A stretch of DNA of 64,000 nucleotides from Desulfarculaceae bacterium. Its GTDB lineage: Bacteria > Desulfobacterota > Desulfarculia > Desulfarculales > Desulfarculaceae. Below the pieces are notes generated by a model. The model made no database searches and was not told where the DNA came from. It worked only from the letters and a program-made list of their open reading frames with translations. Where the stretch lies: contig JAIPDO010000009.1 in NCBI GenBank assembly GCA_021737645.1, positions 20,984 to 84,983 on the forward strand, given 5' to 3'. Positions 1 to 64,000 of the stretch are shown piece after piece; position 1 is the stretch's first letter; each line of letters opens with the position of its first letter. Made by a program: the position numbers and the translations under genes.

Positions 1-1269
<1,269 letters not shown>

Positions 1270-1270
<1 letters not shown>

Positions 1271-1821
1271 TAGGCGTAATCACCCCTTCTCAAAGAATCC
1301 TTCAAAGTTTCCAGCTGCGTCTTAACGGTGCCGTCCAGAACCAGGTCTCCAATCTGGGCCCTTACACCGCCGATGAGACTGGAATCCTCCTTGACTTCCA
1401 CCACAACATCACTTCCGGCCAGCTTGGTGAGCACTTCCTTGAGGCGGCTGATTTCCTCGTCGCTAAGCGCCGCCGCGGTTGACACCTCGGCCCGGGTGAT
1501 GCCCTTCTCCTCGTCAAGCTGGCGGGTGTAAACCCGGCTGATGTCGCTGGTAGCCGCAATGCGGCCCCGGTCCATGAGCAGACGGAAGAAGTTATTTGCT
1601 ATGGGGCTAAGCCCCAGCTTGTCCAGAAAAGTGTTCAGGAGCTTGCTGCGGTCCTCGAAGTCGATGGCCGGACTGGCCAACACCTGCTCCAGCTCGGGAG
1701 AGGCGGCGAACAGGTCGGAGACCTCGGCCAACTCCTTTCCGTATTGATCCAGGTTCCCGTCTTCCTTGCCTATCTCAAGCAAGGCCCTGGCATAGCGTTT
1801 GGCTACGATGAGGCTGGTCAC
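1270..1821 (-). CDS. atpH: F1 ATP synthase subunit delta
   Basis: This is the peripheral-stalk delta subunit (183 aa, normal length) that joins the b/b' stalk to the top of F1. It starts with [13 protein letters not shown], typical of the OSCP/delta N-terminal helical domain. It ends with the family's C-terminal region, including [31 protein letters not shown]. It overlaps atpF upstream by ATGA (1818-1821) and atpA downstream by one base, as expected in a tightly coupled operon. Nothing unusual was seen. Confidence 0.97.
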
Positions 1822-2402
1822 TGTACCTCCTGCGAAACCTTGGCCAAGTACTCATCCACCAGGCGAGTCTGGTCTTCGGAGTTGATTTTTTCCTTGAGCA
1901 GGTCCTCGGCCAGGGCGGCGCTCATCTCGGCCACATCCCTGCGCAGCTCGGCCTTGGCCTGGGCGGTTTCCTGCTCAATGGTGAAACTGGCCTGTTCCTT
2001 GATGCGCTGGGCGGTGGTTTCGGCGCCGCTTATGATGGCCGCCTTTTCCTTTTCACCCATGGCCCGGAACTCGGCCAAGATTTTCTCGTGTTCCCCGGCT
2101 GCGTCGGCCAGGCGCTGTTCCATGAGCGCGTAGGCCCGCCGGGCCTCCTCGCGCTTGGCTTCCAGCTCTTCCAGCTCGGACTTTATCTGATCCACCCGAG
2201 AACTCAGGCCGCTCTTGAGGGGCTTTCTGAGCACCACCACCAACACGGCCACCAGGACCGCGAAGTTCATGATGCGGTAGATGAAGTCCCACATCTGATG
2301 GTCGCTTACGCCGCCGCCGCCGGAGGCCAGGGCCAGCCCGGCGCTCAGGGCGATCATGGCCAGGGCGGGCAGGAGGGGCAGCAACTTTCGAGCTAGTCTC
2401 AT
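1818..2402 (-). CDS. atpF: F0 ATP synthase subunit b
   Basis: This peripheral-stalk b subunit has 194 aa. An N-terminal hydrophobic stretch that looks like a signal or extra membrane segment (KLLPLLPALAMIALSAGLALA) precedes the usual membrane helix (MWDFIYRIMNFAVLVAVLVVVL). A long charged alpha-helical coiled coil follows, with alternating E, K, R and A. Two b-type genes in tandem (this one and the shorter b' gene upstream) indicate a heterodimeric stalk, as in many Desulfobacterota, cyanobacteria and alphaproteobacteria. The doubled N-terminal hydrophobic region is also seen in delta-type b subunits, where it may be cleaved; I cannot tell here. Confidence 0.95.
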   Translation of the reverse strand: MRLARKLLPLLPALAMIALSAGLALASGGGGVSDHQMWDFIYRIMNFAVLVAVLVVVLRKPLKSGLSSRVDQIKSELEELEAKREEARRAYALMEQRLADAAGEHEKILAEFRAMGEKEKAAIISGAETTAQRIKEQASFTIEQETAQAKAELRRDVAEMSAALAEDLLKEKINSEDQTRLVDEYLAKVSQEVQ

Positions 2403-2833
2403 TGCAGGCTCCTCCCCAAAATTTTCTGGGCCAACTCCCGCCCGAAGGACTGGACTTGACCCTTTAGATCTTCGCGCGCCTGGCCGATCTCGCCCACGAT
2501 CTCCTCGCGGACCGCAGCCACGGTTTTTTCCATCTCGGCGGTGGCCGCGTCGATGATCTCGCGCTCGGCGCCGTGGGCCTGGGTTTTCATCTCTTCGCGA
2601 ACCTCGGCCCCGTCTCGTCTGGCCTGAACCAGATTGGCCTCCATCTCGGCGGCCTTGGCCTTGGTGCCCTCTTCCGAAGAGGTGATGTCGCCGGAAAGCT
2701 GGGCCACTTTTTCCGCCCGCTGCTTGATGATGCCCCGGATGGGCTTGTACAGCAGGAAGTTAAGCGCCACCAGCAACACCAAGAAGTTGCCGATCTGCCA
2801 GAACAAGGAGGCGTCTATGTCAATACTGACCAT
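2399..2833 (-). CDS. F0 ATP synthase subunit b' (b-type stalk subunit)
   Basis: This is the second stalk b subunit. I place the start at the ATG at 2833 (MVSIDIDASLFWQIGNFLVLL), which has AAAGG a few bases upstream. The ORF-track start is a TTG 21 bases further out with no better ribosome site. The protein has about 144 aa: one N-terminal membrane helix (FWQIGNFLVLLVALNFLLY), the conserved KPIRGIIKQRAE turn and a long coiled coil. It overlaps atpF by ATGA and is the first ATP synthase gene of this cluster. The genes for subunits a and c are not here, so a split ATP synthase locus is likely. Confidence 0.93.
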   Translation of the reverse strand: MVSIDIDASLFWQIGNFLVLLVALNFLLYKPIRGIIKQRAEKVAQLSGDITSSEEGTKAKAAEMEANLVQARRDGAEVREEMKTQAHGAEREIIDAATAEMEKTVAAVREEIVGEIGQAREDLKGQVQSFGRELAQKILGRSLQ

Positions 2834-3002
2834 AAGACCTTTGTGCTCCCGCAACTAGGGGGAAAGGTGGCGGCACCTTCCCAGAATTATGTTTCCAGCC
2901 CTGCTTGCGAAAAAAATTACTTGAAAATAGCCCGGTTAAGGACACCAGCCCCGCTCAGCCCCAAAGCCGAGGAAGTCTGTTACCAAAAACACAAGCTGCG
3001 AC

Positions 3003-3031
3003 CTTGTACAATATTTAACAGGACGTGTCAA
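3003..3031 (-). promoter_or_regulatory. Candidate sigma-70 promoter of the atp operon
   Basis: Read on the minus strand there is a perfect -35 TTGACA (3026-3031), a 17-base spacer and a -10-like TACAAG (3003-3008). It lies about 170 bases upstream of the b' start, in the only gap of the operon (2834-3077). The -10 match is modest, so this is a sequence-only prediction. The rest of the gap shows no gene. Confidence 0.45.
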
Positions 3032-3077
3032 AACTTTTTTTGCCTTACCGGGCCCTTAAGCCGCTTTCCCCTCCGCC

Positions 3078-3482
3078 CTATCCGGGCCGGGAAATCAACT
3101 CGAGGCGGCCGGCCTCCTCCTGTTTCTCGTCCAGGGCCATATGGCAGCGTCCCTCGAAGCGAACACCCTCTTCCATGACCACCAATGGAGCGCTGAGATC
3201 GCCGGTTAGATGGCCCGGTTTTTTCAGCTCTATACGCTCCCCGGCCTTGACGTTGCCGGTCAAATGACCGCTGATAATCACCTGGGTGGCCTCTATCTCG
3301 GCCTCGACCACGGCGCTGGGCCCTATAAGCACGGTTCCCCGGCCCTGTATGCGGCCCTGAAACTCGCCCTCCAGGTGGGCCTGGCCGGTGAAGGTTAGCT
3401 CGCCTTGCTGGCGAACCCCCTTACCCAGATAGAAACTCACTCCGGATTCATGGTTGCGTTTTCTCACACGCCGCCTCCCCAT
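3078..3482 (-). CDS. Bactofilin family cytoskeletal protein
   Basis: This is a small (134 aa) polymer-forming protein of the bactofilin (DUF583) family, which builds membrane-associated filaments that organise cell-shape and envelope enzymes. The body is a run of short beta-helix repeats with the family's periodic hydrophobic and glycine pattern: QGELTFTGQAHLEGEFQGRIQGRG, VVEAEIEATQVIISGHLTGNVKAGERIEL, GHLTGDLSAPLVVMEEGVRFEG. A bactofilin gene just upstream of atpF' is a recurring arrangement in Desulfobacterota. The start (ATG 3482) gives a short basic head (GRRRVRKR) that could bind membrane or nucleic acid. It may be co-transcribed with the atp genes, although a promoter-like site lies between. 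Confidence 0.9.
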   Translation of the reverse strand: MGRRRVRKRNHESGVSFYLGKGVRQQGELTFTGQAHLEGEFQGRIQGRGTVLIGPSAVVEAEIEATQVIISGHLTGNVKAGERIELKKPGHLTGDLSAPLVVMEEGVRFEGRCHMALDEKQEEAGRLELISRPG

Positions 3483-3623
3483 GACTTCAGTACCGGCCCA
3501 GGACCGGTCCCATGGAATTTTGTTATCTCAATGCTGTGTACCGCGCCGGCCCCGAAAAACCGGCTCTTGAGGGGAGACAATATCTCCCTAGCACGCGGGG
3601 CGGGCGGGGGGCAAGTTAAAAGG

Positions 3624-4421
3624 TTACTTGCGCAAGGCCGCCCCGGGCGGACGGGGGGCGGTATAGGGCTTTTTCTGCTTATAGAGCTGCAAGCGGCGCA
3701 GCAAGGGCTCCGGCGCGGGCTCATCGCCCTGGGAGCCCCGGGCGAGATCCGCCGCCTGCACCTGGACCGCCACCGCCTGAATGTAATCCCCGGCCCGGGC
3801 CATGGCCGCGGCCAGGGTGTCCAGGGTGCCTTGGTTGCGGTCTATGAACACCGCTTGGCGGGCCATCTCCAGGGCCTCGGCCCCGTTTATGAACTTGGGG
3901 TCCGGGCAGGTGGCCAGAAGCCAGGCCTTGGCCTGGTAAGCCTGGCCGTAGCCCGGCTCCACCTCGATGGAGCGGTTGAAGTCGTCCAGGGCTTTTTGGT
4001 ATTGCCCCAGCGTCTGCCAGGTAAGGCCCCGGTTGGTGTAGAGCATGCCCCAGGTGGTGTTGACATCGATGGCCTTGGCGTAGTCGGCCATGGCCTGATC
4101 GTAGCTTTTTTGGGCGCGTTTTTTGTCGCCCTGGGTGAGAAAAAACTCTCCCTGGTCGGCCCAGGCGGCGGCGCGGTCGTTGTAGGCCACGGACATGCCG
4201 TATGGTCCCAGATTTCCGGAATCGATCGCCAGGGTGTAGAGCCTGAGCGCCTCGGCCAGCTCGCCCTGGCGGTGGGAGTCCAGGCCCCGGTTCACGTCGG
4301 CCTGGGCCCACTGGTAGGCTCCGGCCGCACCGGCGGACAACAGCAGCGCCAGGCACAGGGCCGTCGCCGCCCAGAGTTGCCCGCGGCCCAGCGCCGTATT
4401 TATCTTTTCCGTGATGATCAT
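3624..4421 (-). CDS. TPR-repeat protein with N-terminal membrane anchor
   Basis: This 265-aa protein has an N-terminal hydrophobic segment (LWAATALCLALLLSAGAAGAY) that is a signal peptide or anchor. Tetratricopeptide repeats follow: GLDSHRQGELAEALRLYTLAID, YDQAMADYAKAIDVNTTWGMLYTNRGLTWQTLGQYQKALDDFNRSIEVEPGYGQAYQAKAWLLA. The C-terminus is Pro/Ala-rich. It is probably a periplasmic or membrane-facing scaffold for protein contacts, but no specific partner can be named. It sits downstream of rodA in the same direction, separated by a hairpin repeat (4576-4699), so it may form its own transcription unit. The family is certain; the role is unknown. Confidence 0.85.
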   Translation of the reverse strand: MIITEKINTALGRGQLWAATALCLALLLSAGAAGAYQWAQADVNRGLDSHRQGELAEALRLYTLAIDSGNLGPYGMSVAYNDRAAAWADQGEFFLTQGDKKRAQKSYDQAMADYAKAIDVNTTWGMLYTNRGLTWQTLGQYQKALDDFNRSIEVEPGYGQAYQAKAWLLATCPDPKFINGAEALEMARQAVFIDRNQGTLDTLAAAMARAGDYIQAVAVQVQAADLARGSQGDEPAPEPLLRRLQLYKQKKPYTAPRPPGAALRK

Positions 4422-4509
4422 AGTTTAGGAATTTAGCACGGCGCACCCCGTGGGTAAAGGCGGCCCCTTTGGCCGGCGGGGCAGGGTGGGTGGCCTGGTC
4501 CCGCCGCGC

Positions 4510-4540
4510 GCTTGCTCTGCCCGGCCTCGCAATGACGGCT
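4510..4540. repeat. Fragment of the CATTGCGAGG...GGCCGGGCAG intergenic repeat
   Basis: The stretch CTGCCCGGCCTCGCAATGACG matches, in inverse orientation, the left end of the repeats at 19484-19577, 26964-27056 and 54039-54131. Only one arm is present here, so it is a partial copy. Confidence 0.6.
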
Positions 4541-4575
4541 ATAGGCTTTACGGGTCGGAAATTATCTCGTCTTCA

Positions 4576-4699
4576 GCGGCTTCGCCCAGGTGTTCGTGGC
4601 CTAGGCGTCCGGCGAGCGCAGACCGCAGGCGTATATGCCAATACGCCGAGGAGGCGAGCGCCGCCCGCAACGAAGCATAGCGCCGCCTGGCGAAGCCGC
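4576..4699. repeat. Long imperfect inverted-repeat element (hairpin family 3)
   Basis: The outer arms GCGGCTTCGCCCAGG (4576-4590) and CCTGGCGAAGCCGC (4686-4699) are near-perfect inverted repeats. An inner pair GGCGTAT/ATACGCC sits at the centre. The right arm ends directly against the rodA stop codon. Related elements with the shared GGCGTCCGGCGAGCG and GCGATGCCGGCAAC blocks lie near 19.7, 26.7, 32.4, 36.7, 36.9 and 38.4 kb. It may act as a transcript end for rodA. No transposase is associated. Confidence 0.75.
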
Positions 4700-5806
4700 C
4701 TAAGGTCGGTGGAAAATGAAGCGCCGCATAGCAACGCCCTGGATAAGACCCAGCGCGGCCATGGTGGTGATAAGCGAGGAGCCGCCGTAGCTGATGAAGG
4801 GCAGGGGGATGCCCACCACCGGGAACAGGCCCAGCACCATGCCCACGTTGATCACCGCGGGCCAGAAGATCATGGCCGTGCCGCCCATCACCAACAGCAG
4901 GCTTTGGCGGTCCTTGGCCCGGTAGGCGATGGCGATGCCCCGGTAGACGATGGCCGCCACCAGCAAGAGCACCACCATGCCGCCGATAAAGCCCCACTCC
5001 TCGGCCAGCACCGAAAAGGCGAAGTCGGTGTGCTGCTCGGGCAAAAAGTGCAACTGGCTCTGGGTGCCGGCCAAAAACCCCTTGCCCATGAACTGGCCCG
5101 AGCCCACCGCGATCTTGGACTGGATGAGGTGGTAGGCCGAGCCCAGGGGATCGCTCTCCGGGTCCAGAAAGCTGAAGATGCGCTGCTTCTGATAGTCCTT
5201 CATGAAGCGCCAGACCAGGGGCAGGGCCACCACCATGCCCCCTCCGGCGATGGCCAGGTCCCGGAGCTTGACCCCGTTGATCAGGATGACGCTTCCGGCC
5301 ACCATGAGCACCAACAGGCAGGTGCCCAGGTCCGGCTCCTTGAGAATGAGCAGGGCCGGGATCAGGGCCAGGCCCACGGGGATGATGAGCTGGTGCAGGC
5401 GGTAGGGCTCGGTCTGGTCGCGGCGCTGGAAATAGGCGGCCAACACCAGCACCGCCGCCAGCCGCGCCAGCTCCGAGGGCTGGATAACCATGGGACCCAG
5501 GGCCAGCCAGCGCTGGCTGCCGCCGATTACCTTGCCCCAGAACAGAACCGCGATGAGCAGTATCACCACCAGCACGTAGAAGGGGTAGGCGATGGTGCTC
5601 AGGCGCTGAGGGCCGACCATGGCCACGGCCAGCATAACCACAAGGCCCAGGCCCATCCAGTAGGTCTGCTTTAGGTACACCGGCATGCCCGAACCGGTGA
5701 AGGAGCTGGCCGCAGAGTAAAGGTTGATCACCCCACAGGCGCCCAGGGCCAGCACCAGGATGAGCAGCAGCCAGTCGAAGCTTGACACCAGGCGGCGGTC
5801 TATCAT
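4700..5806 (-). CDS. rodA: RodA, SEDS peptidoglycan glycosyltransferase
   Basis: RodA polymerises lipid II glycan strands in the elongation machine together with PBP2. The true start is the ATG at 5806 (MIDRRLVSSFDWLLL), which overlaps the mrdA stop by ATGA. The 609-aa ORF in the track is a read-through of an upstream shadow frame. The 368-aa product has about ten membrane helices and SEDS signatures: GGSQRWLALGPMVIQPSELARL, LKEPDLGTCLLVL, QLHFLPEQHTDFAFSVLAEEWGF and the C-terminal GIPLPFISYGGSSLITTMAALGL. It is the last gene of mreB-mreC-mreD-mrdA-rodA, and its stop abuts a hairpin repeat. Confidence 0.97.
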   Translation of the reverse strand: MIDRRLVSSFDWLLLILVLALGACGVINLYSAASSFTGSGMPVYLKQTYWMGLGLVVMLAVAMVGPQRLSTIAYPFYVLVVILLIAVLFWGKVIGGSQRWLALGPMVIQPSELARLAAVLVLAAYFQRRDQTEPYRLHQLIIPVGLALIPALLILKEPDLGTCLLVLMVAGSVILINGVKLRDLAIAGGGMVVALPLVWRFMKDYQKQRIFSFLDPESDPLGSAYHLIQSKIAVGSGQFMGKGFLAGTQSQLHFLPEQHTDFAFSVLAEEWGFIGGMVVLLLVAAIVYRGIAIAYRAKDRQSLLLVMGGTAMIFWPAVINVGMVLGLFPVVGIPLPFISYGGSSLITTMAALGLIQGVAMRRFIFHRP

Positions 5807-7758
5807 GTGCCCGCTCCCGGCCGGAGGGGTTTTTTCTTGGGCGCCGGCTTGGCCTTGGGCTTGGGTTTGGCCTGGGGTGGGGTTTTGGGCTCGGGCTCGG
5901 GGATGCCGAAGTAGGCCCGCATCACCGCCGCCGCCACCGGCCCGGCGGCGGAGCCGCCGTGGCCGCCGTGCTCCACCACCACCCCCACCGCGATGGTGGG
6001 GTTCTCCACCGGGGCGTAGGCCACGAAAAGGGCGTGGGAACGGTATTTCCAGGGCACGTTTTCTTCGGCGCCAAAGGATTTCTCGAACTTGAGGCCCACC
6101 ACCTGGGCGGTGCCGGTCTTGCCGCCCACGGTGATGCCCGGCAGCCGGGCCAGGCGGGCGGTGCCGTGGGGCTCGTTGACCACGGCGGACAAGCCCTTGG
6201 CGATGGTGTCCAGGTGCTCGGGAGCGATGGGCACCCTGGCCTTGACCGGCTCGGGGGCGGGCACCGCCTCGCCGCCGGGCGGGGTCACCGTCTTGACCAG
6301 GGAGGGGGTCACCAACATGCCGCCGTTGGCCACCACCGCGGTCATACGGGCCATCTGCAGGGGAGTGACCAGGGTGAAGCTTTGGCCGATGGCCAGCGAC
6401 AGGGTCTCGCCGTCCTGCCAGGGCTCCTTGAAGCGCTTCTTTTTCCACTTGGAGTCGGGCACCAGGCCCGGCGACTCGTGGGGCAGGCTTATGCCCGTGG
6501 GCCGCCCCAGGCCGAAGGCCCGGGCCCACTTGGCCAGGCGATCCACCCCCAGCTTGAGGCCGGTCTTGTAAAAGAAAACATCGCAGGACTCGCGGATGGC
6601 CTTGTGGATGTCGGTGTAGCCGTGGCCGCCCTTCTTGTAGGCCCAGCAGCGGTAATAGCGGCGGCCGAAGGGCATCTGCCCGGCGCAGAAAAAACGGGTG
6701 GTGAGGTTGATGGCCTTTTCGGCCAGCCCGGCGGCGGCGGTGATGATCTTATAGGTGGAGCCCGGCGGGTACATGCCGCTGATGGCGCGGTCCTTGAGGG
6801 GATGCTTGGGGTCCTCGGCCAGGGCCTTCCACTGCTTGGTGCTCATGCCGGTGATGAAGTCGTTGGGGTCGAAGGTGGGGCTGGAGTACAGGCACAGCAC
6901 CTGGCCGGTGCGCGGGTCCAGGGCGGCCACCGCCCCAGCCCGGCCGTCCAGGGCCTTGGCCGCCGCTTTTTGCAGATCAAGATTTATGCTCAGGGTGAGG
7001 TCCGCCCCCCGGCTGGCCGGGACCTCCTTGATCAGCTTGATCTCCCGGCCCATGGCGTCCACTTCCACTTGGCGGGCTCCCCGGCTGCCGTGCAGCACCC
7101 GTTCCCGGCTCTTTTCCAGGCCGTAGCGCCCCACCCAGTCGCCCATGCGGTACACCGCCCGGTTGCTGGCTTGCAGCTCCCGCTTGTTTATCTCGCCCAG
7201 ATAGCCGATGACGTGGGCCGCCAGCCGGGGGGCCAGATAGGCCCGCTGGTAGCGCACCAACACCTTCACTCCGGGCAGCTCGTAGCGGAAGGTCTCCAGC
7301 AGGGCCAGTTGGTGGCGGTCCAGATGGTTGCGCAGCACCACCGGCTTGAAGGGCGGCGCCCCCTGGGCGGCCCGCCGCGCCTTGGCGATCTCTTCGGGGC
7401 TCAGGCCCACCAGGTTGTGCAGGCGGCGGGTGAGCACGGCCCAGTCGCCCACGTCCTCGGGGATCACCGCCAGGGTGAAGGCCGGGCGGTTGTCGGCCAA
7501 CAGCCTGCCTTCGGCGTCGAAGATCAGCCCCCGGCTGGGGGCCAGGTCCACCAGGCGGATGCGGTTGTTCTCGCTGAGCAGGCGGAAGTGCTCGCCCTTG
7601 AGAAGCTGAAGAAACCACAGGCGGCCCAAGAGCACCACCAAGGCCAGGCCCACCACCACCGCGGCGGTCAACAGGGCCATGCGGATGTTGGGGTTTTCCC
7701 CCGGCTCCAGGCCGCGCCCCCCCACGGAGGCTGGTTTGGGCACTTGGCTCAGGTTCAC
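5803..7758 (-). CDS. mrdA: Penicillin-binding protein 2 (elongation transpeptidase)
   Basis: This D,D-transpeptidase crosslinks peptidoglycan during rod elongation, working with RodA and MreC. It has 651 aa, with one N-terminal membrane helix (MALLTAAVVVGLALVVLLGRLWFLQLL) and the class B dimerisation domain (ENNRIRLVDLAPSRGLIFD). The transpeptidase domain shows the catalytic motif STYK (serine near residue 334), SCD in RESCDVFF and KTGTAQ. The FCAGQ...YYRCW stretch is the usual PBP2 insert. The tail is rich in Pro and Lys. It overlaps mreD and rodA by 4 bases each (ATGA). Confidence 0.97.
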   Translation of the reverse strand: MNLSQVPKPASVGGRGLEPGENPNIRMALLTAAVVVGLALVVLLGRLWFLQLLKGEHFRLLSENNRIRLVDLAPSRGLIFDAEGRLLADNRPAFTLAVIPEDVGDWAVLTRRLHNLVGLSPEEIAKARRAAQGAPPFKPVVLRNHLDRHQLALLETFRYELPGVKVLVRYQRAYLAPRLAAHVIGYLGEINKRELQASNRAVYRMGDWVGRYGLEKSRERVLHGSRGARQVEVDAMGREIKLIKEVPASRGADLTLSINLDLQKAAAKALDGRAGAVAALDPRTGQVLCLYSSPTFDPNDFITGMSTKQWKALAEDPKHPLKDRAISGMYPPGSTYKIITAAAGLAEKAINLTTRFFCAGQMPFGRRYYRCWAYKKGGHGYTDIHKAIRESCDVFFYKTGLKLGVDRLAKWARAFGLGRPTGISLPHESPGLVPDSKWKKKRFKEPWQDGETLSLAIGQSFTLVTPLQMARMTAVVANGGMLVTPSLVKTVTPPGGEAVPAPEPVKARVPIAPEHLDTIAKGLSAVVNEPHGTARLARLPGITVGGKTGTAQVVGLKFEKSFGAEENVPWKYRSHALFVAYAPVENPTIAVGVVVEHGGHGGSAAGPVAAAVMRAYFGIPEPEPKTPPQAKPKPKAKPAPKKKPLRPGAGT

Positions 7759-8294
7759 GGGGACACCTTGCGCTCAGCGGGCCCGAAGTGGGCCAATATC
7801 CCCACCAGGGCCTCGTTGAGCCCGAAGAACAGGGGCGCGGTGAAGGCGTTGATCAAGGCCTGGGCCAAAAGCAATAGGGGCAGGTTCACCGGCGGCGCGT
7901 AAGAAGGCACGGTCAGGGTCATCGCCCCGGCGGTTAGCAGGTGGGCCAGGATGGTGAGCACTCCCACCGAGAGCATCTGAAACGGCCAGGAGGAGATGTC
8001 CAGCTTGCGCCGGGCCAGTTGGCAGATCACATAGACCACGGTGAAGATCACCACGTTCAGGCCCATGACCCCGCCGGAGATGAGGTCGGCCACGTAGCCC
8101 AGGAACATCACCACCATAAAGCCCAGCACCAGGGGCAGGCGGTAGCCCGCCGAGACCACCAGCACGATGATGGGCTCCAGGCGCAGCGGCCCCAGGGCCC
8201 ACCAGGAAAAGGCGGTGGTGCCCAACACGGCCAAGAGCAGGCCCGTCACGGCGGTGCCCATCGCCCGGGGCCAGCGGCCGGCGCCGCGCTTCAA
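7755..8294 (-). CDS. mreD: Rod shape-determining protein MreD
   Basis: This integral membrane partner of MreC and the elongasome has 179 aa and about five hydrophobic segments (GTAVTGLLLAVLGTTAFSWWAL, LEPIIVLVVSAGYRLPLVLGFMVVMFLGYVADLISGG, LNVVIFTVVYVICQLARR, FQMLSVGVLTILAHLL). MreD sequences are poorly conserved; the call rests on length, topology and the LGYVADLISGGVMGLN stretch together with the operon position between mreC and mrdA. It overlaps mrdA by ATGA. Confidence 0.92.
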   Translation of the reverse strand: MKRGAGRWPRAMGTAVTGLLLAVLGTTAFSWWALGPLRLEPIIVLVVSAGYRLPLVLGFMVVMFLGYVADLISGGVMGLNVVIFTVVYVICQLARRKLDISSWPFQMLSVGVLTILAHLLTAGAMTLTVPSYAPPVNLPLLLLAQALINAFTAPLFFGLNEALVGILAHFGPAERKVSP

Positions 8295-8379
8295 ACCAGC
8301 CTCGCCGGGTCCGCCGGGGTCTGACTATCGTCGCGTTGGGGGCTCCCTATAGTATGGTAGCGCGTCATGGCCACAACCT

Positions 8380-9207
8380 CTATTGATCCAACTGGCGGCG
8401 GCGCAGCAAAACCAGCACCTCCTCCAGCCGCCCGAAATCCACCGCCGGGGTTATCTGCACCCGTTGGAAGGCCCCGTCCTGTCCCTGGCGCACCGCCGAC
8501 ACCGTGCCCACCAAGACCCCCTTGGGGTAGACCCCGGCGGCCCCGCTGGTGATCACCTTGTCCCCCAGGGCCACGTCCTCGGTGTGGATGACGTATTTCA
8601 GGCGCAGCTCGCCGCCGGGCGCGCCCTCCACCACCCCCCGGGCCCGGGAGCGCTGCACGATGACGTCCACCCCGCAGTTGGGGTCGATCAAAAGAAGCAG
8701 CTTTGCGTAATTGGGGCTGGACCAGATGACCCGGCCCACCGCCCCTTGGGCGCATACCACCGGCATGAGCGACTCCACCCCGTCGGCCGCGCCCTTGTTG
8801 ATGATCACCGTCTTGAACTGGGAGCTGGGGTCGGAGCCCACCACCTCGGCGGCCACCATGGGGTAGTCCAGATTTGCCTTGAATTCCAAAAGCTTCTTGA
8901 GCCGCCGGTTGGCCAGCTCCAGTTCGTCGCGGTCCACGGTGCGCTGCTTGAGGGCGGCCAGCTCTTTTTTGAGTCGGTCGTTTTCCTCGGCAGCCTGCAC
9001 CAGGGCGAAGTAGTGGCGCCAGATGGAGTTGAACCAGTCGCCAACCTCGGTGATGCCCCGCTGCACCGGGCCGGTGAGTTCCAACAGGTAGCGCCCGGCG
9101 GGGATGCGCTCCACGCCCTTGCCCGCGCTGAAGGAAAAGTAGGCCAATGCCCCTAATACAAAGAGGCCCACGATAATGGGGAAGCGATACTTGCGGAAAA
9201 AGTTCAC
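8380..9207 (-). CDS. mreC: Rod shape-determining protein MreC
   Basis: MreC is the periplasmic scaffold that activates PBP2. The 275-aa product has an N-terminal membrane helix (PIIVGLFVLGALAYFSFSA), a coiled coil (LVQAAEENDRLKKELAALKQRTVDRDELELANRRLKKLL) and a two-barrel domain with typical stretches VIINKGAADGVESLMPVVCAQGAVGRVIW and LLLIDPNCGVDVIVQRSRARGVVEG. It lies 61 bases after mreB, and the 85-base gap to mreD suggests mreD has its own ribosome site. Length and domain order are normal. Confidence 0.96.
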   Translation of the reverse strand: MNFFRKYRFPIIVGLFVLGALAYFSFSAGKGVERIPAGRYLLELTGPVQRGITEVGDWFNSIWRHYFALVQAAEENDRLKKELAALKQRTVDRDELELANRRLKKLLEFKANLDYPMVAAEVVGSDPSSQFKTVIINKGAADGVESLMPVVCAQGAVGRVIWSSPNYAKLLLLIDPNCGVDVIVQRSRARGVVEGAPGGELRLKYVIHTEDVALGDKVITSGAAGVYPKGVLVGTVSAVRQGQDGAFQRVQITPAVDFGRLEEVLVLLRRRQLDQ

Positions 9208-9268
9208 GGCGTCATGACCAGGTGTTGCGGCCGTAACCAGGGATGCCGCCGGGACTGTCCGGCGGCAG

Positions 9269-10441
<1,173 letters not shown>

Positions 10442-10519
10442 CTATAATTAAGGTCGAATCTTGGTGACTTGCGCCTTATCCCCCCGATGCGTGGCATACC
10501 GTTTTGTGGCGCTGGGGAT

Positions 10520-10548
10520 TTGACAACAACCCACTCGTGTGATTAACT
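10520..10548 (+). promoter_or_regulatory. Candidate rpmH promoter
   Basis: A perfect -35 TTGACA (10520-10525), a 17-base spacer and TTAACT (10543-10548) lie about 150 bases upstream of rpmH. They sit in the 334-base gap between the divergent mreB and rpmH genes. I see no gene in the gap; its GC-rich right part (10560-10670) would form the rpmH leader. Confidence 0.5.
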
Positions 10549-10694
10549 TTGCACCTTGCATGGCCGCCCGCCTGCGGGCGCGGGCCCCAGATTTGGCCCC
10601 GCCGACATTCAGGGCGCGCTCAAACCACAGGCCCCGGGCCGGACGACACGTCCGGGCAGGGTCCTATAGCTGTTTTTGTAAAGGGTGGTAACCG

Positions 10695-10829
10695 ATGAAA
10701 CAGACCTATCAACCCAGCAACACCAAGCGCAAGCGCACCCACGGCTTTTTGGTCCGTAGCCGCACCCGCGGAGGCCGTGCCGTTTTGGCGCGCCGCCGCT
10801 CCAAGGGCCGCAAGCGGCTTGCCGTGTGA
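10695..10829 (+). CDS. rpmH: 50S ribosomal protein L34
   Basis: This 44-residue ribosomal protein is too short for the ORF track. Translation from the ATG at 10695 gives [44 protein letters not shown], matching the L34 pattern (TxQPSxxKRxRxHGFxxRxxTxxGRxVLxxRRxKGRxxL). GGTGG lies upstream as a ribosome site. It heads the conserved origin-proximal unit rpmH-rnpA-yidD-yidC-khpB, with 15 bases to rnpA. Confidence 0.98.
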
Positions 10830-10844
10830 GGTCGGCGGGGGCCG

Positions 10845-11210
10845 ATGACCGGAAGGGATTTTTCTCTACCCAAATCGGCGCGCCTCCGCCCCCGCCCCCA
10901 GTTTCTGGCCGTGCAGGGCGATGCCAAGCCCCGCCGCAGCCGCCACTTCACCTTGCTGTGGCGGCCCAACGGCCTGACCCAAAGCCGTATGGGTATCACC
11001 GTGACCCGGCGAGTGGCCGGCGCGGTGGGGCGCAACCGGGTCAAACGCCTGGTGCGCGAGTCCTTCCGGCACTTCCGGGCCCAGCTGCCGCCTGGTCTGG
11101 ACCTGGTGGTGGTGGCCGCTCCCGGAGCCCCCGCTCTCGGCCTATCGCAAGTCCATCAAGAACTGTGGGAGCTTTGCCAATCCCTGACAGCCCCAGAGCC
11201 CCTCGCCTAA
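10845..11210 (+). CDS. rnpA: Ribonuclease P protein component
   Basis: This is the basic protein subunit of RNase P, which helps the catalytic RNA mature tRNA 5' ends. It has 121 aa, a normal length. It carries an RNP-like signature AVGRNRVKRLVRESFR and the N-terminal LPKSARLRPRPQFLAVQ region. The ATG start at 10845 follows GGGGGCCG, 15 bases after the rpmH stop, and the stop lies 5 bases before the yidD ATG. The antisense and alternate-frame ORFs here are shadows. Confidence 0.97.
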   Translation: MTGRDFSLPKSARLRPRPQFLAVQGDAKPRRSRHFTLLWRPNGLTQSRMGITVTRRVAGAVGRNRVKRLVRESFRHFRAQLPPGLDLVVVAAPGAPALGLSQVHQELWELCQSLTAPEPLA

Positions 11211-11215
11211 ACCCA

Positions 11216-11422
11216 ATGGTTGTGGCGGCGCGGGCACTGGTGCGCCTTTACCAGCTCACCCTGAGCCCCTATCTGGGCGGCCAGTGCCGCTTTTATCCCA
11301 CGTGTTCCAATTACGCCCTTGACGCCCTGGCCAAATACGGCCTGTGGCGCGGGCTGGGCAAGAGCCTCTGGCGAATCGCCCGCTGCCATCCATTCTCCGC
11401 CGGCGGTTACGACCCGGCCTAG
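11216..11422 (+). CDS. yidD: Membrane protein insertion efficiency factor YidD
   Basis: This 68-aa protein is thought to assist YidC-dependent membrane insertion. The sequence RALVRLYQLTLSPYLGGQCRFYPTCSNYALDALAKYGLWRGLGKSLWRIARCHPFSAGGYDPA contains the family hallmarks C(R/F)FxPTCSxYA and RCHPFxxGGxDP. The ORF track shows it only as the tail of a longer frame starting at 10826; the ATG at 11216, just after the rnpA stop, is the natural start. An N-terminal amphipathic helix probably attaches it to the membrane. Confidence 0.97.
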   Translation: MVVAARALVRLYQLTLSPYLGGQCRFYPTCSNYALDALAKYGLWRGLGKSLWRIARCHPFSAGGYDPA

Positions 11423-11452
11423 GCCGAGCCGTCCGCCCTGGGAAACGCGATC

Positions 11453-13114
11453 ATGGATCAAAAACGTATGCTGCTGGCCCTGGCCCTGAGTGTGGGCCTT
11501 ATGTGGGCCTGGATAATGCTTTTCGGGGACAACAAGCCCAAACCGGCGCCGGTCCCCCCGCCCCAGGCCGCCCAGAGCCAGACCCAGGCCTCCAAGGGCC
11601 AGGCCCCGCCCACCACCGCACCGGCCAACCAGGCCAACGCTCCGGCGGCTCCGGCCCCGGCGGCGGTGCTTAGCGGACCCGAGACCCTGGTGGAGGTCCA
11701 GACTCCTTTATATACGGCCATCTTCACCACCCGCGGCGGCGGGGTGAGGACCGTGGCCTTGCAGGATTATTACAACCATCCGGGCAAAAAGGGCGGCCAT
11801 TTCGCGGTGCTGGACCTGGCAGAGGGCCAGCCCGCCTCTCTGGCCTTCAACCTGACCAAGCTGGCCCCCAAGCTGGACACCCAGAACTTCACCCCCTCCA
11901 CGGACAAGCTCCGCGTGACCCAGGGGAGCAAGAGCTTGACCTTCACCACCCAGGTGGCCGGGGTGACCGTGGAGAAGACCTATGTCTTCCGGGCCGACTC
12001 CTACGCCTGGGACCTGAAGGTGCGCCTGATCAACAACACCGGCAAGCCGCTGGGCCTGCAACCCTCCCTGGGTTTGGTCGAGGCCAAAAAGCGGGCTGAT
12101 TCGGCATCCTACGCCTTCACCGGCGTACAGTATTCCAAGGACGGGCACTACAAGGAGATGAGCGTCGGCGACCTGGACGACAGCCCCAAAGACTCCGGCG
12201 ATATCAACTACTTGGCCCTGTCCATCCCCTACTTCATGGGTGCGGTGGCCCCTCTGGACGCCCAGGGCGCGGCCGCGGCCAAGCGCTTCGTGGCGGGCTC
12301 CGAGGCGGGCCCGCTCATGGTGGCCACGGTGATAGAGCCGCTGGTGGAGCTGGCCCCCGGCGCCAGCCGGGAAATGGGCTACATGGTCTACTACGGGCCC
12401 AAGGATCTCAAGATCCTCAACCCCTTGGGCCACGACCTGTGCGACGCGGTGGACTTCGGCTGGTTCGATGTGATCGCCAAGCCCTTCCTCATCGTCATGA
12501 ACTTAATCTACGACTTCATCGGCAACTACGGCATCGCCATCATCTTCGTGACCCTGCTGACCAAGCTCATCTTCTGGCCCCTGACCCGCAAGAGCTATCA
12601 GTCCATGAAGTCCATGCAGTCGCTTCAGCCCCATGTGAAGCGCATCCGGGAAAAATACGCCGACGACAAGCAGCGCATGAACCAAGAGATCATGCAGCTA
12701 TATAAGACATACAAGGTGAACCCAGCCGGGGGGTGCCTGCCCATGGTTGTGCAGATCCCGGTGTTCATCGCCTTCTATAAAGTGCTGGGCAGCGCCATCG
12801 AGCTGAGGCACGCCCCGTTCATGCTGTGGATGAACGACCTGTCCGCCCCGGACCGCCTGCCCATCGGCTTCGACATCCCCTATGTGGGAGCCGGGCTGCC
12901 GGTGTTGACCCTGCTCATGGGCGCTTCCATGTTCTTGCAGCAGAAGATGACCCCCACCACCGGCGACCCCACCCAGGCCAAAATGATGATGATGATGCCG
13001 GTGGTGTTCACGGTGATGTTCATCAACTTCCCGGCGGGTCTGGTGCTTTACTGGCTGGTCAACAACCTCTTCAGTATCGGCCAGCAGTACCTCACCAACA
13101 AAAGCAAGACGTGA
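11453..13114 (+). CDS. yidC: Membrane protein insertase YidC (Oxa1/Alb3 family)
   Basis: YidC inserts and folds inner-membrane proteins, alone or with SecYEG. It has 553 aa, the Gram-negative long form. An N-terminal helix (MLLALALSVGLMWAWIMLF) precedes a Pro/Ala/Gln-rich linker (residues about 25-75) and a large periplasmic beta domain up to about residue 330. The conserved C-terminal insertase core begins at WFDVIAKPFLIVMNLIYDFIGNYGIAIIFVTLLTKLIFWPL and continues with GGCLPMVVQIPVFIAFYKVL and FINFPAGLVLYWLVNNLFSIGQQYL. It lies between yidD and khpB in the usual order. Confidence 0.98.
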   Translation: MDQKRMLLALALSVGLMWAWIMLFGDNKPKPAPVPPPQAAQSQTQASKGQAPPTTAPANQANAPAAPAPAAVLSGPETLVEVQTPLYTAIFTTRGGGVRTVALQDYYNHPGKKGGHFAVLDLAEGQPASLAFNLTKLAPKLDTQNFTPSTDKLRVTQGSKSLTFTTQVAGVTVEKTYVFRADSYAWDLKVRLINNTGKPLGLQPSLGLVEAKKRADSASYAFTGVQYSKDGHYKEMSVGDLDDSPKDSGDINYLALSIPYFMGAVAPLDAQGAAAAKRFVAGSEAGPLMVATVIEPLVELAPGASREMGYMVYYGPKDLKILNPLGHDLCDAVDFGWFDVIAKPFLIVMNLIYDFIGNYGIAIIFVTLLTKLIFWPLTRKSYQSMKSMQSLQPHVKRIREKYADDKQRMNQEIMQLYKTYKVNPAGGCLPMVVQIPVFIAFYKVLGSAIELRHAPFMLWMNDLSAPDRLPIGFDIPYVGAGLPVLTLLMGASMFLQQKMTPTTGDPTQAKMMMMMPVVFTVMFINFPAGLVLYWLVNNLFSIGQQYLTNKSKT

Positions 13115-13120
13115 TCTTAT

Positions 13121-14098
13121 ATGGAACACGTTGAGTTTACTGGTAAAACCACGGAAGACGCCCTTAGGGCGGCCGAGGAGCACTTTGGCCTGAGCCTGGA
13201 TCAGTTGGAAGTGGAAGTGGTAAGCGCCGGCTCCGGCGGATTCTTCGGAATCCTGGGGGCCAAGAAGGCGATGATCAAAGCTCGGCCCCAGGGCAAGAGC
13301 GCGGCGGACGAAGTGGCCCAGATGATGGCCGACTTCACCGACAGCGTGCCCGGAGCCAAGAAGCCCGCGCCCGCTCCGGCTCCGGCTCCCAAGCCCCCGG
13401 CCAACCCGGCCCCCAGGCCGCAACGGCCCCAGGCCGCGCCCAAAGCGGAGGCCCCCAGGCCCAAGCCGCAGCCCCCGGCAGCGCCGGAGCCCAAGAGCGA
13501 GCCCCGCTCGGCTCCCTCCCGGCCCGCGGCGACCCCGGCGCCGCCCCCCGAGCCTGCCCCGGCCGCGCCTCCGGCCGCCGAGCCAAGGCCCGGCGGGTCA
13601 ACCGACGCTCACCCGCCCAACGCGGGGCCCGCCGATTCCGGGCCCGACCAGGCGGAGATGGTGGGGTTCGGCAAAGAGGTGCTGGAGCGCCTGACCCAAT
13701 CCCTGGACTCTCGGGCCACGGTGGAGGTCCTCAAAACAGACAATGGCCCGGGCCTGTCCATCAACGGAGCCGACTCCGGGGTGGTTATCGGCCGCCGGGG
13801 CCAGACCCTGGACGCCCTGCAATACCTGACCACCCGCATCGTCAGCCACAAGTACGGCAAAGCGGTGCATCTGAGCGTGGACGCCAGCGGCTACCGCCAG
13901 CGGCGGCGCAGCTCTCTGGAAGAAACCGCCCGGCGCATGGCCGACAAGGCCCGCTCCAGCCGCAAGCCCCAGAGCATGGGCCCCTTGAACTCCCAGGAAC
14001 GCCGCCTGGTGCATTTGGTGCTGCGCAGCCAGCGAGGCATCAGCACGGTGAGCCGGGGCAAGGGCGAGATGAAAAAGGTGGTTATCACCCCCCGTTAG
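13121..14098 (+). CDS. khpB: KhpB/Jag RNA-binding protein with a very long Pro/Ala linker
   Basis: This RNA-binding protein is of the Jag (SpoIIIJ-associated)/KhpB family. The N-terminal Jag_N domain (residues 1-50) is EFTGKTTEDALRAAEEHFGLSLDQLEVEVVSAGSGGFFGILGAKKA. A linker of roughly 115 residues is almost only Pro, Ala, Lys, Glu and Arg. A KH domain follows (SINGADSGVVIGRRGQTLDALQYLTTRIV), then an R3H domain (RSSLEETARRMADKARSSRKPQSMGPLNSQERRLVHLVLRS). At 325 aa it is longer than most homologues because of the linker. It is the last gene before a strong terminator. Confidence 0.95.
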   Translation: MEHVEFTGKTTEDALRAAEEHFGLSLDQLEVEVVSAGSGGFFGILGAKKAMIKARPQGKSAADEVAQMMADFTDSVPGAKKPAPAPAPAPKPPANPAPRPQRPQAAPKAEAPRPKPQPPAAPEPKSEPRSAPSRPAATPAPPPEPAPAAPPAAEPRPGGSTDAHPPNAGPADSGPDQAEMVGFGKEVLERLTQSLDSRATVEVLKTDNGPGLSINGADSGVVIGRRGQTLDALQYLTTRIVSHKYGKAVHLSVDASGYRQRRRSSLEETARRMADKARSSRKPQSMGPLNSQERRLVHLVLRSQRGISTVSRGKGEMKKVVITPR

Positions 14099-14122
14099 GG
14101 CTGCTTAATCAAGCATTACGTA

Positions 14123-14151
14123 AGAGGCCCTCGGCAACGGGGGCCTCTTTT
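14123..14151 (+). terminator. Rho-independent terminator after khpB
   Basis: AGAGGCCC (14123-14130) pairs perfectly with GGGCCTCT (14141-14148) and a run of T follows. It closes the rpmH to khpB unit 25 bases after the khpB stop. Confidence 0.9.
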
Positions 14152-14251
14152 ACTTGGTGATGAGCGCCGCCAAAGGGAGCTGGCCCGCCGAGGCGGCGAA
14201 GTAGACAACGGCCTAGTGGGGGCTTTAGACTGTCGGCCAACAGGAGAGGGC

Positions 14252-14872
14252 ATGAACTGGGAAACTTATGGGGCCTTTGTGGCCGCCTCTGCCCTGGTGC
14301 TGCTCAGTCCGGGGCCCACGGTGCTGCTGGTGACCAGCTATGCCTTGAGCCAGGGGCGGGGTTCGGCCTGGTATAGCGCCGCCGGGGTTGGGCTGGGCGA
14401 CCTCACCGCTCTTGGCTTTTCCCTTGCAGGCCTGGGCGCTTTACTCTCCGCCTCGACCGCTGCCTTCACCCTGCTGAAATGGCTGGGCGCGGCCTACCTG
14501 ATCTACCTTGGAGTGCGCATGTGGCGCCGGGGCGATGCGCTGGGATCGGCAGATGGCCCACGGGGCCTTTCCGGCTGGGCCATGCTGCGGCGGGCCTATG
14601 TGGTCACCGCTCTAAACCCCAAGAGCATCGTGTTTTTCGTGGCCTTTTTGCCGCAGTTCGTGGTGCAGGAACGGGGCGTAATTACACAGTTTATACTGCT
14701 GGGGGTCACTTTCGTGACCCTGGCGGTGGGCAACGCGGTGCTCTACGCCAACGCTGCCGGGTGCCTGGCCCGGTTTTTACAGCAGCCGGGAACCGAACGC
14801 ACCCTGGGCCGGATAGGGGGTAGTGTGCTGATCGGAGCGGGTATGCTGGCCATCCTGTGGCGGCAGACATGA
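14252..14872 (+). CDS. LysE/RhtB family amino-acid exporter
   Basis: This 206-aa inner-membrane efflux protein probably exports amino acids or their derivatives. The start is the ATG at 14252, preceded by GGAGAGGG; the ORF track begins 12 codons too early. Family features are the N-terminal helix with the conserved LLSPGPTVLLVTSYALSQGRGSAWYSAAGVGLGDL, then LKWLGAAYLIYLGVRMWR and ALNPKSIVFFVAFLPQFV, giving about six membrane segments. Substrate specificity cannot be read from sequence. It stands alone after the khpB terminator. Confidence 0.93.
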   Translation: MNWETYGAFVAASALVLLSPGPTVLLVTSYALSQGRGSAWYSAAGVGLGDLTALGFSLAGLGALLSASTAAFTLLKWLGAAYLIYLGVRMWRRGDALGSADGPRGLSGWAMLRRAYVVTALNPKSIVFFVAFLPQFVVQERGVITQFILLGVTFVTLAVGNAVLYANAAGCLARFLQQPGTERTLGRIGGSVLIGAGMLAILWRQT

Positions 14873-14928
14873 GAGCGATGGGGCTGACACCACAAGGGCT
14901 ATAGCCAGCTCCGGCGGTACGGCGGACT

Positions 14929-15489
14929 TCAATATACCCGCACACCTTTTTTATGAATCTCGAAGGCGCGCTGGGCCAGAACCTCGCCGCCTTCGCCCAC
15001 CACCCGAACCGCGCGCGGACCGTAGCAGCGGGACTTATTCCAGCGCGACCGCTTCATCACCGAGCTGGGAAACAGGGCCGACCAGAACTTGCCGCCCTTG
15101 GCGGGGGCAGACCAACAGCTATAGCCCGCCATGGGATGCGGCTGGCCGGCAAACTTGCGGACCGTGCGCTTCACCACTTGGGCCAAAGGGCGTAGGGGGT
15201 TGCCGTACAGCCAATGAAAGCTTACGGTGCGCCCCTCTTGTTTTCCCGAGCGATCGATGAATATCGCATGGAATTCGGTCCGCTGGTCTATCTCCACGCT
15301 CAGGCCCAAGTCATCGAGCTTCAGCAACTGAGGGGGAGAGCAAACCCCCGTATCCCCGCCCAGCTCGGCCTTTTGGGAGGAACTTATCGCCACCACCATC
15401 AGTTCCACCGGGTGGGACGGAGCGGCCGTGGCCGCGACCGCCAGGCCCAGGCATACAACCATCACCAGGCTGAAGAGTCTCATACCCAT
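14929..15489 (-). CDS. Exported protein of unknown function
   Basis: This 186-aa protein starts with a signal peptide (MGMRLFSLVMVVCLGLAVAATAAPSHP) and so acts in the periplasm or outside. No family was recognised. The middle has an HAIFIDRSGKQEGRTVSFHWLYGNPLRPLAQ stretch that suggests a beta-rich fold, and four cysteines lie in the mature region (GVCSPP, YSCWSA, SRCYGP) plus one in the signal. The 3' end lies about 57 bases from the convergent LysE gene. It is followed on the same strand by no close partner. Confidence 0.7.
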   Translation of the reverse strand: MGMRLFSLVMVVCLGLAVAATAAPSHPVELMVVAISSSQKAELGGDTGVCSPPQLLKLDDLGLSVEIDQRTEFHAIFIDRSGKQEGRTVSFHWLYGNPLRPLAQVVKRTVRKFAGQPHPMAGYSCWSAPAKGGKFWSALFPSSVMKRSRWNKSRCYGPRAVRVVGEGGEVLAQRAFEIHKKGVRVY

Positions 15490-15562
15490 GGTATCCTCGG
15501 GGCCCGCCCGGCCCCGCGCCCAGGTGGGCGCATGCCGGACGGCAGGGCAGACAAAGAAGGGG

Positions 15563-16000
15563 CTATTTTTTAGTCAGGGCGATATTTTCGGTATGGCCGC
15601 CGGAGTAGTTGCCGGTTTTGGTTCCGGTGAGGGTGGAGCAATTGTCGCCCACGGGGCTTAACTTCAAGGTGTACTTATAGGTTTTTCCGTCACCACACTT
15701 GACGGTGTAGGTGATTGTCATTGGGTAGTCGCTATAATCGGAACCGCTTTGATAGGTCATCAGGCTGAAACCGGAACATGCGCCGCTTTGGGTTATCCCG
15801 TTGACATTTCCGGCTATGTTAAAGGACAAGGTTCCGCTGGAGGTGCCACCCATGAACTTCCAGGTGCCGTACATGGAATCGGCGCAAGGAACCTTGGTGT
15901 CGGTGCCGCCGCCGCTGCCGTCGCTGCAGCCGCCGCCGGAAGTGAGCCAAATCATGGCCATCAGCACGGTCAGAGCCAAAACTATCTTGAGCTTGCTCAC
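15563..16000 (-). CDS. Small secreted or lipoprotein-like protein, Gly/Ser/Thr-rich
   Basis: This 145-aa protein has a signal peptide (KLKIVLALTVLMAMIWLTSGGGC) whose Cys could be a lipidation site, although SGGGC is a weak lipobox. The mature part is rich in Gly, Ser, Thr and Tyr and contains SMYGTWKFMGGTSSGTLSFNIAGN, resembling the start of a lipocalin-like or META-type beta barrel of small secreted proteins. The similarity is too weak for a call. It contains several cysteines (PCADS, GACSG, VKCGDG, DNCST). It is followed at 73 bases by the next exported-protein gene on the same strand. Confidence 0.65.
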   Translation of the reverse strand: MSKLKIVLALTVLMAMIWLTSGGGCSDGSGGGTDTKVPCADSMYGTWKFMGGTSSGTLSFNIAGNVNGITQSGACSGFSLMTYQSGSDYSDYPMTITYTVKCGDGKTYKYTLKLSPVGDNCSTLTGTKTGNYSGGHTENIALTKK

Positions 16001-16138
16001 GGTTTCTCCTAATATGGTGCGGTGAATTTCAAGCTACGGGGGCCTCGCTCCGGCGGAGCGGGCGCGCGAACCAATTACGGGGGCCAGTAAAACATTTTCC
16101 TTACGGGGACTCCATAGGGCAAAAGCCCCATATGGGCC

Positions 16139-17125
16139 GTGGCGCCAACCGGGGGGACGACGGTTTTGGATCGGGACACGGGCCGATTTGTCGGTCAACT
16201 CATAGACTTGGGGCACCGGGCTCCCGTAGGGGATTTCAAGAACGAGGCCATGGAGTTGCTGGCGAGCCTCATACCCTTTGACATGGCGCTGTGGGCCAGC
16301 GGATACACTCAAGGACTTCGGGTGCACAACGTGTATCTGCACGGGCTACCCGATGACATGATGCAAAATTGGGAGCGGTTCAAGCATCAAGACCGGCTCT
16401 TGGCCAGCATCATCGCCCGGCCGGGGGTGACCCTTGACGTCTACGAGTTCTACGCCAAGCAGGAACGCCAGGGCCTGGAAATTTACCAACAGCACTCGGC
16501 CGCCTACGGCATAGAGTCGGCCATCTCAACCGCCTTGCCGGTTGCCCGCACCGGCCTGCTGGACGTCATGAGCCTGTACCGCAAAGGGTCTCGGCCGCCC
16601 TTCACCCCCCAGGAGCGGGCGGCCAAACAGTTCGTCTTCCCTCTGCTGACCCAGATTTGGCAACACAACCAGATTGAGCATGTGCGCAGCCGCTCCAACA
16701 GCCGGGCCGGAGGCCCCGCCGCCGTTTGCGACCAGCAGGGATGGCTGCGTCAGGCTAAGGACCAATTCCTAAAACTGGTGCAGGACGAGTGGCCACAGTG
16801 GATCGGCCCGGTTTTGCCCGAACCTCTGCAAGACTGGCTGAAAGGCGGCCCCGCCACGGCCTTCCGGGGAAAGGGAATAGGGGTGAAGGCCGACCGCATG
16901 GATGACCTGTTTTTGCTGGTGGCCTACTCCAGGGAGGCCACGGCCATGTTGACCCCCAGGGAAGAAGAAATCGCCGAGTCTTTCGCCGCCGGCCTGACCA
17001 GCAAGGATATCTCCAAGGAGTTCAACCTTTCGCCCTCCACGGTTCGCCGCCACCTGGAAGCGGTTTACAAAAAGCTCGAAGTCGCCAACAAGATAGAGTT
17101 GTTCCAGGCCCTCAACCCGGATTGA
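16139..17125 (+). CDS. LuxR-family transcriptional regulator
   Basis: This cytoplasmic DNA-binding regulator has 328 aa. The C-terminal 65 residues form a GerE/LuxR helix-turn-helix: LTPREEEIAESFAAGLTSKDISKEFNLSPSTVRRHLEAVYKKLEVANKIEL. The N-terminal 200 residues show no autoinducer-binding signature that I recognise. A region such as FDMALWASGYTQGLRVHNVYLHGLPDDMMQNWERFKHQDRLL recalls the large group of orphan GAF-like LuxR proteins. The start is uncertain (GTG at 16139 as in the track). It stands alone, divergent from the small exported genes, so it could regulate them. Confidence 0.85.
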   Translation: MAPTGGTTVLDRDTGRFVGQLIDLGHRAPVGDFKNEAMELLASLIPFDMALWASGYTQGLRVHNVYLHGLPDDMMQNWERFKHQDRLLASIIARPGVTLDVYEFYAKQERQGLEIYQQHSAAYGIESAISTALPVARTGLLDVMSLYRKGSRPPFTPQERAAKQFVFPLLTQIWQHNQIEHVRSRSNSRAGGPAAVCDQQGWLRQAKDQFLKLVQDEWPQWIGPVLPEPLQDWLKGGPATAFRGKGIGVKADRMDDLFLLVAYSREATAMLTPREEEIAESFAAGLTSKDISKEFNLSPSTVRRHLEAVYKKLEVANKIELFQALNPD

Positions 17126-17330
17126 GGACCGCGCCCGGCAGCGCTAAAAACATAATTATCAATATATATCAATATGTTATATGGTGCGACCAGAATTTGG
17201 TCGCCAAGAATACTCCGTCCATTTTGCTGCGCCGCTTAAATCCGGCCAGGCATTGGCGGGCCGTTGTGGTATGAACAAATGCGAGCGGCTTGCTCCGCCC
17301 GGCGAAAAAGGACTTTCACCTGGAAGACCC

Positions 17331-18728
17331 ATGGCCCAGAACATGGAAAATTTGAATCTCGACACCATCGCGGCCATAGCCACCCCGGCCGGAACGGGAG
17401 GCATCGGCATTCTGCGCGTTTCCGGGCCTCAGGCCGGGGAAGTGGCGGCGCGCCTTTTCCGTCCCAGCGATCCCAGCCTGGACGCCTGCGCCTTGCCGCC
17501 CCGGCGGCTGGTGTTGGGCACGGCCCTGGGCAAGCAGGGCAGGGCGGTGGACCGGGTGCTGGCGGTTCGTTTCCCCGCCCCCCGCTCCTACACTACCCAG
17601 GAGGTGGTGGAGTTGCAAAGCCACGGCGGCCCGGCGGTGCTGCAATCCCTGCTGGCCGCCGCCCTGGCCGGGGGCTGCCGCCTGGCCCGGCCCGGCGAAT
17701 TCACTTTGCGGGCCTATCTGGGGGGGCGCTTGGATCTCAGCCAGGCCGAGGCGGTGGCCCAGCTCATCGCGGCCCAGAGCGAGAGCGAGGCGGGCCTGGC
17801 CATGGCCGGACTAAACGGCGGCATGTCCCAGGTGCTGGGCCCGGTGCGCGCGGCGCTCACCCTGGCCGCGGCCACGGTGGAGGCGGCCATCGACTTTCCC
17901 GAAGAGACCGCCGATATCGCCGGCCCCGCCCTGGCCGAAGACCTGCGCCGCCTGGCCCTGGAGCCCCTGCAAAAAGTGGTGGCCCGGCGGCAATCGGGCC
18001 GGGTTTGGCGGGAAGGCGCCCTGGTGGTGCTCTGCGGCAGGCCCAACGTGGGCAAAAGCTCGCTGTTCAACGCCCTGCTGGGGCAAAACCGGGCCATCGT
18101 AACCTCCACGGCGGGCACCACCCGCGACGCCATCGAAGAAAGCGCCCTGTTGGGCGGGGTGGTCTGCCGCCTCACCGACACGGCAGGCCTGGGCCTGGAG
18201 CCCGGTGAGCTTGAGGCCCTGGGCCGGGCGGCGGCCCGGGAGCGCCTGGGCCAAGCCGACCTGGCCCTGGTGGTGCTGGACGGAAGCGCGACGCTGACCA
18301 GCGAGGACCGCGAGGTGCTGGCGGCCACCCAAGGAACCAAGCGGGTGATCGCGGCAAACAAGGCCGACCTGGACCACGCTTGGGATCTGGAGGCGACAGG
18401 GGAGGGCGCGGCGGTTCTGCGGGTGAGCGCCAAGCAGGGGTCGGGCCTGGATGAGTTGGCCACGGCGGTGGGGCAGGCCCTTACCGGAGGCCTTGCCGAG
18501 CCCGCGCCGGGCGAGGCAGTGGCCAGCCAGCGCCAGGCCGAGGCTCTTACTGCCTGCGCTCAGGCGGTGCGGCGGGCGGCGGAGGGCCTGGAGGCCCAGA
18601 ACATCGCCGCCGAGCTGGTGTCCGTGGATCTGGCCGAGGCCCTGGCCCGCCTGGGCGAAGTTGACGGCATCGACGCCCCGGATTCGGTGATCGACGCTAT
18701 TTTTGACGAGTTTTGCGTGGGAAAGTAG
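17331..18728 (+). CDS. mnmE: tRNA uridine-5-carboxymethylaminomethyl modification GTPase MnmE
   Basis: MnmE, with MnmG, modifies U34 of tRNAs reading NNA/NNG codons, using methylene-tetrahydrofolate. The start is the ATG at 17331 (MAQNMENLNLDTIAAIATPAGTGGIGILRVSG) with GGAAG upstream; the track ORF adds 50 unrelated codons. The protein has 465 aa: the N-terminal folate domain (RPGEFTLRAYLGGRLDLSQAEAVAQLI), the G domain with P-loop GRPNVGKSSLFNALL, DTAGL and NKAD, and the C-terminal FCVGK, which keeps the catalytic Cys. It overlaps nothing, and rsmG begins 2 bases after its stop. Confidence 0.98.
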   Translation: MAQNMENLNLDTIAAIATPAGTGGIGILRVSGPQAGEVAARLFRPSDPSLDACALPPRRLVLGTALGKQGRAVDRVLAVRFPAPRSYTTQEVVELQSHGGPAVLQSLLAAALAGGCRLARPGEFTLRAYLGGRLDLSQAEAVAQLIAAQSESEAGLAMAGLNGGMSQVLGPVRAALTLAAATVEAAIDFPEETADIAGPALAEDLRRLALEPLQKVVARRQSGRVWREGALVVLCGRPNVGKSSLFNALLGQNRAIVTSTAGTTRDAIEESALLGGVVCRLTDTAGLGLEPGELEALGRAAARERLGQADLALVVLDGSATLTSEDREVLAATQGTKRVIAANKADLDHAWDLEATGEGAAVLRVSAKQGSGLDELATAVGQALTGGLAEPAPGEAVASQRQAEALTACAQAVRRAAEGLEAQNIAAELVSVDLAEALARLGEVDGIDAPDSVIDAIFDEFCVGK

Positions 18729-18730
18729 CC

Positions 18731-19327
18731 GTGCAGCGAGATTTGGCAGCAGAAATCGCCCAAGCCGAGCTTCCCAAGGGTGTTTTCGCTGCCTGGGAGC
18801 GCCTCTGCGGCGATCTTTTGCGCTGGAACCGGGCCCACAACCTCACCGGGCACCACGATCCCGAGGCCGCCTACACCGATCTATTCTTAGACTCCCTGGC
18901 CCTGGTCCCCTACGTGCAGGGCCCGGCTCTCTTGGACATCGGCTCGGGGGCGGGCTTTCCCGGCCTGGTGCTGGCCCTGGCCTTGCCGGAGCTGCTGGTG
19001 ACCCTGCTGGAGCCTCGCGCCAAGCGGGTGAGCTTCCACAAGCAGGCCATCCGGGTGCTGGAGCTGGGGGACAGGGTGCAGACCGTAATGGGCCGGGCGG
19101 GCGAGGCCCTGCCGGGCGAGCGCTTCAGCACCGTCACCCTGCGGGCGGTCACCGACATCCCCGGCTCCCTGGAGCTGGCCCAGCCCTATCTGGAGCCGGG
19201 CGGGGTGGTGCTGCTGCCGCGTGGTGCCAAAGACACCGACCAGGCACTGGGCCTTGGCCTGAACGTGGAGCCTTATTCCCTGGGTCCCGGCACAACACCT
19301 CGGATTATAGCGATTTATCGCGGATAA
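18731..19327 (+). CDS. rsmG: 16S rRNA (guanine527-N7)-methyltransferase RsmG
   Basis: RsmG methylates G527 of 16S rRNA with S-adenosylmethionine. I choose the GTG at 18731, just after the mnmE stop and with GGGAAAG upstream, over the TTG of the track. The protein has about 198 aa: N-terminal helices (WERLCGDLLRWNRAHNLTG), SAM-binding LLDIGSGAGFPGLVLAL, the conserved LLEPRAKRVSFHKQ and the C-terminal GVVLLPRGA. The mnmE-rsmG pair is a classic origin-proximal unit. In most genomes parA and parB follow directly, but here two parS sites and repeats follow instead. Confidence 0.97.
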   Translation: MQRDLAAEIAQAELPKGVFAAWERLCGDLLRWNRAHNLTGHHDPEAAYTDLFLDSLALVPYVQGPALLDIGSGAGFPGLVLALALPELLVTLLEPRAKRVSFHKQAIRVLELGDRVQTVMGRAGEALPGERFSTVTLRAVTDIPGSLELAQPYLEPGGVVLLPRGAKDTDQALGLGLNVEPYSLGPGTTPRIIAIYRG

Positions 19328-19343
19328 AAGCCTTCCCGCCCTT

Positions 19344-19359
19344 TGTTTCACGTGAAACA
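19344..19359. promoter_or_regulatory. parS: parS centromere site (perfect palindrome)
   Basis: TGTTTCACGTGAAACA is a perfect 16-bp palindrome identical to the conserved bacterial parS site bound by ParB. It begins 17 bases after the rsmG stop. ParB loading here would organise the origin region for segregation. Confidence 0.95.
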
Positions 19360-19398
19360 ATGTTTCTTCCGGTGCACGGAGTGGGTTTTTGCCCTATT

Positions 19399-19414
19399 TG
19401 TTGCACGTGAAACA
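19399..19414. promoter_or_regulatory. parS: Second parS site (one mismatch)
   Basis: TGTTGCACGTGAAACA differs from the consensus at one position, and the central CACGTGAAAC half is intact. It lies 55 bases from the first site (start to start). It is probably functional, since single-mismatch parS sites often bind ParB. Confidence 0.85.
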
Positions 19415-19483
19415 TTTCGCTCTAGCTCGGAGATGGGCCACCACCTCGCAACGACAAGGGTGGTGGGGATTTTTCACCAACAA

Positions 19484-19577
19484 CGGCATGACAAGGGAAA
19501 AGGAAGATTGCCACGGCCGGGCAGACCAGGCGGCCCGGTTGCATCATACTCTGGCCGCTGCCCGGCCTCGCAAGGAC
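19484..19577. repeat. Intergenic repeat, CATTGCGAGG/GGCAATCTTCC family (inverse copy)
   Basis: Read on the minus strand this is a variant of GCGAGGCCGGGCAG ... CTGCCCGGCCGTGGCAATCTTCC, like the copies at 26964-27056 and 54039-54131. The two GGCCGGGCAG/CTGCCCGGCC arms form an inverted repeat around a variable centre. GGCATGAC at its outer end matches the CATGCC end of the other copies. Confidence 0.75.
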
Positions 19578-19592
19578 GTCTATTAGAGGATT

Positions 19593-19636
19593 TGTTGGGT
19601 TTCGCTTCGCTCTACCCAACCTACGCCAATCTATAG
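19593..19636. repeat. Short hairpin repeat GTTGGGT...ACCCAAC (family 1)
   Basis: GTTGGGT (19594-19600) pairs with ACCCAAC (19614-19620) around TTCGCTTCGCTCT, followed by CTACGCCAATCTATA. Copies occur at 26907, 32266, 35606, 36633, 53887 and 53957. Confidence 0.75.
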
Positions 19637-19691
19637 AGTGCGCCCGCCGCTCTTCTCTCTCTTTATCTTTCCACCACAACCATCCCTCAGA

Positions 19692-19800
19692 ATGCGGCGC
19701 AGATCAGGCAAGCGAGGGCAGGCCGGAAGCGTAGCCCTAGCCACGTCGAGGCCCAAGCGATGCCGGCAACGCGGCCATCGGTTGTCTGGCTGCGCCGTCG
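19692..19800. repeat. Diverged copy of the long inverted-repeat element (family 3)
   Basis: GCGGCGCAG near the left end faces CTGCGCCGTCGC at the right, and the GCGATGCCGGCAACGC block shared with the other copies is present. It ends beside the histidine kinase stop codon (19826). Confidence 0.55.
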
Positions 19801-19825
19801 CCTCGTTCGTTAGGAGAGAATTACT

Positions 19826-22201
19826 CTACGAATCCCCAACTGGGAAGATGATGCGGAACGTCGACCCCAACCCCGGCCTGGTGTTCAACTCCACCCGCCC
19901 ACCGTGCTGCTGGATGATGCCGTGGCTGATGGCCAGGCCCAGGCCGGTGCCCCGGCCCCGTGGCTTGGTGGTGAAAAAGGGCTCGAAGACCTTGCGGGCC
20001 ACCTTTTCGTCCATGCCCGGCCCCGAGTCGGTGAAGGTAACGGTCACCTCGCGGGCTTTGGGGTTGTGGCGGGTGGTCAACTCCAGGCGGCCCTGGCCCT
20101 CCATGGCCTCGGCGGCGTTGATGATGAGGTTAAGAAACACCTGCTCCACCTTGGCCCGCTGGCCCCAGAGCATGGGCAGCTCGGCGGCCAAGTCCTTGAC
20201 CAGCTCCACCCGGCGCAGGATCATGTGCCCTTCCATTAGCGACAAGACCTCCAAGAGCACCCGATTCAGGTCCATGGGCTCTTTTTCCGGGGTGTCCTGG
20301 CGGGCAAAGTCCAACAAACCCCGCACGATGATCTTGCAGCGGTTGGTCAGCTTGATGATCTTGTCCACGGTGGTGGTGAGCTCGTTGCCCACCCCCAGGT
20401 CTTCTTGCAGCAGATGGGCGTAGGTGAGAATGCCGCCCAGGGGGTTGTTCACCTCGTGGGCGATGTCAAAAGCCAGCTTTCCGGTGGCGGCCAAGCGCTC
20501 GGAGCGGATGAGCTGCTCTTCCATGGCCTTGCGCATGGTCACATCGCGGGTGCTGAACAGCAGGGCGGTGCTTCCCCGGTAGGGGCAGGGGGTGGCGGTC
20601 ACCTCCAGGTCGAACACCCCTTCGGTGCGAATGCCCTCGCCTTCGAACACCGGGGCCCCGCCGCCGCGCTCCACCTGGCGCATCCACTCCAAATAGCCGC
20701 GGCGGCAGGAATCGGCCAAAAGCTCCAAAAAGTCGCTGCCCGCCTGGGAGATGTCGTCCAGGCCGAACATCTGTAAAAACGCGTGGTTGCCGAAAATGAA
20801 CTGATTGTAGTCGTGCAACACGATGCCCTCGCGGTTGGCCTCCACCAAAGTGCGGTAAAGGGCCTCGCTCTGAGCCAGTTGGCGTTGCAGCTCCTTTAGG
20901 TCGGTGGTCTCGATGATAGCTTCCACCGCCCCGGTGATCCTGCCGCCGGCGTCGCGCAGGGGCGCGGCGGTGAAAAACAGCTCCTTGGGGCGGCCGCCCA
21001 GGCTTTCGAAGTAGTGCTCCGCCTCCCAGGCGTCGGGCGACATGGCCGAACGGCGCAGGTTTTCCCTGCCGTATATGGTTTTCAGCTTGGCCTTGTCGTC
21101 ATCCACCACCACGTCGGCCAGCGACACCCCTTTGGGCCGGTTGAACACCTGCCAGGTTTTGTCGGTGCCCAAGACATCCGCCCGGCTCCAGCCGGTCAGC
21201 TCCTCGCAGGCCTTGTTCCAGTGGCGTACCTTGTGGGCCTTGTCCACCACGAAGATGGCCACCGGCACCAACTCCAGGATGGAAGCCACCAGGCGACGCT
21301 CCTGCTCGATCTGCTCCTGGGCGTGCTTGGCGGCGGTTATGTCCTTTATGATGCCCTCGTAGCCCAGAACCACCGAGTTTTGCTCGCGCACCGAGGCGGT
21401 GATGGCCACCTCTATGGGCGTGCCGTTCTTTTTCTTGAAAGAGACCTCGTAATCCTTGACGAAGCCGTCCTTTTCGATGGCCGCCTGAAAGCGCTTGCGG
21501 TCGCTGGGGTTCAGGTAGGCTTTTTGGGCGCTGTCCGGAGTGGCCAGCACCTCCTCCTTGGAAGAGTAGCCCAACATCTCAACCCCGGCGGGGTTCACGT
21601 CCACCCAGCGGCCATCGCGCGAAGACAGATAGACCATGTCCCGGGAGTTGGCGAAAATGCGGGTGTAGTCGTCTTGCCGGGCTGAAACCTGACCGCGCAG
21701 GAGAACGTTGTCCACGGTCATGGCCAAGACCCCGGCGGCGGCCTGGGCAAAGCCGGCTCCCCAAGGCGGGCGCTCCCGGAAACGCAGCAAGGCCAGGCCG
21801 CTGCCCAAAACGCGGGCCAGAGGCCACAGGGCGAGCCATTGATCTTCGGCCAGATCCATAACCAAGCGGTCGAACTGGGGCCAGCCGCTCTCCACCTCGT
21901 CGCCGGGCCCCACCGAAACCCAGCACACCCGGCCCAAGGGCTCGCCAGGGCATCCGGGCGGAGACTGGGCCATGGTACGCAGTCGCCGAGCCTCGGCTGG
22001 GGGAAGTCCCCAGGTGGCGTTCATAATAAGGTTGCCGCCGCGCTCCCAGGCGCTGATCGCCCCCCCGCCGGCTCCCAAAAGGCCGCCCACGGTGGAGATC
22101 AGGGCGCGACCCTGGCGATTGGGGGGGGCGCTCCGGGCCAAGATAGGCCGGAATTCCTCGAAAAACCTGTTAAGTTCTACCAAGTGGCGGACCAAATCCA
22201 A
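19826..22201 (-). CDS. Soluble PAS-domain sensor histidine kinase
   Basis: This is a cytoplasmic two-component sensor kinase of about 791 aa with no membrane helices. An N-terminal region (1-175) looks GAF-like. Three PAS domains follow at roughly 185-300 (IFANSRDMVYLSSRDGRWVDVNPAGVEMLGYS), 305-430 (LVPVAIFVVDKAHKVRHWNKACEELTGW) and 440-560 (ANREGIVLHDYNQFIFGNHAFLQMFGL). Then come HisKA with the phospho-acceptor His in FDIAHEVNNPLGGIL and an ATPase domain with N, G1 (DSGPGMDE) and G2 (GRGTGLGLAI) boxes. The start is uncertain (TTG 22201 or TTG 22195). No response regulator is adjacent. It lies between parS sites. Confidence 0.93.
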   Translation of the reverse strand: MDLVRHLVELNRFFEEFRPILARSAPPNRQGRALISTVGGLLGAGGGAISAWERGGNLIMNATWGLPPAEARRLRTMAQSPPGCPGEPLGRVCWVSVGPGDEVESGWPQFDRLVMDLAEDQWLALWPLARVLGSGLALLRFRERPPWGAGFAQAAAGVLAMTVDNVLLRGQVSARQDDYTRIFANSRDMVYLSSRDGRWVDVNPAGVEMLGYSSKEEVLATPDSAQKAYLNPSDRKRFQAAIEKDGFVKDYEVSFKKKNGTPIEVAITASVREQNSVVLGYEGIIKDITAAKHAQEQIEQERRLVASILELVPVAIFVVDKAHKVRHWNKACEELTGWSRADVLGTDKTWQVFNRPKGVSLADVVVDDDKAKLKTIYGRENLRRSAMSPDAWEAEHYFESLGGRPKELFFTAAPLRDAGGRITGAVEAIIETTDLKELQRQLAQSEALYRTLVEANREGIVLHDYNQFIFGNHAFLQMFGLDDISQAGSDFLELLADSCRRGYLEWMRQVERGGGAPVFEGEGIRTEGVFDLEVTATPCPYRGSTALLFSTRDVTMRKAMEEQLIRSERLAATGKLAFDIAHEVNNPLGGILTYAHLLQEDLGVGNELTTTVDKIIKLTNRCKIIVRGLLDFARQDTPEKEPMDLNRVLLEVLSLMEGHMILRRVELVKDLAAELPMLWGQRAKVEQVFLNLIINAAEAMEGQGRLELTTRHNPKAREVTVTFTDSGPGMDEKVARKVFEPFFTTKPRGRGTGLGLAISHGIIQQHGGRVELNTRPGLGSTFRIIFPVGDS

Positions 22202-22288
22202 CCCCCAGACTGCGTAAACCCTGGTTGAATTGTATAATTACTAGTAAAGTGCTGTAAAGCGGTAAGAACAAGTTAACAAGCGCCCTGA

Positions 22289-22304
22289 TGTGTCACGTGA
22301 AACT
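22289..22304. promoter_or_regulatory. Third parS-like site (two mismatches)
   Basis: TGTGTCACGTGAAACT keeps the core TCACGTGAAAC of parS with mismatches at positions 4 and 16. It lies in the 450-base gap upstream of the histidine kinase (22202-22653). The rest of that gap shows no gene or clear RNA. Confidence 0.65.
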
Positions 22305-22653
22305 ATTTTACCGGAAAAGAGGGCGGCAATCCCTTGACGGGAGCGCAAGACGACCGCCCGGCCATAACTTTCGGCGCGTTTTCACCCCAGCGCAGGCAAA
22401 AAGCCCGCGGATGTTGGGTGCGGGGATAAAAACCGGCATTGTTTCACCCCAACAACCCTTTGGCGACAACCACAGGATTTGCCGTACTAAAAAGGCGACA
22501 AACATTTCAGAAACCCACCGGCAGCCAAACTTGGACCATAAATTGCCGGGTGTTTGTCCCCATCGAAGGCTGAAACTGCAAGAGTTTATACCCCAAGCGG
22601 ACGCTAGGAGTAAAATCCTGAGGCCGCCTGGCTTCTGAAAGGTGGAAAAAGCC

Positions 22654-24006
22654 GTGTCCCAAGAACTTTTGGTGATCGGAGGCGGCCTGGCGGGCTGCGA
22701 GGCGGCCCTGGCCGCGGCCCGTAGCGGGGTTTCGGTGCGCCTGGTGGATATGAAGCCCGCGGAATTTTCCCCAGCCCATCACTCGCCCCGGCTGGGGGAA
22801 CTGGTGTGCTCCAACTCCCTGCGCTCGGACGCCATCACCAGCGCGGTGGGCCTGCTCAAGGCGGAGATGACCCTGCTGGGCTCGGCGGTGATGCAAGCCG
22901 CCCGGGCCACGGCGGTGGGCGCGGGCAAGGCCCTGGCCGTGGACCGCGAGGCCTTTGCCGGGCATTTGGAAGGCCAGATCGCGGCCCAGCCCCTGATCAG
23001 CCGCGAGACCGCCCGGGTGGACGAGCTGCCCCGGGATGTGGCCGTTTTGGCCACCGGACCGCTTACCGCCGGGGCCCTCGCCGAGGAGCTTGCCAAGATA
23101 ACTAGCAGTAATCACTTGCTTTTTTATGACGCTATCGCCCCCATCGTGTCCCTGGAGTCGGTGGACATGCAACGCGCCTACTGGGGCGACCGTTACGGCG
23201 AGCCGGGGCAGGGGGACTACCTCAACTGCCCCTTGAGCCGTGAGGAGTGGGGCGAGTTCTACTCCGCCCTTATCTCGGCGGAGCAGGTGCCGCTAAAGGA
23301 CTTTGAATCGCCCAAGTTTTTCGAGGGCTGCCTGCCCATAGAAGTGATGGCCGCCCGTGGAGAAAAAACCTTGCTCTTCGGCCCCATGAAGCCGGTGGGC
23401 CTGGAAGATCCGGCCACAGGCAAGCGGCCCCATGCGGTGGTGCAGCTGCGCAAGGAAAACGCGGAGGGAAGCCTGCTGAACCTGGTGGGATTCCAGACCA
23501 AGCTCACCTACAAGTCCCAGGATTTGGTTTTTCGCAAGATTCCCGCCCTGGCGAGGGCCGAATTCGTGCGTTGGGGCTCCATCCACCGCAATACTTTCCT
23601 AGACGCACCCAGGGTTTTGGACCCCCACCAACGGTTGAAGGCCGCGCCACACCTGTTTGTAGCCGGACAACTCTCCGGGGTGGAAGGCTATGTTGAGTCG
23701 GCGGCCATGGGGATACTCTGTGGTGTCAACGCGGCAAACCTCCTACATGCACGGCCCTTGTTGACCCCACCGCCCACCAGCGCCCTGGGTGGGCTGGTCA
23801 CTCATCTGCAAAACACGGCCACCAAAAGCTTTCAGCCCAGCAACATCAACTTCGGTCTGTTGCCCCCCCTGGAGGGCCGGGTGTTCAAGCGCCTGCGCGG
23901 GGCGGCCCAGGCCCGCCGGGGCCTGAGCGATTTCCTGGCCTGGATGGAGGCCTCCAGTCTGGCCCCAGCCGGGGAAATACCGGAGCTGCCCGAGGAAACC
24001 ACCTAA
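22654..24006 (+). CDS. trmFO: Methylenetetrahydrofolate-tRNA (uracil54-C5)-methyltransferase TrmFO
   Basis: This FAD- and folate-dependent enzyme makes ribothymidine at U54 of the tRNA T loop. The N-terminal dinucleotide-binding motif is LLVIGGGLAGCEAALAAARSGVSVRLVDMKP. Family blocks follow: LGELVCSNSLRSD, LATGPLT, YYDAIAPIV-like (FYDAIAPIVSLESVDMQRAYWGDRYG), NCPLSREEW, FEGCLPIE, MKPVGL, LVGFQTKLTY and the C-terminal NINFGLLPPL. I prefer the GTG at 22654 (MSQELLVIGGG), with AGGTGG eight bases upstream, over the track GTG at 22642. It is one of four RNA-modification genes in this part of the window. Confidence 0.96.
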   Translation: MSQELLVIGGGLAGCEAALAAARSGVSVRLVDMKPAEFSPAHHSPRLGELVCSNSLRSDAITSAVGLLKAEMTLLGSAVMQAARATAVGAGKALAVDREAFAGHLEGQIAAQPLISRETARVDELPRDVAVLATGPLTAGALAEELAKITSSNHLLFYDAIAPIVSLESVDMQRAYWGDRYGEPGQGDYLNCPLSREEWGEFYSALISAEQVPLKDFESPKFFEGCLPIEVMAARGEKTLLFGPMKPVGLEDPATGKRPHAVVQLRKENAEGSLLNLVGFQTKLTYKSQDLVFRKIPALARAEFVRWGSIHRNTFLDAPRVLDPHQRLKAAPHLFVAGQLSGVEGYVESAAMGILCGVNAANLLHARPLLTPPPTSALGGLVTHLQNTATKSFQPSNINFGLLPPLEGRVFKRLRGAAQARRGLSDFLAWMEASSLAPAGEIPELPEETT

Positions 24007-24058
24007 ATTAAAAGCAAAACCCTTGTCCCACCCTCCGAGGCGCTGCTAAAAAGGAACT

Positions 24059-25024
24059 ATGGCCTTCTTCAGCCGCAAAACTTGGCACCTTTGGTTGGGG
24101 GCGGGGTTGTTCGCCCTGGCGGTGGGCGGGTCCCTGGCCGAAGTGGGCTGGATACGGGTCTGGTTTTACCAGTTTGCCTGGTGGGGCTACATTTGTGTGG
24201 CTGATGCATGTATCCAGCGTGTCCAGGGCAACAGCCTGTTGATGGACCGGCGTAGGGTGTTTTGGACCATGTGTTTGGTCAGCGCCGCCTTTTGGTTCGG
24301 CTGGGAGATGGTCAACCTTCGCCTGCAAAACTGGTTCTACCTGGGGGTGCCCCGCCAGCTTTGGCAGCGTTGGCTGGGGTCCTTCATCGCCTTCGCCACT
24401 GTGTTGCCGGGCATTTTCACCACCTACGAGCTGTTGGGGTTGGTGGGCCTTTCATGGGGCCGCAAAACGATAACCATTCCCACAACACGCGCCTGGTATC
24501 CCTGGTTTGTTGGTGTTGGCCTAATAATGATTATTCTTCCAATAACTTACCCGCGCCTGTTTTTCCCACTAGTTTGGGGGTCATTAGTATTTCTGCTGGA
24601 GCCGCTCAACCATTATATGGGCGCCAAGAGCCTTATGCGCTCCTGGGAGCGGGGCGATCTGTCGCCTTTCGTGGGTCTGCTGGTGGCCGGTCTGGTGTGC
24701 GGCGTGTTCTGGGAATCCTGGAATTGGTTGGCCGAAGCCCGCTGGACCTATAATATTCCTTACCTGAACCAGCCCAAGATTTTCGCCATGCCTGTGGCCG
24801 GGTACCTGGGCTTCCCACCTTTTGCGGTGGAGTGCTACGTTTTCTACGCCTCGGTCAGCCTGCTCTGGGGCGGACGGGGCTGGGAGCGGGACGACTACCA
24901 GCTCGCGGCGCGCCCCCCGGCCCCGGCCTGGCTGCGGTGGCTCTTGGGCCTGGGCGCGGTGGCCTACGGCCTGTGGATGTGCCACATGATCGACCTCTAT
25001 CTAATCAAAGGATGGCTCCGGTGA
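24059..25024 (+). CDS. Polytopic membrane protein of unknown function
   Basis: This 321-aa protein is rich in Trp and has about eight predicted membrane segments (HLWLGAGLFALAVGGSLAEV, VFWTMCLVSAAFWFGWEMVN, WLGSFIAFATVLPGIFTTYELLGLVGL, WYPWFVGVGLIMIILPITY, LFFPLVWGSLVFLLEPLNHY, FVGLLVAGLVCGVFWESWNWL, AVECYVFYASVSLLWGG, WLLGLGAVAYGLWMCHMIDLY). The repeated W-E-x-x-N pattern (FGWEMVN, FWESWNW) and the EPLNHYMGAKSLMRSWERGD loop could be functional. No family was recognised with confidence. It overlaps rimO by GTGA and so is translationally coupled to it. Confidence 0.8.
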   Translation: MAFFSRKTWHLWLGAGLFALAVGGSLAEVGWIRVWFYQFAWWGYICVADACIQRVQGNSLLMDRRRVFWTMCLVSAAFWFGWEMVNLRLQNWFYLGVPRQLWQRWLGSFIAFATVLPGIFTTYELLGLVGLSWGRKTITIPTTRAWYPWFVGVGLIMIILPITYPRLFFPLVWGSLVFLLEPLNHYMGAKSLMRSWERGDLSPFVGLLVAGLVCGVFWESWNWLAEARWTYNIPYLNQPKIFAMPVAGYLGFPPFAVECYVFYASVSLLWGGRGWERDDYQLAARPPAPAWLRWLLGLGAVAYGLWMCHMIDLYLIKGWLR

Positions 25025-26331
25025 GCAAAACCTACTATCTGCTCAACCTGGGCTGCGCCAAGAACCTGGTGGAAGGCGAGCACCTGGCCGGGCTGTTGTT
25101 GTCCGGCGGCTGGCAGGCGGTGGAGCGGCCCGAAGAGGCCGAGCTGCTGCTGCTCAACACCTGCGGCTTTATCCAGCCCGCGGTGGAGGAGGCCATAGAG
25201 GCCGCCCTGGAGTTGGCCGAGGCCAAGACCGCCGGGCAGCGCCTGGTGGTAGCCGGATGCCTGGTGGGGCGCTACGGCAAAAAGCTGGCCGCGGATCTTC
25301 CCGAGGCCGACCTGCTCTTGGCCCCCGGCGAGGCCCCCAATCTGCTCAAGCACCTGGCCGCGCCGCCAACCGGACGCCTGGCCATCAGCCCGCCGCGCTC
25401 CCTGTTCGGCGGGGCCGACCCCCGCGCGCTCAGCACCGGGCCGGGCTGGGCCTATCTGCGCGTCTCCGACGGCTGCGCCCAGTCCTGCGCCTTTTGCACC
25501 ATCCCCCACATTCGCGGCCCCCTGCGCTCCCGGCCCCTGGACGACGTCCTGGCCGAAGCCGCCAACCTGGCCGCCCTGGGGGTCAAGGAGCTGAACCTGG
25601 TGGCCCAGGATCTCACCTCCTACGGCCGCGACCTGGGCGGGCCGGGGCTGGCCGAGCTGCTGGCCGCCCTATCTAATATAGAAGGGCTTGATTGGCTCAG
25701 GCCCCTGTACCTGCACCCGGACCTTATCGGCGAGGCGCTAATCAACGCTATCCTGGCCAACCCCAAGGTGGCCCCGTACTTTGACCTGCCTTTGCAGCAC
25801 GTGGCCGATCCGGTGCTAAAGGCCATGGGCCGCAAGCGCAGCGGCTCCGAGTTAAAGGCCCTGGTGCGGGGCATCCGCCAGGCCGCACCCCAGGCGGTGT
25901 TGCGCACCACCTTGTTGGTGGGCCACCCCGGCGAGGGCCAGGCCGAGTTCGCCGCACTCAAGGATTTCGTGGCCGAGATGGAGTTCGACCGATTGGGGGT
26001 GTTCCCCTACAGCCCCGAGGCGGGCACCCGCAGCGCCCGGCTGCCCGCGCCCCCGCCCCAGGTGGCCGCCAAGCGGGCCGCCCAGATCATGGACCTGCAA
26101 CGGCGCATCAGCCGCCGCCGCCTGGCCCCTCTGTTGGATCAGACCCTGCCGGTGCTGGTGTTGGGCCCCCACCCGGACAGCGACCTAGTATGGGCCGGGC
26201 GCACTCAGGGCCAGGCCCCGGAGGTGGACGGCTTGGTGATCATCACCGAGGGCACCGCCCAACCCGGGGTCATCGCCCCCTGCCGCATCACCGCCACCCA
26301 TGACTACGACCTGGAAGGGACGCTCACCTGA
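25021..26331 (+). CDS. rimO: Ribosomal protein S12 methylthiotransferase RimO
   Basis: This radical-SAM enzyme adds a methylthio group to the conserved Asp of ribosomal protein S12. The start is the GTG at 25021 (MSKTYYLLNLGCAKNLVEGE), with AAAGGA eight bases upstream and overlapping the preceding stop; an ATG at 25012 is possible. The protein has about 436 aa. The N-terminal UPF0004 domain has three cluster cysteines (NLGCAKN, LNTCGFI, VAGCLVG). The radical-SAM core has CAQSCAFC and DLPLQHVADPVLKAMGR. A C-terminal TRAM-like region includes RTQGQAPEVDGLVII. Length and motifs are normal. Confidence 0.95.
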   Translation: MSKTYYLLNLGCAKNLVEGEHLAGLLLSGGWQAVERPEEAELLLLNTCGFIQPAVEEAIEAALELAEAKTAGQRLVVAGCLVGRYGKKLAADLPEADLLLAPGEAPNLLKHLAAPPTGRLAISPPRSLFGGADPRALSTGPGWAYLRVSDGCAQSCAFCTIPHIRGPLRSRPLDDVLAEAANLAALGVKELNLVAQDLTSYGRDLGGPGLAELLAALSNIEGLDWLRPLYLHPDLIGEALINAILANPKVAPYFDLPLQHVADPVLKAMGRKRSGSELKALVRGIRQAAPQAVLRTTLLVGHPGEGQAEFAALKDFVAEMEFDRLGVFPYSPEAGTRSARLPAPPPQVAAKRAAQIMDLQRRISRRRLAPLLDQTLPVLVLGPHPDSDLVWAGRTQGQAPEVDGLVIITEGTAQPGVIAPCRITATHDYDLEGTLT

Positions 26332-26398
26332 AGCCCTGCATTACTTGAAGCCGAGCCCTCCGGTAGTAGTATGATTCAGTGAACGGGGGAAGGGACGC

Positions 26399-26698
26399 AT
26401 GGATCAGCACGCGCTGCCTTATGAAAACCTGGGCGGACCCGCCCTGGACAGCTTTGGCCAGCTTTTGGCCTTTGTCTTTTTGGGCGGCGTGGGCCTGGTG
26501 CTGCTTTTGGTCTTCGTGTGGCTGTTCATGCGGCTCATGAACCGGGCGGGCTGGTACACCCCCACCGGCCCGGTGGAAAAGCGAATGGGCCAGCTTCTCA
26601 TCCTGGCCCTGCTCACGGTGATCATGGTGGGCGGCGTGGCGGTTATTTTCTTTTGGTTTGCTCTCGACCCTTCTCCCGAATGGCCTCCTAGGCCATAG
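26399..26698 (+). CDS. Small two-helix membrane protein
   Basis: This 99-aa protein has two strong hydrophobic segments, LLAFVFLGGVGLVLLLVFVWLFMRLMN and LLILALLTVIMVGGVAVIFFWFAL, with a short loop GWYTPTGPVEKRMGQ between. The start ATG follows GGGGGAAGGGACGC. No family was recognised. It lies 67 bases after rimO on the same strand and might be co-transcribed. Codon use is like that of its neighbours, which supports a real gene. Confidence 0.65.
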   Translation: MDQHALPYENLGGPALDSFGQLLAFVFLGGVGLVLLLVFVWLFMRLMNRAGWYTPTGPVEKRMGQLLILALLTVIMVGGVAVIFFWFALDPSPEWPPRP

Positions 26699-26711
26699 TG
26701 CCGTTTACAAG

Positions 26712-26817
26712 CCGGCTGCGCCAGGAAGCGCCATGCCGCGTTGCCGGCGGCGCTCAAGCCTTGATGTGGCTAAGGCCACACCTTCGGCTCTCGCTTGCCG
26801 GACGCCTTGCCTGGCCC
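26712..26817. repeat. Copy of the long inverted-repeat element (family 3, inverse)
   Basis: GGCTGCGCCAGGAAGCG...GCGTTGCCGGC...GCTCTCGCTTGCCGGACGCCTTGCCTGGCC is the reverse-orientation form of the family with the GGCGTCCGGC and GCCGGCAACGC blocks. It begins just after the small membrane gene. Confidence 0.65.
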
Positions 26818-26906
26818 TCCCTGACAAAGCCGTTGGTTCGACGAGTTTTGTGCCGGTCTAAGAAGACGTCCCTCGCGAGACCTTTGCCATTCCAGCTATC
26901 GCGTAT

Positions 26907-26933
26907 GTTGGGTAGAACGAAGCGAAACCCAAC
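26907..26933. repeat. Short hairpin repeat GTTGGGT...ACCCAAC (family 1, inverse)
   Basis: GTTGGGTAGAACGAAGCGAAACCCAAC is the reverse complement form of the copy at 19594. The arms are GTTGGGT and ACCCAAC. Confidence 0.75.
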
Positions 26934-26963
26934 AAAACCATTTTTCCTTTATAGCCAATAGCC

Positions 26964-27056
26964 GTCATTGCGAGGCCGGGCAGCGGCCAAGGCGCGATGA
27001 AACAAGGCCGCCGGTCCTGCCCGGCCGTGGCAATCTTCCTTTTCCCTGGTCATGCC
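26964..27056. repeat. Intergenic repeat, CATTGCGAGG...GGCAATCTTCC family
   Basis: CCGTCATTGCGAGGCCGGGCAG ... CTGCCCGGCCGTGGCAATCTTCC...CATGCC, with inverted arms GGCCGGGCAG/CTGCCCGGCC. This is nearly the same as 54039-54131. A further short block shared with 59093-59125 (AAGGCGAAGATCGCC) follows at 27098-27140. The whole 26699-27231 gap is repeat mosaic with no gene. Confidence 0.8.
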
Positions 27057-27231
27057 TTGGTTGGCCAGACACGGCCAAACCATCCCCCACGCCCCAACCC
27101 GTCCCGCCTGGGGTAAGGCGAAGATCGCCGCGTCGCATCTCCCCTGAGATGCTCCTCGCGATGACCACTATTACTGGAAATAATGGTCCTATCGTTTTGA
27201 CCGCATGAATAAAGAGAGAAACGAGAGGCCG

Positions 27232-27771
27232 CTATTTCTCAAGCTTGCCCAGGGACTGAACGCGCCGCCCCAACAGAGCCAGGCGCTGGGCCAGCAGCGG
27301 CTCCGGGTCCAGCACGTTCAGATGCCCCCAGCGGGCCATGGCCAACACCAGGCCCTCGGGCTCCAGGTCGATGAGGGCCACGCCTTCGGGCTCGCCCACC
27401 AGAAAGGGAAACACGCCGCGCCCGCTGGGCTCGGCCGGGGCCTGGGCCATCATCTCCCTACGTCGGCTGGGGGTGTTCAGCCAGGGTCGCACCTCGTCCT
27501 CGCCGTCCAAGGGGGCCAGGGATAAAAGCTCTATGGCCTGGTCCTGGCCCAGGCCGTCCAAGATGGCCAGGGCCACCGGCTGCTCGGGCCGGGTGACCAG
27601 GTACAAACGCAGGCGCTTGGCCTGCTGCAATTTCTCCAGCTCGGCGGTGAAGTGGGCCGGGGTGTAGGCCACCTCGGCGGGGCGGAACAGGCTTCGCCAG
27701 CGCTGCACGAAATCAGCGATGGCCTTTAGCTCGGCCTGGGGGTCGAAGCCCACCTCAGTCTTGAAGCGCAT
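27232..27771 (-). CDS. Protein of unknown function, coupled to the TtuA-like gene
   Basis: This protein has about 179 aa. I take the ATG at 27771 (MRFKTEVGFDPQAELKAIADFVQRWRSLF) as start, because the codons before it in the track overlap the preceding gene. It would then overlap the TtuA-like gene by 17 bases, so translation is coupled. Features seen are a helical N-terminus and a middle YLVTRPEQPVALAILDGLGQDQAIELLSLAPLDGE reminiscent of an acetyltransferase-like or dehydrogenase-like sheet. No motif is decisive and no family was recognised. The co-occurrence may point to a role with tRNA thiolation. Confidence 0.65.
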   Translation of the reverse strand: MRFKTEVGFDPQAELKAIADFVQRWRSLFRPAEVAYTPAHFTAELEKLQQAKRLRLYLVTRPEQPVALAILDGLGQDQAIELLSLAPLDGEDEVRPWLNTPSRRREMMAQAPAEPSGRGVFPFLVGEPEGVALIDLEPEGLVLAMARWGHLNVLDPEPLLAQRLALLGRRVQSLGKLEK

Positions 27772-28699
27772 CGCCCTTGTTGCTTTCGCGCTTGCGGGTG
27801 TTGGCCAAAAAGCGGCAGATAGTGCACTCCTCGGCAAAGCTGGGCATGCCGCACACCGAGCAGCGATTCTCCAGGTCCGGCTTGGCGGGCGGCCCGCCCT
27901 TGTCCTCCAGGTAGCCCAGATAAAAATTCAGTGAGGTGCCGGGCATGCGGTCTTCCAGCAGGCGCACCGCCTCGGTGTAATAGGGCAGGGTGGCCCCCTT
28001 GGAGCGGGGGCAGTCTCCCTTGGCCACCGACCAGCCCTGGGACTTGGCGTAGGACTTCAGCTCCGCCCCGCGCAGGCGGCACAGAGGCTTTATCTTTTTG
28101 GCGAAGGCCCCCGGCGCGCCCTCCAGGGTGGGCCATTGGTTGTCCAGATAGTGCTGGTGTCGGCGCACCAGATTGCCTAGCAGGCGGGCGGCCTCGTCGT
28201 CCAGGTGGTGGCCGGTGGCCAGCACCTCGAAGCCCAGATCCAGGCAGGCCTTGTTAAGGTAGTAGCGCTTTAGGGTGCCGCACACCGAGCAAAAGGAGCG
28301 CTTGTTGGCCCAGGCGATCTGCTGCACCCCGAACCCGGCCATCTCGGCCATATTAAATAGATGCAGCTTGGCCCCCAGGCGTTGAGCCATGGCCTGGCTG
28401 GCCTCCAATGAGGCCTCGCCGAACTTGCCGTCGCCCAGCTCCAGGGCCAGGTGCAGGCCCTCGGCCCGGTAGCCCAGCTCCAAGAGCACCTGCCACAGGG
28501 CCAGGGAGTCCTTGCCGCCGCTCACCGCCACCAAGACTTTTTGGCCCGGCTCAAGCATGTCGAACTGCTTGATGGCCCTCTCCGCCTGGCGGCGCACGAA
28601 GATGCCCAGGCACTTGTCGCAAAAGCGGGCGTTGTGGCTGGGCAGGCGGTGCTGGGCCGGCTTGCGGCAGCGGGAGCATTTCATGCCGTCGATGTTCAT
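27755..28699 (-). CDS. TtuA/TtcA-type tRNA thiolation enzyme
   Basis: This 314-aa PP-loop ATPase of the TtcA/TtuA family adenylates a tRNA uridine or cytidine and replaces oxygen with sulfur. It has an N-terminal zinc finger (CSRCRKPAQHRLPSHNARFCDKC) and the P-loop VAVSGGKDSLALW. The cluster cysteines are CSVC (in RSFCSVCGTLKRYYLNK) and C in KGDCPRSKG. The conserved GHHLDDEAARLLGNLVRR and a C-terminal zinc finger (CSVCGMPSFAEECTICRF) complete it. Two zinc fingers with Cys-x2-Cys plus a distal Cys match the 4Fe-4S TtuA type (s2T54). A partner sulfur carrier (TtuB) was not seen. This is a family-level call; the exact tRNA position is inference. Confidence 0.88.
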   Translation of the reverse strand: MNIDGMKCSRCRKPAQHRLPSHNARFCDKCLGIFVRRQAERAIKQFDMLEPGQKVLVAVSGGKDSLALWQVLLELGYRAEGLHLALELGDGKFGEASLEASQAMAQRLGAKLHLFNMAEMAGFGVQQIAWANKRSFCSVCGTLKRYYLNKACLDLGFEVLATGHHLDDEAARLLGNLVRRHQHYLDNQWPTLEGAPGAFAKKIKPLCRLRGAELKSYAKSQGWSVAKGDCPRSKGATLPYYTEAVRLLEDRMPGTSLNFYLGYLEDKGGPPAKPDLENRCSVCGMPSFAEECTICRFLANTRKRESNKGDALQD

Positions 28700-28778
28700 G
28701 GGCGCTCACCTTGGGGTTGGTTTTTACCCTACCACTATAGTGGAGCCGCCGCCCTCCCGCCAGATACCCGCCCTTTGC

Positions 28779-29513
28779 TTATTGGGAACTTTCCTTGCCC
28801 CCTAACATTTCCTCATACACCTCGGGATAATGCTCCCGAACGCAATCGGGGCACAGCCCGTGGCTAACCTCCGCCGAGGAATGCTTGGCCAGGTATCACT
28901 CCAGCTTGTTCCAATACCCCTGGTCGTCACGCACTTTTTTGCATATGGAGCACATGGGCAAAAGGCCCGAGAGGGTCTTGACATGATCCAGGGCATCGCG
29001 CAGTTGCCTGATGGTGGCTTCCTGTTCACGCTCCAGCCGATCCCGCTGTTCCTGAATTATGCTGTTTTGCAAGGCAATGGCGGCAAGCTCCCCAAAACGG
29101 GAGGCCATGTCGGCGTCCCTGGGGGTGAAATCCCGGGCCTTGTTGGCCAGCCCGATTATGCCCACGGTCTTGCCGTCCAGAACCAATGGGGCGAAAAGCA
29201 CGTTTTTCAGCACCACGTGCCCCTTGGGCATGAAGTCCACCCAATGGCTGGCCATGAAGTCGTTTTCGTAAACCGCCTCATTTTTGTGATAGGCCTGGGC
29301 CCGCAGGCCCCGGATGGGCATGGGAAGCTCGGGGGCCACGGTGCAGGGTAGCCCGCCCGCTTCCAGGAAAAGCACTTCGTTTTCGCTGCCGTCATCATTG
29401 AGCAGAGCCACGTAACCGGAGGAGGCTCCGGTTACTTCACGGCAATAATCGAAAATGCTGCGCGCCGCCTCGGGAAAGCCACTCAGATGGAAAACCGCCC
29501 GGGCGCAGCCGGT
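28779..29513 (-). pseudogene. Decayed GAF/zinc-ribbon signalling gene with in-frame TGA
   Basis: On the minus strand a GAF domain (VFHLSGFPEAARSIFDYCREVTGASSGYVALLNDDG ... GIIGLANKARDFTPRDADMASRFGELAAIALQNS) is followed by a coiled coil and the start of a Cys-rich tail (LLPMCSICKKVRDDQGYWNKLE). An in-frame TGA at 28896-28898 interrupts that tail, and the reading continues in frame as YLAKHSSAEVSHGLCPDCVREHYPEVYEEM to a TAA at 28779. Upstream, conserved-looking residues extend past the track start (GTG 29411) to a TAA at 29514 without a good start codon. The intact version of the tail is in the gene at 42301-43662. Loss at both ends points to a pseudogene; Sec coding is unlikely because the homologous residue is not Cys. 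Confidence 0.75.
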
Positions 29514-29837
29514 TTAAACTTCGGCCGGCGCAACTCTCCTTTTGTACGGAAGGACTCGTTTGCTGTAATTAGGAATCATTATAAATCATTGCCGATGGAG
29601 ATAAAACCTTTTCCAGCCAGTCCCCCAGTGGCGAGATGCCTTCCTATATAGTATAGTTGCTTCGCTTGACAAGAAGCCGCCCGGCGTAACCCGGTTGAGG
29701 CCAATTTTTTCTAAAAATTTCTCTTGACAAGCACCCCACCTTTATCCCACACTCTCTGTTTACGTGAAGGTAGCCCTTCCCCCCTGCGGGGAGGGGTGTG
29801 CTTTTATTGTTATCATACTGTTTTACTTGGTGAAACG

Positions 29838-30914
29838 ATGACCAGCCCCGCGCAAGACGCCCACGAGGCACTGGCCCAACACATGGATCGCTCCCCCCTG
29901 GGCGCGCCCCAGGGGCCTGAGCTCATGGCTATTTTGCGCGAGCTGTTCACCCCGGAAGAAGCGGCGGTGGCCTCGGCCCTGCCCTTCAAGCCGGTGCGGG
30001 CCGCCGCTTTGGCCCAGAAGCTGGAGCGCCCGGCCGACCAGATCGCCGCGCTGCTGGAGTCTTTGGCCGCCAAGGGCCTGGCCTATCGCCGCGGCACCAA
30101 GGCCGGGGACTACTACAGCCTGCTGCCCATGGTGCCGGGCATGGCCGAAGCCCAGTTTTGGGCCATGGCCCCCGGCGAGGCCAAGCTGAAGATGGCCCGG
30201 CTGTTCGAGGACTACTACGAGCCTGGGGTGGGCAAGGCCTTTGCCGAGTCCCCCACGCCCTACTCCCGGGTCATCCCGGTGGGCCGGTCCATCGAAAACA
30301 GCCAGGAGATCCTGCCCTACGAGAAGGCGGAAGAGCTTATCCGCCAGCATGAGCACCTGGCCCTGATCGACTGCTACTGCCGCTCCCAGGCCAAGCTGTT
30401 GGGCCAGGGCTGCGACGCGCCCTTGGACGTTTGCATGATCTTCGGCTCCTTTGCCGAGTTCGCGATTGGCCAGGGCTGGGCCCAGCCCATGGACGAGGCG
30501 GGGATGATGGACGCCCTGGCTCGGGCCGAAGAGGCCGGGCTGGTGCATGTGGTGGACAACGTAGCGGAAAACGTGAACTTTTTGTGCAACTGCTGCGGGT
30601 GCTGTTGCATGTTCCTACAGACCATCACCCGCATGAACCACCTCGGGGCGGTGAGCCAGGCGGCTTATTTTGCCTCGGTGGACCCGGAGCTGTGCACCGC
30701 TTGCGGCGAGTGCGCCGACACCTGTCAGGTGGCGGCGGTGCGGGTGGATGACGACTGCGCCGATTTCGACCAAGAGATTTGTTTAGGCTGCGGCCAGTGC
30801 GCCACGGTCTGCCCCAGCGAGGCGATAAAAATGACCCGCCGCGAGGCCCGGCCGGTGCCGGCCCACCACGGCGAACTTCAGGCCGGATTGGCCGACGCCC
30901 GCGGGGTGAAATAG
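29838..30914 (+). CDS. Fe-S protein: winged-helix head, CNCCGCCC motif and 2x4Fe-4S ferredoxin domain
   Basis: This cytoplasmic protein has about 358 aa, starting at the ATG at 29838 (MTSPAQDAHEAL); the track adds 38 codons from the leader. An N-terminal region (30-115) looks like a winged helix (ALPFKPVRAAALAQKLERPADQIAALLESLAAKGLAYRR). A cysteine-bearing middle (DCYCRSQAKLLGQGCDAPLDVCMIFG) follows, then CNCCGCCC and two ferredoxin clusters (CTACGECADTC, CLGCGQCATVC). Such proteins are common in strict anaerobes and are probably redox-sensing or electron-transfer proteins; function is not established. The leader contains a G/C hairpin (CTTCCCCCCTGCGGGGAGGG). Confidence 0.85.
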   Translation: MTSPAQDAHEALAQHMDRSPLGAPQGPELMAILRELFTPEEAAVASALPFKPVRAAALAQKLERPADQIAALLESLAAKGLAYRRGTKAGDYYSLLPMVPGMAEAQFWAMAPGEAKLKMARLFEDYYEPGVGKAFAESPTPYSRVIPVGRSIENSQEILPYEKAEELIRQHEHLALIDCYCRSQAKLLGQGCDAPLDVCMIFGSFAEFAIGQGWAQPMDEAGMMDALARAEEAGLVHVVDNVAENVNFLCNCCGCCCMFLQTITRMNHLGAVSQAAYFASVDPELCTACGECADTCQVAAVRVDDDCADFDQEICLGCGQCATVCPSEAIKMTRREARPVPAHHGELQAGLADARGVK

Positions 30915-31088
30915 TTTGTCGGGAGTTGGAGTTGACTTCCGCTCCCCAGTGCTTAGTTTAACCCTTAGACGCCTATGTCCCGAGCAAGATGCTCGGACGC
31001 GGCAAGCCTGAGCAGACTTTAGACCCGCGGCGCCGGTAGCCAGGAGCGCTGGACCATGCGGGTGCCTGTAAGGAAAAGGTAGATTATC

Positions 31089-32171
31089 ATGGCCGACCGT
31101 AGAAATTTCAAGGGACCAGACTTCAGCCTGGACACCCCCGTCACCTATTTTAAAGAGGTGGAGGGGCGTGATCTGCTGACTCCCGAGCGGGAGCTGCAAC
31201 TGGGCAAGACCATCCAAGACGGCCGCGACGAAATTCTTGGCAAAGCCCTTTCGATCATCAAAAGCGACAAGGACGCCTGCGACAACTGCGTGCGCATCGA
31301 GGCCTGGTTGGCCGACAGCCACAAGTCTCCCCTGTCGGTGGAAGACGTGATGGCCGAGACCTTCGAGCTGCTCAAGCGCGCCTCCGCCAAGCGCCGCCCC
31401 TCCAAGAAGCTCAGCAAGACCTTGGAGGACATCGAGAGCGCCCGCTTGCAGGTGGAAATCGCGGTGCAGGAGATGGTGGAAGCCAACCTGCGCCTGGCCG
31501 TGTCCATCGCTAAAAAATACACCTTCCGTGGCCTTAGCTTCGCCGACCTGATTCAGGAAGGCAACATCGGCCTGATGAAGGCGGTGAACCGCTACGACTA
31601 CAAGACCGGTTACCGCTTCAGCACCTTTGCCTCCTGGTGGATTCGCCAGACCATAAGCCGGGCCATTTACGACCAGGCCCGCACCATCCGCATCCCCATC
31701 CACCTCTTGGAGCTGCGCTCCAAGTACTTTAGGGTGTACTACGGCCTGCTCAAAGAGCTGGGACGCGAGCCGTTGCCCAAGGAAGTGGCCGAAAAGGTGG
31801 GCATCGACGAGAGCAAGGTCAAGGAGATCGTCAACCTTACCCTGGACTCCACCAGCCTGGAGACCCCGGTGGGCGAGGACGGCGACGAGCTGGGCGACTT
31901 CATCGAGAACAAGGAGGCCGAGTGCCCCTTTGAAAAGGTGGGCGAAGGTGAGATGATGGTCCACCTGGGCGAGGCCCTGGAGTCCCTGGACGCCCGTGAA
32001 AAACGCATCCTGCAGATGCGTTTCGGCCTGGGCGACGAAGACGAGCACACCCTGGAGCAGGTGGGCCAGGTCTTTGGCCTGTCGCGGGAACGGGTGCGCC
32101 AGATCGAAAAGAAGGCCCTGCAGCGTTTGCGTCATCCCCAATGGCGGGCGGTGCTGGAGGACCACGTCTAG
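31089..32171 (+). CDS. Sigma-70 family RNA polymerase sigma factor (RpoD/RpoS type, no region 1.1)
   Basis: This 360-aa sigma factor recruits RNA polymerase to promoters. Region 1.2 is near the N-terminus (DTPVTYFKEVEGRDLLTPERELQLGKTI). Region 2 is VEANLRLAVSIAKKYTFRGLSFADLIQEGNIGLMKAVNRYDYKTGYRFSTFASWWIRQTISRAI. Region 3 is RTIRIPIHLLELRSKYFR. Region 4 carries LDAREKRILQMRFGLGDEDEHTLEQVGQVFGLSRERVRQIEKKALQRLR. It lacks the acidic region 1.1 of a housekeeping RpoD, so it is more likely an alternative group 2 factor. The ATG at 31089 follows AAGGAAAAGG. A strong terminator follows. Confidence 0.93.
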   Translation: MADRRNFKGPDFSLDTPVTYFKEVEGRDLLTPERELQLGKTIQDGRDEILGKALSIIKSDKDACDNCVRIEAWLADSHKSPLSVEDVMAETFELLKRASAKRRPSKKLSKTLEDIESARLQVEIAVQEMVEANLRLAVSIAKKYTFRGLSFADLIQEGNIGLMKAVNRYDYKTGYRFSTFASWWIRQTISRAIYDQARTIRIPIHLLELRSKYFRVYYGLLKELGREPLPKEVAEKVGIDESKVKEIVNLTLDSTSLETPVGEDGDELGDFIENKEAECPFEKVGEGEMMVHLGEALESLDAREKRILQMRFGLGDEDEHTLEQVGQVFGLSRERVRQIEKKALQRLRHPQWRAVLEDHV

Positions 32172-32197
32172 GCAGCGCGTCTACAACTGAACCACCA

Positions 32198-32228
32198 AGG
32201 CCCCGCCGGATTCCGGCGGGGCCTTTTT
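32198..32228 (+). terminator. Rho-independent terminator after the sigma factor gene
   Basis: AAGGCCCCGCCGG pairs with CCGGCGGGGCCTT around a short ATT loop and ends in TTTTTT. It lies 27 bases after the stop codon. Confidence 0.93.
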
Positions 32229-32263
32229 TGGCCTACACGCGGCCCCTTTGCCAAATAAGGGAG

Positions 32264-32510
32264 CTGTTGGGTTTCGGGCTCCGCCCTCTACGCCAACCTA
32301 CACCAACTCTCGATTTTGCCGGGGAAAAACGCCGTTAATCTCCTGCGGCATAGCCACGTGGTGCTGGGCAAGGTTAAAGGCAAGCAAACTCTCTATTGCG
32401 GGTTCGCCAGGTGTTCGTGGGCAAGGCGTCCGGCGAGCGAAAGGCTTAGCTATGGCAAAGCCTACAGCGAGCCTTGAGCGATGCCGGCAACACAGCCCAC
32501 GGGCGGCTGG
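32264..32510. repeat. Repeat pair: family 1 hairpin then family 3 long inverted repeat
   Basis: A diverged family 1 hairpin sits at 32264-32305 (CTGTTGGGTTTCGGGCTCCGCCCTCTACGCCAACC). A good family 3 copy sits at about 32404-32510 (CCAGGTGTTCGTGGGCAAGGCGTCCGGCGAGCG ... GAGCCTTGAGCGATGCCGGCAACACAGCCCACGGGC), nearly identical to 36836-36950. The rest of the 32229-32542 gap holds no gene. Confidence 0.8.
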
Positions 32511-32542
32511 CGAGGTCGCCGCAGCCGCGCGGCGAGGCCGCC

Positions 32543-33034
32543 TTAATAACTACAGGTCAGCACCACCTGGGCCAGCTCCGGGAAGGGATCGTCCTGGGCC
32601 CACATGAACAGGCTGAAGGTGGTGTCGCCGAAGAAAGAGGTGCCCAGGGTCAACTCCAGGGGTTCCCCGTTTTTCTTGTCCTTGAAATCCACATTGCTGC
32701 CCTCGCTGGTGCTCACCTTGCCGCTGTAGGTGTTGTCCGGGTTCTTCACCCTGGCCACGCACTTTAAGGTGTAGCCCATGCAGTATTGGTCCACCGAATT
32801 CCGGCCCTGGCCCTTTTTCATGGGCAGGGTGAAATGCACCGTCTTGGACGAACCCAAGGGTTTGCTGGGCGGGGCGGTCTCGCTGCGGCCGGCCGCCTGG
32901 TGCTTGGCTTTTATGTCCGCGGCCATTTCTTTCATGGCCTGGTGCATGCCCTTGGCCTGGGCCGGCATCGCCGCCGCCAGGCACAGAATAATCAGGGCCA
33001 GGGTCAGGGTCTTCCAAATAAGCTTTTTTATCAT
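32543..33034 (-). CDS. Exported protein of unknown function
   Basis: This 163-aa protein has a clear signal peptide ending in AQA (IWKTLTLALIILCLAAAMPAQA). The mature part is helical and charged at first (MHQAMKEMAADIKAKHQAAG), then beta-like with VHFTLPMKKGQGRNSVDQYCMGYTLKCVARVKNPDNTYSG and FFGDTTFSLFMWAQDDPFPELAQVVLTC. Three cysteines could form disulfides. No family was recognised. It is divergent from the cysK fusion gene, and its stop lies at a repeat region. Confidence 0.7.
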   Translation of the reverse strand: MIKKLIWKTLTLALIILCLAAAMPAQAKGMHQAMKEMAADIKAKHQAAGRSETAPPSKPLGSSKTVHFTLPMKKGQGRNSVDQYCMGYTLKCVARVKNPDNTYSGKVSTSEGSNVDFKDKKNGEPLELTLGTSFFGDTTFSLFMWAQDDPFPELAQVVLTCSY

Positions 33035-33219
33035 CGCTGGGTTCCCCTCGTTAGGGTTTGCCCTGGTGGCTCGGCGGCAGGGCTCACAAGCTATGCTGAC
33101 AAATCCCGCGCCGTTTTACAACGCCTATGCGCATGGCGGTCCACCGGCCTGAATGCTTTACTAAGCCCCCGTGGTTCAGTATGCTTGAGCCCACTGATCC
33201 AGCAAGCGGGGGACGGGGC

Positions 33220-35547
33220 ATGAGTCTGCGCAAAGTGAACAACATCCTGGAGTTGGTGGGCGGCACTCCCCTGGTGCGCATCAACCGGCTCAACCAAAAC
33301 CCCGGAGTCACGGTTTACGCCAAGCTGGAGTTCATGAACCCCGGCGGCTCGGTGAAGGACCGCCCGGCGCTCAACATGATCGAGCAGGCCGAAAAGCGCG
33401 GCGAGTTGACCGAGGGCAAGATTCTGCTGGAGGCCACCAGCGGCAACACCGGCATCGGCCTGGCCATGGCCTGCGCGGTCAAGGGCTACAAGATGCTCTT
33501 CACCATGTCCGAGTCCGCCTCCCAGGAGCGCCGCAAGATCCTTCGGGCCTACGGGGCGGACATCCTGCTCACCCCGGCCCACATGTCCACCGACGGGGCC
33601 ATCGAGGAGGCCTACCGCCTGGCCAGGGAAGAGCCGGAGCGCTACTTTTTGGTGGACCAGTTCAACAACGAGGACAACTGGATGGCCCACGCCCTGGAGG
33701 GCTCCACGGCCGACGAGATATACCAGGCCACCGAGGGCAAGGTGAATCTGGTGGTGGCCACCCTGGGCACCTCGGGCACGGTCATGGGCCTCACGCGGCG
33801 CCTGCACCAGCTGGACCCCAAGGTCAAGGTGGTGGCGGTGGAGCCCTATCAGGGGCACAAGATCCAGGGGCTCAAGAACATGAAGGAGTCTTACGCGCCG
33901 GGCATCTTCAGCCCCGGCGAGGTGGACATCCTGGCCAACGTGGACGATGACAGCGCCTACGAGATCGCCCGCCGCTTGGCCCGGGAAGAGGGCATCTTCG
34001 TGGGCATGAGCGCCGGGGCGGCCATGAAGGTGGCCCTGGACCACGCGGCCACCCTGCCCGAGGGCTCGGTGGTGGTGGCGCTCATGGCCGACGGCGGCGA
34101 GCGCTATCTGTCCACCCCCCTGTTCAGCAGCGAAAAGGTGCCCATCCCGCTGAGGTTCTACAACACCCTCAGCCGCCAGGTGGAAGACTTGAACCCGGTG
34201 CGCCCCGGCCAGGTGGGCATCTACGCCTGCGGCCCCTCCCTGGACGGCCCGCCGGACCTGGGCCTGTGCCGCCGCATGGTCTTCGCCGACCTGGTGCGCC
34301 GCTATCTGGAGTTCCGAGGCTTCGAGGTCAAGCTGATCATCAACATCGCCGACGTGGACGACCGCACCGTCAATCAGTGCCTGGCCGAGGGGGCCGATTG
34401 GAAGCAGTTCACCGCACGCTGGGAAAAAGTTTTCTTCGAGGACATGGCCACCCTGAACATCCTGCCCGCCCTGGACTACCCCAAGGCCAGCGAACACATC
34501 AACCAGATGGTGGACGCGGCCAGAGAGCTGTTGGCCAAGGACATGGCCTACGCCAAGCTAAGGAGCGTGTACTTCAACATCAGCCATTTCCCGGACTACG
34601 GCAAGCTCTCGGGCGTGGACCTGAACGCCACCCAAAGCGACAAGCACACCGACTACGACTATTACGAGAAGGAGAACCCCAGGGACTTCACCATCTTCAA
34701 ACGGGCCACCCTGGCCGACCTGAAGGCGGGCATCTACTGGTCCACCCCATGGGGCAACGTGCGCCCCGGCTGGCACGTGGAATGCGCCACCATGTCCACC
34801 GAGCACCTGGGCCAGCCTTTCGACCTGCACCTGGCCTCCACCGACCTCATCTTCCCCCACGGGGAAAACGAGATCGCTGTGGCCCAGTGCCTCACCGGCA
34901 AACCCCTGGCCAACATGTGGCTGCACTCGGACGTGGTGATGGTGGACGGCAAAAAGGCCAGCCGGGTGGCGGGCAACGACGTGACCCTCAGGGAAATCCT
35001 GGAACAGGGTTACTCCCCGGCCACGGTGCGCTACTGGCTCTTGGGCCAGCACTACCGCCGGCCCATCAACTACGACCGGGAGCAACTGGACCAGGCCGCC
35101 AAAACCGTGGAGCGGCTAAACGACTTCGTGGAGCGCCTGCGCTTCATGAACCCCGGCGAGCCATCCCCGGATCTGGACCAGATTCTCTACGAGGCCAAGA
35201 GCGGCATCCAGGAGGCCATGGACAACGACCTGAACGTGCCCAAGGCCATGGGCCAGCTCTTCGCAATGGTGCGCCGCATCAACCGGTTGATGAACCAGGG
35301 GCTCATGGACGCCGCCCAGGTTGAGCAGGTGCTGGCCTTTGTGGAGCGCACCAACCGGGTGCTGGGGGTGATCGACCTGGAGCCCGGCGAACGCGACGCG
35401 GACATCGAGGCCCTGGTGCACAAGCGCGACGCCGCCCGCGCCGGGGGAGACTTCGCCCTGGCCGACCGGCTGCGCGACGAGCTGGCCGCCAGGGGCATCC
35501 AGCTTGTCGATACTCCGGCGGGCACCCGCTGGAACAAAATTAATTAG
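33220..35547 (+). CDS. Cysteine synthase fused to a CysRS-like domain lacking HIGH and KMSKS
   Basis: This 775-aa fusion starts at the ATG at 33220. Residues 1-305 form a complete PLP cysteine synthase: PLP lysine in NPGGSVKDR (K46), substrate loop EATSGNTGIG, phosphate loop GTSGTVMG and C-terminal DGGERYLST. Residues 310-775 follow cysteinyl-tRNA synthetase from end to end (FYNTLSRQVEDLNPVRPGQVGIYACGPS, NIADVDDR, EDMATLNILPALDYPKASEHI, RPGWHVECATMS, FPHGENEIA, DLNVP, DTPAGTRW). The ATP-binding HIGN is replaced by DLGL (346-349), KMSKS by KASRV (579-583) and the second His of PHHENE by Gly. The zinc ligands (C337, C in HVEC, His and Glu in PHGENE) remain. Cysteine synthesis is probably active; aminoacylation probably is not. 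Confidence 0.9.
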   Translation: MSLRKVNNILELVGGTPLVRINRLNQNPGVTVYAKLEFMNPGGSVKDRPALNMIEQAEKRGELTEGKILLEATSGNTGIGLAMACAVKGYKMLFTMSESASQERRKILRAYGADILLTPAHMSTDGAIEEAYRLAREEPERYFLVDQFNNEDNWMAHALEGSTADEIYQATEGKVNLVVATLGTSGTVMGLTRRLHQLDPKVKVVAVEPYQGHKIQGLKNMKESYAPGIFSPGEVDILANVDDDSAYEIARRLAREEGIFVGMSAGAAMKVALDHAATLPEGSVVVALMADGGERYLSTPLFSSEKVPIPLRFYNTLSRQVEDLNPVRPGQVGIYACGPSLDGPPDLGLCRRMVFADLVRRYLEFRGFEVKLIINIADVDDRTVNQCLAEGADWKQFTARWEKVFFEDMATLNILPALDYPKASEHINQMVDAARELLAKDMAYAKLRSVYFNISHFPDYGKLSGVDLNATQSDKHTDYDYYEKENPRDFTIFKRATLADLKAGIYWSTPWGNVRPGWHVECATMSTEHLGQPFDLHLASTDLIFPHGENEIAVAQCLTGKPLANMWLHSDVVMVDGKKASRVAGNDVTLREILEQGYSPATVRYWLLGQHYRRPINYDREQLDQAAKTVERLNDFVERLRFMNPGEPSPDLDQILYEAKSGIQEAMDNDLNVPKAMGQLFAMVRRINRLMNQGLMDAAQVEQVLAFVERTNRVLGVIDLEPGERDADIEALVHKRDAARAGGDFALADRLRDELAARGIQLVDTPAGTRWNKIN

Positions 35548-35593
35548 CCCGGCTTCCTGCTGCTGCCTGCAAAATTAGCTTCGCTTTTCGACT

Positions 35594-35638
35594 GCATCGT
35601 GTAGGCCAGGCAGAGGGCGCAGACCGAAGCCTGACAAT
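35594..35638. repeat. Family 1 hairpin repeat with changed, still complementary arms
   Basis: GCATCGTGTAGGCCAGGCAGAGGGCGCAGACCGAAGCCTGACAAT matches 53878-53920 outside the arms. Here CCAGGC (35606-35611) pairs with GCCTG (35629-35633), where the other copy pairs TTGGGT with ACCCAA. Confidence 0.75.
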
Positions 35639-35714
35639 TCCTTTGCCCACGCCGCCCGGCGGGTGCACTATATATATCCGTAACCCTGCCCCCTTAAGCC
35701 GACCAGGAGAAGCA

Positions 35715-36107
35715 ATGGCAATAAAGCGCGACAAGCATGCCTGGCTGCGGGCCGTGGAAGGCCTGCCCGCCTATCCCGTGGTGCTCATGCCGCTCGGCGA
35801 AGGCGGCTGGGAGGCGGTGTTCCCCAACCTGGCCCGGCTCAGTGCCTGGGGCCCGGACAAGGACACCTGCCGGGCCAACGCCGCCGAGGCGCTCACCTTC
35901 GAGCTGGGCCAGTTCATCGTGTCCGGCGACGCACCTCCCAGGCCCTCGGACCCCGAGCGGCTCATCGCGGACGATGAAGAGCCGCCCGGCACCGAACTGG
36001 TGATGCTTGAGCCACTGCGCTCGGTGCTCAAAAAACGCCTGGGCCTCACCAAGCGCGAAAAGGGCGGTGCCATGGCCGCCACCCTGGGAAGATTGGGTCG
36101 TAACTAG
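35715..36107 (+). CDS. HicB-like protein (orphan antitoxin fold)
   Basis: This 130-aa protein starts at the ATG at 35715 after AGGAGA. The central stretch YPVVLMPLGEGGWEAVFPNLARLSAWGPDKDTCRANAAEALTFELGQFI fits the HicB fold (beta strands with F-P-D/N-L, then G-x-T/D and a helix with conserved Ala). The tail is Arg/Lys-rich (VLKKRLGLTKREKGGAMAATLGRLGRN) and may be DNA- or RNA-contacting. No HicA toxin gene is adjacent on either side, so a toxin-antitoxin role is not supported here. Confidence 0.65.
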   Translation: MAIKRDKHAWLRAVEGLPAYPVVLMPLGEGGWEAVFPNLARLSAWGPDKDTCRANAAEALTFELGQFIVSGDAPPRPSDPERLIADDEEPPGTELVMLEPLRSVLKKRLGLTKREKGGAMAATLGRLGRN

Positions 36108-36153
36108 AAACAGGCCTGCGCCGTTAAACGTCGAATCATCAGGAGGGTAAAGC

Positions 36154-36543
36154 ATGAAGTCCATCAAGTTAATCGCCGTGGCGCTGTTGCTGGGCTGTTC
36201 CTTGTTTATGGCCGCCCAGGCCCAGGCCTACGCCATCTACAACGATACGGATAAAGAGGTCTGTATAAACAAGTGGTACAACATCCTCAATTGTCACGTC
36301 ACCGTGGGCGCGCACAGCAAATACAACGGTGAGCACGGCGCGGGCCTGGATCATGTTTATGCCTCGTGGAGCGGAAGCAACCAAATGTGCCACACTACCA
36401 ACAAGTTCAACATCCCCAAGGGCGGCTATATCAAAATCCATGATTCCGAGGTCAAGATCTACGACCACCACGACCACCACAAGAAATCCATGCCCGTTGA
36501 AGAAGTGCCTTGTCCCAGATTGATGGGCCCCAAAAAGGACTAG
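36154..36543 (+). CDS. Small exported Cys/His-rich protein
   Basis: This 129-aa protein has a signal peptide (KLIAVALLLGCSLFMAAQAQA) and starts after AGGAGGGTAA. The mature part begins AYAIYNDTDKEVCINKWYNILNCHVTVGAHSKYNGEHGAGLDHVYASW and contains a His/Asp cluster KIYDHHDHHKKS that might bind metal. Four mature cysteines could pair. No family was recognised. It lies 46 bases after the HicB-like gene on the same strand. Confidence 0.7.
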   Translation: MKSIKLIAVALLLGCSLFMAAQAQAYAIYNDTDKEVCINKWYNILNCHVTVGAHSKYNGEHGAGLDHVYASWSGSNQMCHTTNKFNIPKGGYIKIHDSEVKIYDHHDHHKKSMPVEEVPCPRLMGPKKD

Positions 36544-36632
36544 CCGCCCTCAAATACGCCAGGTTTTATAGGATGTTTCATGGTGGTCTGGTTTTGCCGT
36601 TTATTCATGCGGCAATTTGGCTGCAATGAATT

Positions 36633-36950
36633 GTCGGGTTTCGCTTCGCTCTACCCAACCTACGCCAATCTATATTTGTGATGAAACAAACGCCTGAATT
36701 TAATCGCGGCACAGACACGTGGTGCTAGGCTAGGCGGCGGCAAGCGCAGACCGCAGGCGTATTGCTGATACGCCGAGGTCTAAGCGATGCCGCCAACGCA
36801 GCATAGCGCCACGTGGCGAAGCTGGGCGGCACAGTCAGGTGTTCGTGGGCAAGGCGTCCGGCGAGCGAAAGGCGCAGCTGTAGCCAGGCCTACAGCGAGC
36901 CTTGAGCGATGCCGGCAACACCGCCCACGGGCAGCTGATGAAGCCGCCCG
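36633..36950. repeat. Repeat block: family 1 hairpin and two family 3 elements in tandem
   Basis: A family 1 hairpin at 36633-36659 (GTCGGGTTTCGCTTCGCTCTACCCAAC) is followed by family 3 elements at 36716-36827 and 36836-36950. In the first, CACGTGGTGCTA (36716-36727) pairs with TAGCGCCACGTG (36804-36815), inner GGCGGC with GCCGCC, and centre GGCGTAT with ATACGCC. The second nearly matches 32404-32510. This fills the 36544-36957 gap, and the last copy abuts the Smr gene stop. Confidence 0.8.
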
Positions 36951-36957
36951 CCGCCGC

Positions 36958-37686
36958 CTACCACTTGCGTCCCTTAGGACCACTCCACTTCCGCAAAAGT
37001 AAATACATGGCGCCCGCCCCGCCGTCGATTGGCCGGGCAGTGCAAAAAGCCAGCACCTTGCGGGCGAAGCGCTTGTGCTCCAGCCAGGCGGCCAGCCCCT
37101 GCTTGAGTACCGGCACCCCGCCGGGCGAGCCCTTGCCCCGGCCGTGCACCAACAGCACATGCCGGAAGCCCCGAGCCACCGCGCTGTCCACGAAGTCGGC
37201 CACCTCGCCCTGGGCGTCGCTGAGGCCCAGGCCGTGCAGGTCCAGATGGTCCTGGATGGGGAAGGCCCCCTGGGCCAGGCGCTCCATCAGCTCCGGCCCC
37301 ACCCCGGTGGCTTGGCCGCTGACGTACTCGTCACTCATGCGCAGATCGAAATCGCCGCTGCCGCTGATCAGCTCGGCCAGGTGGGCCATGACCTCCAGCT
37401 CCTCGTCCACCGCCTGGCCCAGGTTGGCCGGGTTGGGGGGCGGGGCCTTGGGAACGGGGCGCTGGTCGCCGGGCAGTTGGTCCACCCCGGACATGGCCAT
37501 GGAGAACAGGGCCTGTTCGTCCTCGGGGGCGTCCTCCTTCTTCTTGGGCGTTGGAGGCTCGGCGGGCGCGGCCTGAGGCTTGGCGGTCTTCTTCAGCTCC
37601 TTGCCAAGGGCGGCAAAGGGGGAATTGAAGGCCTGCTCCTTGGGCGGGGCAGGGGAGGCGGTTTTTTTCTTTTTCTTTTTGGCCAT
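36958..37686 (-). CDS. Smr-domain protein
   Basis: This 242-aa protein starts at the ATG at 37686 (MAKKKKKKTASPAPPKEQAF); the longer track ORF reads back into the divergent gene. A basic head and a Pro/Ala-rich low-complexity region fill residues 1-90. A C-terminal Smr domain follows with the hallmark DLHGLGLSDAQGEVADFVDSAVARGFRHVLLVHGRGKGSPGGVPVLKQGLAAWL (DLHG and HGRG motifs). Smr domains are nucleases or nucleic-acid binding modules, in bacteria linked to ribosome rescue and mRNA cleavage. It is divergent from the DUF3786 gene. Confidence 0.9.
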   Translation of the reverse strand: MAKKKKKKTASPAPPKEQAFNSPFAALGKELKKTAKPQAAPAEPPTPKKKEDAPEDEQALFSMAMSGVDQLPGDQRPVPKAPPPNPANLGQAVDEELEVMAHLAELISGSGDFDLRMSDEYVSGQATGVGPELMERLAQGAFPIQDHLDLHGLGLSDAQGEVADFVDSAVARGFRHVLLVHGRGKGSPGGVPVLKQGLAAWLEHKRFARKVLAFCTARPIDGGAGAMYLLLRKWSGPKGRKW

Positions 37687-37791
37687 GGTCCAACTATAGC
37701 CCTTGGCCGGGGAGCGCGCCAAATCCTCGACATCGCCCCGCTCCTCGGCTACATTGAAAGCCAGCCAACAACCACCAGCGAGGAGCGAGAC

Positions 37792-38418
37792 ATGGCCCGG
37801 GTGGACGATTATCAAAAAAGCTTTGACCTGGCCGCCGAAGAGCTGGCCCAGCGCGACTGGGCCGAGGTTGCCCGGCAGGCCGGAGCCACGGCGGCGGACG
37901 ACGCCAGCTATCTGGAAATGAACTATCTGGGCCGCCCGGTGCGGGTAAGCGCCCCGCCCATTACCGTGGCGGCCCTTGACGACGGACCAGAGATCCCCCT
38001 GGCCGAGCAGGCCCTGATCCTGCACTACCTGGTCAACGCCGACGGCACCGAGCCCACCGGCGAGTGGATCACCTACCGCGAGGTGGAGGCGGGCGAGTTC
38101 TACTGGTCGGCCTTTGTGAAAAGGGCCAAGGCCCCCTTGGTGGGCTTTTTCGGCGAGCGCCCCGAGCTACTCACCGAGCTGGCCCCCCTGGTGGGCGGCG
38201 AGGGGCCGGGCGTTACCGGCGACGCCTCGGTGATCGTGCGGGCCTTCCCCATGGTGCCCATCCAGTTGGTGCTGTGGGCCGGGGACGACGAGTTCCCGCC
38301 GGACGGCAACCTGCTCTTTGACCGCACCATCGGCCGCTATCTGTCCACCGAGGACATCGCCCTCACCGCGGGCATGCCCATCTATAAGATGATGGCCCTG
38401 TCCCACCAAAGAGGCTAA
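37792..38418 (+). CDS. DUF3786 family protein
   Basis: This 208-aa protein starts at the ATG at 37792, after AGGAGCGAG. The sequence fits the DUF3786 pattern found in anaerobes: YLEMNYLGRPVRVSAPP, ILHYLVNADGTEPTGEWITYREVEAGEFYWSAFVKRAKAPLVGFFGERPELL, FPMVPIQLVLWAGDDEFPPDGNLLFDRTIGRYLSTEDIALTAGMPIY. The family often co-occurs with corrinoid or CO dehydrogenase functions, which fits cooC 0.9 kb downstream; the link here is inference. No cofactor motif was seen. It is divergent from the Smr gene, with about 105 bases between. Confidence 0.85.
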   Translation: MARVDDYQKSFDLAAEELAQRDWAEVARQAGATAADDASYLEMNYLGRPVRVSAPPITVAALDDGPEIPLAEQALILHYLVNADGTEPTGEWITYREVEAGEFYWSAFVKRAKAPLVGFFGERPELLTELAPLVGGEGPGVTGDASVIVRAFPMVPIQLVLWAGDDEFPPDGNLLFDRTIGRYLSTEDIALTAGMPIYKMMALSHQRG

Positions 38419-38426
38419 CCTCGGTT

Positions 38427-38523
38427 CCGGCGCGCAAAAGGCAACGCTGCCATGCGTAGTCTACCTACGCCGAGGACCGAGTGACGCCGACAACGCAGCC
38501 ATGCGGAGTTTGGCGCAGCCGAA
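38427..38523. repeat. Diverged copy of the long inverted-repeat element (family 3)
   Basis: GGCGCGCAAAAGGCAACGC ... CGAGTGACGCCGACAACGCAGCCATGCGGAGTTTGGCGCAGCC keeps the GCCGACAACGC block and end complementarity. After it, GGGCCCCCCGGAATTAACCGGGGAGCCC (38531-38558) is a strong hairpin, perhaps the end of the DUF3786 transcript. The remaining stretch to 38934 shows no gene. Confidence 0.55.
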
Positions 38524-38934
38524 AAAAGGAGGGCCCCCCGGAATTAACCGGGGAGCCCATAGCAAGGAGGGGGAGAGAAGAAAAGAGGGCGGTTCGGTTG
38601 CCGGCCCGGAGGACTTGGCTGGGTCAAGGCCTGGGCGTCCGGGACTTGGCAGGCGTTGTTCGCCTTGATGTGGCAGCGGCCTCACCGCTCATGCCCTTAA
38701 CTTATTGCAGATACCGTGCCTACCGGGCCGTTTGGCGTCAAATGTAGTTATTACCGCCACCTGGGCCAAAGGCCCACCGCAAAAGACCCGGCGCGGTGCA
38801 TAAAAAAGTGACGGCTGCGGGCCCTAGTGCACAGCCTTTACCCACCCGGCGGGCCGCTTGCATTCCCCGGATAAAGTCCTACAGTATTAGATAGCGGCTT
38901 TGAGCCGTTTGTTTTTGCCAGTCGGGAGAAGAGC

Positions 38935-39243
38935 ATGAGCGGCGAACACGAAAAAAACGAGAGCTGTGGTTGCGGCTGTGGCTGCGGCGACACCACCCCC
39001 CTGAACACCGAGCTGGCCCGGCGCTGGCGCGAGGCCCCGGACGACGAAGCGGTGTGCCCCTGCGCCGGGGTGGACAAGGGCGCGGTAAAGGCGGCCATCG
39101 CCGCCGGGGCATACACCGCGCCGTTGGTAAAGGCCATGACCGGCGTGGGCCGGGAGTTGGATTGCCGTGAGCGGCGGCAGTGCTCAGCCGACCTGGAGGT
39201 GCTGGTGGCCCTGTACGCGGGCGAACAAGTGAGCTTTTGTTGA
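38935..39243 (+). CDS. BFD-like [2Fe-2S] protein with a CGCGCGCG head
   Basis: This small protein (102 aa) begins with a Cys-Gly run, ESCGCGCGCGDTT, that could bind metal. The C-terminal part VCPCAGVDKGAVKAAIAAGAYTAPLVKAMTGVGRELDCRERRQCSADLEVLVALY resembles the bacterioferritin-associated ferredoxin (BFD) helix pair, where CxC and a distal Cys pair hold a [2Fe-2S] cluster. The cluster spacing here (C-x5-C at the end) differs from classic BFD (C-x2-C). It lies 46 bases before cooC on the same strand and could act in metal delivery or redox during CO dehydrogenase maturation. Confidence 0.75.
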   Translation: MSGEHEKNESCGCGCGCGDTTPLNTELARRWREAPDDEAVCPCAGVDKGAVKAAIAAGAYTAPLVKAMTGVGRELDCRERRQCSADLEVLVALYAGEQVSFC

Positions 39244-39289
39244 AATTACCGGCAAGCAGCCGGACCCTTTTAGCCATTCGAGGTGAGCG

Positions 39290-40063
39290 ATGAAGATTGC
39301 GGTAAGCGGTAAAGGCGGCGTGGGCAAAACCACCTTCTCGGCCATGCTGGCCAGGGCCCTGGCCGAAAAGGGCCTCAAGGTGCTGGCGGTGGACGCCGAC
39401 CCCGACGCCAACCTGGGCCAGGCCCTGGGATTCCCGGACTACCAGAAGCTGGTGCCGGTGAGCGAAATGAAGTCGCTCATCGCCGAGCGCACCAACAGCG
39501 ACGGTGAAAACTGGGGCACCTACTTCAAGCTCAACCCCACGGTGAACGACCTGCCCGAAAAGCTCAGCGTGGAGCACAACGGGGTGCGCCTGATGGTCAT
39601 GGGCACGGTGAAAAAGGGCGGCGGCGGCTGCATCTGCCCGGCCTCCACCATGCTCAAGGCGCTCATGGCCCATCTGGTGCTGCTTAGCAAAGAGGTCTTG
39701 ATCCTGGACATGGAGGCGGGCCTGGAGCACCTGGGCCGGGGCACCAGCCAGGGGGTGGACTTCCTTATCGTGGTGGTGGAACCTGGGCGCCGCTCGGTGG
39801 ACACCGCCGAGCACATCAGGCAGTTGGCCGGAGATATCGGCCTGACCAAGGTCTTGATCGTGGGCAACAAGATTCGCTCCGACAAGGACGAGGAGTATTT
39901 GAAGCAGACCCTCAAGGGCTTCGACTTCCTGGGCTTCATGCGCTACGACGAAGAAATCATCGAGGCGGACATGGAGGCCAAGTGCCCCACCGATGTGGCC
40001 ATGACCTCCAAGGCCGCGGTGACGGCTATGGCCGACACCCTCATCGCCGAATCGGAAAAATAA
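39290..40063 (+). CDS. cooC: CooC-type CO dehydrogenase nickel-maturation ATPase
   Basis: This 257-aa P-loop ATPase is of the MinD/SIMIBI class that inserts nickel into the C-cluster of CO dehydrogenase. It has the deviant Walker A motif GKGGVGKTT, DADPDANLGQALG, the conserved cysteine pair CIC (in GGGGCICPASTML) that binds Ni or Zn at the dimer interface, DMEAGLEHLGRGTSQGVD and VGNKI. It differs from ParA/Soj by the DMEAG motif and the CxC. It suggests the organism has CO dehydrogenase/acetyl-CoA synthase, which is not in the window. A terminator follows. Confidence 0.93.
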   Translation: MKIAVSGKGGVGKTTFSAMLARALAEKGLKVLAVDADPDANLGQALGFPDYQKLVPVSEMKSLIAERTNSDGENWGTYFKLNPTVNDLPEKLSVEHNGVRLMVMGTVKKGGGGCICPASTMLKALMAHLVLLSKEVLILDMEAGLEHLGRGTSQGVDFLIVVVEPGRRSVDTAEHIRQLAGDIGLTKVLIVGNKIRSDKDEEYLKQTLKGFDFLGFMRYDEEIIEADMEAKCPTDVAMTSKAAVTAMADTLIAESEK

Positions 40064-40077
40064 ACTCGCCCATACCC

Positions 40078-40115
40078 GCGCCCGCCGCCGCACTCCGGTG
40101 GCGGGCGCGCTTTTT
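40078..40115 (+). terminator. Rho-independent terminator after cooC
   Basis: GCGCCCGCC (40078-40086) pairs with GGCGGGCGC (40100-40108), followed by TTTTT. It lies 14 bases after the cooC stop. Confidence 0.9.
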
Positions 40116-40196
40116 CCCACCCCTTGCCCCACCGTCTGGTGTGGGCTATATTTGCCTCGCATTACAACCAGTTAACTTACATTCTTGTAAGGGGCC

Positions 40197-40628
40197 ATGG
40201 CCGAACCCGAGCTTATCTTTTTCTACGGCACCCTGATGCTGCCCTATCCCACCCTGGGCCATCTGGGGGTGGAGCGCATGCTCGCCTACCAGGGCTGGGA
40301 CGCGGTGGCCGGGCGGCTCTACAGTCTGGGCCGCTACCCGGCCCTGACCACCGAGCCCGGTTCGGTGCGCGGCCAGGTTTTCGAGCTGACCGACCCGGCG
40401 GCCCTGGCGGTGCTGGACCGCTTCGAGGACTATCGCCCCCACGACCCGGCGGACTCGGAATATTTGCGCAAGCTCTTGCCCCTGGCCGGGCGCGAAGCCG
40501 CCGCCTGGGTGTATGTATTCAACCGCCCCACCCATGGCCTGTCCCCTGTGCCAAGCGGCGACTGGGCCGCCCACCAGGGCCAAACTTTGGAGTGGGATGA
40601 CTTTTTCACCTCCCGCACAGTAGAATAG
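40197..40628 (+). CDS. Gamma-glutamylcyclotransferase-like (GGCT/AIG2 family) protein
   Basis: This 143-aa protein has the family fold: N-terminal FFYGTLMLPYPTLGHLG, then GRLYSLGRYPALTTEPGSVRGQVFELTDPAALAVLDRFEDY (glycine-rich turn and the conserved Glu/Asp region) and AWVYVFNR. The family removes gamma-glutamyl groups as 5-oxoproline from peptides or amines. The substrate is not readable. It starts just after GTAAGGGGCC. It lies 24 bases ahead of the AsmA gene on the same strand and may share its transcript. Confidence 0.88.
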   Translation: MAEPELIFFYGTLMLPYPTLGHLGVERMLAYQGWDAVAGRLYSLGRYPALTTEPGSVRGQVFELTDPAALAVLDRFEDYRPHDPADSEYLRKLLPLAGREAAAWVYVFNRPTHGLSPVPSGDWAAHQGQTLEWDDFFTSRTVE

Positions 40629-40652
40629 AAACCACTTTCCTCAAGCGGGCTG

Positions 40653-42173
40653 GTGGTGGTGTTCAAGCGCTTCGTCAAATACCTGTTGCTGTTTTTGGCC
40701 GCCCTGGCCCTGGCCTGGCTGGTGGTGTACTTGGCTGGCTGGAGCATACCCGCCGATTTTTTGCGGGCCAGCCTCACCCGGGAACTCAACGAAGACCTGG
40801 CCCCCCTGCGCCTCACGCTGGAGGGGCCCATCCGCCTGACCCCCACCTTGACCCCCACCGTAAGCATGTCCCAGATCAAGGTGGTGCGCCCCAACCCCAA
40901 GCTGCCTGTAATCACCCTGGGCTGCCTGAGCATCAAGGTGTCTCTGGTTTCCCTGCTGGGCGGCGACGTGAACCTGGAAAACGTGACCATAAGCGACATG
41001 CGCTTGCCCCTGGCCCCGGAGCCGGGGCGCAAACAGGAAGCGGCCCTGCATTTTTCCCATATCTCAGGCCGCCTGCTCATCTCGGGCCAACAGGCCAGTC
41101 TGGAGAACTTGGTGCTGCGCCTGGACCGGAGCAGCCTCACCGGCCGGGCGACCCTGGACACCAAGCCAGACCCGCCCAAGCTGGTCATCCATCTGGAATC
41201 CCCCCAGGCCGACCTGGACAGCCTGGCCCATGTGGTGGCCCTGGAAGACGAGGGCACCCGCCCGGCCCCGGAGCGGCGGCGTGCCTTGCTGGACACCTTG
41301 GACAACCTGGTCGACAGAATCATCAAAACGGTGCAGGGAGAACTGATTTTAAAGGCCAACCACGTGATCTGGAAGAAAAAGGCCGCGGGCCGGGGAGAGC
41401 TGCACATCACAGCCAAGAACCGCCGCCTGGCCATCGAGCGCCTGGAGTTGGGGCTGCCGGGGGGCAAGATTTCTATGCGTAACGCCATCTGGCCCGACGG
41501 AGGCGGCCTTGGCTCCAGCCTGGACTTGGAGATCAGAAACTTCTCCTACGGCTTCCTCACCCGCGAGAAGCCCAAGGGACCCATGCGCTCCCAAGGGGTG
41601 TTATCGATGCGCCTTTCCCTGATCTCCCAGGCCCCCAAGGCGAGCGACCTTCTCGGCAGGGCGGACGGGGTGTTCCAGGTGGGCCTCTGGCCCAAGGATC
41701 TGGAGACCGCATCTTTCGACCTTTGGGCGGCAAACCTGCTTTTCGCCCTGTTGGACTCCCTGGCCGCCAAAACCGGCTCCCACGTCAACTGCGCGGTGGG
41801 TAATTTTGTCATGGAAAAAGGCCTGATGACCAGCAAGGAGCTGATCATCGATACCAGCAAGGTAAGGGTCAGCGGCGAGGCCAAGCTGAATTTCGCCAAA
41901 CGCACCATCACGGTGAAACTGCAGCCCCGGGCCAAGCAGCCCCAGTTTTTCAACCTGGAGACGCCGATTCATATAAGCGGCACCTTTGAACAGGCTTCGG
42001 CCGGGGTGAGCCCCGGCGGGCTGGTGGGCTCGGTTATCAATTTCGCCACCAGCCCGGTGTTCGCCCCCCTGCGCCGCCTGTTCGGCGACACCCTGCCCGA
42101 AGCGGGCAAGGACGTCTGCCGCAGCCCCCAAACCTGGCCTCCGGCGGTGGCAAAAAGCCCGGCAAACGAGTAG
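40653..42173 (+). CDS. AsmA-family protein
   Basis: This 506-aa envelope protein has an N-terminal membrane anchor (VKYLLLFLAALALAWLVVYLAGW) and a long periplasmic part typical of AsmA/TamB-like lipid-transport proteins. The N-terminal AsmA block is LTREL...LRLTLEGPIRLTPTLTPTVSMSQIKVVRPNPK...VSLVSLLGGDVNLENVTISDM. The C-terminal block is VNCAVGNFVMEKGLMTSKELIIDTSKVRVSGEAKLNFAKRTITVKLQPRAKQPQFFNLETPIHISGTFEQ. Such proteins are proposed to bridge lipids to the outer membrane, indicating a diderm cell. The start is a GTG with no better ATG nearby. The tail is Pro/Ala-rich. Confidence 0.88.
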   Translation: MVVFKRFVKYLLLFLAALALAWLVVYLAGWSIPADFLRASLTRELNEDLAPLRLTLEGPIRLTPTLTPTVSMSQIKVVRPNPKLPVITLGCLSIKVSLVSLLGGDVNLENVTISDMRLPLAPEPGRKQEAALHFSHISGRLLISGQQASLENLVLRLDRSSLTGRATLDTKPDPPKLVIHLESPQADLDSLAHVVALEDEGTRPAPERRRALLDTLDNLVDRIIKTVQGELILKANHVIWKKKAAGRGELHITAKNRRLAIERLELGLPGGKISMRNAIWPDGGGLGSSLDLEIRNFSYGFLTREKPKGPMRSQGVLSMRLSLISQAPKASDLLGRADGVFQVGLWPKDLETASFDLWAANLLFALLDSLAAKTGSHVNCAVGNFVMEKGLMTSKELIIDTSKVRVSGEAKLNFAKRTITVKLQPRAKQPQFFNLETPIHISGTFEQASAGVSPGGLVGSVINFATSPVFAPLRRLFGDTLPEAGKDVCRSPQTWPPAVAKSPANE

Positions 42174-42300
42174 CGTCTTCATGCTTGTGTGTTTTAATAC
42201 CTCACTTTTGGCTTATAATTGCACCTGATGCTTTTTCACTGTTTGCGCCAGCCGCCCGTTCTAGATAGTCGCGCGTGGCTTCTTGTGACAGGGGAGCGCC

Positions 42301-43662
42301 TTGGAAGTTAGCCTGGACATCCGCACCCTCTTCGCCGCTCTTTCGATTGTGCTGGCTTGTCTGGCGGCGGCTTTTTCCTTCGTCTTGTTTACCCAAAAGA
42401 CCTATCCGGGATTCAAACAGTGGACTCTTGCCTCCCTGGCCATGGCCTTGGGTTACCTGTTTATTGTTCTGCGCGGCCCGGTGCCCGTATTGGTTTCCAT
42501 CATGGTGGGCAATATGCTGCTTGTCGTGGGTTCATCACTGACCTTCGACGGCACCCGCGGCTTTCTGGGCCTCAAACCATGCCCCAAATTCCAGGTAATC
42601 ATTCCCATTGCCTGCCTGGCCGGACTAGTCTGGTTCTATTGGGTGGATGAGTTCATCGGCATGCGAGCGATGGTGGTAAGCGTGGCGGGGGCTATCTTAC
42701 TCTTCCCCGTGGCCTGGATGTTTATCTCTCATTCCCCCCGGGGACACCGCCCGCTGTATCTGGGCACCGGCATCATTTTTACTCTGTTCAGCTTGGCGAT
42801 TGTGTTGCGCGGGGCCGACGTGGTCGCCGCGGGTTACAATTTCAAGCTGTTTGCCCAAAGCAATCTTCAAGCATCCTTCTTTGTCTTTTTGATCTTGTTA
42901 CAGGCATCGTCGTTTATCGGCCTGCTGCTCATGAACAGCCAGCGCATGAGCAGCGAACTCCGCCAATCCCGCGCCGAGCTGGCCGCCAACGTTGAAAACA
43001 TGGAACGTATACTCGACTTTCTGCCCGACCCCGCCTGGGTGGTGGACCGCCGGGGCCGGGTGACCCACTGGAACCAGGCCATGGAGCGCCTCACCGGGGT
43101 CCCCGCCGCCCAGGTCTTGGGCAAGGGCGAGTACGAACACGCCCTGCCCCTGTACGGCGAGCGGCGGCCCTGCCTCGTCGACCTTATGCTCAAGCACGAT
43201 CCCGAGTGGGAAACGCGCTACCAGAACCTGGAGCGCCGGGGAGAGATGCTGGCCACCTCGGAGTCCTTCCTGCCCAAGCTTGGAGAGAAGGGGACCTACG
43301 TTGCCGGCTCGGCCACTTGCCTGTTGGACGACCAGGGTCGGGTGTCCGGGGCCATCGAAACCCTGCGCGACATCACCGAGGCCAAGCGCAGCCAGCAGGA
43401 ACGCGAGAAGCTGATCGCCGAGCTCACCGCCGCCCTTGAAAAAGTCAAGACCCTAAAAGGCCTCATCCCCATCTGCTCCCACTGCAAGAGCATCCGCCGC
43501 GACGAGGGCTATTGGGAGCAGCTGGAGACTTTCTTCTCCGACCACGCCGAGGTGGAGTTCAGCCACGGCATATGCCCCGATTGCCTGGAAAAATATTATC
43601 AGGACTTCAAGCACCCGCCCGATGAGTTAGGGGATGGGGACCACTCCGATGACGTTGGGTAG
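42301..43662 (+). CDS. Membrane sensor: 7-helix N-terminus, PAS domain, C-terminal Cys-rich zinc ribbon
   Basis: This 453-aa protein has about seven membrane helices in residues 1-215 (TTG start at 42301). A PAS domain follows at about 235-370 (RILDFLPDPAWVVDRRGRVTHWNQAMERLTGVP; ETLRDITEAKRSQ), then a short coiled coil and a C-terminal LIPICSHCKSIRRDEGYWEQLETFFSDHAEVEFSHGICPDCLEKYYQDF with two CxxC pairs, probably a zinc site. No kinase or cyclase output was seen, so the Cys-rich tail may be the output or a partner-binding module. Its last 36 bases overlap the convergent gene at 43627. The decayed gene at 28779 carries the same tail. Confidence 0.85.
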   Translation: MEVSLDIRTLFAALSIVLACLAAAFSFVLFTQKTYPGFKQWTLASLAMALGYLFIVLRGPVPVLVSIMVGNMLLVVGSSLTFDGTRGFLGLKPCPKFQVIIPIACLAGLVWFYWVDEFIGMRAMVVSVAGAILLFPVAWMFISHSPRGHRPLYLGTGIIFTLFSLAIVLRGADVVAAGYNFKLFAQSNLQASFFVFLILLQASSFIGLLLMNSQRMSSELRQSRAELAANVENMERILDFLPDPAWVVDRRGRVTHWNQAMERLTGVPAAQVLGKGEYEHALPLYGERRPCLVDLMLKHDPEWETRYQNLERRGEMLATSESFLPKLGEKGTYVAGSATCLLDDQGRVSGAIETLRDITEAKRSQQEREKLIAELTAALEKVKTLKGLIPICSHCKSIRRDEGYWEQLETFFSDHAEVEFSHGICPDCLEKYYQDFKHPPDELGDGDHSDDVG

Positions 43663-44490
43663 GGCCCACTGCTCGGTGTTGGCCTGGGTCTGTTCGGGCC
43701 GGGAGCCGAAGCTGCCCACCACGCTTATCTCCCGGTCACCCTCCTTGGCGTAGAGAGTGGCCTCGGGCCCGCCCTCCACGTACATGGCCGCCCGCAGCCC
43801 AAGAGGCAGGGCCAGCAGGCGCTCAACCATCTTGGTCATGGGGTAGACCTCCCGGCAGATCATAAACAACACCCGCCCCCGGTGGTCCTGGCCCACCATG
43901 GCGCTGGACCATTTTTGATCCTCGCGTTTCCACAGGTTCTTTCCAGCGGGCGTGAACAATCGGTAGTTCTGGATCAGGGCGGCGTAGCGGAGGCGGAGGC
44001 GGCCGATGGGGGTCTGGGTGAGGTCATAAAGACGCACCGGAGGCAGACCCCGCTTTAGGGGGTCCAGGGCCAACAGGGCGTTTTGCCCCTTGGCCGGGCG
44101 GGGGTTGTTCACGTAGCCCTTGGCTAGCATTAGCCCCACGCTGGTGAGTTGGTCCTTCATGTACATGGAGGCGTTGATCACCGCCGTCAGGCCGAACTCG
44201 CGGCTCCACTCGCGGGCGGTGCGGGCCTTGCCGCCGCGGTTGCCCGCGCACAGCAGGCGAAAGGCGAAGCGGGCTGGGTCTATCCTGAGCACCACCAGCT
44301 CCGGGCGCGGCGATGGGCCGGAGCCTTCCAGGGCGAAGCGGGCACTTTCCAGGCCGGGCCGCCAAGGCTGCCAGGGGCCGGCGGCCAGCGAGGGCAGGGC
44401 GAAAGCAAGCGCCAACAGCATGGCCGAAAACAAAAACGGCGCACGCCGCAGGGCCTTTCGCCTGCCGCCTATGCGCCCGTTACGCCTCAT
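43627..44490 (-). CDS. Phosphodiester glycosidase family (NAGPA/DUF2233) exported protein
   Basis: This 287-aa exported protein has an Arg-rich start and a signal peptide (PFLFSAMLLALAFALPSLAAGP). The body matches the NAGPA domain: VLRIDPARFAFRLLCAGNRGGKARTAREWSREFGLTAVINASMYMKDQLTSVGLMLAKGYVNNP, GRVLFMICREVYPMTKMVERLLALPLGLRAAMYVEGGPEATLY. Relatives remove terminal sugars from phosphodiester-linked glycans; the substrate here is unknown. It overlaps the convergent PAS-sensor gene by 36 bases at its 3' end and lies 13 bases downstream of gpsA, so it may be in the gyrA-gpsA transcript. Confidence 0.88.
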   Translation of the reverse strand: MRRNGRIGGRRKALRRAPFLFSAMLLALAFALPSLAAGPWQPWRPGLESARFALEGSGPSPRPELVVLRIDPARFAFRLLCAGNRGGKARTAREWSREFGLTAVINASMYMKDQLTSVGLMLAKGYVNNPRPAKGQNALLALDPLKRGLPPVRLYDLTQTPIGRLRLRYAALIQNYRLFTPAGKNLWKREDQKWSSAMVGQDHRGRVLFMICREVYPMTKMVERLLALPLGLRAAMYVEGGPEATLYAKEGDREISVVGSFGSRPEQTQANTEQWALPNVIGVVPIP

Positions 44491-44503
44491 AGCTAAGCTT
44501 TGT

Positions 44504-45506
44504 TCAGTAGACTTCCGGTTTGGGCTCGCGGGTCATCAACTCGTGCAGGGCCTCTTCCGGCTTGGTGCCCCGGTAGATAACCCCGTCCACCGCCTCGATG
44601 ATGGGCATCTCCACCCCATTGCGCCGGGCCAGCTCCAGGACGGTCTTGGTGTTTTTCACCCCCTCGGCCACCTGGCGCATGGAGGCGGTGATCTGATCGA
44701 TGGTCTCGCCCTTGGCCAGGCGGGTGCCCACGGTGCGGTTGCGGCTCAGCGAGCCGGTGCAGGTCAGCACCAGATCGCCCAGCCCGGACAGCCCGGACAG
44801 GGTGGCCATATCCGCCCCCAGGCTAAGGCCCAGGCGGGACATCTCGGCCAGGCCGCGAGTAATCATGGCGCTCATGGCGTTGTGCCCCAGCTCCAGGCCC
44901 GCCACCATGCCCGCGGCGATGGCCAGGGGGTTTTTCACCGCCCCGCCCAGCTCCACGCCGGTCATGTCGCCGCTGGTGTAGACCCTGAAGCGCGGCCCGG
45001 CAAAGGCGGCCTGCACCGCCTGGGCCACCTCGGGCCGTTCACCGGCCACGGTCACCGCGGTGGGGGCCCCGGCGGCCACCTCCTTGGCGAAGCTGGGCCC
45101 GGACAGGGCGGCCAGATGACTGTGGTGCTCCGGGGCCAACACGTCGGCGGCCACCTGGCACATGGTGAAGCCGGTCTGGCCCTCGATGCCCTTGGAGCAG
45201 GCCACGATATTGGCCTGGGCGGGCAGATGGGGCGCGGCCTGGCTGAGCACGGTCCGGAAAACGTGGGTGGGCATAACCAGCACCACCAGCCCGGCCCCGG
45301 TGAGGGCCTGGGCCAGGTCGCTTGCGCCCTCCAGCTCGGGGTGCAGGGGGAAACCGGGCAGGAACACCGGGTTGGCGTGCTCTTGGTTGATGGCCTGGGC
45401 CACCTCGGGCTCGTAGGCCCACAGGCGCACCCGGTGGCCGCTGCGGGCCAAGTGATCGGCCAGGGCGGTGCCCCAGGCGCCCGCCCCGATCACCGTCACC
45501 ATTTGG

Positions 45507-45517
<11 letters not shown>
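44504..45517 (-). CDS. gpsA: NAD(P)-dependent glycerol-3-phosphate dehydrogenase
   Basis: GpsA reduces dihydroxyacetone phosphate to sn-glycerol-3-phosphate for phospholipid synthesis. It has 337 aa and the Rossmann motif [18 protein letters not shown]. Further blocks are [30 protein letters not shown], the catalytic lysine region [38 protein letters not shown], and [18 protein letters not shown] (substrate loop). The start (ATG 45517 or 45514) overlaps the gyrA 3' end by about 10 bases, so the two are coupled. The pairing with gyrA is conserved in a number of Desulfobacterota, as far as I recall. Confidence 0.97.
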
Positions 45518-48056
<2,539 letters not shown>

Positions 48057-48396
48057 TTACTTTAACCTTTAGCGCTTGCCGCCCTGGGGTGGTCCGAAAC
48101 TGGCCCTCCGCGGCGGCTGAAGCAAATTCATTGGCGATACGGCTGGGGAGGCGCGGCTGGGAACCCCCCTCGCCCCGCACCCTCCGGCAACCTTTCGCCG
48201 ACCGAGCAATTATAGCAACAACTGCGCGGATTAGCAAACAAAATCACCCCAGAGACCCCCTCGCAGGGGCCTGTTTTAGCAGGCCTTTTTCCTGGCCGCC
48301 AACCCCGGCCGCCCCAGGGGCCGCACGGCTTGTGCGGCGCGGGCCGGCGTGCTAGCCTGAGACAGTTAATTTTGCGGATAATCAGGAGGGTCGGCC

Positions 48397-49188
48397 ATGA
48401 CGGAGCCGCTGAGAGCCGGGGGTTGGATTGCGCTGTCGGGGGCCGTCTTGCTTGCGGCGGGCCTGTTGCTCTGCGGCTGCAACTCCCAGGCGGACCAGGA
48501 CCAAACCAAGAGCCAGACCACCACCACCCTGGCCGCGCCCCCCACCCCAAAGGCCGCCACGGCCGATAAGCCCGAGCCGCCCGCCCAGACCGGAGCGGCA
48601 GCCGCGCCCCAGCCCGCCACCGCGCAAAGCGGCCCCGCCAGCCTGCTGGAAGAGGCCCGCCAATCCCTGGCCCAGGGCCAAGACCGCCAGGCGCTGGGCC
48701 GCATCGATGACGCGGCCCAGGCCCTGTGGCAAAGCCTGCCCCTGGAGCTGTCCCGGGCCACCCTGGTGAGCGAACCGGCCAAGGGCTACGGCATTTACCA
48801 GCCCCGCCAGGATGACGTATATTTGGTGGCCAGCCCGGAGCGCCCGGTGTTTCCCGGCAAGGGCCAGCCCATGTACATTTACCTGGAGCCGGTGAGCTAC
48901 GGAGTCAAAGCCCTGCCCGACGGCCGCAGGGAGATATCCTTTGCCATGGACGTGGAGTTGTTCGACGGCCAAGGCAAGCAGCTTTTCAGCAAAAAGGACT
49001 TTATGCGCGCGCAGACCGTGTCGCACCATTTTGACCGCCAGTTTTTCTTGAATGTCACCGTTAACCTGAAAGGAGCCCCCACCGGGGCCTACAAACTGCG
49101 CCTCACCCTCAAGGATCTGGTGAAGGGCCAACAGGCCGTGGCCGACTTGCCGGTGAAACTGGCCATGGCTCCCCTGGAAAAGAAATAG
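48397..49188 (+). CDS. Probable lipoprotein of unknown function
   Basis: This 263-aa protein has a hydrophobic N-terminus ending in LLLCGCNSQ, a plausible lipobox (LCGC), so it is probably an envelope lipoprotein. A low-complexity Thr/Pro/Ala/Gln linker follows (residues 35-75). A short helical repeat (SLLEEARQSLAQGQDRQALGRIDDAAQALWQ) precedes a beta-rich domain (VYLVASPERPVFPGKGQPMYIYLEPVSYGVKALPDGRREISFAMDVELFDGQGKQLFSKKDFMRAQTVS...FFLNVTVNLKGAPTGAYKLRLTLKDLVKGQ). No family was named with confidence. The ATG follows ATCAGGAGGGTC. Confidence 0.75.
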   Translation: MTEPLRAGGWIALSGAVLLAAGLLLCGCNSQADQDQTKSQTTTTLAAPPTPKAATADKPEPPAQTGAAAAPQPATAQSGPASLLEEARQSLAQGQDRQALGRIDDAAQALWQSLPLELSRATLVSEPAKGYGIYQPRQDDVYLVASPERPVFPGKGQPMYIYLEPVSYGVKALPDGRREISFAMDVELFDGQGKQLFSKKDFMRAQTVSHHFDRQFFLNVTVNLKGAPTGAYKLRLTLKDLVKGQQAVADLPVKLAMAPLEKK

Positions 49189-49360
49189 CCGGGACGGCCC
49201 AAAGGCCGGACCCGAAAGTTGCCGCAAACGCCTATGCCCTGCCCATGGCATCCGCCGGGCGTCTCCCAAGGGGCGCCGCCCCGATGGGGGCAACCCCGTG
49301 GAGCGCCCGCAAGTTAAAGCAAACGGTTTAGCTTGGTGGAAACTTTGGTAAGGAGCGATT

Positions 49361-50305
49361 ATGTCAGGTAAGTTGGCTGGATACATCCGCTGGAAACATG
49401 ACCACGTGGACGCCCTCAATGCCGGGGCTCAGGTGATCGACACGGCCAAAGGGCCGGTGGAATACGCCATGGTGGGCGATGAGGGCCCGGTGCTGGCGGT
49501 GAACCACGGCGGGCCGGGGGGCTACGACCAGGGGCTGGTGATCACCTGCCGCCTTCAAAATCACGGATTCCGGGTGCTTGCCTGGTCCCGCCCCGGCTAT
49601 CTGCGCACCCCCATCAGCGATGGCCGCACCCTGAGCGAGCAGGCCGACGTCTTGGCCGCCCTCCTGGACGCGCTGAACATAGAAAAGGCCGCGATCATGG
49701 GCGCTTCCGCCGGCGGGCCGATCACCCTGGCCATGGGCTACACCCATCCCGAGAAGGTGTCCTGCCTCATCAGCGAGTGCGGGGTGAGCCTGGCCTACGG
49801 CAAGCAGTTCAAGACCAGCCAGAAGCTGTTCGAGCACCTGATGTTCAACGACCCGTTCATGTGGCTTTACGAGCAGTACGAGCGCCTGGCCCCGGAAAGC
49901 ACCCTGCGCAGCTTCATCAAGCTGGAGAGCACCCTGGACAAGGAGCACGTGGAGGCCCTGGTTAAGAGCATCGAGGCCGACCCGGAGCGCGTGGGCCTGA
50001 TGCTGGACATGATCGGCACCATGTGCCCCATCAGCCTACGGCGCGAGGGCATGGAAAACGACATGGCCCAGATGGCGCTCATCGACACCCTGCCGGTGGA
50101 AAAGATCACCGCCCCGCTGCTTCTGGTGCACGGCGACCACGATGCCGACGTACCCATCGCCCACGCCCGCTACGTGGCCGAGCACGCGCCCCACGCCGAG
50201 CTGATGGTCATAGAAAACGGCTACCACCTGCTGGGCATGAGCGATCAGGCCCAGGAGATCGCCGACCGGGAGCTGAGCTTCCTGCAAACCCATCTAAAAG
50301 CATAA
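49361..50305 (+). CDS. Alpha/beta hydrolase
   Basis: This 314-aa cytoplasmic alpha/beta hydrolase has the oxyanion-region HGGPGGYDQG, nucleophile elbow GASAGG (Ser), acid DHDADVP and catalytic His NGYHLL, so the triad is complete. The HGGPGG motif is like proline iminopeptidase, but substrate prediction is unsafe. It starts after AAGGAGCG and lies 15 bases ahead of a second hydrolase, probably in the same operon. Confidence 0.88.
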   Translation: MSGKLAGYIRWKHDHVDALNAGAQVIDTAKGPVEYAMVGDEGPVLAVNHGGPGGYDQGLVITCRLQNHGFRVLAWSRPGYLRTPISDGRTLSEQADVLAALLDALNIEKAAIMGASAGGPITLAMGYTHPEKVSCLISECGVSLAYGKQFKTSQKLFEHLMFNDPFMWLYEQYERLAPESTLRSFIKLESTLDKEHVEALVKSIEADPERVGLMLDMIGTMCPISLRREGMENDMAQMALIDTLPVEKITAPLLLVHGDHDADVPIAHARYVAEHAPHAELMVIENGYHLLGMSDQAQEIADRELSFLQTHLKA

Positions 50306-50319
50306 CGTAAGGAACCTAC

Positions 50320-51123
50320 ATGCCATTGCTGGAGCTAGACGGCTACCGCCTGTATTACGAGACCCACGGCCAGGGCTTTCCTCTGGTGCTGATCCGGGGC
50401 CTGGGCTCCAACATGGAGCACTGGTACGAGCAGGTCCCGGCCTTCAGCCGTGATTACCAGGTCATCACCTTCAACAACCGGGGCATCGGCCGCTCCAGCG
50501 CCCCGGCGTTGCCCTGGAGCATCAAGCAGATGGCCGGGGACGTGGCCGCCCTGATCGAGGGGGTGGCCGGAGGCCGGGCCCATGTGCTGGGCATCTCCAT
50601 GGGTGGCATGATCGCTCAGGAACTGGCCCTGGCCTGGCCACAGCGGGTGGCCGGGCTGGTGCTCACCGCCACCCACTGCGGCGGCGCGCACAAGGTGATG
50701 CCCACCGACGAGACCATGGAACTTTTCGCCAAGATGGTAAACGGCACCACCGTGGCCGAGCAGATGGAGGGGCGCAAGGCTCTGTTCTCCCTGGAGACCC
50801 TGGACAACCGCCCCGAGGTGCTGGAGCGCTACACCCAGGTGGCCGCGGCCTACGCCTGCCCGCCGGAGGTGATGCAGGGCCAGTGGGAGGCCATCCAGGA
50901 GTTCGACACCTACGAGCGCCTGCCCCAGATCAGCGCCCCCACCCTGGTGTTGGCCGGGGCCGACGACCGCCTGGTGCCCCAGGGCAACGCCGATATCCTG
51001 GCCGAGCGCATCCCCGGGGCCAAGCTGGTTTTAATACCCCAGGCGGGTCACCAACTGGTGATCGAAGAGCCCCGGCAAACCAACGCCGCAGTGCTGAAAT
51101 TTTTGGCCTCCCTGCCCGCCTAG
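50320..51123 (+). CDS. Alpha/beta hydrolase (second of a tandem pair)
   Basis: This 267-aa hydrolase has the N-terminal LVLIRGLGSNMEHWYEQVPAFSRDYQVITFNNRGIGRS. The nucleophile elbow is GISMGGMIAQELAL (Ser), the acid GADDRLVP and the His GHQLVIEEP, giving a complete triad. It resembles the 3-oxoadipate enol-lactonase/bromoperoxidase-like branch (RGxGRSS, GISMGG), but the true substrate is unknown. It follows the first hydrolase by 15 bases. The next gene is gyrB, after a 216-base gap. Confidence 0.88.
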   Translation: MPLLELDGYRLYYETHGQGFPLVLIRGLGSNMEHWYEQVPAFSRDYQVITFNNRGIGRSSAPALPWSIKQMAGDVAALIEGVAGGRAHVLGISMGGMIAQELALAWPQRVAGLVLTATHCGGAHKVMPTDETMELFAKMVNGTTVAEQMEGRKALFSLETLDNRPEVLERYTQVAAAYACPPEVMQGQWEAIQEFDTYERLPQISAPTLVLAGADDRLVPQGNADILAERIPGAKLVLIPQAGHQLVIEEPRQTNAAVLKFLASLPA

Positions 51124-51276
51124 GCAGCGCCTTTGGCCGCCCCAAAGGTGCACTGAGCCCACATAGAGCGCTTACTTTAAGCCGCCTCGTCCCCACCCCT
51201 GGGGCCGGGGCGGCTTTGCCTCATGATTACCAGGGGTTGCGAAGCGGGTTTTTCGGGGCGAAATATCAAAAAATTG

Positions 51277-51304
51277 TTGCAAATTTCGTGGTTTAGGTCA
51301 TAAT
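51277..51304 (+). promoter_or_regulatory. Candidate gyrB promoter
   Basis: TTGCAA (51277-51282), a 16-base spacer and CATAAT (51299-51304) lie 36 bases upstream of the gyrB ATG, within an A/T-rich patch. GGAAAGG sits just before the start codon. Confidence 0.5.
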
Positions 51305-51306
51305 AG

Positions 51307-53757
<2,451 letters not shown>

Positions 53758-53784
53758 CCGCCACCCGCGAAAGCAAGCATAACC

Positions 53785-53820
53785 AGACCCCGTGCCGGTA
53801 TCGGCGCGGGGTCTTTATTT
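53785..53820 (+). terminator. Rho-independent terminator after gyrB
   Basis: AGACCCCG (53785-53792) pairs with CGGGGTCT (53807-53814) around an inner TGCCG/CGGCG stem; a T-rich tail TTTATTT follows. Confidence 0.88.
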
Positions 53821-53877
53821 GGGGTGGGGCGGGGCGTGAGACGGCACGGCCAGGACTTTGAGCCGCCGCAATCGGGC

Positions 53878-53990
53878 ATCGTGTAGGTTGGGTAGAGGGC
53901 GCAGCCCGAAACCCAACAATATCCTTAGCTGGTCGCGCCCCCGTGAAAAGATGTCTGTTGGGTTTCGCTTCGCTCTACTTAACCTACGCT
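53878..53990. repeat. Two family 1 hairpin repeats in opposite orientations
   Basis: The first is GTTGGGT (53887-53893) with ACCCAAC (53911-53917), in the long form with the GCATCGTGTAG lead also seen at 35594. The second is GTTGGGT (53957-53963) with ACTTAAC (53977-53983), the short TTCGCTTCGCTC form with one weakened arm. Confidence 0.75.
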
Positions 53991-54038
53991 ATCGCTGTAA
54001 GCCGGGTGGCCCCGACACCGCCCTCCAGCAAATAGCTC

Positions 54039-54131
54039 CCGTCATTGCGAGGCCGGGCAGAGGCTGGGGTACGGTGAAACAGGGCCGCCCCTCCTGCCCG
54101 GCCGTGGCAATCTTCCGTTTCCTCGTCATGC
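54039..54131. repeat. Intergenic repeat, CATTGCGAGG...GGCAATCTTCC family
   Basis: CCCGTCATTGCGAGGCCGGGCAG ... CTGCCCGGCCGTGGCAATCTTCCGTTTCCTCGTCATGCC, close to the copy at 26964-27056. It ends 37 bases from the glycosyltransferase stop. Confidence 0.8.
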
Positions 54132-54167
54132 CTCCGTTCACCAGACACGGCCCAACCGCCCGCCCTC

Positions 54168-55388
54168 TCAGGCCACGCAGCGCCCCAGGTCCTCCGCCTC
54201 GGCGCGGGCCTGGCCCAGCAACACCTCGTCTATCTCGTCGATGACGCTCTCCGGGCTGATGCGGTTTATGTCCAGCCGGTTCACATAGCCATAGGCGTTG
54301 CTGGCCGCCTTGAAGGCCTGGGGGTCCCGCCGTATTTGGGGATGGCAGATCACGTGCACCCCCTGGCTTGTCTCCCTGGGGTAGGGGAGGCAGCGCCCGT
54401 AGTAGTTGCCGCTGTAGACCACGAACACCTTGTCCTTGCCCAGGGCCGCGGCCAGGTGCGGGGCCATGGTGTCGTTGGAGAGCATCAGGCCGGCCTTGGC
54501 GACAACCTGGGCCAACTCCCAGAGGGAGGTTTTGCCCACCAGGTCGGTGAAGCCGAAATCCAAGTGTTGCGCGAGGGCCTCGGCGTCCGGCCGGTCCGAG
54601 GCCGCGCCGCAGAGCACGATCTCCAGGCCGTAATTATCGAGCAGGTGCCTGCCCACCTGGGCGAAGTTGCCCAGGCCCCATTTCTTGGACACCGAACTAC
54701 CGCCTATGAAAAACACCGCGTAATCAAAGGACGGATCAAAGCTTGCCCCCGAGGGCTGTTGGGCTATCTCGGGCTTGGTCATGGGAAGCGGCCTGTTCAG
54801 AAGGTTCTCGAAAAACTCCCGGTTCCGGTTGAATTCAAAAACGACCTCACCGGCGGCGGGGAGCAGCCGGGTGTAGTAGCGGTCGCTCCGGCGTTTTTGC
54901 CGCATGGTCAGGTTGGAAAAATCACCGGCGCTGCCGATCTTTTCCCTGGCCCGCACCAGCTTGACGATGCTGTCGACGTTCCAGAAGTCGCGGCTGTACA
55001 CCGGGCTGACCACGACCTCGTATCCTTGGCGGGTGATTTCCCGGAGCTTTTGGAAGCGGTACACCAGGCTGCGGTTGAACCGCTCCAGGTCCAGCCAAAT
55101 CACCTCTTCGCAAAACTTGGCGTCCAGCTTTTCAAACAAATCCCGCCAGGCGCTGTTGCCCAACAGGGTGAATTGGTAGCCCTGGTATTGGGGGTCTTGT
55201 TTGAGCGCCTGGATGAAATTCCTGAACAACACGTAGTCGCCGATCAGGTCGATGCGAACCAGCAAAAGAGACTTTTCCCCGATCCTGCAAGACGGGCGTA
55301 TCAGCCGGTTCATCAGAGCGTAGATCAGGTGTCTGACGATTGTTTTCAACTTGCGGATCATCACGGCAACCGGGTGTCCCTGGAACAT
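54168..55388 (-). CDS. Glycosyltransferase family 9 (heptosyltransferase-like)
   Basis: This 406-aa transferase builds lipopolysaccharide core or other envelope glycans. Features are the N-terminal SLLLVRIDLIGDYVLFRNFIQALKQDPQY (GT9 lead), IGGSSVSKKWGLGNFAQVGRHLLDNYGLEIVLCGAASDRPDAEALAQ, VGKTSLWELAQVVAKAGLMLSNDTMAPHLAAALGKDKVFVVYSG (the nucleotide-sugar site NDTxxxHLAAAL) and a C-terminal PE-rich tail. The start is ATG 55388 or the inner ATG at 55361 (MIRKLK). It is isolated and not in an LPS cluster, so acceptor and donor are unknown. A diderm envelope is implied. Confidence 0.9.
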   Translation of the reverse strand: MFQGHPVAVMIRKLKTIVRHLIYALMNRLIRPSCRIGEKSLLLVRIDLIGDYVLFRNFIQALKQDPQYQGYQFTLLGNSAWRDLFEKLDAKFCEEVIWLDLERFNRSLVYRFQKLREITRQGYEVVVSPVYSRDFWNVDSIVKLVRAREKIGSAGDFSNLTMRQKRRSDRYYTRLLPAAGEVVFEFNRNREFFENLLNRPLPMTKPEIAQQPSGASFDPSFDYAVFFIGGSSVSKKWGLGNFAQVGRHLLDNYGLEIVLCGAASDRPDAEALAQHLDFGFTDLVGKTSLWELAQVVAKAGLMLSNDTMAPHLAAALGKDKVFVVYSGNYYGRCLPYPRETSQGVHVICHPQIRRDPQAFKAASNAYGYVNRLDINRISPESVIDEIDEVLLGQARAEAEDLGRCVA

Positions 55389-55630
55389 GGCAAAGTCGCG
55401 AGGGGCTATCGCATCGGAGGGGCAGGGCGGAGGGCGGACGGTTCGGCGGTCCCGAACCTGGCTCTGTAGCTTCCCTCCAAACCCAAACCTACCCTAATTT
55501 TAAAATAATCGCATCGCCGGGAATCCATGTTTCACGCCATGGACTTCGCCGCCCCCATACCCCAACCCCGCATGTCTATGCTACATTAACCCAGACCCCC
55601 CAAACGCAACCCCTCCAGGGAGGCCGTATC

Positions 55631-57067
55631 ATGCCCCGTAAAGCCCTCGCCCTCGCCGCACTGCTTCTGGCCGCCGTGTTCATCTGCGCCCCGGCTTCCC
55701 AAGCCGCCGCGCCCAACTACCCCGAGGTGGTGTTCATCCTGGACGCCTCGGGCAGCATGTGGGGCCAGGCGGGGGGCAAGGCCAAGATCGCCATAGCCAA
55801 ACAGGTCATGGCCCAGGCGGTGCCCGGCCTGCCCGCCGAGGTGCGTTTGGGCCTGGTGGCTTACGGTCACCGCAAAAAAGGCGACTGCTCCGACGTTGAG
55901 GTCCTGGTGGCCCCCGGCTCCAGCGACCGCGCGGGCCTGCTCAAGAAGGTGCAGGCGCTCAGCCCCAAGGGCAAGACGCCCATCGCCGGTTCGCTAAAGC
56001 AGACCGCCGAGATGCTAAAGGCAAAGGAAAATGAAACCACCATCGTGCTGGTCAGCGACGGCATCGAGACCTGCGACGCCGATCCCTGCGGGGTGGTCAA
56101 GGCCCTCAAGGCCAGCGGCATCAAGTTCGTGCTGCAGGTGGTGGGCTTCGACGTGGACGCCAAGGGCAAACAGCAGCTGACCTGCCTGGCCCAGGCGGGC
56201 GGGGGCAAGTACTTCAGCGCCGGTGACGCGGCCGGGCTGCTGGCCGCTTTGGAGGCGGTGAAAAAAGAGGTCGTGGTCAAGGTGGAGGCGGCCAAGACGG
56301 TCAAGACCAAGGCCAAGAGCCGCCTTGGCAAGCTGAAGATGAGCCTGCCCGCAGACTCCCTCAAGAGCCTGGCCGGGTTCCGCATCATCCGCCTGAAGGA
56401 CAACAAGGTGCTCAAGGAGGCCAAAAAGGTGGCGGGCGAGCATCCCCTGTTGGCCGGTAAATACAAGGTGGTGCTTTTGTTCGCCCAGCCCAACTACCGC
56501 AAGCCCGACCAGGCGGTGCTGGGCGATTACGAGATCACCGGCGGCGAGGTCACCGAGGTGGCCCTGGGCGCGGTTGCGCTAAACATAGCCAAGGGGCTGA
56601 CCAAGGCGGTGAGCGGCGTTAGCCTGGTTGACCAGAAAAGCGGCAAGCCCTTCATCACCCACATCAGCAAAGACAACGACTACTACCTGTTCAAAACCCG
56701 CCCGGTGCCTCCGGGAGACTACACCGTGCGCCTGCACTACAGCCTTAGCCCCCAGCCCACCGTGGTGGCCAAGGACCTCAAGGTGTCGGCGGGCCAGACG
56801 GCCACCGCCACGGTGGACAGCGGCATCGCCCTGAAAAAGGCCCCCGGGGTTACCGGCTGGGACCTCCACCCCAGCGGCCAGGACAAGCCGGTCTTGCAGG
56901 TGCGGCGGCGCTTTGACAACGACTTCCCCCTGTGGAAGTCCTTCGCGGTGCCGCCGGGCACCTACGACCTCTACGTGCTGCAAAAGGGCATGACCGAGCC
57001 TCTGCCGGTGGGCGAGGGCATTGTGGTGGAAAAAGGCAAGACCGTGGTCTTCGACGCCGGGCTATAG
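55631..57067 (+). CDS. Exported von Willebrand factor A (VWA) domain protein
   Basis: This 478-aa protein starts at the ATG at 55631 after GGGAGG; the track begins 97 codons early. A signal peptide (ALALAALLLAAVFICAPASQAAA) leads into a VWA domain (residues 30-215) with a MIDAS motif DASGSMW, the conserved Thr in SPKGKTPIAGSL and the Asp in LVSDGIETCDADPCG. A Lys/Ala-rich region (220-260) and a long beta-rich part with repeated PxGxYTVRL-like strands follow. It is probably a periplasmic or surface adhesion protein. The pair with the next gene (12 bases on) suggests an exported two-gene unit. Confidence 0.88.
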   Translation: MPRKALALAALLLAAVFICAPASQAAAPNYPEVVFILDASGSMWGQAGGKAKIAIAKQVMAQAVPGLPAEVRLGLVAYGHRKKGDCSDVEVLVAPGSSDRAGLLKKVQALSPKGKTPIAGSLKQTAEMLKAKENETTIVLVSDGIETCDADPCGVVKALKASGIKFVLQVVGFDVDAKGKQQLTCLAQAGGGKYFSAGDAAGLLAALEAVKKEVVVKVEAAKTVKTKAKSRLGKLKMSLPADSLKSLAGFRIIRLKDNKVLKEAKKVAGEHPLLAGKYKVVLLFAQPNYRKPDQAVLGDYEITGGEVTEVALGAVALNIAKGLTKAVSGVSLVDQKSGKPFITHISKDNDYYLFKTRPVPPGDYTVRLHYSLSPQPTVVAKDLKVSAGQTATATVDSGIALKKAPGVTGWDLHPSGQDKPVLQVRRRFDNDFPLWKSFAVPPGTYDLYVLQKGMTEPLPVGEGIVVEKGKTVVFDAGL

Positions 57068-57079
57068 GGGAGGGCGGTC

Positions 57080-57733
57080 ATGAAAAAGTTGTCTCTAGTT
57101 CTGATGGCCTTGGCCCTGTGCCTGGCTATGGCCGCTACGGCCATGGCCGGGGATCGTTGCCTAAGGGTGCAGCTGGACGGCACCATAAAGCTGCGGCCCA
57201 AAAACCCGGCGGCCACCCAGGGCCAGCCGGGCAACGCCATGACCTCTTGCCGCACCAACGGCAAGTTTCACATCGAGCTTATCTTCCCGGAAAAGGGCGG
57301 CCCGGCGACCAGCCAAAAGAACTGGGTGGTAATCTCCGGCTTCGACTGCCCCCCCGATCAGCCGGGGTCGCGCTGTAGCCAGGAGGCCCACGCCAACGCT
57401 TTTTACCCCCGTCCCTTCGTGGTGCAGGCCTCGGCCCAGCCGGAAGGGGCCTTCAACTACGTGGTGGAGTTCCGCCTGGCCCAACTCCCCCCTGCCAGCC
57501 CCATCACCATCACCATCCAGTGCGAGGGCGCACCGGGCGATGTCAGCGACTACGGCTCCAACTATCGCCAGCTCATGCTGCCCTGGCATCTCAACAAGAT
57601 GGTGCTCAACGCGGCGCTGAACAAATCGCGCCACAAGCACCATCCGTTGATGGATCTGCCGCCGTTTCTTTTGGCCGACGTGGAGTGGGACGAGCTGGTC
57701 ACCCTGGTGCCCTGCGAGAACTTCAAATATTAG
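57080..57733 (+). CDS. Exported protein of unknown function
   Basis: This 217-aa protein has a signal peptide (LSLVLMALALCLAMAATAMAGD). The mature part contains five cysteines (DRCLRV, SCRTNG, GFDCPPD, RCSQEA, QCEGAP) and a later LVPCENFKY. It is beta-like (FHIELIFPEKGG, FNYVVEFRLAQLPPASPITITIQCEGAPGDVSDYGSNYRQLMLPWHLN). No family was recognised. It follows the VWA gene by 12 bases and is probably exported and functions with it. A small hairpin (ATGCCGGCTATAG...CTATAGCCAGCAT) lies just after its stop. Confidence 0.7.
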   Translation: MKKLSLVLMALALCLAMAATAMAGDRCLRVQLDGTIKLRPKNPAATQGQPGNAMTSCRTNGKFHIELIFPEKGGPATSQKNWVVISGFDCPPDQPGSRCSQEAHANAFYPRPFVVQASAQPEGAFNYVVEFRLAQLPPASPITITIQCEGAPGDVSDYGSNYRQLMLPWHLNKMVLNAALNKSRHKHHPLMDLPPFLLADVEWDELVTLVPCENFKY

Positions 57734-57801
57734 GCAATATGGATGCCGGCTATAGGACCGTGCCCTATAGCCAGCATCCACTTAAGTCAAGGCCATCGCC
57801 T

Positions 57802-58266
57802 TTAGGGCTTTTGGCTCTCCAGCGCATACAGCACATAGGTTTCGCTGGTGGTCAACTTTGGCCTATTACCCGCAAAACAGTAATAGGGCGGTTTCTCATC
57901 ATAAGAAACTTCACTAGTCATTTTAAAATTATTGACGCCGGCTTCATATAACAACCCTACGGATACGACGTACCGGTCCTTTTTTCTTTTCCAGACATCA
58001 TCCGCAAACTTATAGTGAAGCCTTGTTCCGCAGTTGCTGCAAAAATTCCATGTTGCCCATATTGCGGGCTTATACCCTTTTACCAGTTCGGATCCTTGAA
58101 TAATTTTTACGTCATTACATTTTGCGCCGAAACCGGGGCCGCTGTGGATGAACTGGCACGTACTACAATGGCAGGCGGTGAATCCAGGGTCTACCCCGGA
58201 GATTTCCAACACTACTTTTTCACAGCAACATTTTGCGGTAACTTTAGATATTCTTTCGCTGGACAT
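57802..58266 (-). CDS. GFA family zinc protein (AT-rich)
   Basis: This 154-aa member of the GFA/CENP-V family has zinc ligands CCCEKV, ACHCSTCQF and FCSNCGTRLHY. Family members include glutathione-dependent formaldehyde-activating enzymes, but most have unknown substrates. It is cytoplasmic (no signal). It ends convergent to the exported gene at 57733 and lies 1 base after a related gene (58268-58912) on the same strand. Codon use is AT-rich (AAA, TTT, ATT) in contrast to the neighbours, which suggests horizontal origin. Confidence 0.85.
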   Translation of the reverse strand: MSSERISKVTAKCCCEKVVLEISGVDPGFTACHCSTCQFIHSGPGFGAKCNDVKIIQGSELVKGYKPAIWATWNFCSNCGTRLHYKFADDVWKRKKDRYVVSVGLLYEAGVNNFKMTSEVSYDEKPPYYCFAGNRPKLTTSETYVLYALESQKP

Positions 58267-58267
58267 A

Positions 58268-58912
58268 TTACACTCCCTTCGAATTTGAATGATCTATTAA
58301 CTTATTAAAATGTTTTATAAGGTCACCCGATGAAAACTTTTTAGTTTCATGGAAACTGTAATACTTTGGTTTTACATCAAAAAACGTTTCATTTTCCATT
58401 ATCAAATCTTTTCCGTAGGTGCTGTGTATCAGCCCTAAAGAAACATTAAATTTGTCATTGAAGTTTTTTGATATTTTGTCGTTGAAGCTATAGTAAAGCC
58501 TGGAGCCGCAATTTGAACAGAATTGCCATGTTTTCATGCCTTTTGGCAAACTGCAGGTTTTTTCTCCTTCCTTATATTCTTTCGTAAATCCATTTACATA
58601 CTCTTTACCATTGATAACTTTAATGTCGCTGCAGTTTGCCCCGTACCATGGGCCATTATGCATTAATTGACACGTATCACAGTGACATACGGTAAACCTG
58701 GTATCCAGGTTGATAAGTTTAAGCACCACCTTCTTACAGTGACATGGTGCAATAATTTCGGACTTTACTTCTTTGATCGAGCTTTCTTTCTCTTCGCTTT
58801 TTTCGCTAGCTAATGCCATTGGTGGTTTACTAAAAACAGCGTTTCCAAATCCCAGCGCGGCGCCGCCGATGGCCACATTTTTGATGAAATTTCTTCTATT
58901 TATTTCTCCCAT
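58268..58912 (-). CDS. GFA family zinc protein with a Tat signal (AT-rich)
   Basis: I start it at the ATG at 58912 (MGEINRRNFIKNVAIGGAALGFG), with GGAGGG five bases upstream; the track adds 17 codons. About 214 aa. The leader has a twin-arginine motif (RRNFIKN) and a hydrophobic stretch, so the folded zinc protein is probably sent to the periplasm. The body carries the GFA set: PCHCKKV, VCHCDTCQLMHNGPWYG and FCSNCGSRLYY. It is about 40-45% identical by eye to its tandem neighbour. The AT-rich composition differs sharply from the rest of the window. Confidence 0.85.
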   Translation of the reverse strand: MGEINRRNFIKNVAIGGAALGFGNAVFSKPPMALASEKSEEKESSIKEVKSEIIAPCHCKKVVLKLINLDTRFTVCHCDTCQLMHNGPWYGANCSDIKVINGKEYVNGFTKEYKEGEKTCSLPKGMKTWQFCSNCGSRLYYSFNDKISKNFNDKFNVSLGLIHSTYGKDLIMENETFFDVKPKYYSFHETKKFSSGDLIKHFNKLIDHSNSKGV

Positions 58913-59389
58913 AAGGCCCTCCATGTTAATCCAGGTTATGCGGTAGCCGCCGGTCTTAGCCACATTTTGAGGCTTTGGGCCCCGAGAAAGCTAGACTTTT
59001 AACTTTTTAATTTATTCGATCAACTCATTCTTTACCCTGGGCGGTGCCCAAAAATTTCTCGGTATTGGTGCGTCAACCAGTCCTCCAAGCCACAACCCGC
59101 CCCGCCCGGACAAGGCGAAGATCGCCACTCAAGCTCACCCCATCACCAACCCGCCGCCTAATAGTAACCAACGACCCCCTTGACCGGGCCGGTCCTGCGC
59201 CTGGATAATTTAGGTATGGAGCCCTAATCCGGTGAGGAAGCACCTGGAGTCAAACCCAGGCTGAACTCGATCTACCGCTCGCGCGCTCCTTCCAGACCCT
59301 CCCGCGCCGCCAGGCCTGACCGCTTTCAGCTCACCATGGCGATACATCCTCCGCTCCAGCCGCGTCCTCGCCCTGCAAGGAGGAATGCC
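58913..59389. other. Non-coding gap with a short repeat block
   Basis: This 477-base gap has an A/T-rich left part (58980-59040) and a copy of the AAGGCGAAGATCGCC repeat (59093-59125) seen also at 27098-27140. No gene was accepted; the track ORF at 59210-59395 lacks coding character. Confidence 0.5.
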
Positions 59390-59983
59390 ATGCAAAAAAA
59401 GGTGCGTTACTCACATCCGGCCCAAATAAACTACGATACCTTGGCCGAGATCTGCGACATCCTCTCCACGGCGGGCAAACTCAGCCAGGCGGCCAGGGCG
59501 GTGGTCACCTACCTCACCCACCACCTGAAGCTCAAGGGCGCGGCGCTCATGCTGCTGAACCGGCGCAGCAAAAAGCTGGAAATCGCCGCCGCCCAGGGCC
59601 TCAGCGACTTCTACCTGAACAAGGGTCCCATCAGCTCGGCCCGCTCCATAGCCGCTTCCCTGGAGGACGGCCCGGTGGCCATCTTCAGCGTGCGCGATGA
59701 CCCGCGCCTGCAATACCCCGAGGAGGCCGAGCGCGAGGGCATCGAGTCCATCCTCAGCGTGCCCCTGGTGCTCAGGAAAAAGCCCTTGGGCGTGCTCAGG
59801 ATCTACACCGCCGAGCCCTGGGAATTCACCATGGAGGACATCACCTTCATGCAGTCGGTGGCCCTGATGCTGGCCTTGGTGTTGGACAACATCCGGGTTT
59901 CCGGCGCCTACAAGACCTCTATCGAAGTGCTCAAGGAGCTGCGCCCTCCCATACGCCGGGCCAAGCGCACCCTGCACGAATAG
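59390..59983 (+). CDS. GAF domain protein
   Basis: This cytoplasmic protein has about 197 aa and starts at the ATG at 59390, after a perfect AAGGAGG. The track start is 18 codons too early. A single GAF domain fills residues 15-170: LAEICDILSTAGKLSQAARAVVTYLTHHLKLKGAALMLLNRRSKKLEIAAAQGLSDFYL, IFSVRDDPRLQYPEEAEREGIESILSVPLVLRKKPLGVLRIYTAEPWEF. No output domain is present, so it may sense a small molecule and work through a partner. The tail is basic (RPPIRRAKRTLHE). A terminator follows. Confidence 0.85.
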   Translation: MQKKVRYSHPAQINYDTLAEICDILSTAGKLSQAARAVVTYLTHHLKLKGAALMLLNRRSKKLEIAAAQGLSDFYLNKGPISSARSIAASLEDGPVAIFSVRDDPRLQYPEEAEREGIESILSVPLVLRKKPLGVLRIYTAEPWEFTMEDITFMQSVALMLALVLDNIRVSGAYKTSIEVLKELRPPIRRAKRTLHE

Positions 59984-60291
59984 GGGCAACCTGGACGCCT
60001 CGGGCGTCTGGACGGCCGGGCCGCTGAACTCACCAGAGGGGCGGCCCGGCCTAATTTTTTAGGGAGCCATTGATCGGCCGGCTTAACTTCCCGCGCCGCC
60101 GAGGCGTCGGTATATGACAACCAGTCGGCGCAGCTACTTTGGTCGCTGATCCATCCTTTGGTGTTCTCGCACCAGGACATAATGGGATTGATCATGAAGT
60201 TGTCCCGGTACTGTTTTTGGCTGACCACCCCGGCCCGCAAGGCGGTGTCCGGGTTGATCCGGTAGCCGCACATCTTGCATTTTCTTTCCAC
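59908..60291 (-). CDS. Possible small Cys-rich protein, 3' end doubtful
   Basis: The ORF begins with a plausible metal-site start MERKCKMCGYRINPDTALRAGVVSQKQYRDNFMINPIMSWCENTKGWISDQSSCADWL (CxxC and two further Cys). Its last third runs through the GAF-gene terminator and antisense to the GAF 3' end, giving low-complexity Arg/Ser/Pro sequence that looks non-coding. The real gene may be shorter through a frameshift, or absent. It lies 24 bases upstream of the methyltransferase stop and on the same strand. Confidence 0.35.
   Translation of the reverse strand: MERKCKMCGYRINPDTALRAGVVSQKQYRDNFMINPIMSWCENTKGWISDQSSCADWLSYTDASAAREVKPADQWLPKKLGRAAPLVSSAARPSRRPRRPGCPYSCRVRLARRMGGRSSLSTSIEVL
60014..60060 (+). 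terminator. Rho-independent terminator after the GAF gene
   Basis: GGCCGGGCCGC (60014-60024) pairs perfectly with GCGGCCCGGCC (60041-60051), followed by TAATTTTTT. Confidence 0.92.
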
Positions 60292-60315
60292 GGTAAACCT
60301 CCCCCACCAGATTAA

Positions 60316-60873
60316 CTACGCGGCCAGCACCGCCCCCCGGGACAGACGCACCTCGGGCCGCTCCATTAGCCGCATGCCCAGCTCGCCAGCCAGGGCCAGC
60401 GACCCGTCAAAGTCCCTGGCCTTCACGTGCATGCGCGGCTCGGCCAGATAAAACAAACCTCCCGGCTTTAATAGCTCCTTCACCTGCCCCAAAAACCGCT
60501 CCTGGTCCGGCACCTCATGCAGCATCCAAAAGGCCAGCACCAGATCCAGGCTGCCCTTGAGGTCCGGAGCCGCCAGATCGTTGGCCTCCACTTTTCTGGT
60601 CTCGATGCGACCGGACAATCCGGCCTTCCTGGCCCGGCGCTCCACCCCGGCCAGCATCTTTTCCTGCAAATCCATGGCAAAAACCCGGCCCGAGCCGCCC
60701 ACCAACCGGGCCATGCCGATAGAGAAAAACCCTATGCCGCAGCCTATGTCAGCGGCTCGGGTGTCAGCGTGCAGATAGGGCCCCAGCATGGCTTCCGGGT
60801 TGTGAAATAGGCGTCGCACCGGGTTGTCAAAGGTGTGGATCATCCACCAAGGGCATACATGTTCGTTGGCCAC
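60316..60873 (-). CDS. Class I SAM-dependent methyltransferase
   Basis: This protein has about 185 aa. I start it at the GTG at 60873 (MANEHVCPWWMIHTFDNPVRRLFHNPEAML), with AAAGGA seven bases upstream. Motif I is AADIGCGIGFFSIGMARLVGGSGRVFAMDLQEKML. The post-motif acidic residue is the D in AMDLQ, and motif II/III is LDLVLAFWMLHEVPDQERFLGQVKELLKPGGLFYLAEP. The small molecule or protein it methylates is unknown. It belongs to the ubiE/menG-like Methyltransf_25/11 group. It stands alone. Confidence 0.88.
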   Translation of the reverse strand: MANEHVCPWWMIHTFDNPVRRLFHNPEAMLGPYLHADTRAADIGCGIGFFSIGMARLVGGSGRVFAMDLQEKMLAGVERRARKAGLSGRIETRKVEANDLAAPDLKGSLDLVLAFWMLHEVPDQERFLGQVKELLKPGGLFYLAEPRMHVKARDFDGSLALAGELGMRLMERPEVRLSRGAVLAA

Positions 60874-61039
60874 GGCTTTATCCTTTGCTGAGGCGGGGGA
60901 GCACCTCGCCAATTGGTAGAGCATTCCTCATGGCCGGTCACCAGCCAGCGCGCCGGTGCGGCTACAGCCAAGTTTTTCCACCGCTATTAAAATATATTTT
61001 ATGTCTGTTGACTAGGAGCGAAGAGGTGATCGCCTCGGG

Positions 61040-61339
61040 TCAGTTATCCACTTTTTCAGGTGGAGCCAAGCGCAAGGCCAGCCCGCAGACCACTCCCATG
61101 GGCCAGGCCCAGCACCCGGCCAGAGACCAAAACCACAAGCGTCCGATTTCCTCGCTGTCTTGGTGGAAGGGAGCCAGCATCCAGCGATTGAAAAGCAGGC
61201 CGCATAGGCACCACAGGCCTAAAACTGCAATAAATATAGCTGGGTCACAAAGATAGGCCGCCAATGACATGGCCGCCAAGCCCAAAAGGCTAAGCGCCAC
61301 AGCCCCAGCGGCCATAAGATAACAGACCAATCTGCACAT
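61040..61339 (-). CDS. Small membrane protein of unknown function
   Basis: This 99-aa protein has two to three hydrophobic segments (LVCYLMAAGAVALSLLGLAAMSLAAYL, IFIAVLGLWCLCGLLF, FWSLAGCWAWPMGVVCGLALRL). It contains several Cys and Trp residues and a loop with NRWMLAPFHQDSEEIGR. No family was recognised. The codons are consistent with the neighbours. It lies 77 bases downstream of dnaN on the same strand, separated by a strong hairpin (61363-61387), so it is probably a separate unit. A DnaA-box-like TTATCCACT lies within its last codons (61044-61052). Confidence 0.55.
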   Translation of the reverse strand: MCRLVCYLMAAGAVALSLLGLAAMSLAAYLCDPAIFIAVLGLWCLCGLLFNRWMLAPFHQDSEEIGRLWFWSLAGCWAWPMGVVCGLALRLAPPEKVDN

Positions 61340-61362
61340 AACGGCATTCCCCCCAGAAGCCG

Positions 61363-61387
61363 ACGGAGCCCCAGGACGGGGCTCCGT
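61363..61387. terminator. Perfect hairpin downstream of dnaN
   Basis: ACGGAGCCCC (61363-61372) and GGGGCTCCGT (61378-61387) form a perfect 10-bp stem with a 5-base loop. On the dnaN-transcript strand it lacks a T-run, so it may be a pause or attenuator rather than a full intrinsic terminator. Confidence 0.5.
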
Positions 61388-61416
61388 TTGTACTCAGACT
61401 ATTTTGGTGCCCCGGC

Positions 61417-62532
61417 CTACAGGCGCATGGGCATTATCACGCTCAGGAAGCCTTCGTCCGCCTCGCCCTTGATCAGGCAGGGATGCTGCTCATCCACGAA
61501 GCCCAGGGTTATTTCCTCGCTCTTCATGGCCCCGCACAGATCCAGGAAGTAGCGGGCGTTGAAGCCCACACTCAAGGCGTCGCCGTCGTAGTCCACCTCC
61601 AGGGCCTCGCGGGCCTCGCCCAGATCCGGGTTCTGGCTCACCACCTCTAAGAGGCCTTCCTTGAAGTCCAGCTTTACCCCCTGAAAGCGATCCGTGGCCA
61701 AAATCGCCACCCGCCGCAGCACCTCGGAAAAGGCCTGGCGGTTAACCACCACTTTCTTCTTGCTCACCTTGGGAATAACCACCTCGTAGTCCGGGAAGGA
61801 ACCCTCTTGCATGCGCAACACCAGACGGGCGCCGTCCAGGGCCAAGGAGGCGTAGCTTTGGTTGAGGCCCAGGGAAATGGTCTCGGCGTCCTCGGCCATC
61901 TTGCGCATCTCGGCCACGCCCTTGCGGGGGATGATTACCCCGCCGTCCAAGGCGAAGCCCTCCAGGCCGTCCAGGGAGCGGTCCACCAAAGACAGGCGGT
62001 GCCCGTCGGTGGATACGAAACGCAGATAGTCCGCGCCATCGCGGTTGCGCTTTTGCACGTACAGGCCTGCCAAGTTGAAGCGGGTGTCTTCCTGGGAAAT
62101 GGAGAAAATGGTCTTTTCCACCATCTCGGCCAGCATCTCACCAGCCACGCTAAGCTCGGGAATGCCTTCCACGTCCGGCAGGTTGGGGAAGTCCTCGGCG
62201 GACAGCCCCACCAAGTTGAAGCTGGCGCGCCCAGCGGTGATATGCAGGTAATTATTCTCTTTTTCTTTCAGATAAATCTCTTCGGCTGGAAGCTCTTTGA
62301 CGATCTCGTAGAGTTTGCGCGCGGGTACGGTCACCTTGCCCGGTTTGCTCACTCTGGCCGCGCAAATGCCCTGAAAACTGGTTTCCAGGTCAGTGGCGGC
62401 CACGGTGAGGCTCTCGTCCTCGGCCTCCAACAGCACGTTGGACAGGATGGGCATTGAGGTGCGGCGCTCAACCACCGATTGAGATTTGCCCAAACCCTTG
62501 ACCAAGTCTTCCTTGCGAACAGTTAGCTCCAT
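61417..62532 (-). CDS. dnaN: DNA polymerase III sliding clamp (beta subunit)
   Basis: DnaN forms the dimeric ring that tethers polymerase III to DNA and binds other replication and repair proteins. It has 371 aa (normal), with three clamp domains. Recognised blocks are VVERRTSMPILSNVLLEAEDESLTVAATDLETSF, RFNLAGLYVQ...RFVSTDGHRLSLVDR, and the C-terminal VGFNARYFLDLCGAM...LVDEQHPCLIKGE-like end with YLSVIMPMRL-type GFLSVIMPMRL. The start ATG at 62532 follows AAAGGTG. It is downstream of dnaA across the candidate oriC, transcribed leftward like dnaA. Confidence 0.97.
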   Translation of the reverse strand: MELTVRKEDLVKGLGKSQSVVERRTSMPILSNVLLEAEDESLTVAATDLETSFQGICAARVSKPGKVTVPARKLYEIVKELPAEEIYLKEKENNYLHITAGRASFNLVGLSAEDFPNLPDVEGIPELSVAGEMLAEMVEKTIFSISQEDTRFNLAGLYVQKRNRDGADYLRFVSTDGHRLSLVDRSLDGLEGFALDGGVIIPRKGVAEMRKMAEDAETISLGLNQSYASLALDGARLVLRMQEGSFPDYEVVIPKVSKKKVVVNRQAFSEVLRRVAILATDRFQGVKLDFKEGLLEVVSQNPDLGEAREALEVDYDGDALSVGFNARYFLDLCGAMKSEEITLGFVDEQHPCLIKGEADEGFLSVIMPMRL

Positions 62533-63132
62533 CTATCTTTCACCTTTGAATTGCGGGATATAGCTGTCTGGTTCACCTTAACCCAAACTCCGGCGGCAGG
62601 GCAAGATAAAGACTCCTTGTGATTAGCCTTACCACTCAAGTATCCGCCCTTTATCGGGTCAATGCCGTTTTTGCGATGCGCCTACGATCAATGCCCTACT
62701 TTTCATTAGGGCATGAAAAATAATGTGAACTAAGGATCATTTTTAAAAAGCCATTAAGTTATCAATAGTTAAGTAATATTATACCTATTATGAAAACACT
62801 TAATTCACAACATACTCACAGGAGTTACGCCCCGGTAACACCAGGAGAAGATAGAGATTTAAGCCATCGGCCGGTGCCAACGCCCTCTCAACCATACCAA
62901 GAATCCGGCTGCTTTGGTAACCCAGGGCCGCGGCGAGCCGTATTACTCGGATGAAGGCTCCTGAAGCAAAATACGCGGGTCACTCCCCCATACAGCCTAG
63001 GGATCGCCTCCTGGGAAATCCTTTCAGGGAACCCGCCGTCTTTCCTCAAACCATGAGATTGACCAAAACGGTGGGCGCGGGGCGCCTCTTTTACTTACCT
63101 GCATCTTAATACGTTGGGCAAAAGGCGGTCCG

Positions 63133-63324
63133 TTTTCCAACTTGGTGTAGCGCCGCCCCTTTATTACTATTAGTTCTTAATTATTTAGTAATAATAGTAG
63201 AGGGCGGCTCAAAGGTGGAAAACCGTCTCAACTCTTGGAAACCATGGGAATAAGTTCTCCACCGTCTTTTACACCGGCTATGAGTTTTTCCACCGTGGGG
63301 CCGGTTTGCGAGGGGTTTTCCACC
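63133..63324. promoter_or_regulatory. Cluster of DnaA-box-like 9-mers (TTTTCCACC)
   Basis: Exact TTTTCCACC occurs at 63286-63294 and 63316-63324 on the plus strand and at 63214-63222 on the minus strand (GGTGGAAAA). Close variants are TTTTCCAAC (63133-63141), TTCTCCACC (63255-63263) and TTTTACACC (63267-63275). They resemble the DnaA box TTATCCACA with A to T at position 3 and A to C at position 9. The last box ends two bases before the dnaA stop codon. Confidence 0.7.
63153..63207. repeat. AT-rich imperfect hairpin within oriC
   Basis: CCGCCC (63153-63158) pairs with GGGCGG (63202-63207), and inside them TTATTACTAT and AGTAATAATAG form a further AT-rich imperfect stem. It lies between TTTTCCAAC and GGTGGAAAA boxes, so it could be an unwinding or cruciform element. 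Confidence 0.6.
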
Positions 63325-63326
63325 GC

Positions 63327-64000
63327 CTAGTCACCTTGTTTGCCCTGGCGAATGGCGTTCTCCACCGCCCTGACCGTGTCGGCCAGCTCCGGGTCCTGGG
63401 CCAAGAGCTTCTCCACCCGCTGCACCCCCTTGACCACCGTGGAGTGATCCTTGCCGCCCAGAGCTTGGCCTATCTCCGGGAAAGAGGCCTTGGTCAGGCG
63501 GCGGGCCAGATACATGGCCACCTGGCGCGGTCGGCTGATGTCCCGGCTCTTGCGCGCGCTCTTGATGTCCGCCGGGCGGATGCCGTAATGAGCCGCCACC
63601 ACCCTGAGCACGTCCTCCACCCCCACCAGATGCTCGCTGGCCAGAGGCCCCAAAACCTGGCGGGCCAACTCCAGGCTTACCTCGGTGCCCCGTAGGCGGC
63701 TTACCGCCATTAGGCGGTTGAGGTAGCCCTCCAGCACCCGGATGGACGACTCGGGCTGATTGGCCAGGTAGGAGGCCACTTGGCGGCTGAGCACCACTCC
63801 CTTGTCCGTGGCCTTGCGCTGCAAGATGGCCATCTTGGTTTCGGCGTCCGGGGTTTGCAGATCGGCCAACAGCCCCCACTCGAAACGGGTGCGCAAACGG
63901 CTGGCCAAGCCGGGGATGTCCCTGGGCAGCTTGTCTCTGGTCAACACGATCTGGCGCCCGGCCTGAAACAGGGCGTCAAAGGTGTGAAAAAATTCCTCCT
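63327..64000 (-). CDS. dnaA: Replication initiator DnaA (partial, 5' end outside window)
   Basis: This is the C-terminal part of the AAA+ initiator that binds DnaA boxes and melts the origin. Frame and motif reading give EEFFHTFDALFQAGRQIVLTRDKLPRDIPGLASRLRTRFEWGLLADLQTPD (sensor regions of domain III). Domain IV follows with the DNA-binding helix-turn-helix and the DnaA signature GGKDHSTVVKGVQRVE. About 223 residues are visible of an expected 440-470. It reads leftward to a TAG at 63327, and the gene is cut by the right edge. It faces the oriC region and then dnaN. Confidence 0.95.
   Translation of the reverse strand, partial: EEFFHTFDALFQAGRQIVLTRDKLPRDIPGLASRLRTRFEWGLLADLQTPDAETKMAILQRKATDKGVVLSRQVASYLANQPESSIRVLEGYLNRLMAVSRLRGTEVSLELARQVLGPLASEHLVGVEDVLRVVAAHYGIRPADIKSARKSRDISRPRQVAMYLARRLTKASFPEIGQALGGKDHSTVVKGVQRVEKLLAQDPELADTVRAVENAIRQGKQGD

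Follow-up and report, generated by a model that had tools for sequence, protein, structure and literature searches.

Does the cluster of non-canonical DnaA boxes beside dnaA in the genome of this uncultured Desulfarculaceae bacterium mark the chromosomal replication origin, and what in its sequence could open the two strands there? The window, meaning the whole stretch of 64,000 nucleotides that was analysed, ends where its contig does: contig G000:C89 (84,983 b) stops at window base 64000, inside dnaA. The part of the gene present, on the minus strand at 63327..64000, is the C-terminal 223 codons, which encode the end of the AAA+ domain, the lid and domain IV (PF08299, 4.7e-31; PF00308, 2.3e-11; DnaA of structure 8btg, 6.7e-54); its stop codon is 63327-63329. 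The gene for the DNA polymerase III beta clamp, dnaN (PF00712, PF02767, PF02768), lies on the same strand at 61417..62532, and the dnaA-dnaN intergenic region of 794 bp spans 62533..63326. Identity of the DnaA fragment to its homologs is 94% for L035, 91% for L036, 82% for L037, 76% for L038 and 73% for L045, and the nearest named DnaA records come from Desulfarculaceae, Desulfarculus or unplaced deltaproteobacterial metagenome assemblies. Walker motifs, the ISM isoleucine and the arginine finger are all visible by eye in full-length sister DnaA.

Several other features of the region were recorded. A probable dnaN promoter, TTGCCC-17-TTAAGG (62576..62604, minus strand), was picked out by eye and is largely kept in the aligned genomes of the genus; a consensus promoter scan returned no match to it. 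A second AT-rich stretch upstream of dnaN (62697-62810, up to 75-80% AT) has the motifs TGTGAA and AGTTCACA in common with sister genomes, and a stem-like GCCCTAATGAAAAGTAGGGC found in the window and in L006. Downstream of the origin core, the minus-strand sequence GGTAAGTAAAA (63084-63100) is retained in L006 and L007, while L009 and L010 carry the similar TTTGAGTAAAA; the conserved sequence matches no recognised site. A structured RNA at the origin was rejected, 62500-63400 having no match in Rfam. Outside the region, the minus strand carries two neighbouring genes of the GFA-domain (formaldehyde-activating enzyme) family at 57802-58963; an N-terminal extension of the second looks like a twin-arginine signal.

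The DnaA-box cluster

An earlier note on this DNA had reported three exact copies of TTTTCCACC and three variants within about 190 b at the end of dnaA, in both orientations, and all six were recovered, between 63133 and 63324. The box at 63214-63222 is on the minus strand and the other five are on the plus strand. The exact plus-strand copy at 63316..63324 ends two bp from the dnaA stop, as described, and another exact copy follows at 63286..63294, 30 bp away; both positions are kept in L006 and L007. The three variants, TTTTCCAAC (63133-63141), TTCTCCACC (63255-63263) and TTTTACACC (63267-63275), each differ from TTTTCCACC by one mismatch. Distal box TTCTCCACC lies 31 bp from the box at 63286 and 41 bp before the minus-strand box, and at the place of the degenerate TTTTACACC L006 has TTATCCACC. 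The 30-31 bp spacing of distal boxes is held in the window, L007, L008, L009, L010 and L022, and the 41 bp spacing to the minus-strand box in the window, L007, L008 and L018. The distal boxes face the opposite way to that box; in Bacillus subtilis, either orientation of the distal box works, with helical phasing (PMC6669920).

Matches to TTTTCCACC with at most one mismatch number 52 in the whole window, against 16.1 +/- 3.9 in dinucleotide shuffles. Exact copies number 14 on the 84,983-base contig, with three inside these 190 bp (Poisson P ~3e-6 for one single stretch, uncorrected for how many stretches there are). The relaxed pattern TTNTCCAC has six sites within 250 bp here, compared with no more than two per 250 bp elsewhere on the 85-kb contig. 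The densest box cluster of the contig is that at 63133-63324, and it adjoins dnaA and dnaN, as expected of a bacterial oriC.

A box spelling characteristic of the family

The boxes keep the TCCAC core of the canonical TTATCCACA, as had been noted, and TTTTCCACC departs from it at positions 3 and 9. A census at 16 Desulfarculaceae origins, covering the 230 bp that follow dnaA, gave 57 NNNTCCACN sites, all of them TCCAC sites, so that positions 4-8 are fixed by construction. The commonest spelling among them is TTTTCCACC (23 of 57); position 9 is C in 43 and position 3 is T in 39. The identical 9-mer recurs at the origins of relatives, and the proposal of a lineage-specific box is borne out: TTTTCCACC is the rule within Desulfarculaceae. 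Comparison with sister genomes, which the earlier note had suggested as a check, finds the TTTTCCACC boxes kept with the same orientations and spacing, the exception being L011/L038, where a degenerate arrangement is shifted by an inserted gene. Both L036 and L038 have an extra insert of more than 1 kb between dnaA and dnaN; in L036 the basal unwinding system (BUS, described below) remains beside dnaA, whereas L038 has a degenerate one on the far side of the insert.

An A at position 9 has been described as conserved in DnaA boxes across distant bacteria (PMC5124646). The recognition helix reads GGKDHSTVVKG in the DnaA studied here and GGRDHTTVIHA in the solved DnaA 8btg; that these differences account for C9 is our guess. 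Among the open-access papers searched, none has both TTTTCCACC and the phrase "DnaA box". Initiator specificity could be tested on the family-wide C9, and programs that locate origins by TTATCCACA would serve Desulfarculaceae poorly.

GC skew and the position of the origin

The genome to which the window belongs is split into 114 contigs, one of which breaks within dnaA, and its GC skew is unreadable for that reason; the skew check proposed in the earlier note was run in relatives. G005, of the same genus, is a single contig of 4,479,191 b. Read from sampled 20-kb blocks, its skew stays positive over the first ~2.3 Mb and is mostly negative thereafter, up to 4.46 Mb; dnaA sits where the sign switches, and the local minimum near it is a flat plateau of ~25 kb. 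G009, of the same family, is a single contig of 3,655,731 b, in which cumulative skew over a contiguous 400 kb drops to 205 kb, is flat to 264 kb and then climbs. Its dnaA orthologue, at 273.7 kb, is ~10-70 kb from that minimum (205-264 kb). The signal is weak (a few per cent) and the plateau broad; the sign of the skew changes at this locus both in the sampled genome and in the contiguous stretch.

A second full-length protein resembling DnaA, with ~35% identity to it over the fragment, is encoded in most genomes of the family. The window genome's own copy has 486 aa with domains I, III and IV (L155:1929-3389, in G000:C26). An origin at this second gene was rejected: TTNTCCAC has no occurrence within its 4.5-kb locus in the window genome, and in G009 the second gene (G009:C1:1005-1655) is away from the skew turning point. 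The G009 contig starts near that gene, yet its skew turns ~205-270 kb off, and replication probably does not start at base zero of its numbering.

Because the box is conserved in the family and the skew of relatives turns near dnaA, the earlier placement of the origin between dnaA and dnaN is supported. Neither of the two outcomes that the earlier note had named as refuting it, a skew switch elsewhere or repeats not conserved in sister species, was borne out by these checks. We are confident that the 63133-63326 region, in the dnaA-proximal 200 bp of the intergenic region, is the oriC of the Desulfarculaceae chromosome, or the dnaA-proximal part of it, with a standard BUS. That the TTTTCCACC copies are instead sites of another regulator near dnaA, with the origin elsewhere, is highly improbable: apart from the departures from TTATCCACA at positions 3 and 9, nothing was found in its favour, and skew, BUS syntax, gene order and the TCCAC core agree on an origin.

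A predicted basal unwinding system

The published BUS search takes a DnaA box and three or more trios with a central A on the bound strand, separated by a spacer no longer than 16 bp; spacer lengths peak at 10-13, and 13 bp is the commonest (PMC8287927). We looked for a box with at most two mismatches, or the lineage box, and at least three NAN trios within 16 bp, and found TTTTCCACC (63214..63222), a spacer of 13 nt (63201..63213) and five trios (63186..63200), all on the minus strand. The spacer, TTTGAGCCGCCCT, comprises a degenerate second box and a GC-rich stretch; in L012 it holds a clear second box, TTTCCACC. The trios read CTA CTA TTA TTA CTA (CTACTATTATTACTA), for which the predicted bound strand is the plus strand, of 3'-GAT-5' type. 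The earlier note had missed this module and the facing partner described below, which are what is most informative about the locus.

In seven genomes of the genus, TTTTCCAC at the box and the TTT that follows are invariant. In an alignment of four genomes, invariant columns make up 13/13 of the box with TTTG, 3/13 of the first spacer and 15/17 of the forward trios with the centre. The inner trios of the four closest genomes vary at trio position 1 only (C/T), as expected of trios.

A facing run of trios on the other strand

Across a 7-bp AT centre (63179..63185), a second run of trios on the plus strand points at the first module, the AT-rich core being common to both. It consists of six trios in phase, TTA TTA CTA TTA GTT CTT (TTATTACTATTAGTTCTT, 63161..63178), preceded on that strand by a GC-rich spacer of 19 nt whose sequence is not conserved (63142..63160) and, before the spacer, by the weak box TTTTCCAAC (63133..63141). 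As a second BUS this arrangement is incomplete: six NTN trios are present on the other strand, where at least three are required, but the box stands 19 nt off rather than within 16 bp. Spacers longer than 16 bp count only with a second box in between (PMC8287927), and such a box is not clear here. The trios are near whole in L006 and L007, 4/6 in L008 and about three in L009 and L010. In the four-genome alignment 12/19 columns are invariant over the facing trios and 3/30 beyond them, all three in the facing-box region, where the four genomes have the weak sites TTTTCCAAC, GTTTCCAAC, TTTTCACCC and TTTTCCAAA. Conservation in this alignment falls in the facing spacer and comes back weakly at the box, like that of the first module. 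In g7, another genus of the family, the facing boxes of origins L017/L019 are at full strength (TTATCCACC/TTTTCCACC) and stand at about the distance seen here (71 against 73 bp), with poorer trios.

The AT core is an inverted repeat, and a hairpin or cruciform was rejected: pairing holds in only 66% of cells, for 7/14 pairs unpaired cells are the sole departures, and shuffles score about equally well.

Under one scoring scheme for a mirrored box plus trios, P <= 0.05 against shuffles was reached at 8 of 15 origins from the family and at 5 of 54 from other phyla; the scheme was devised with the window already in view, and family members share ancestry, so the trials are not independent. The trio run of the window, taken alone, gives P = 0.003. 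Among origins that have a strict forward BUS, a run of three mirrored YTA trios is present at 3 of 7 in the family (0.17 expected) and at none of 28 outside it (0.27 expected), and this last count gives no support to a mirrored BUS as a general bacterial rule. A genome-wide scan of 345 genomes of the phylum found the strict mirrored-trio pattern in four, each time at dnaA-dnaN. The origin is its sole location in G000 and G005. In G352 and G253 it is also at dnaA-dnaN, with the mirrored half abutting the dnaN ribosome site or sitting in dnaN.

Two explanations of the facing trios have to be weighed. The first, which we consider the probable one, takes them as a mere AT-rich duplex unwinding element, in which the trio phase and TTTTCCAAC would be by-products of A/T composition and shared ancestry. 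Mirrored trios in other phyla are no more frequent than shuffles predict, and several family members have none, as this explanation would have it. It accounts less well for the conservation of the sequence itself beyond AT content, at 12/19 columns, and for the low P value of the window's run.

The second explanation is opening from two sides, the strong BUS directing a filament onto the plus strand and the weak TTTTCCAAC - 19 nt - TTATTACTATTAGTTCTT another onto the minus strand, with one helicase for each. We hold this as a possibility, tentatively. The loss of conservation in the spacer and its return at the facing box, the excess of high mirrored scores and of strict YTA trios in the family over other origins, the confinement of all four strict matches in the phylum to dnaA-dnaN, the full-strength facing boxes of g7 at a similar distance and a DnaD-family protein searched for and not found all speak for it, as does the unconserved pairing of the arms, by which the AT core is not a hairpin. 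Against it stand the weakness of the facing box, a spacer above the published limit of 16, the restriction of strong mirrored trios to three close relatives, with fewer in L008-L010, a g7 with the box but poor trios, scores designed after the window was seen, and the situation of the other two phylum matches, one partly in dnaN coding sequence and one abutting the dnaN ribosome site. Opening from two sides supplements the standard BUS explanation and does not replace it. The stronger form, in which two facing box/trio modules round one AT core each carry a DnaA filament on their own strand and place the two helicases symmetrically, in place of what DnaD is proposed to do on the second strand in Bacillus, appears to us unlikely. 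An AT-rich unwinding element with a weak trio-like phase on the other strand is more likely than two filaments.

Proposed course of opening and helicase loading

From B. subtilis and other studied origins, we infer DnaA binding, filament formation, unwinding and helicase loading as follows. DnaA would bind the family box TTTTCCACC, and the two or three opposite-facing distal boxes, about three helical turns apart, would help gather it. The box at 63214-63222 and its 13-nt spacer would guide DnaA, as a filament, to the trios at 63186-63200 and so open the AT-rich core, as in a standard BUS. Helicase would then be recruited, probably with DciA, which was found. With no DnaD-family protein found, the second-strand role proposed for it in Bacillus (PMC10201434) has no obvious carrier here.

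The facing second module could contribute to strand opening and helicase loading. In the BUS structure the free arginine fingers point away from the boxes (PMC10721633), so the two filaments, formed on the plus strand by the first module and on the minus strand by the second, would be directed at the centre between them. One helicase might be placed there on each strand, and the two would move apart, each 5'->3'. The BUS literature calls the loading of two helicases at a bacterial origin, one on either strand, an unresolved question (PMC10721633, PMC10201434). If opening from two sides were true, bidirectional loading would be solved without DnaD, and the facing trio runs provide a concrete, short DNA substrate on which the two-filament model can be tested.

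Comparison with known origins

In kind this is an ordinary origin, one whose box is lineage-specific and which may have a second module facing the first. Among known DnaA boxes, the cyanobacterial-type TTTTCCACA has in common with that of Desulfarculaceae the T at position 3 and the TCCAC core, but has A at position 9 where C stands here. The oriC box of Bdellovibrio bacteriovorus, NN(A/T)TCCACA (PMC5124646), shares relaxed first positions with the box of Desulfarculaceae and comes from another of the former Deltaproteobacteria; it too has A9 in contrast to C9.

The closest parallel in architecture is the BUS of B. subtilis incC, formed by DnaA-boxes 6/7 and DnaA-trios, together with the homologues predicted for it (PMC8287927, PMC6669920, PMC10721633). 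The two share the order dnaA-oriC-dnaN and the same succession of box, 13-nt spacer (a degenerate second box and a GC stretch) and equally oriented YTA trios. Distal boxes are opposite in orientation, and helical phasing has been reported in B. subtilis. The DnaD recognition element has no known reader here, a DnaD family protein not having been found. The box itself differs, being TTTTCCACC here, and the AT core, unlike that of B. subtilis, is closed by a second, facing trio run and a weak box.
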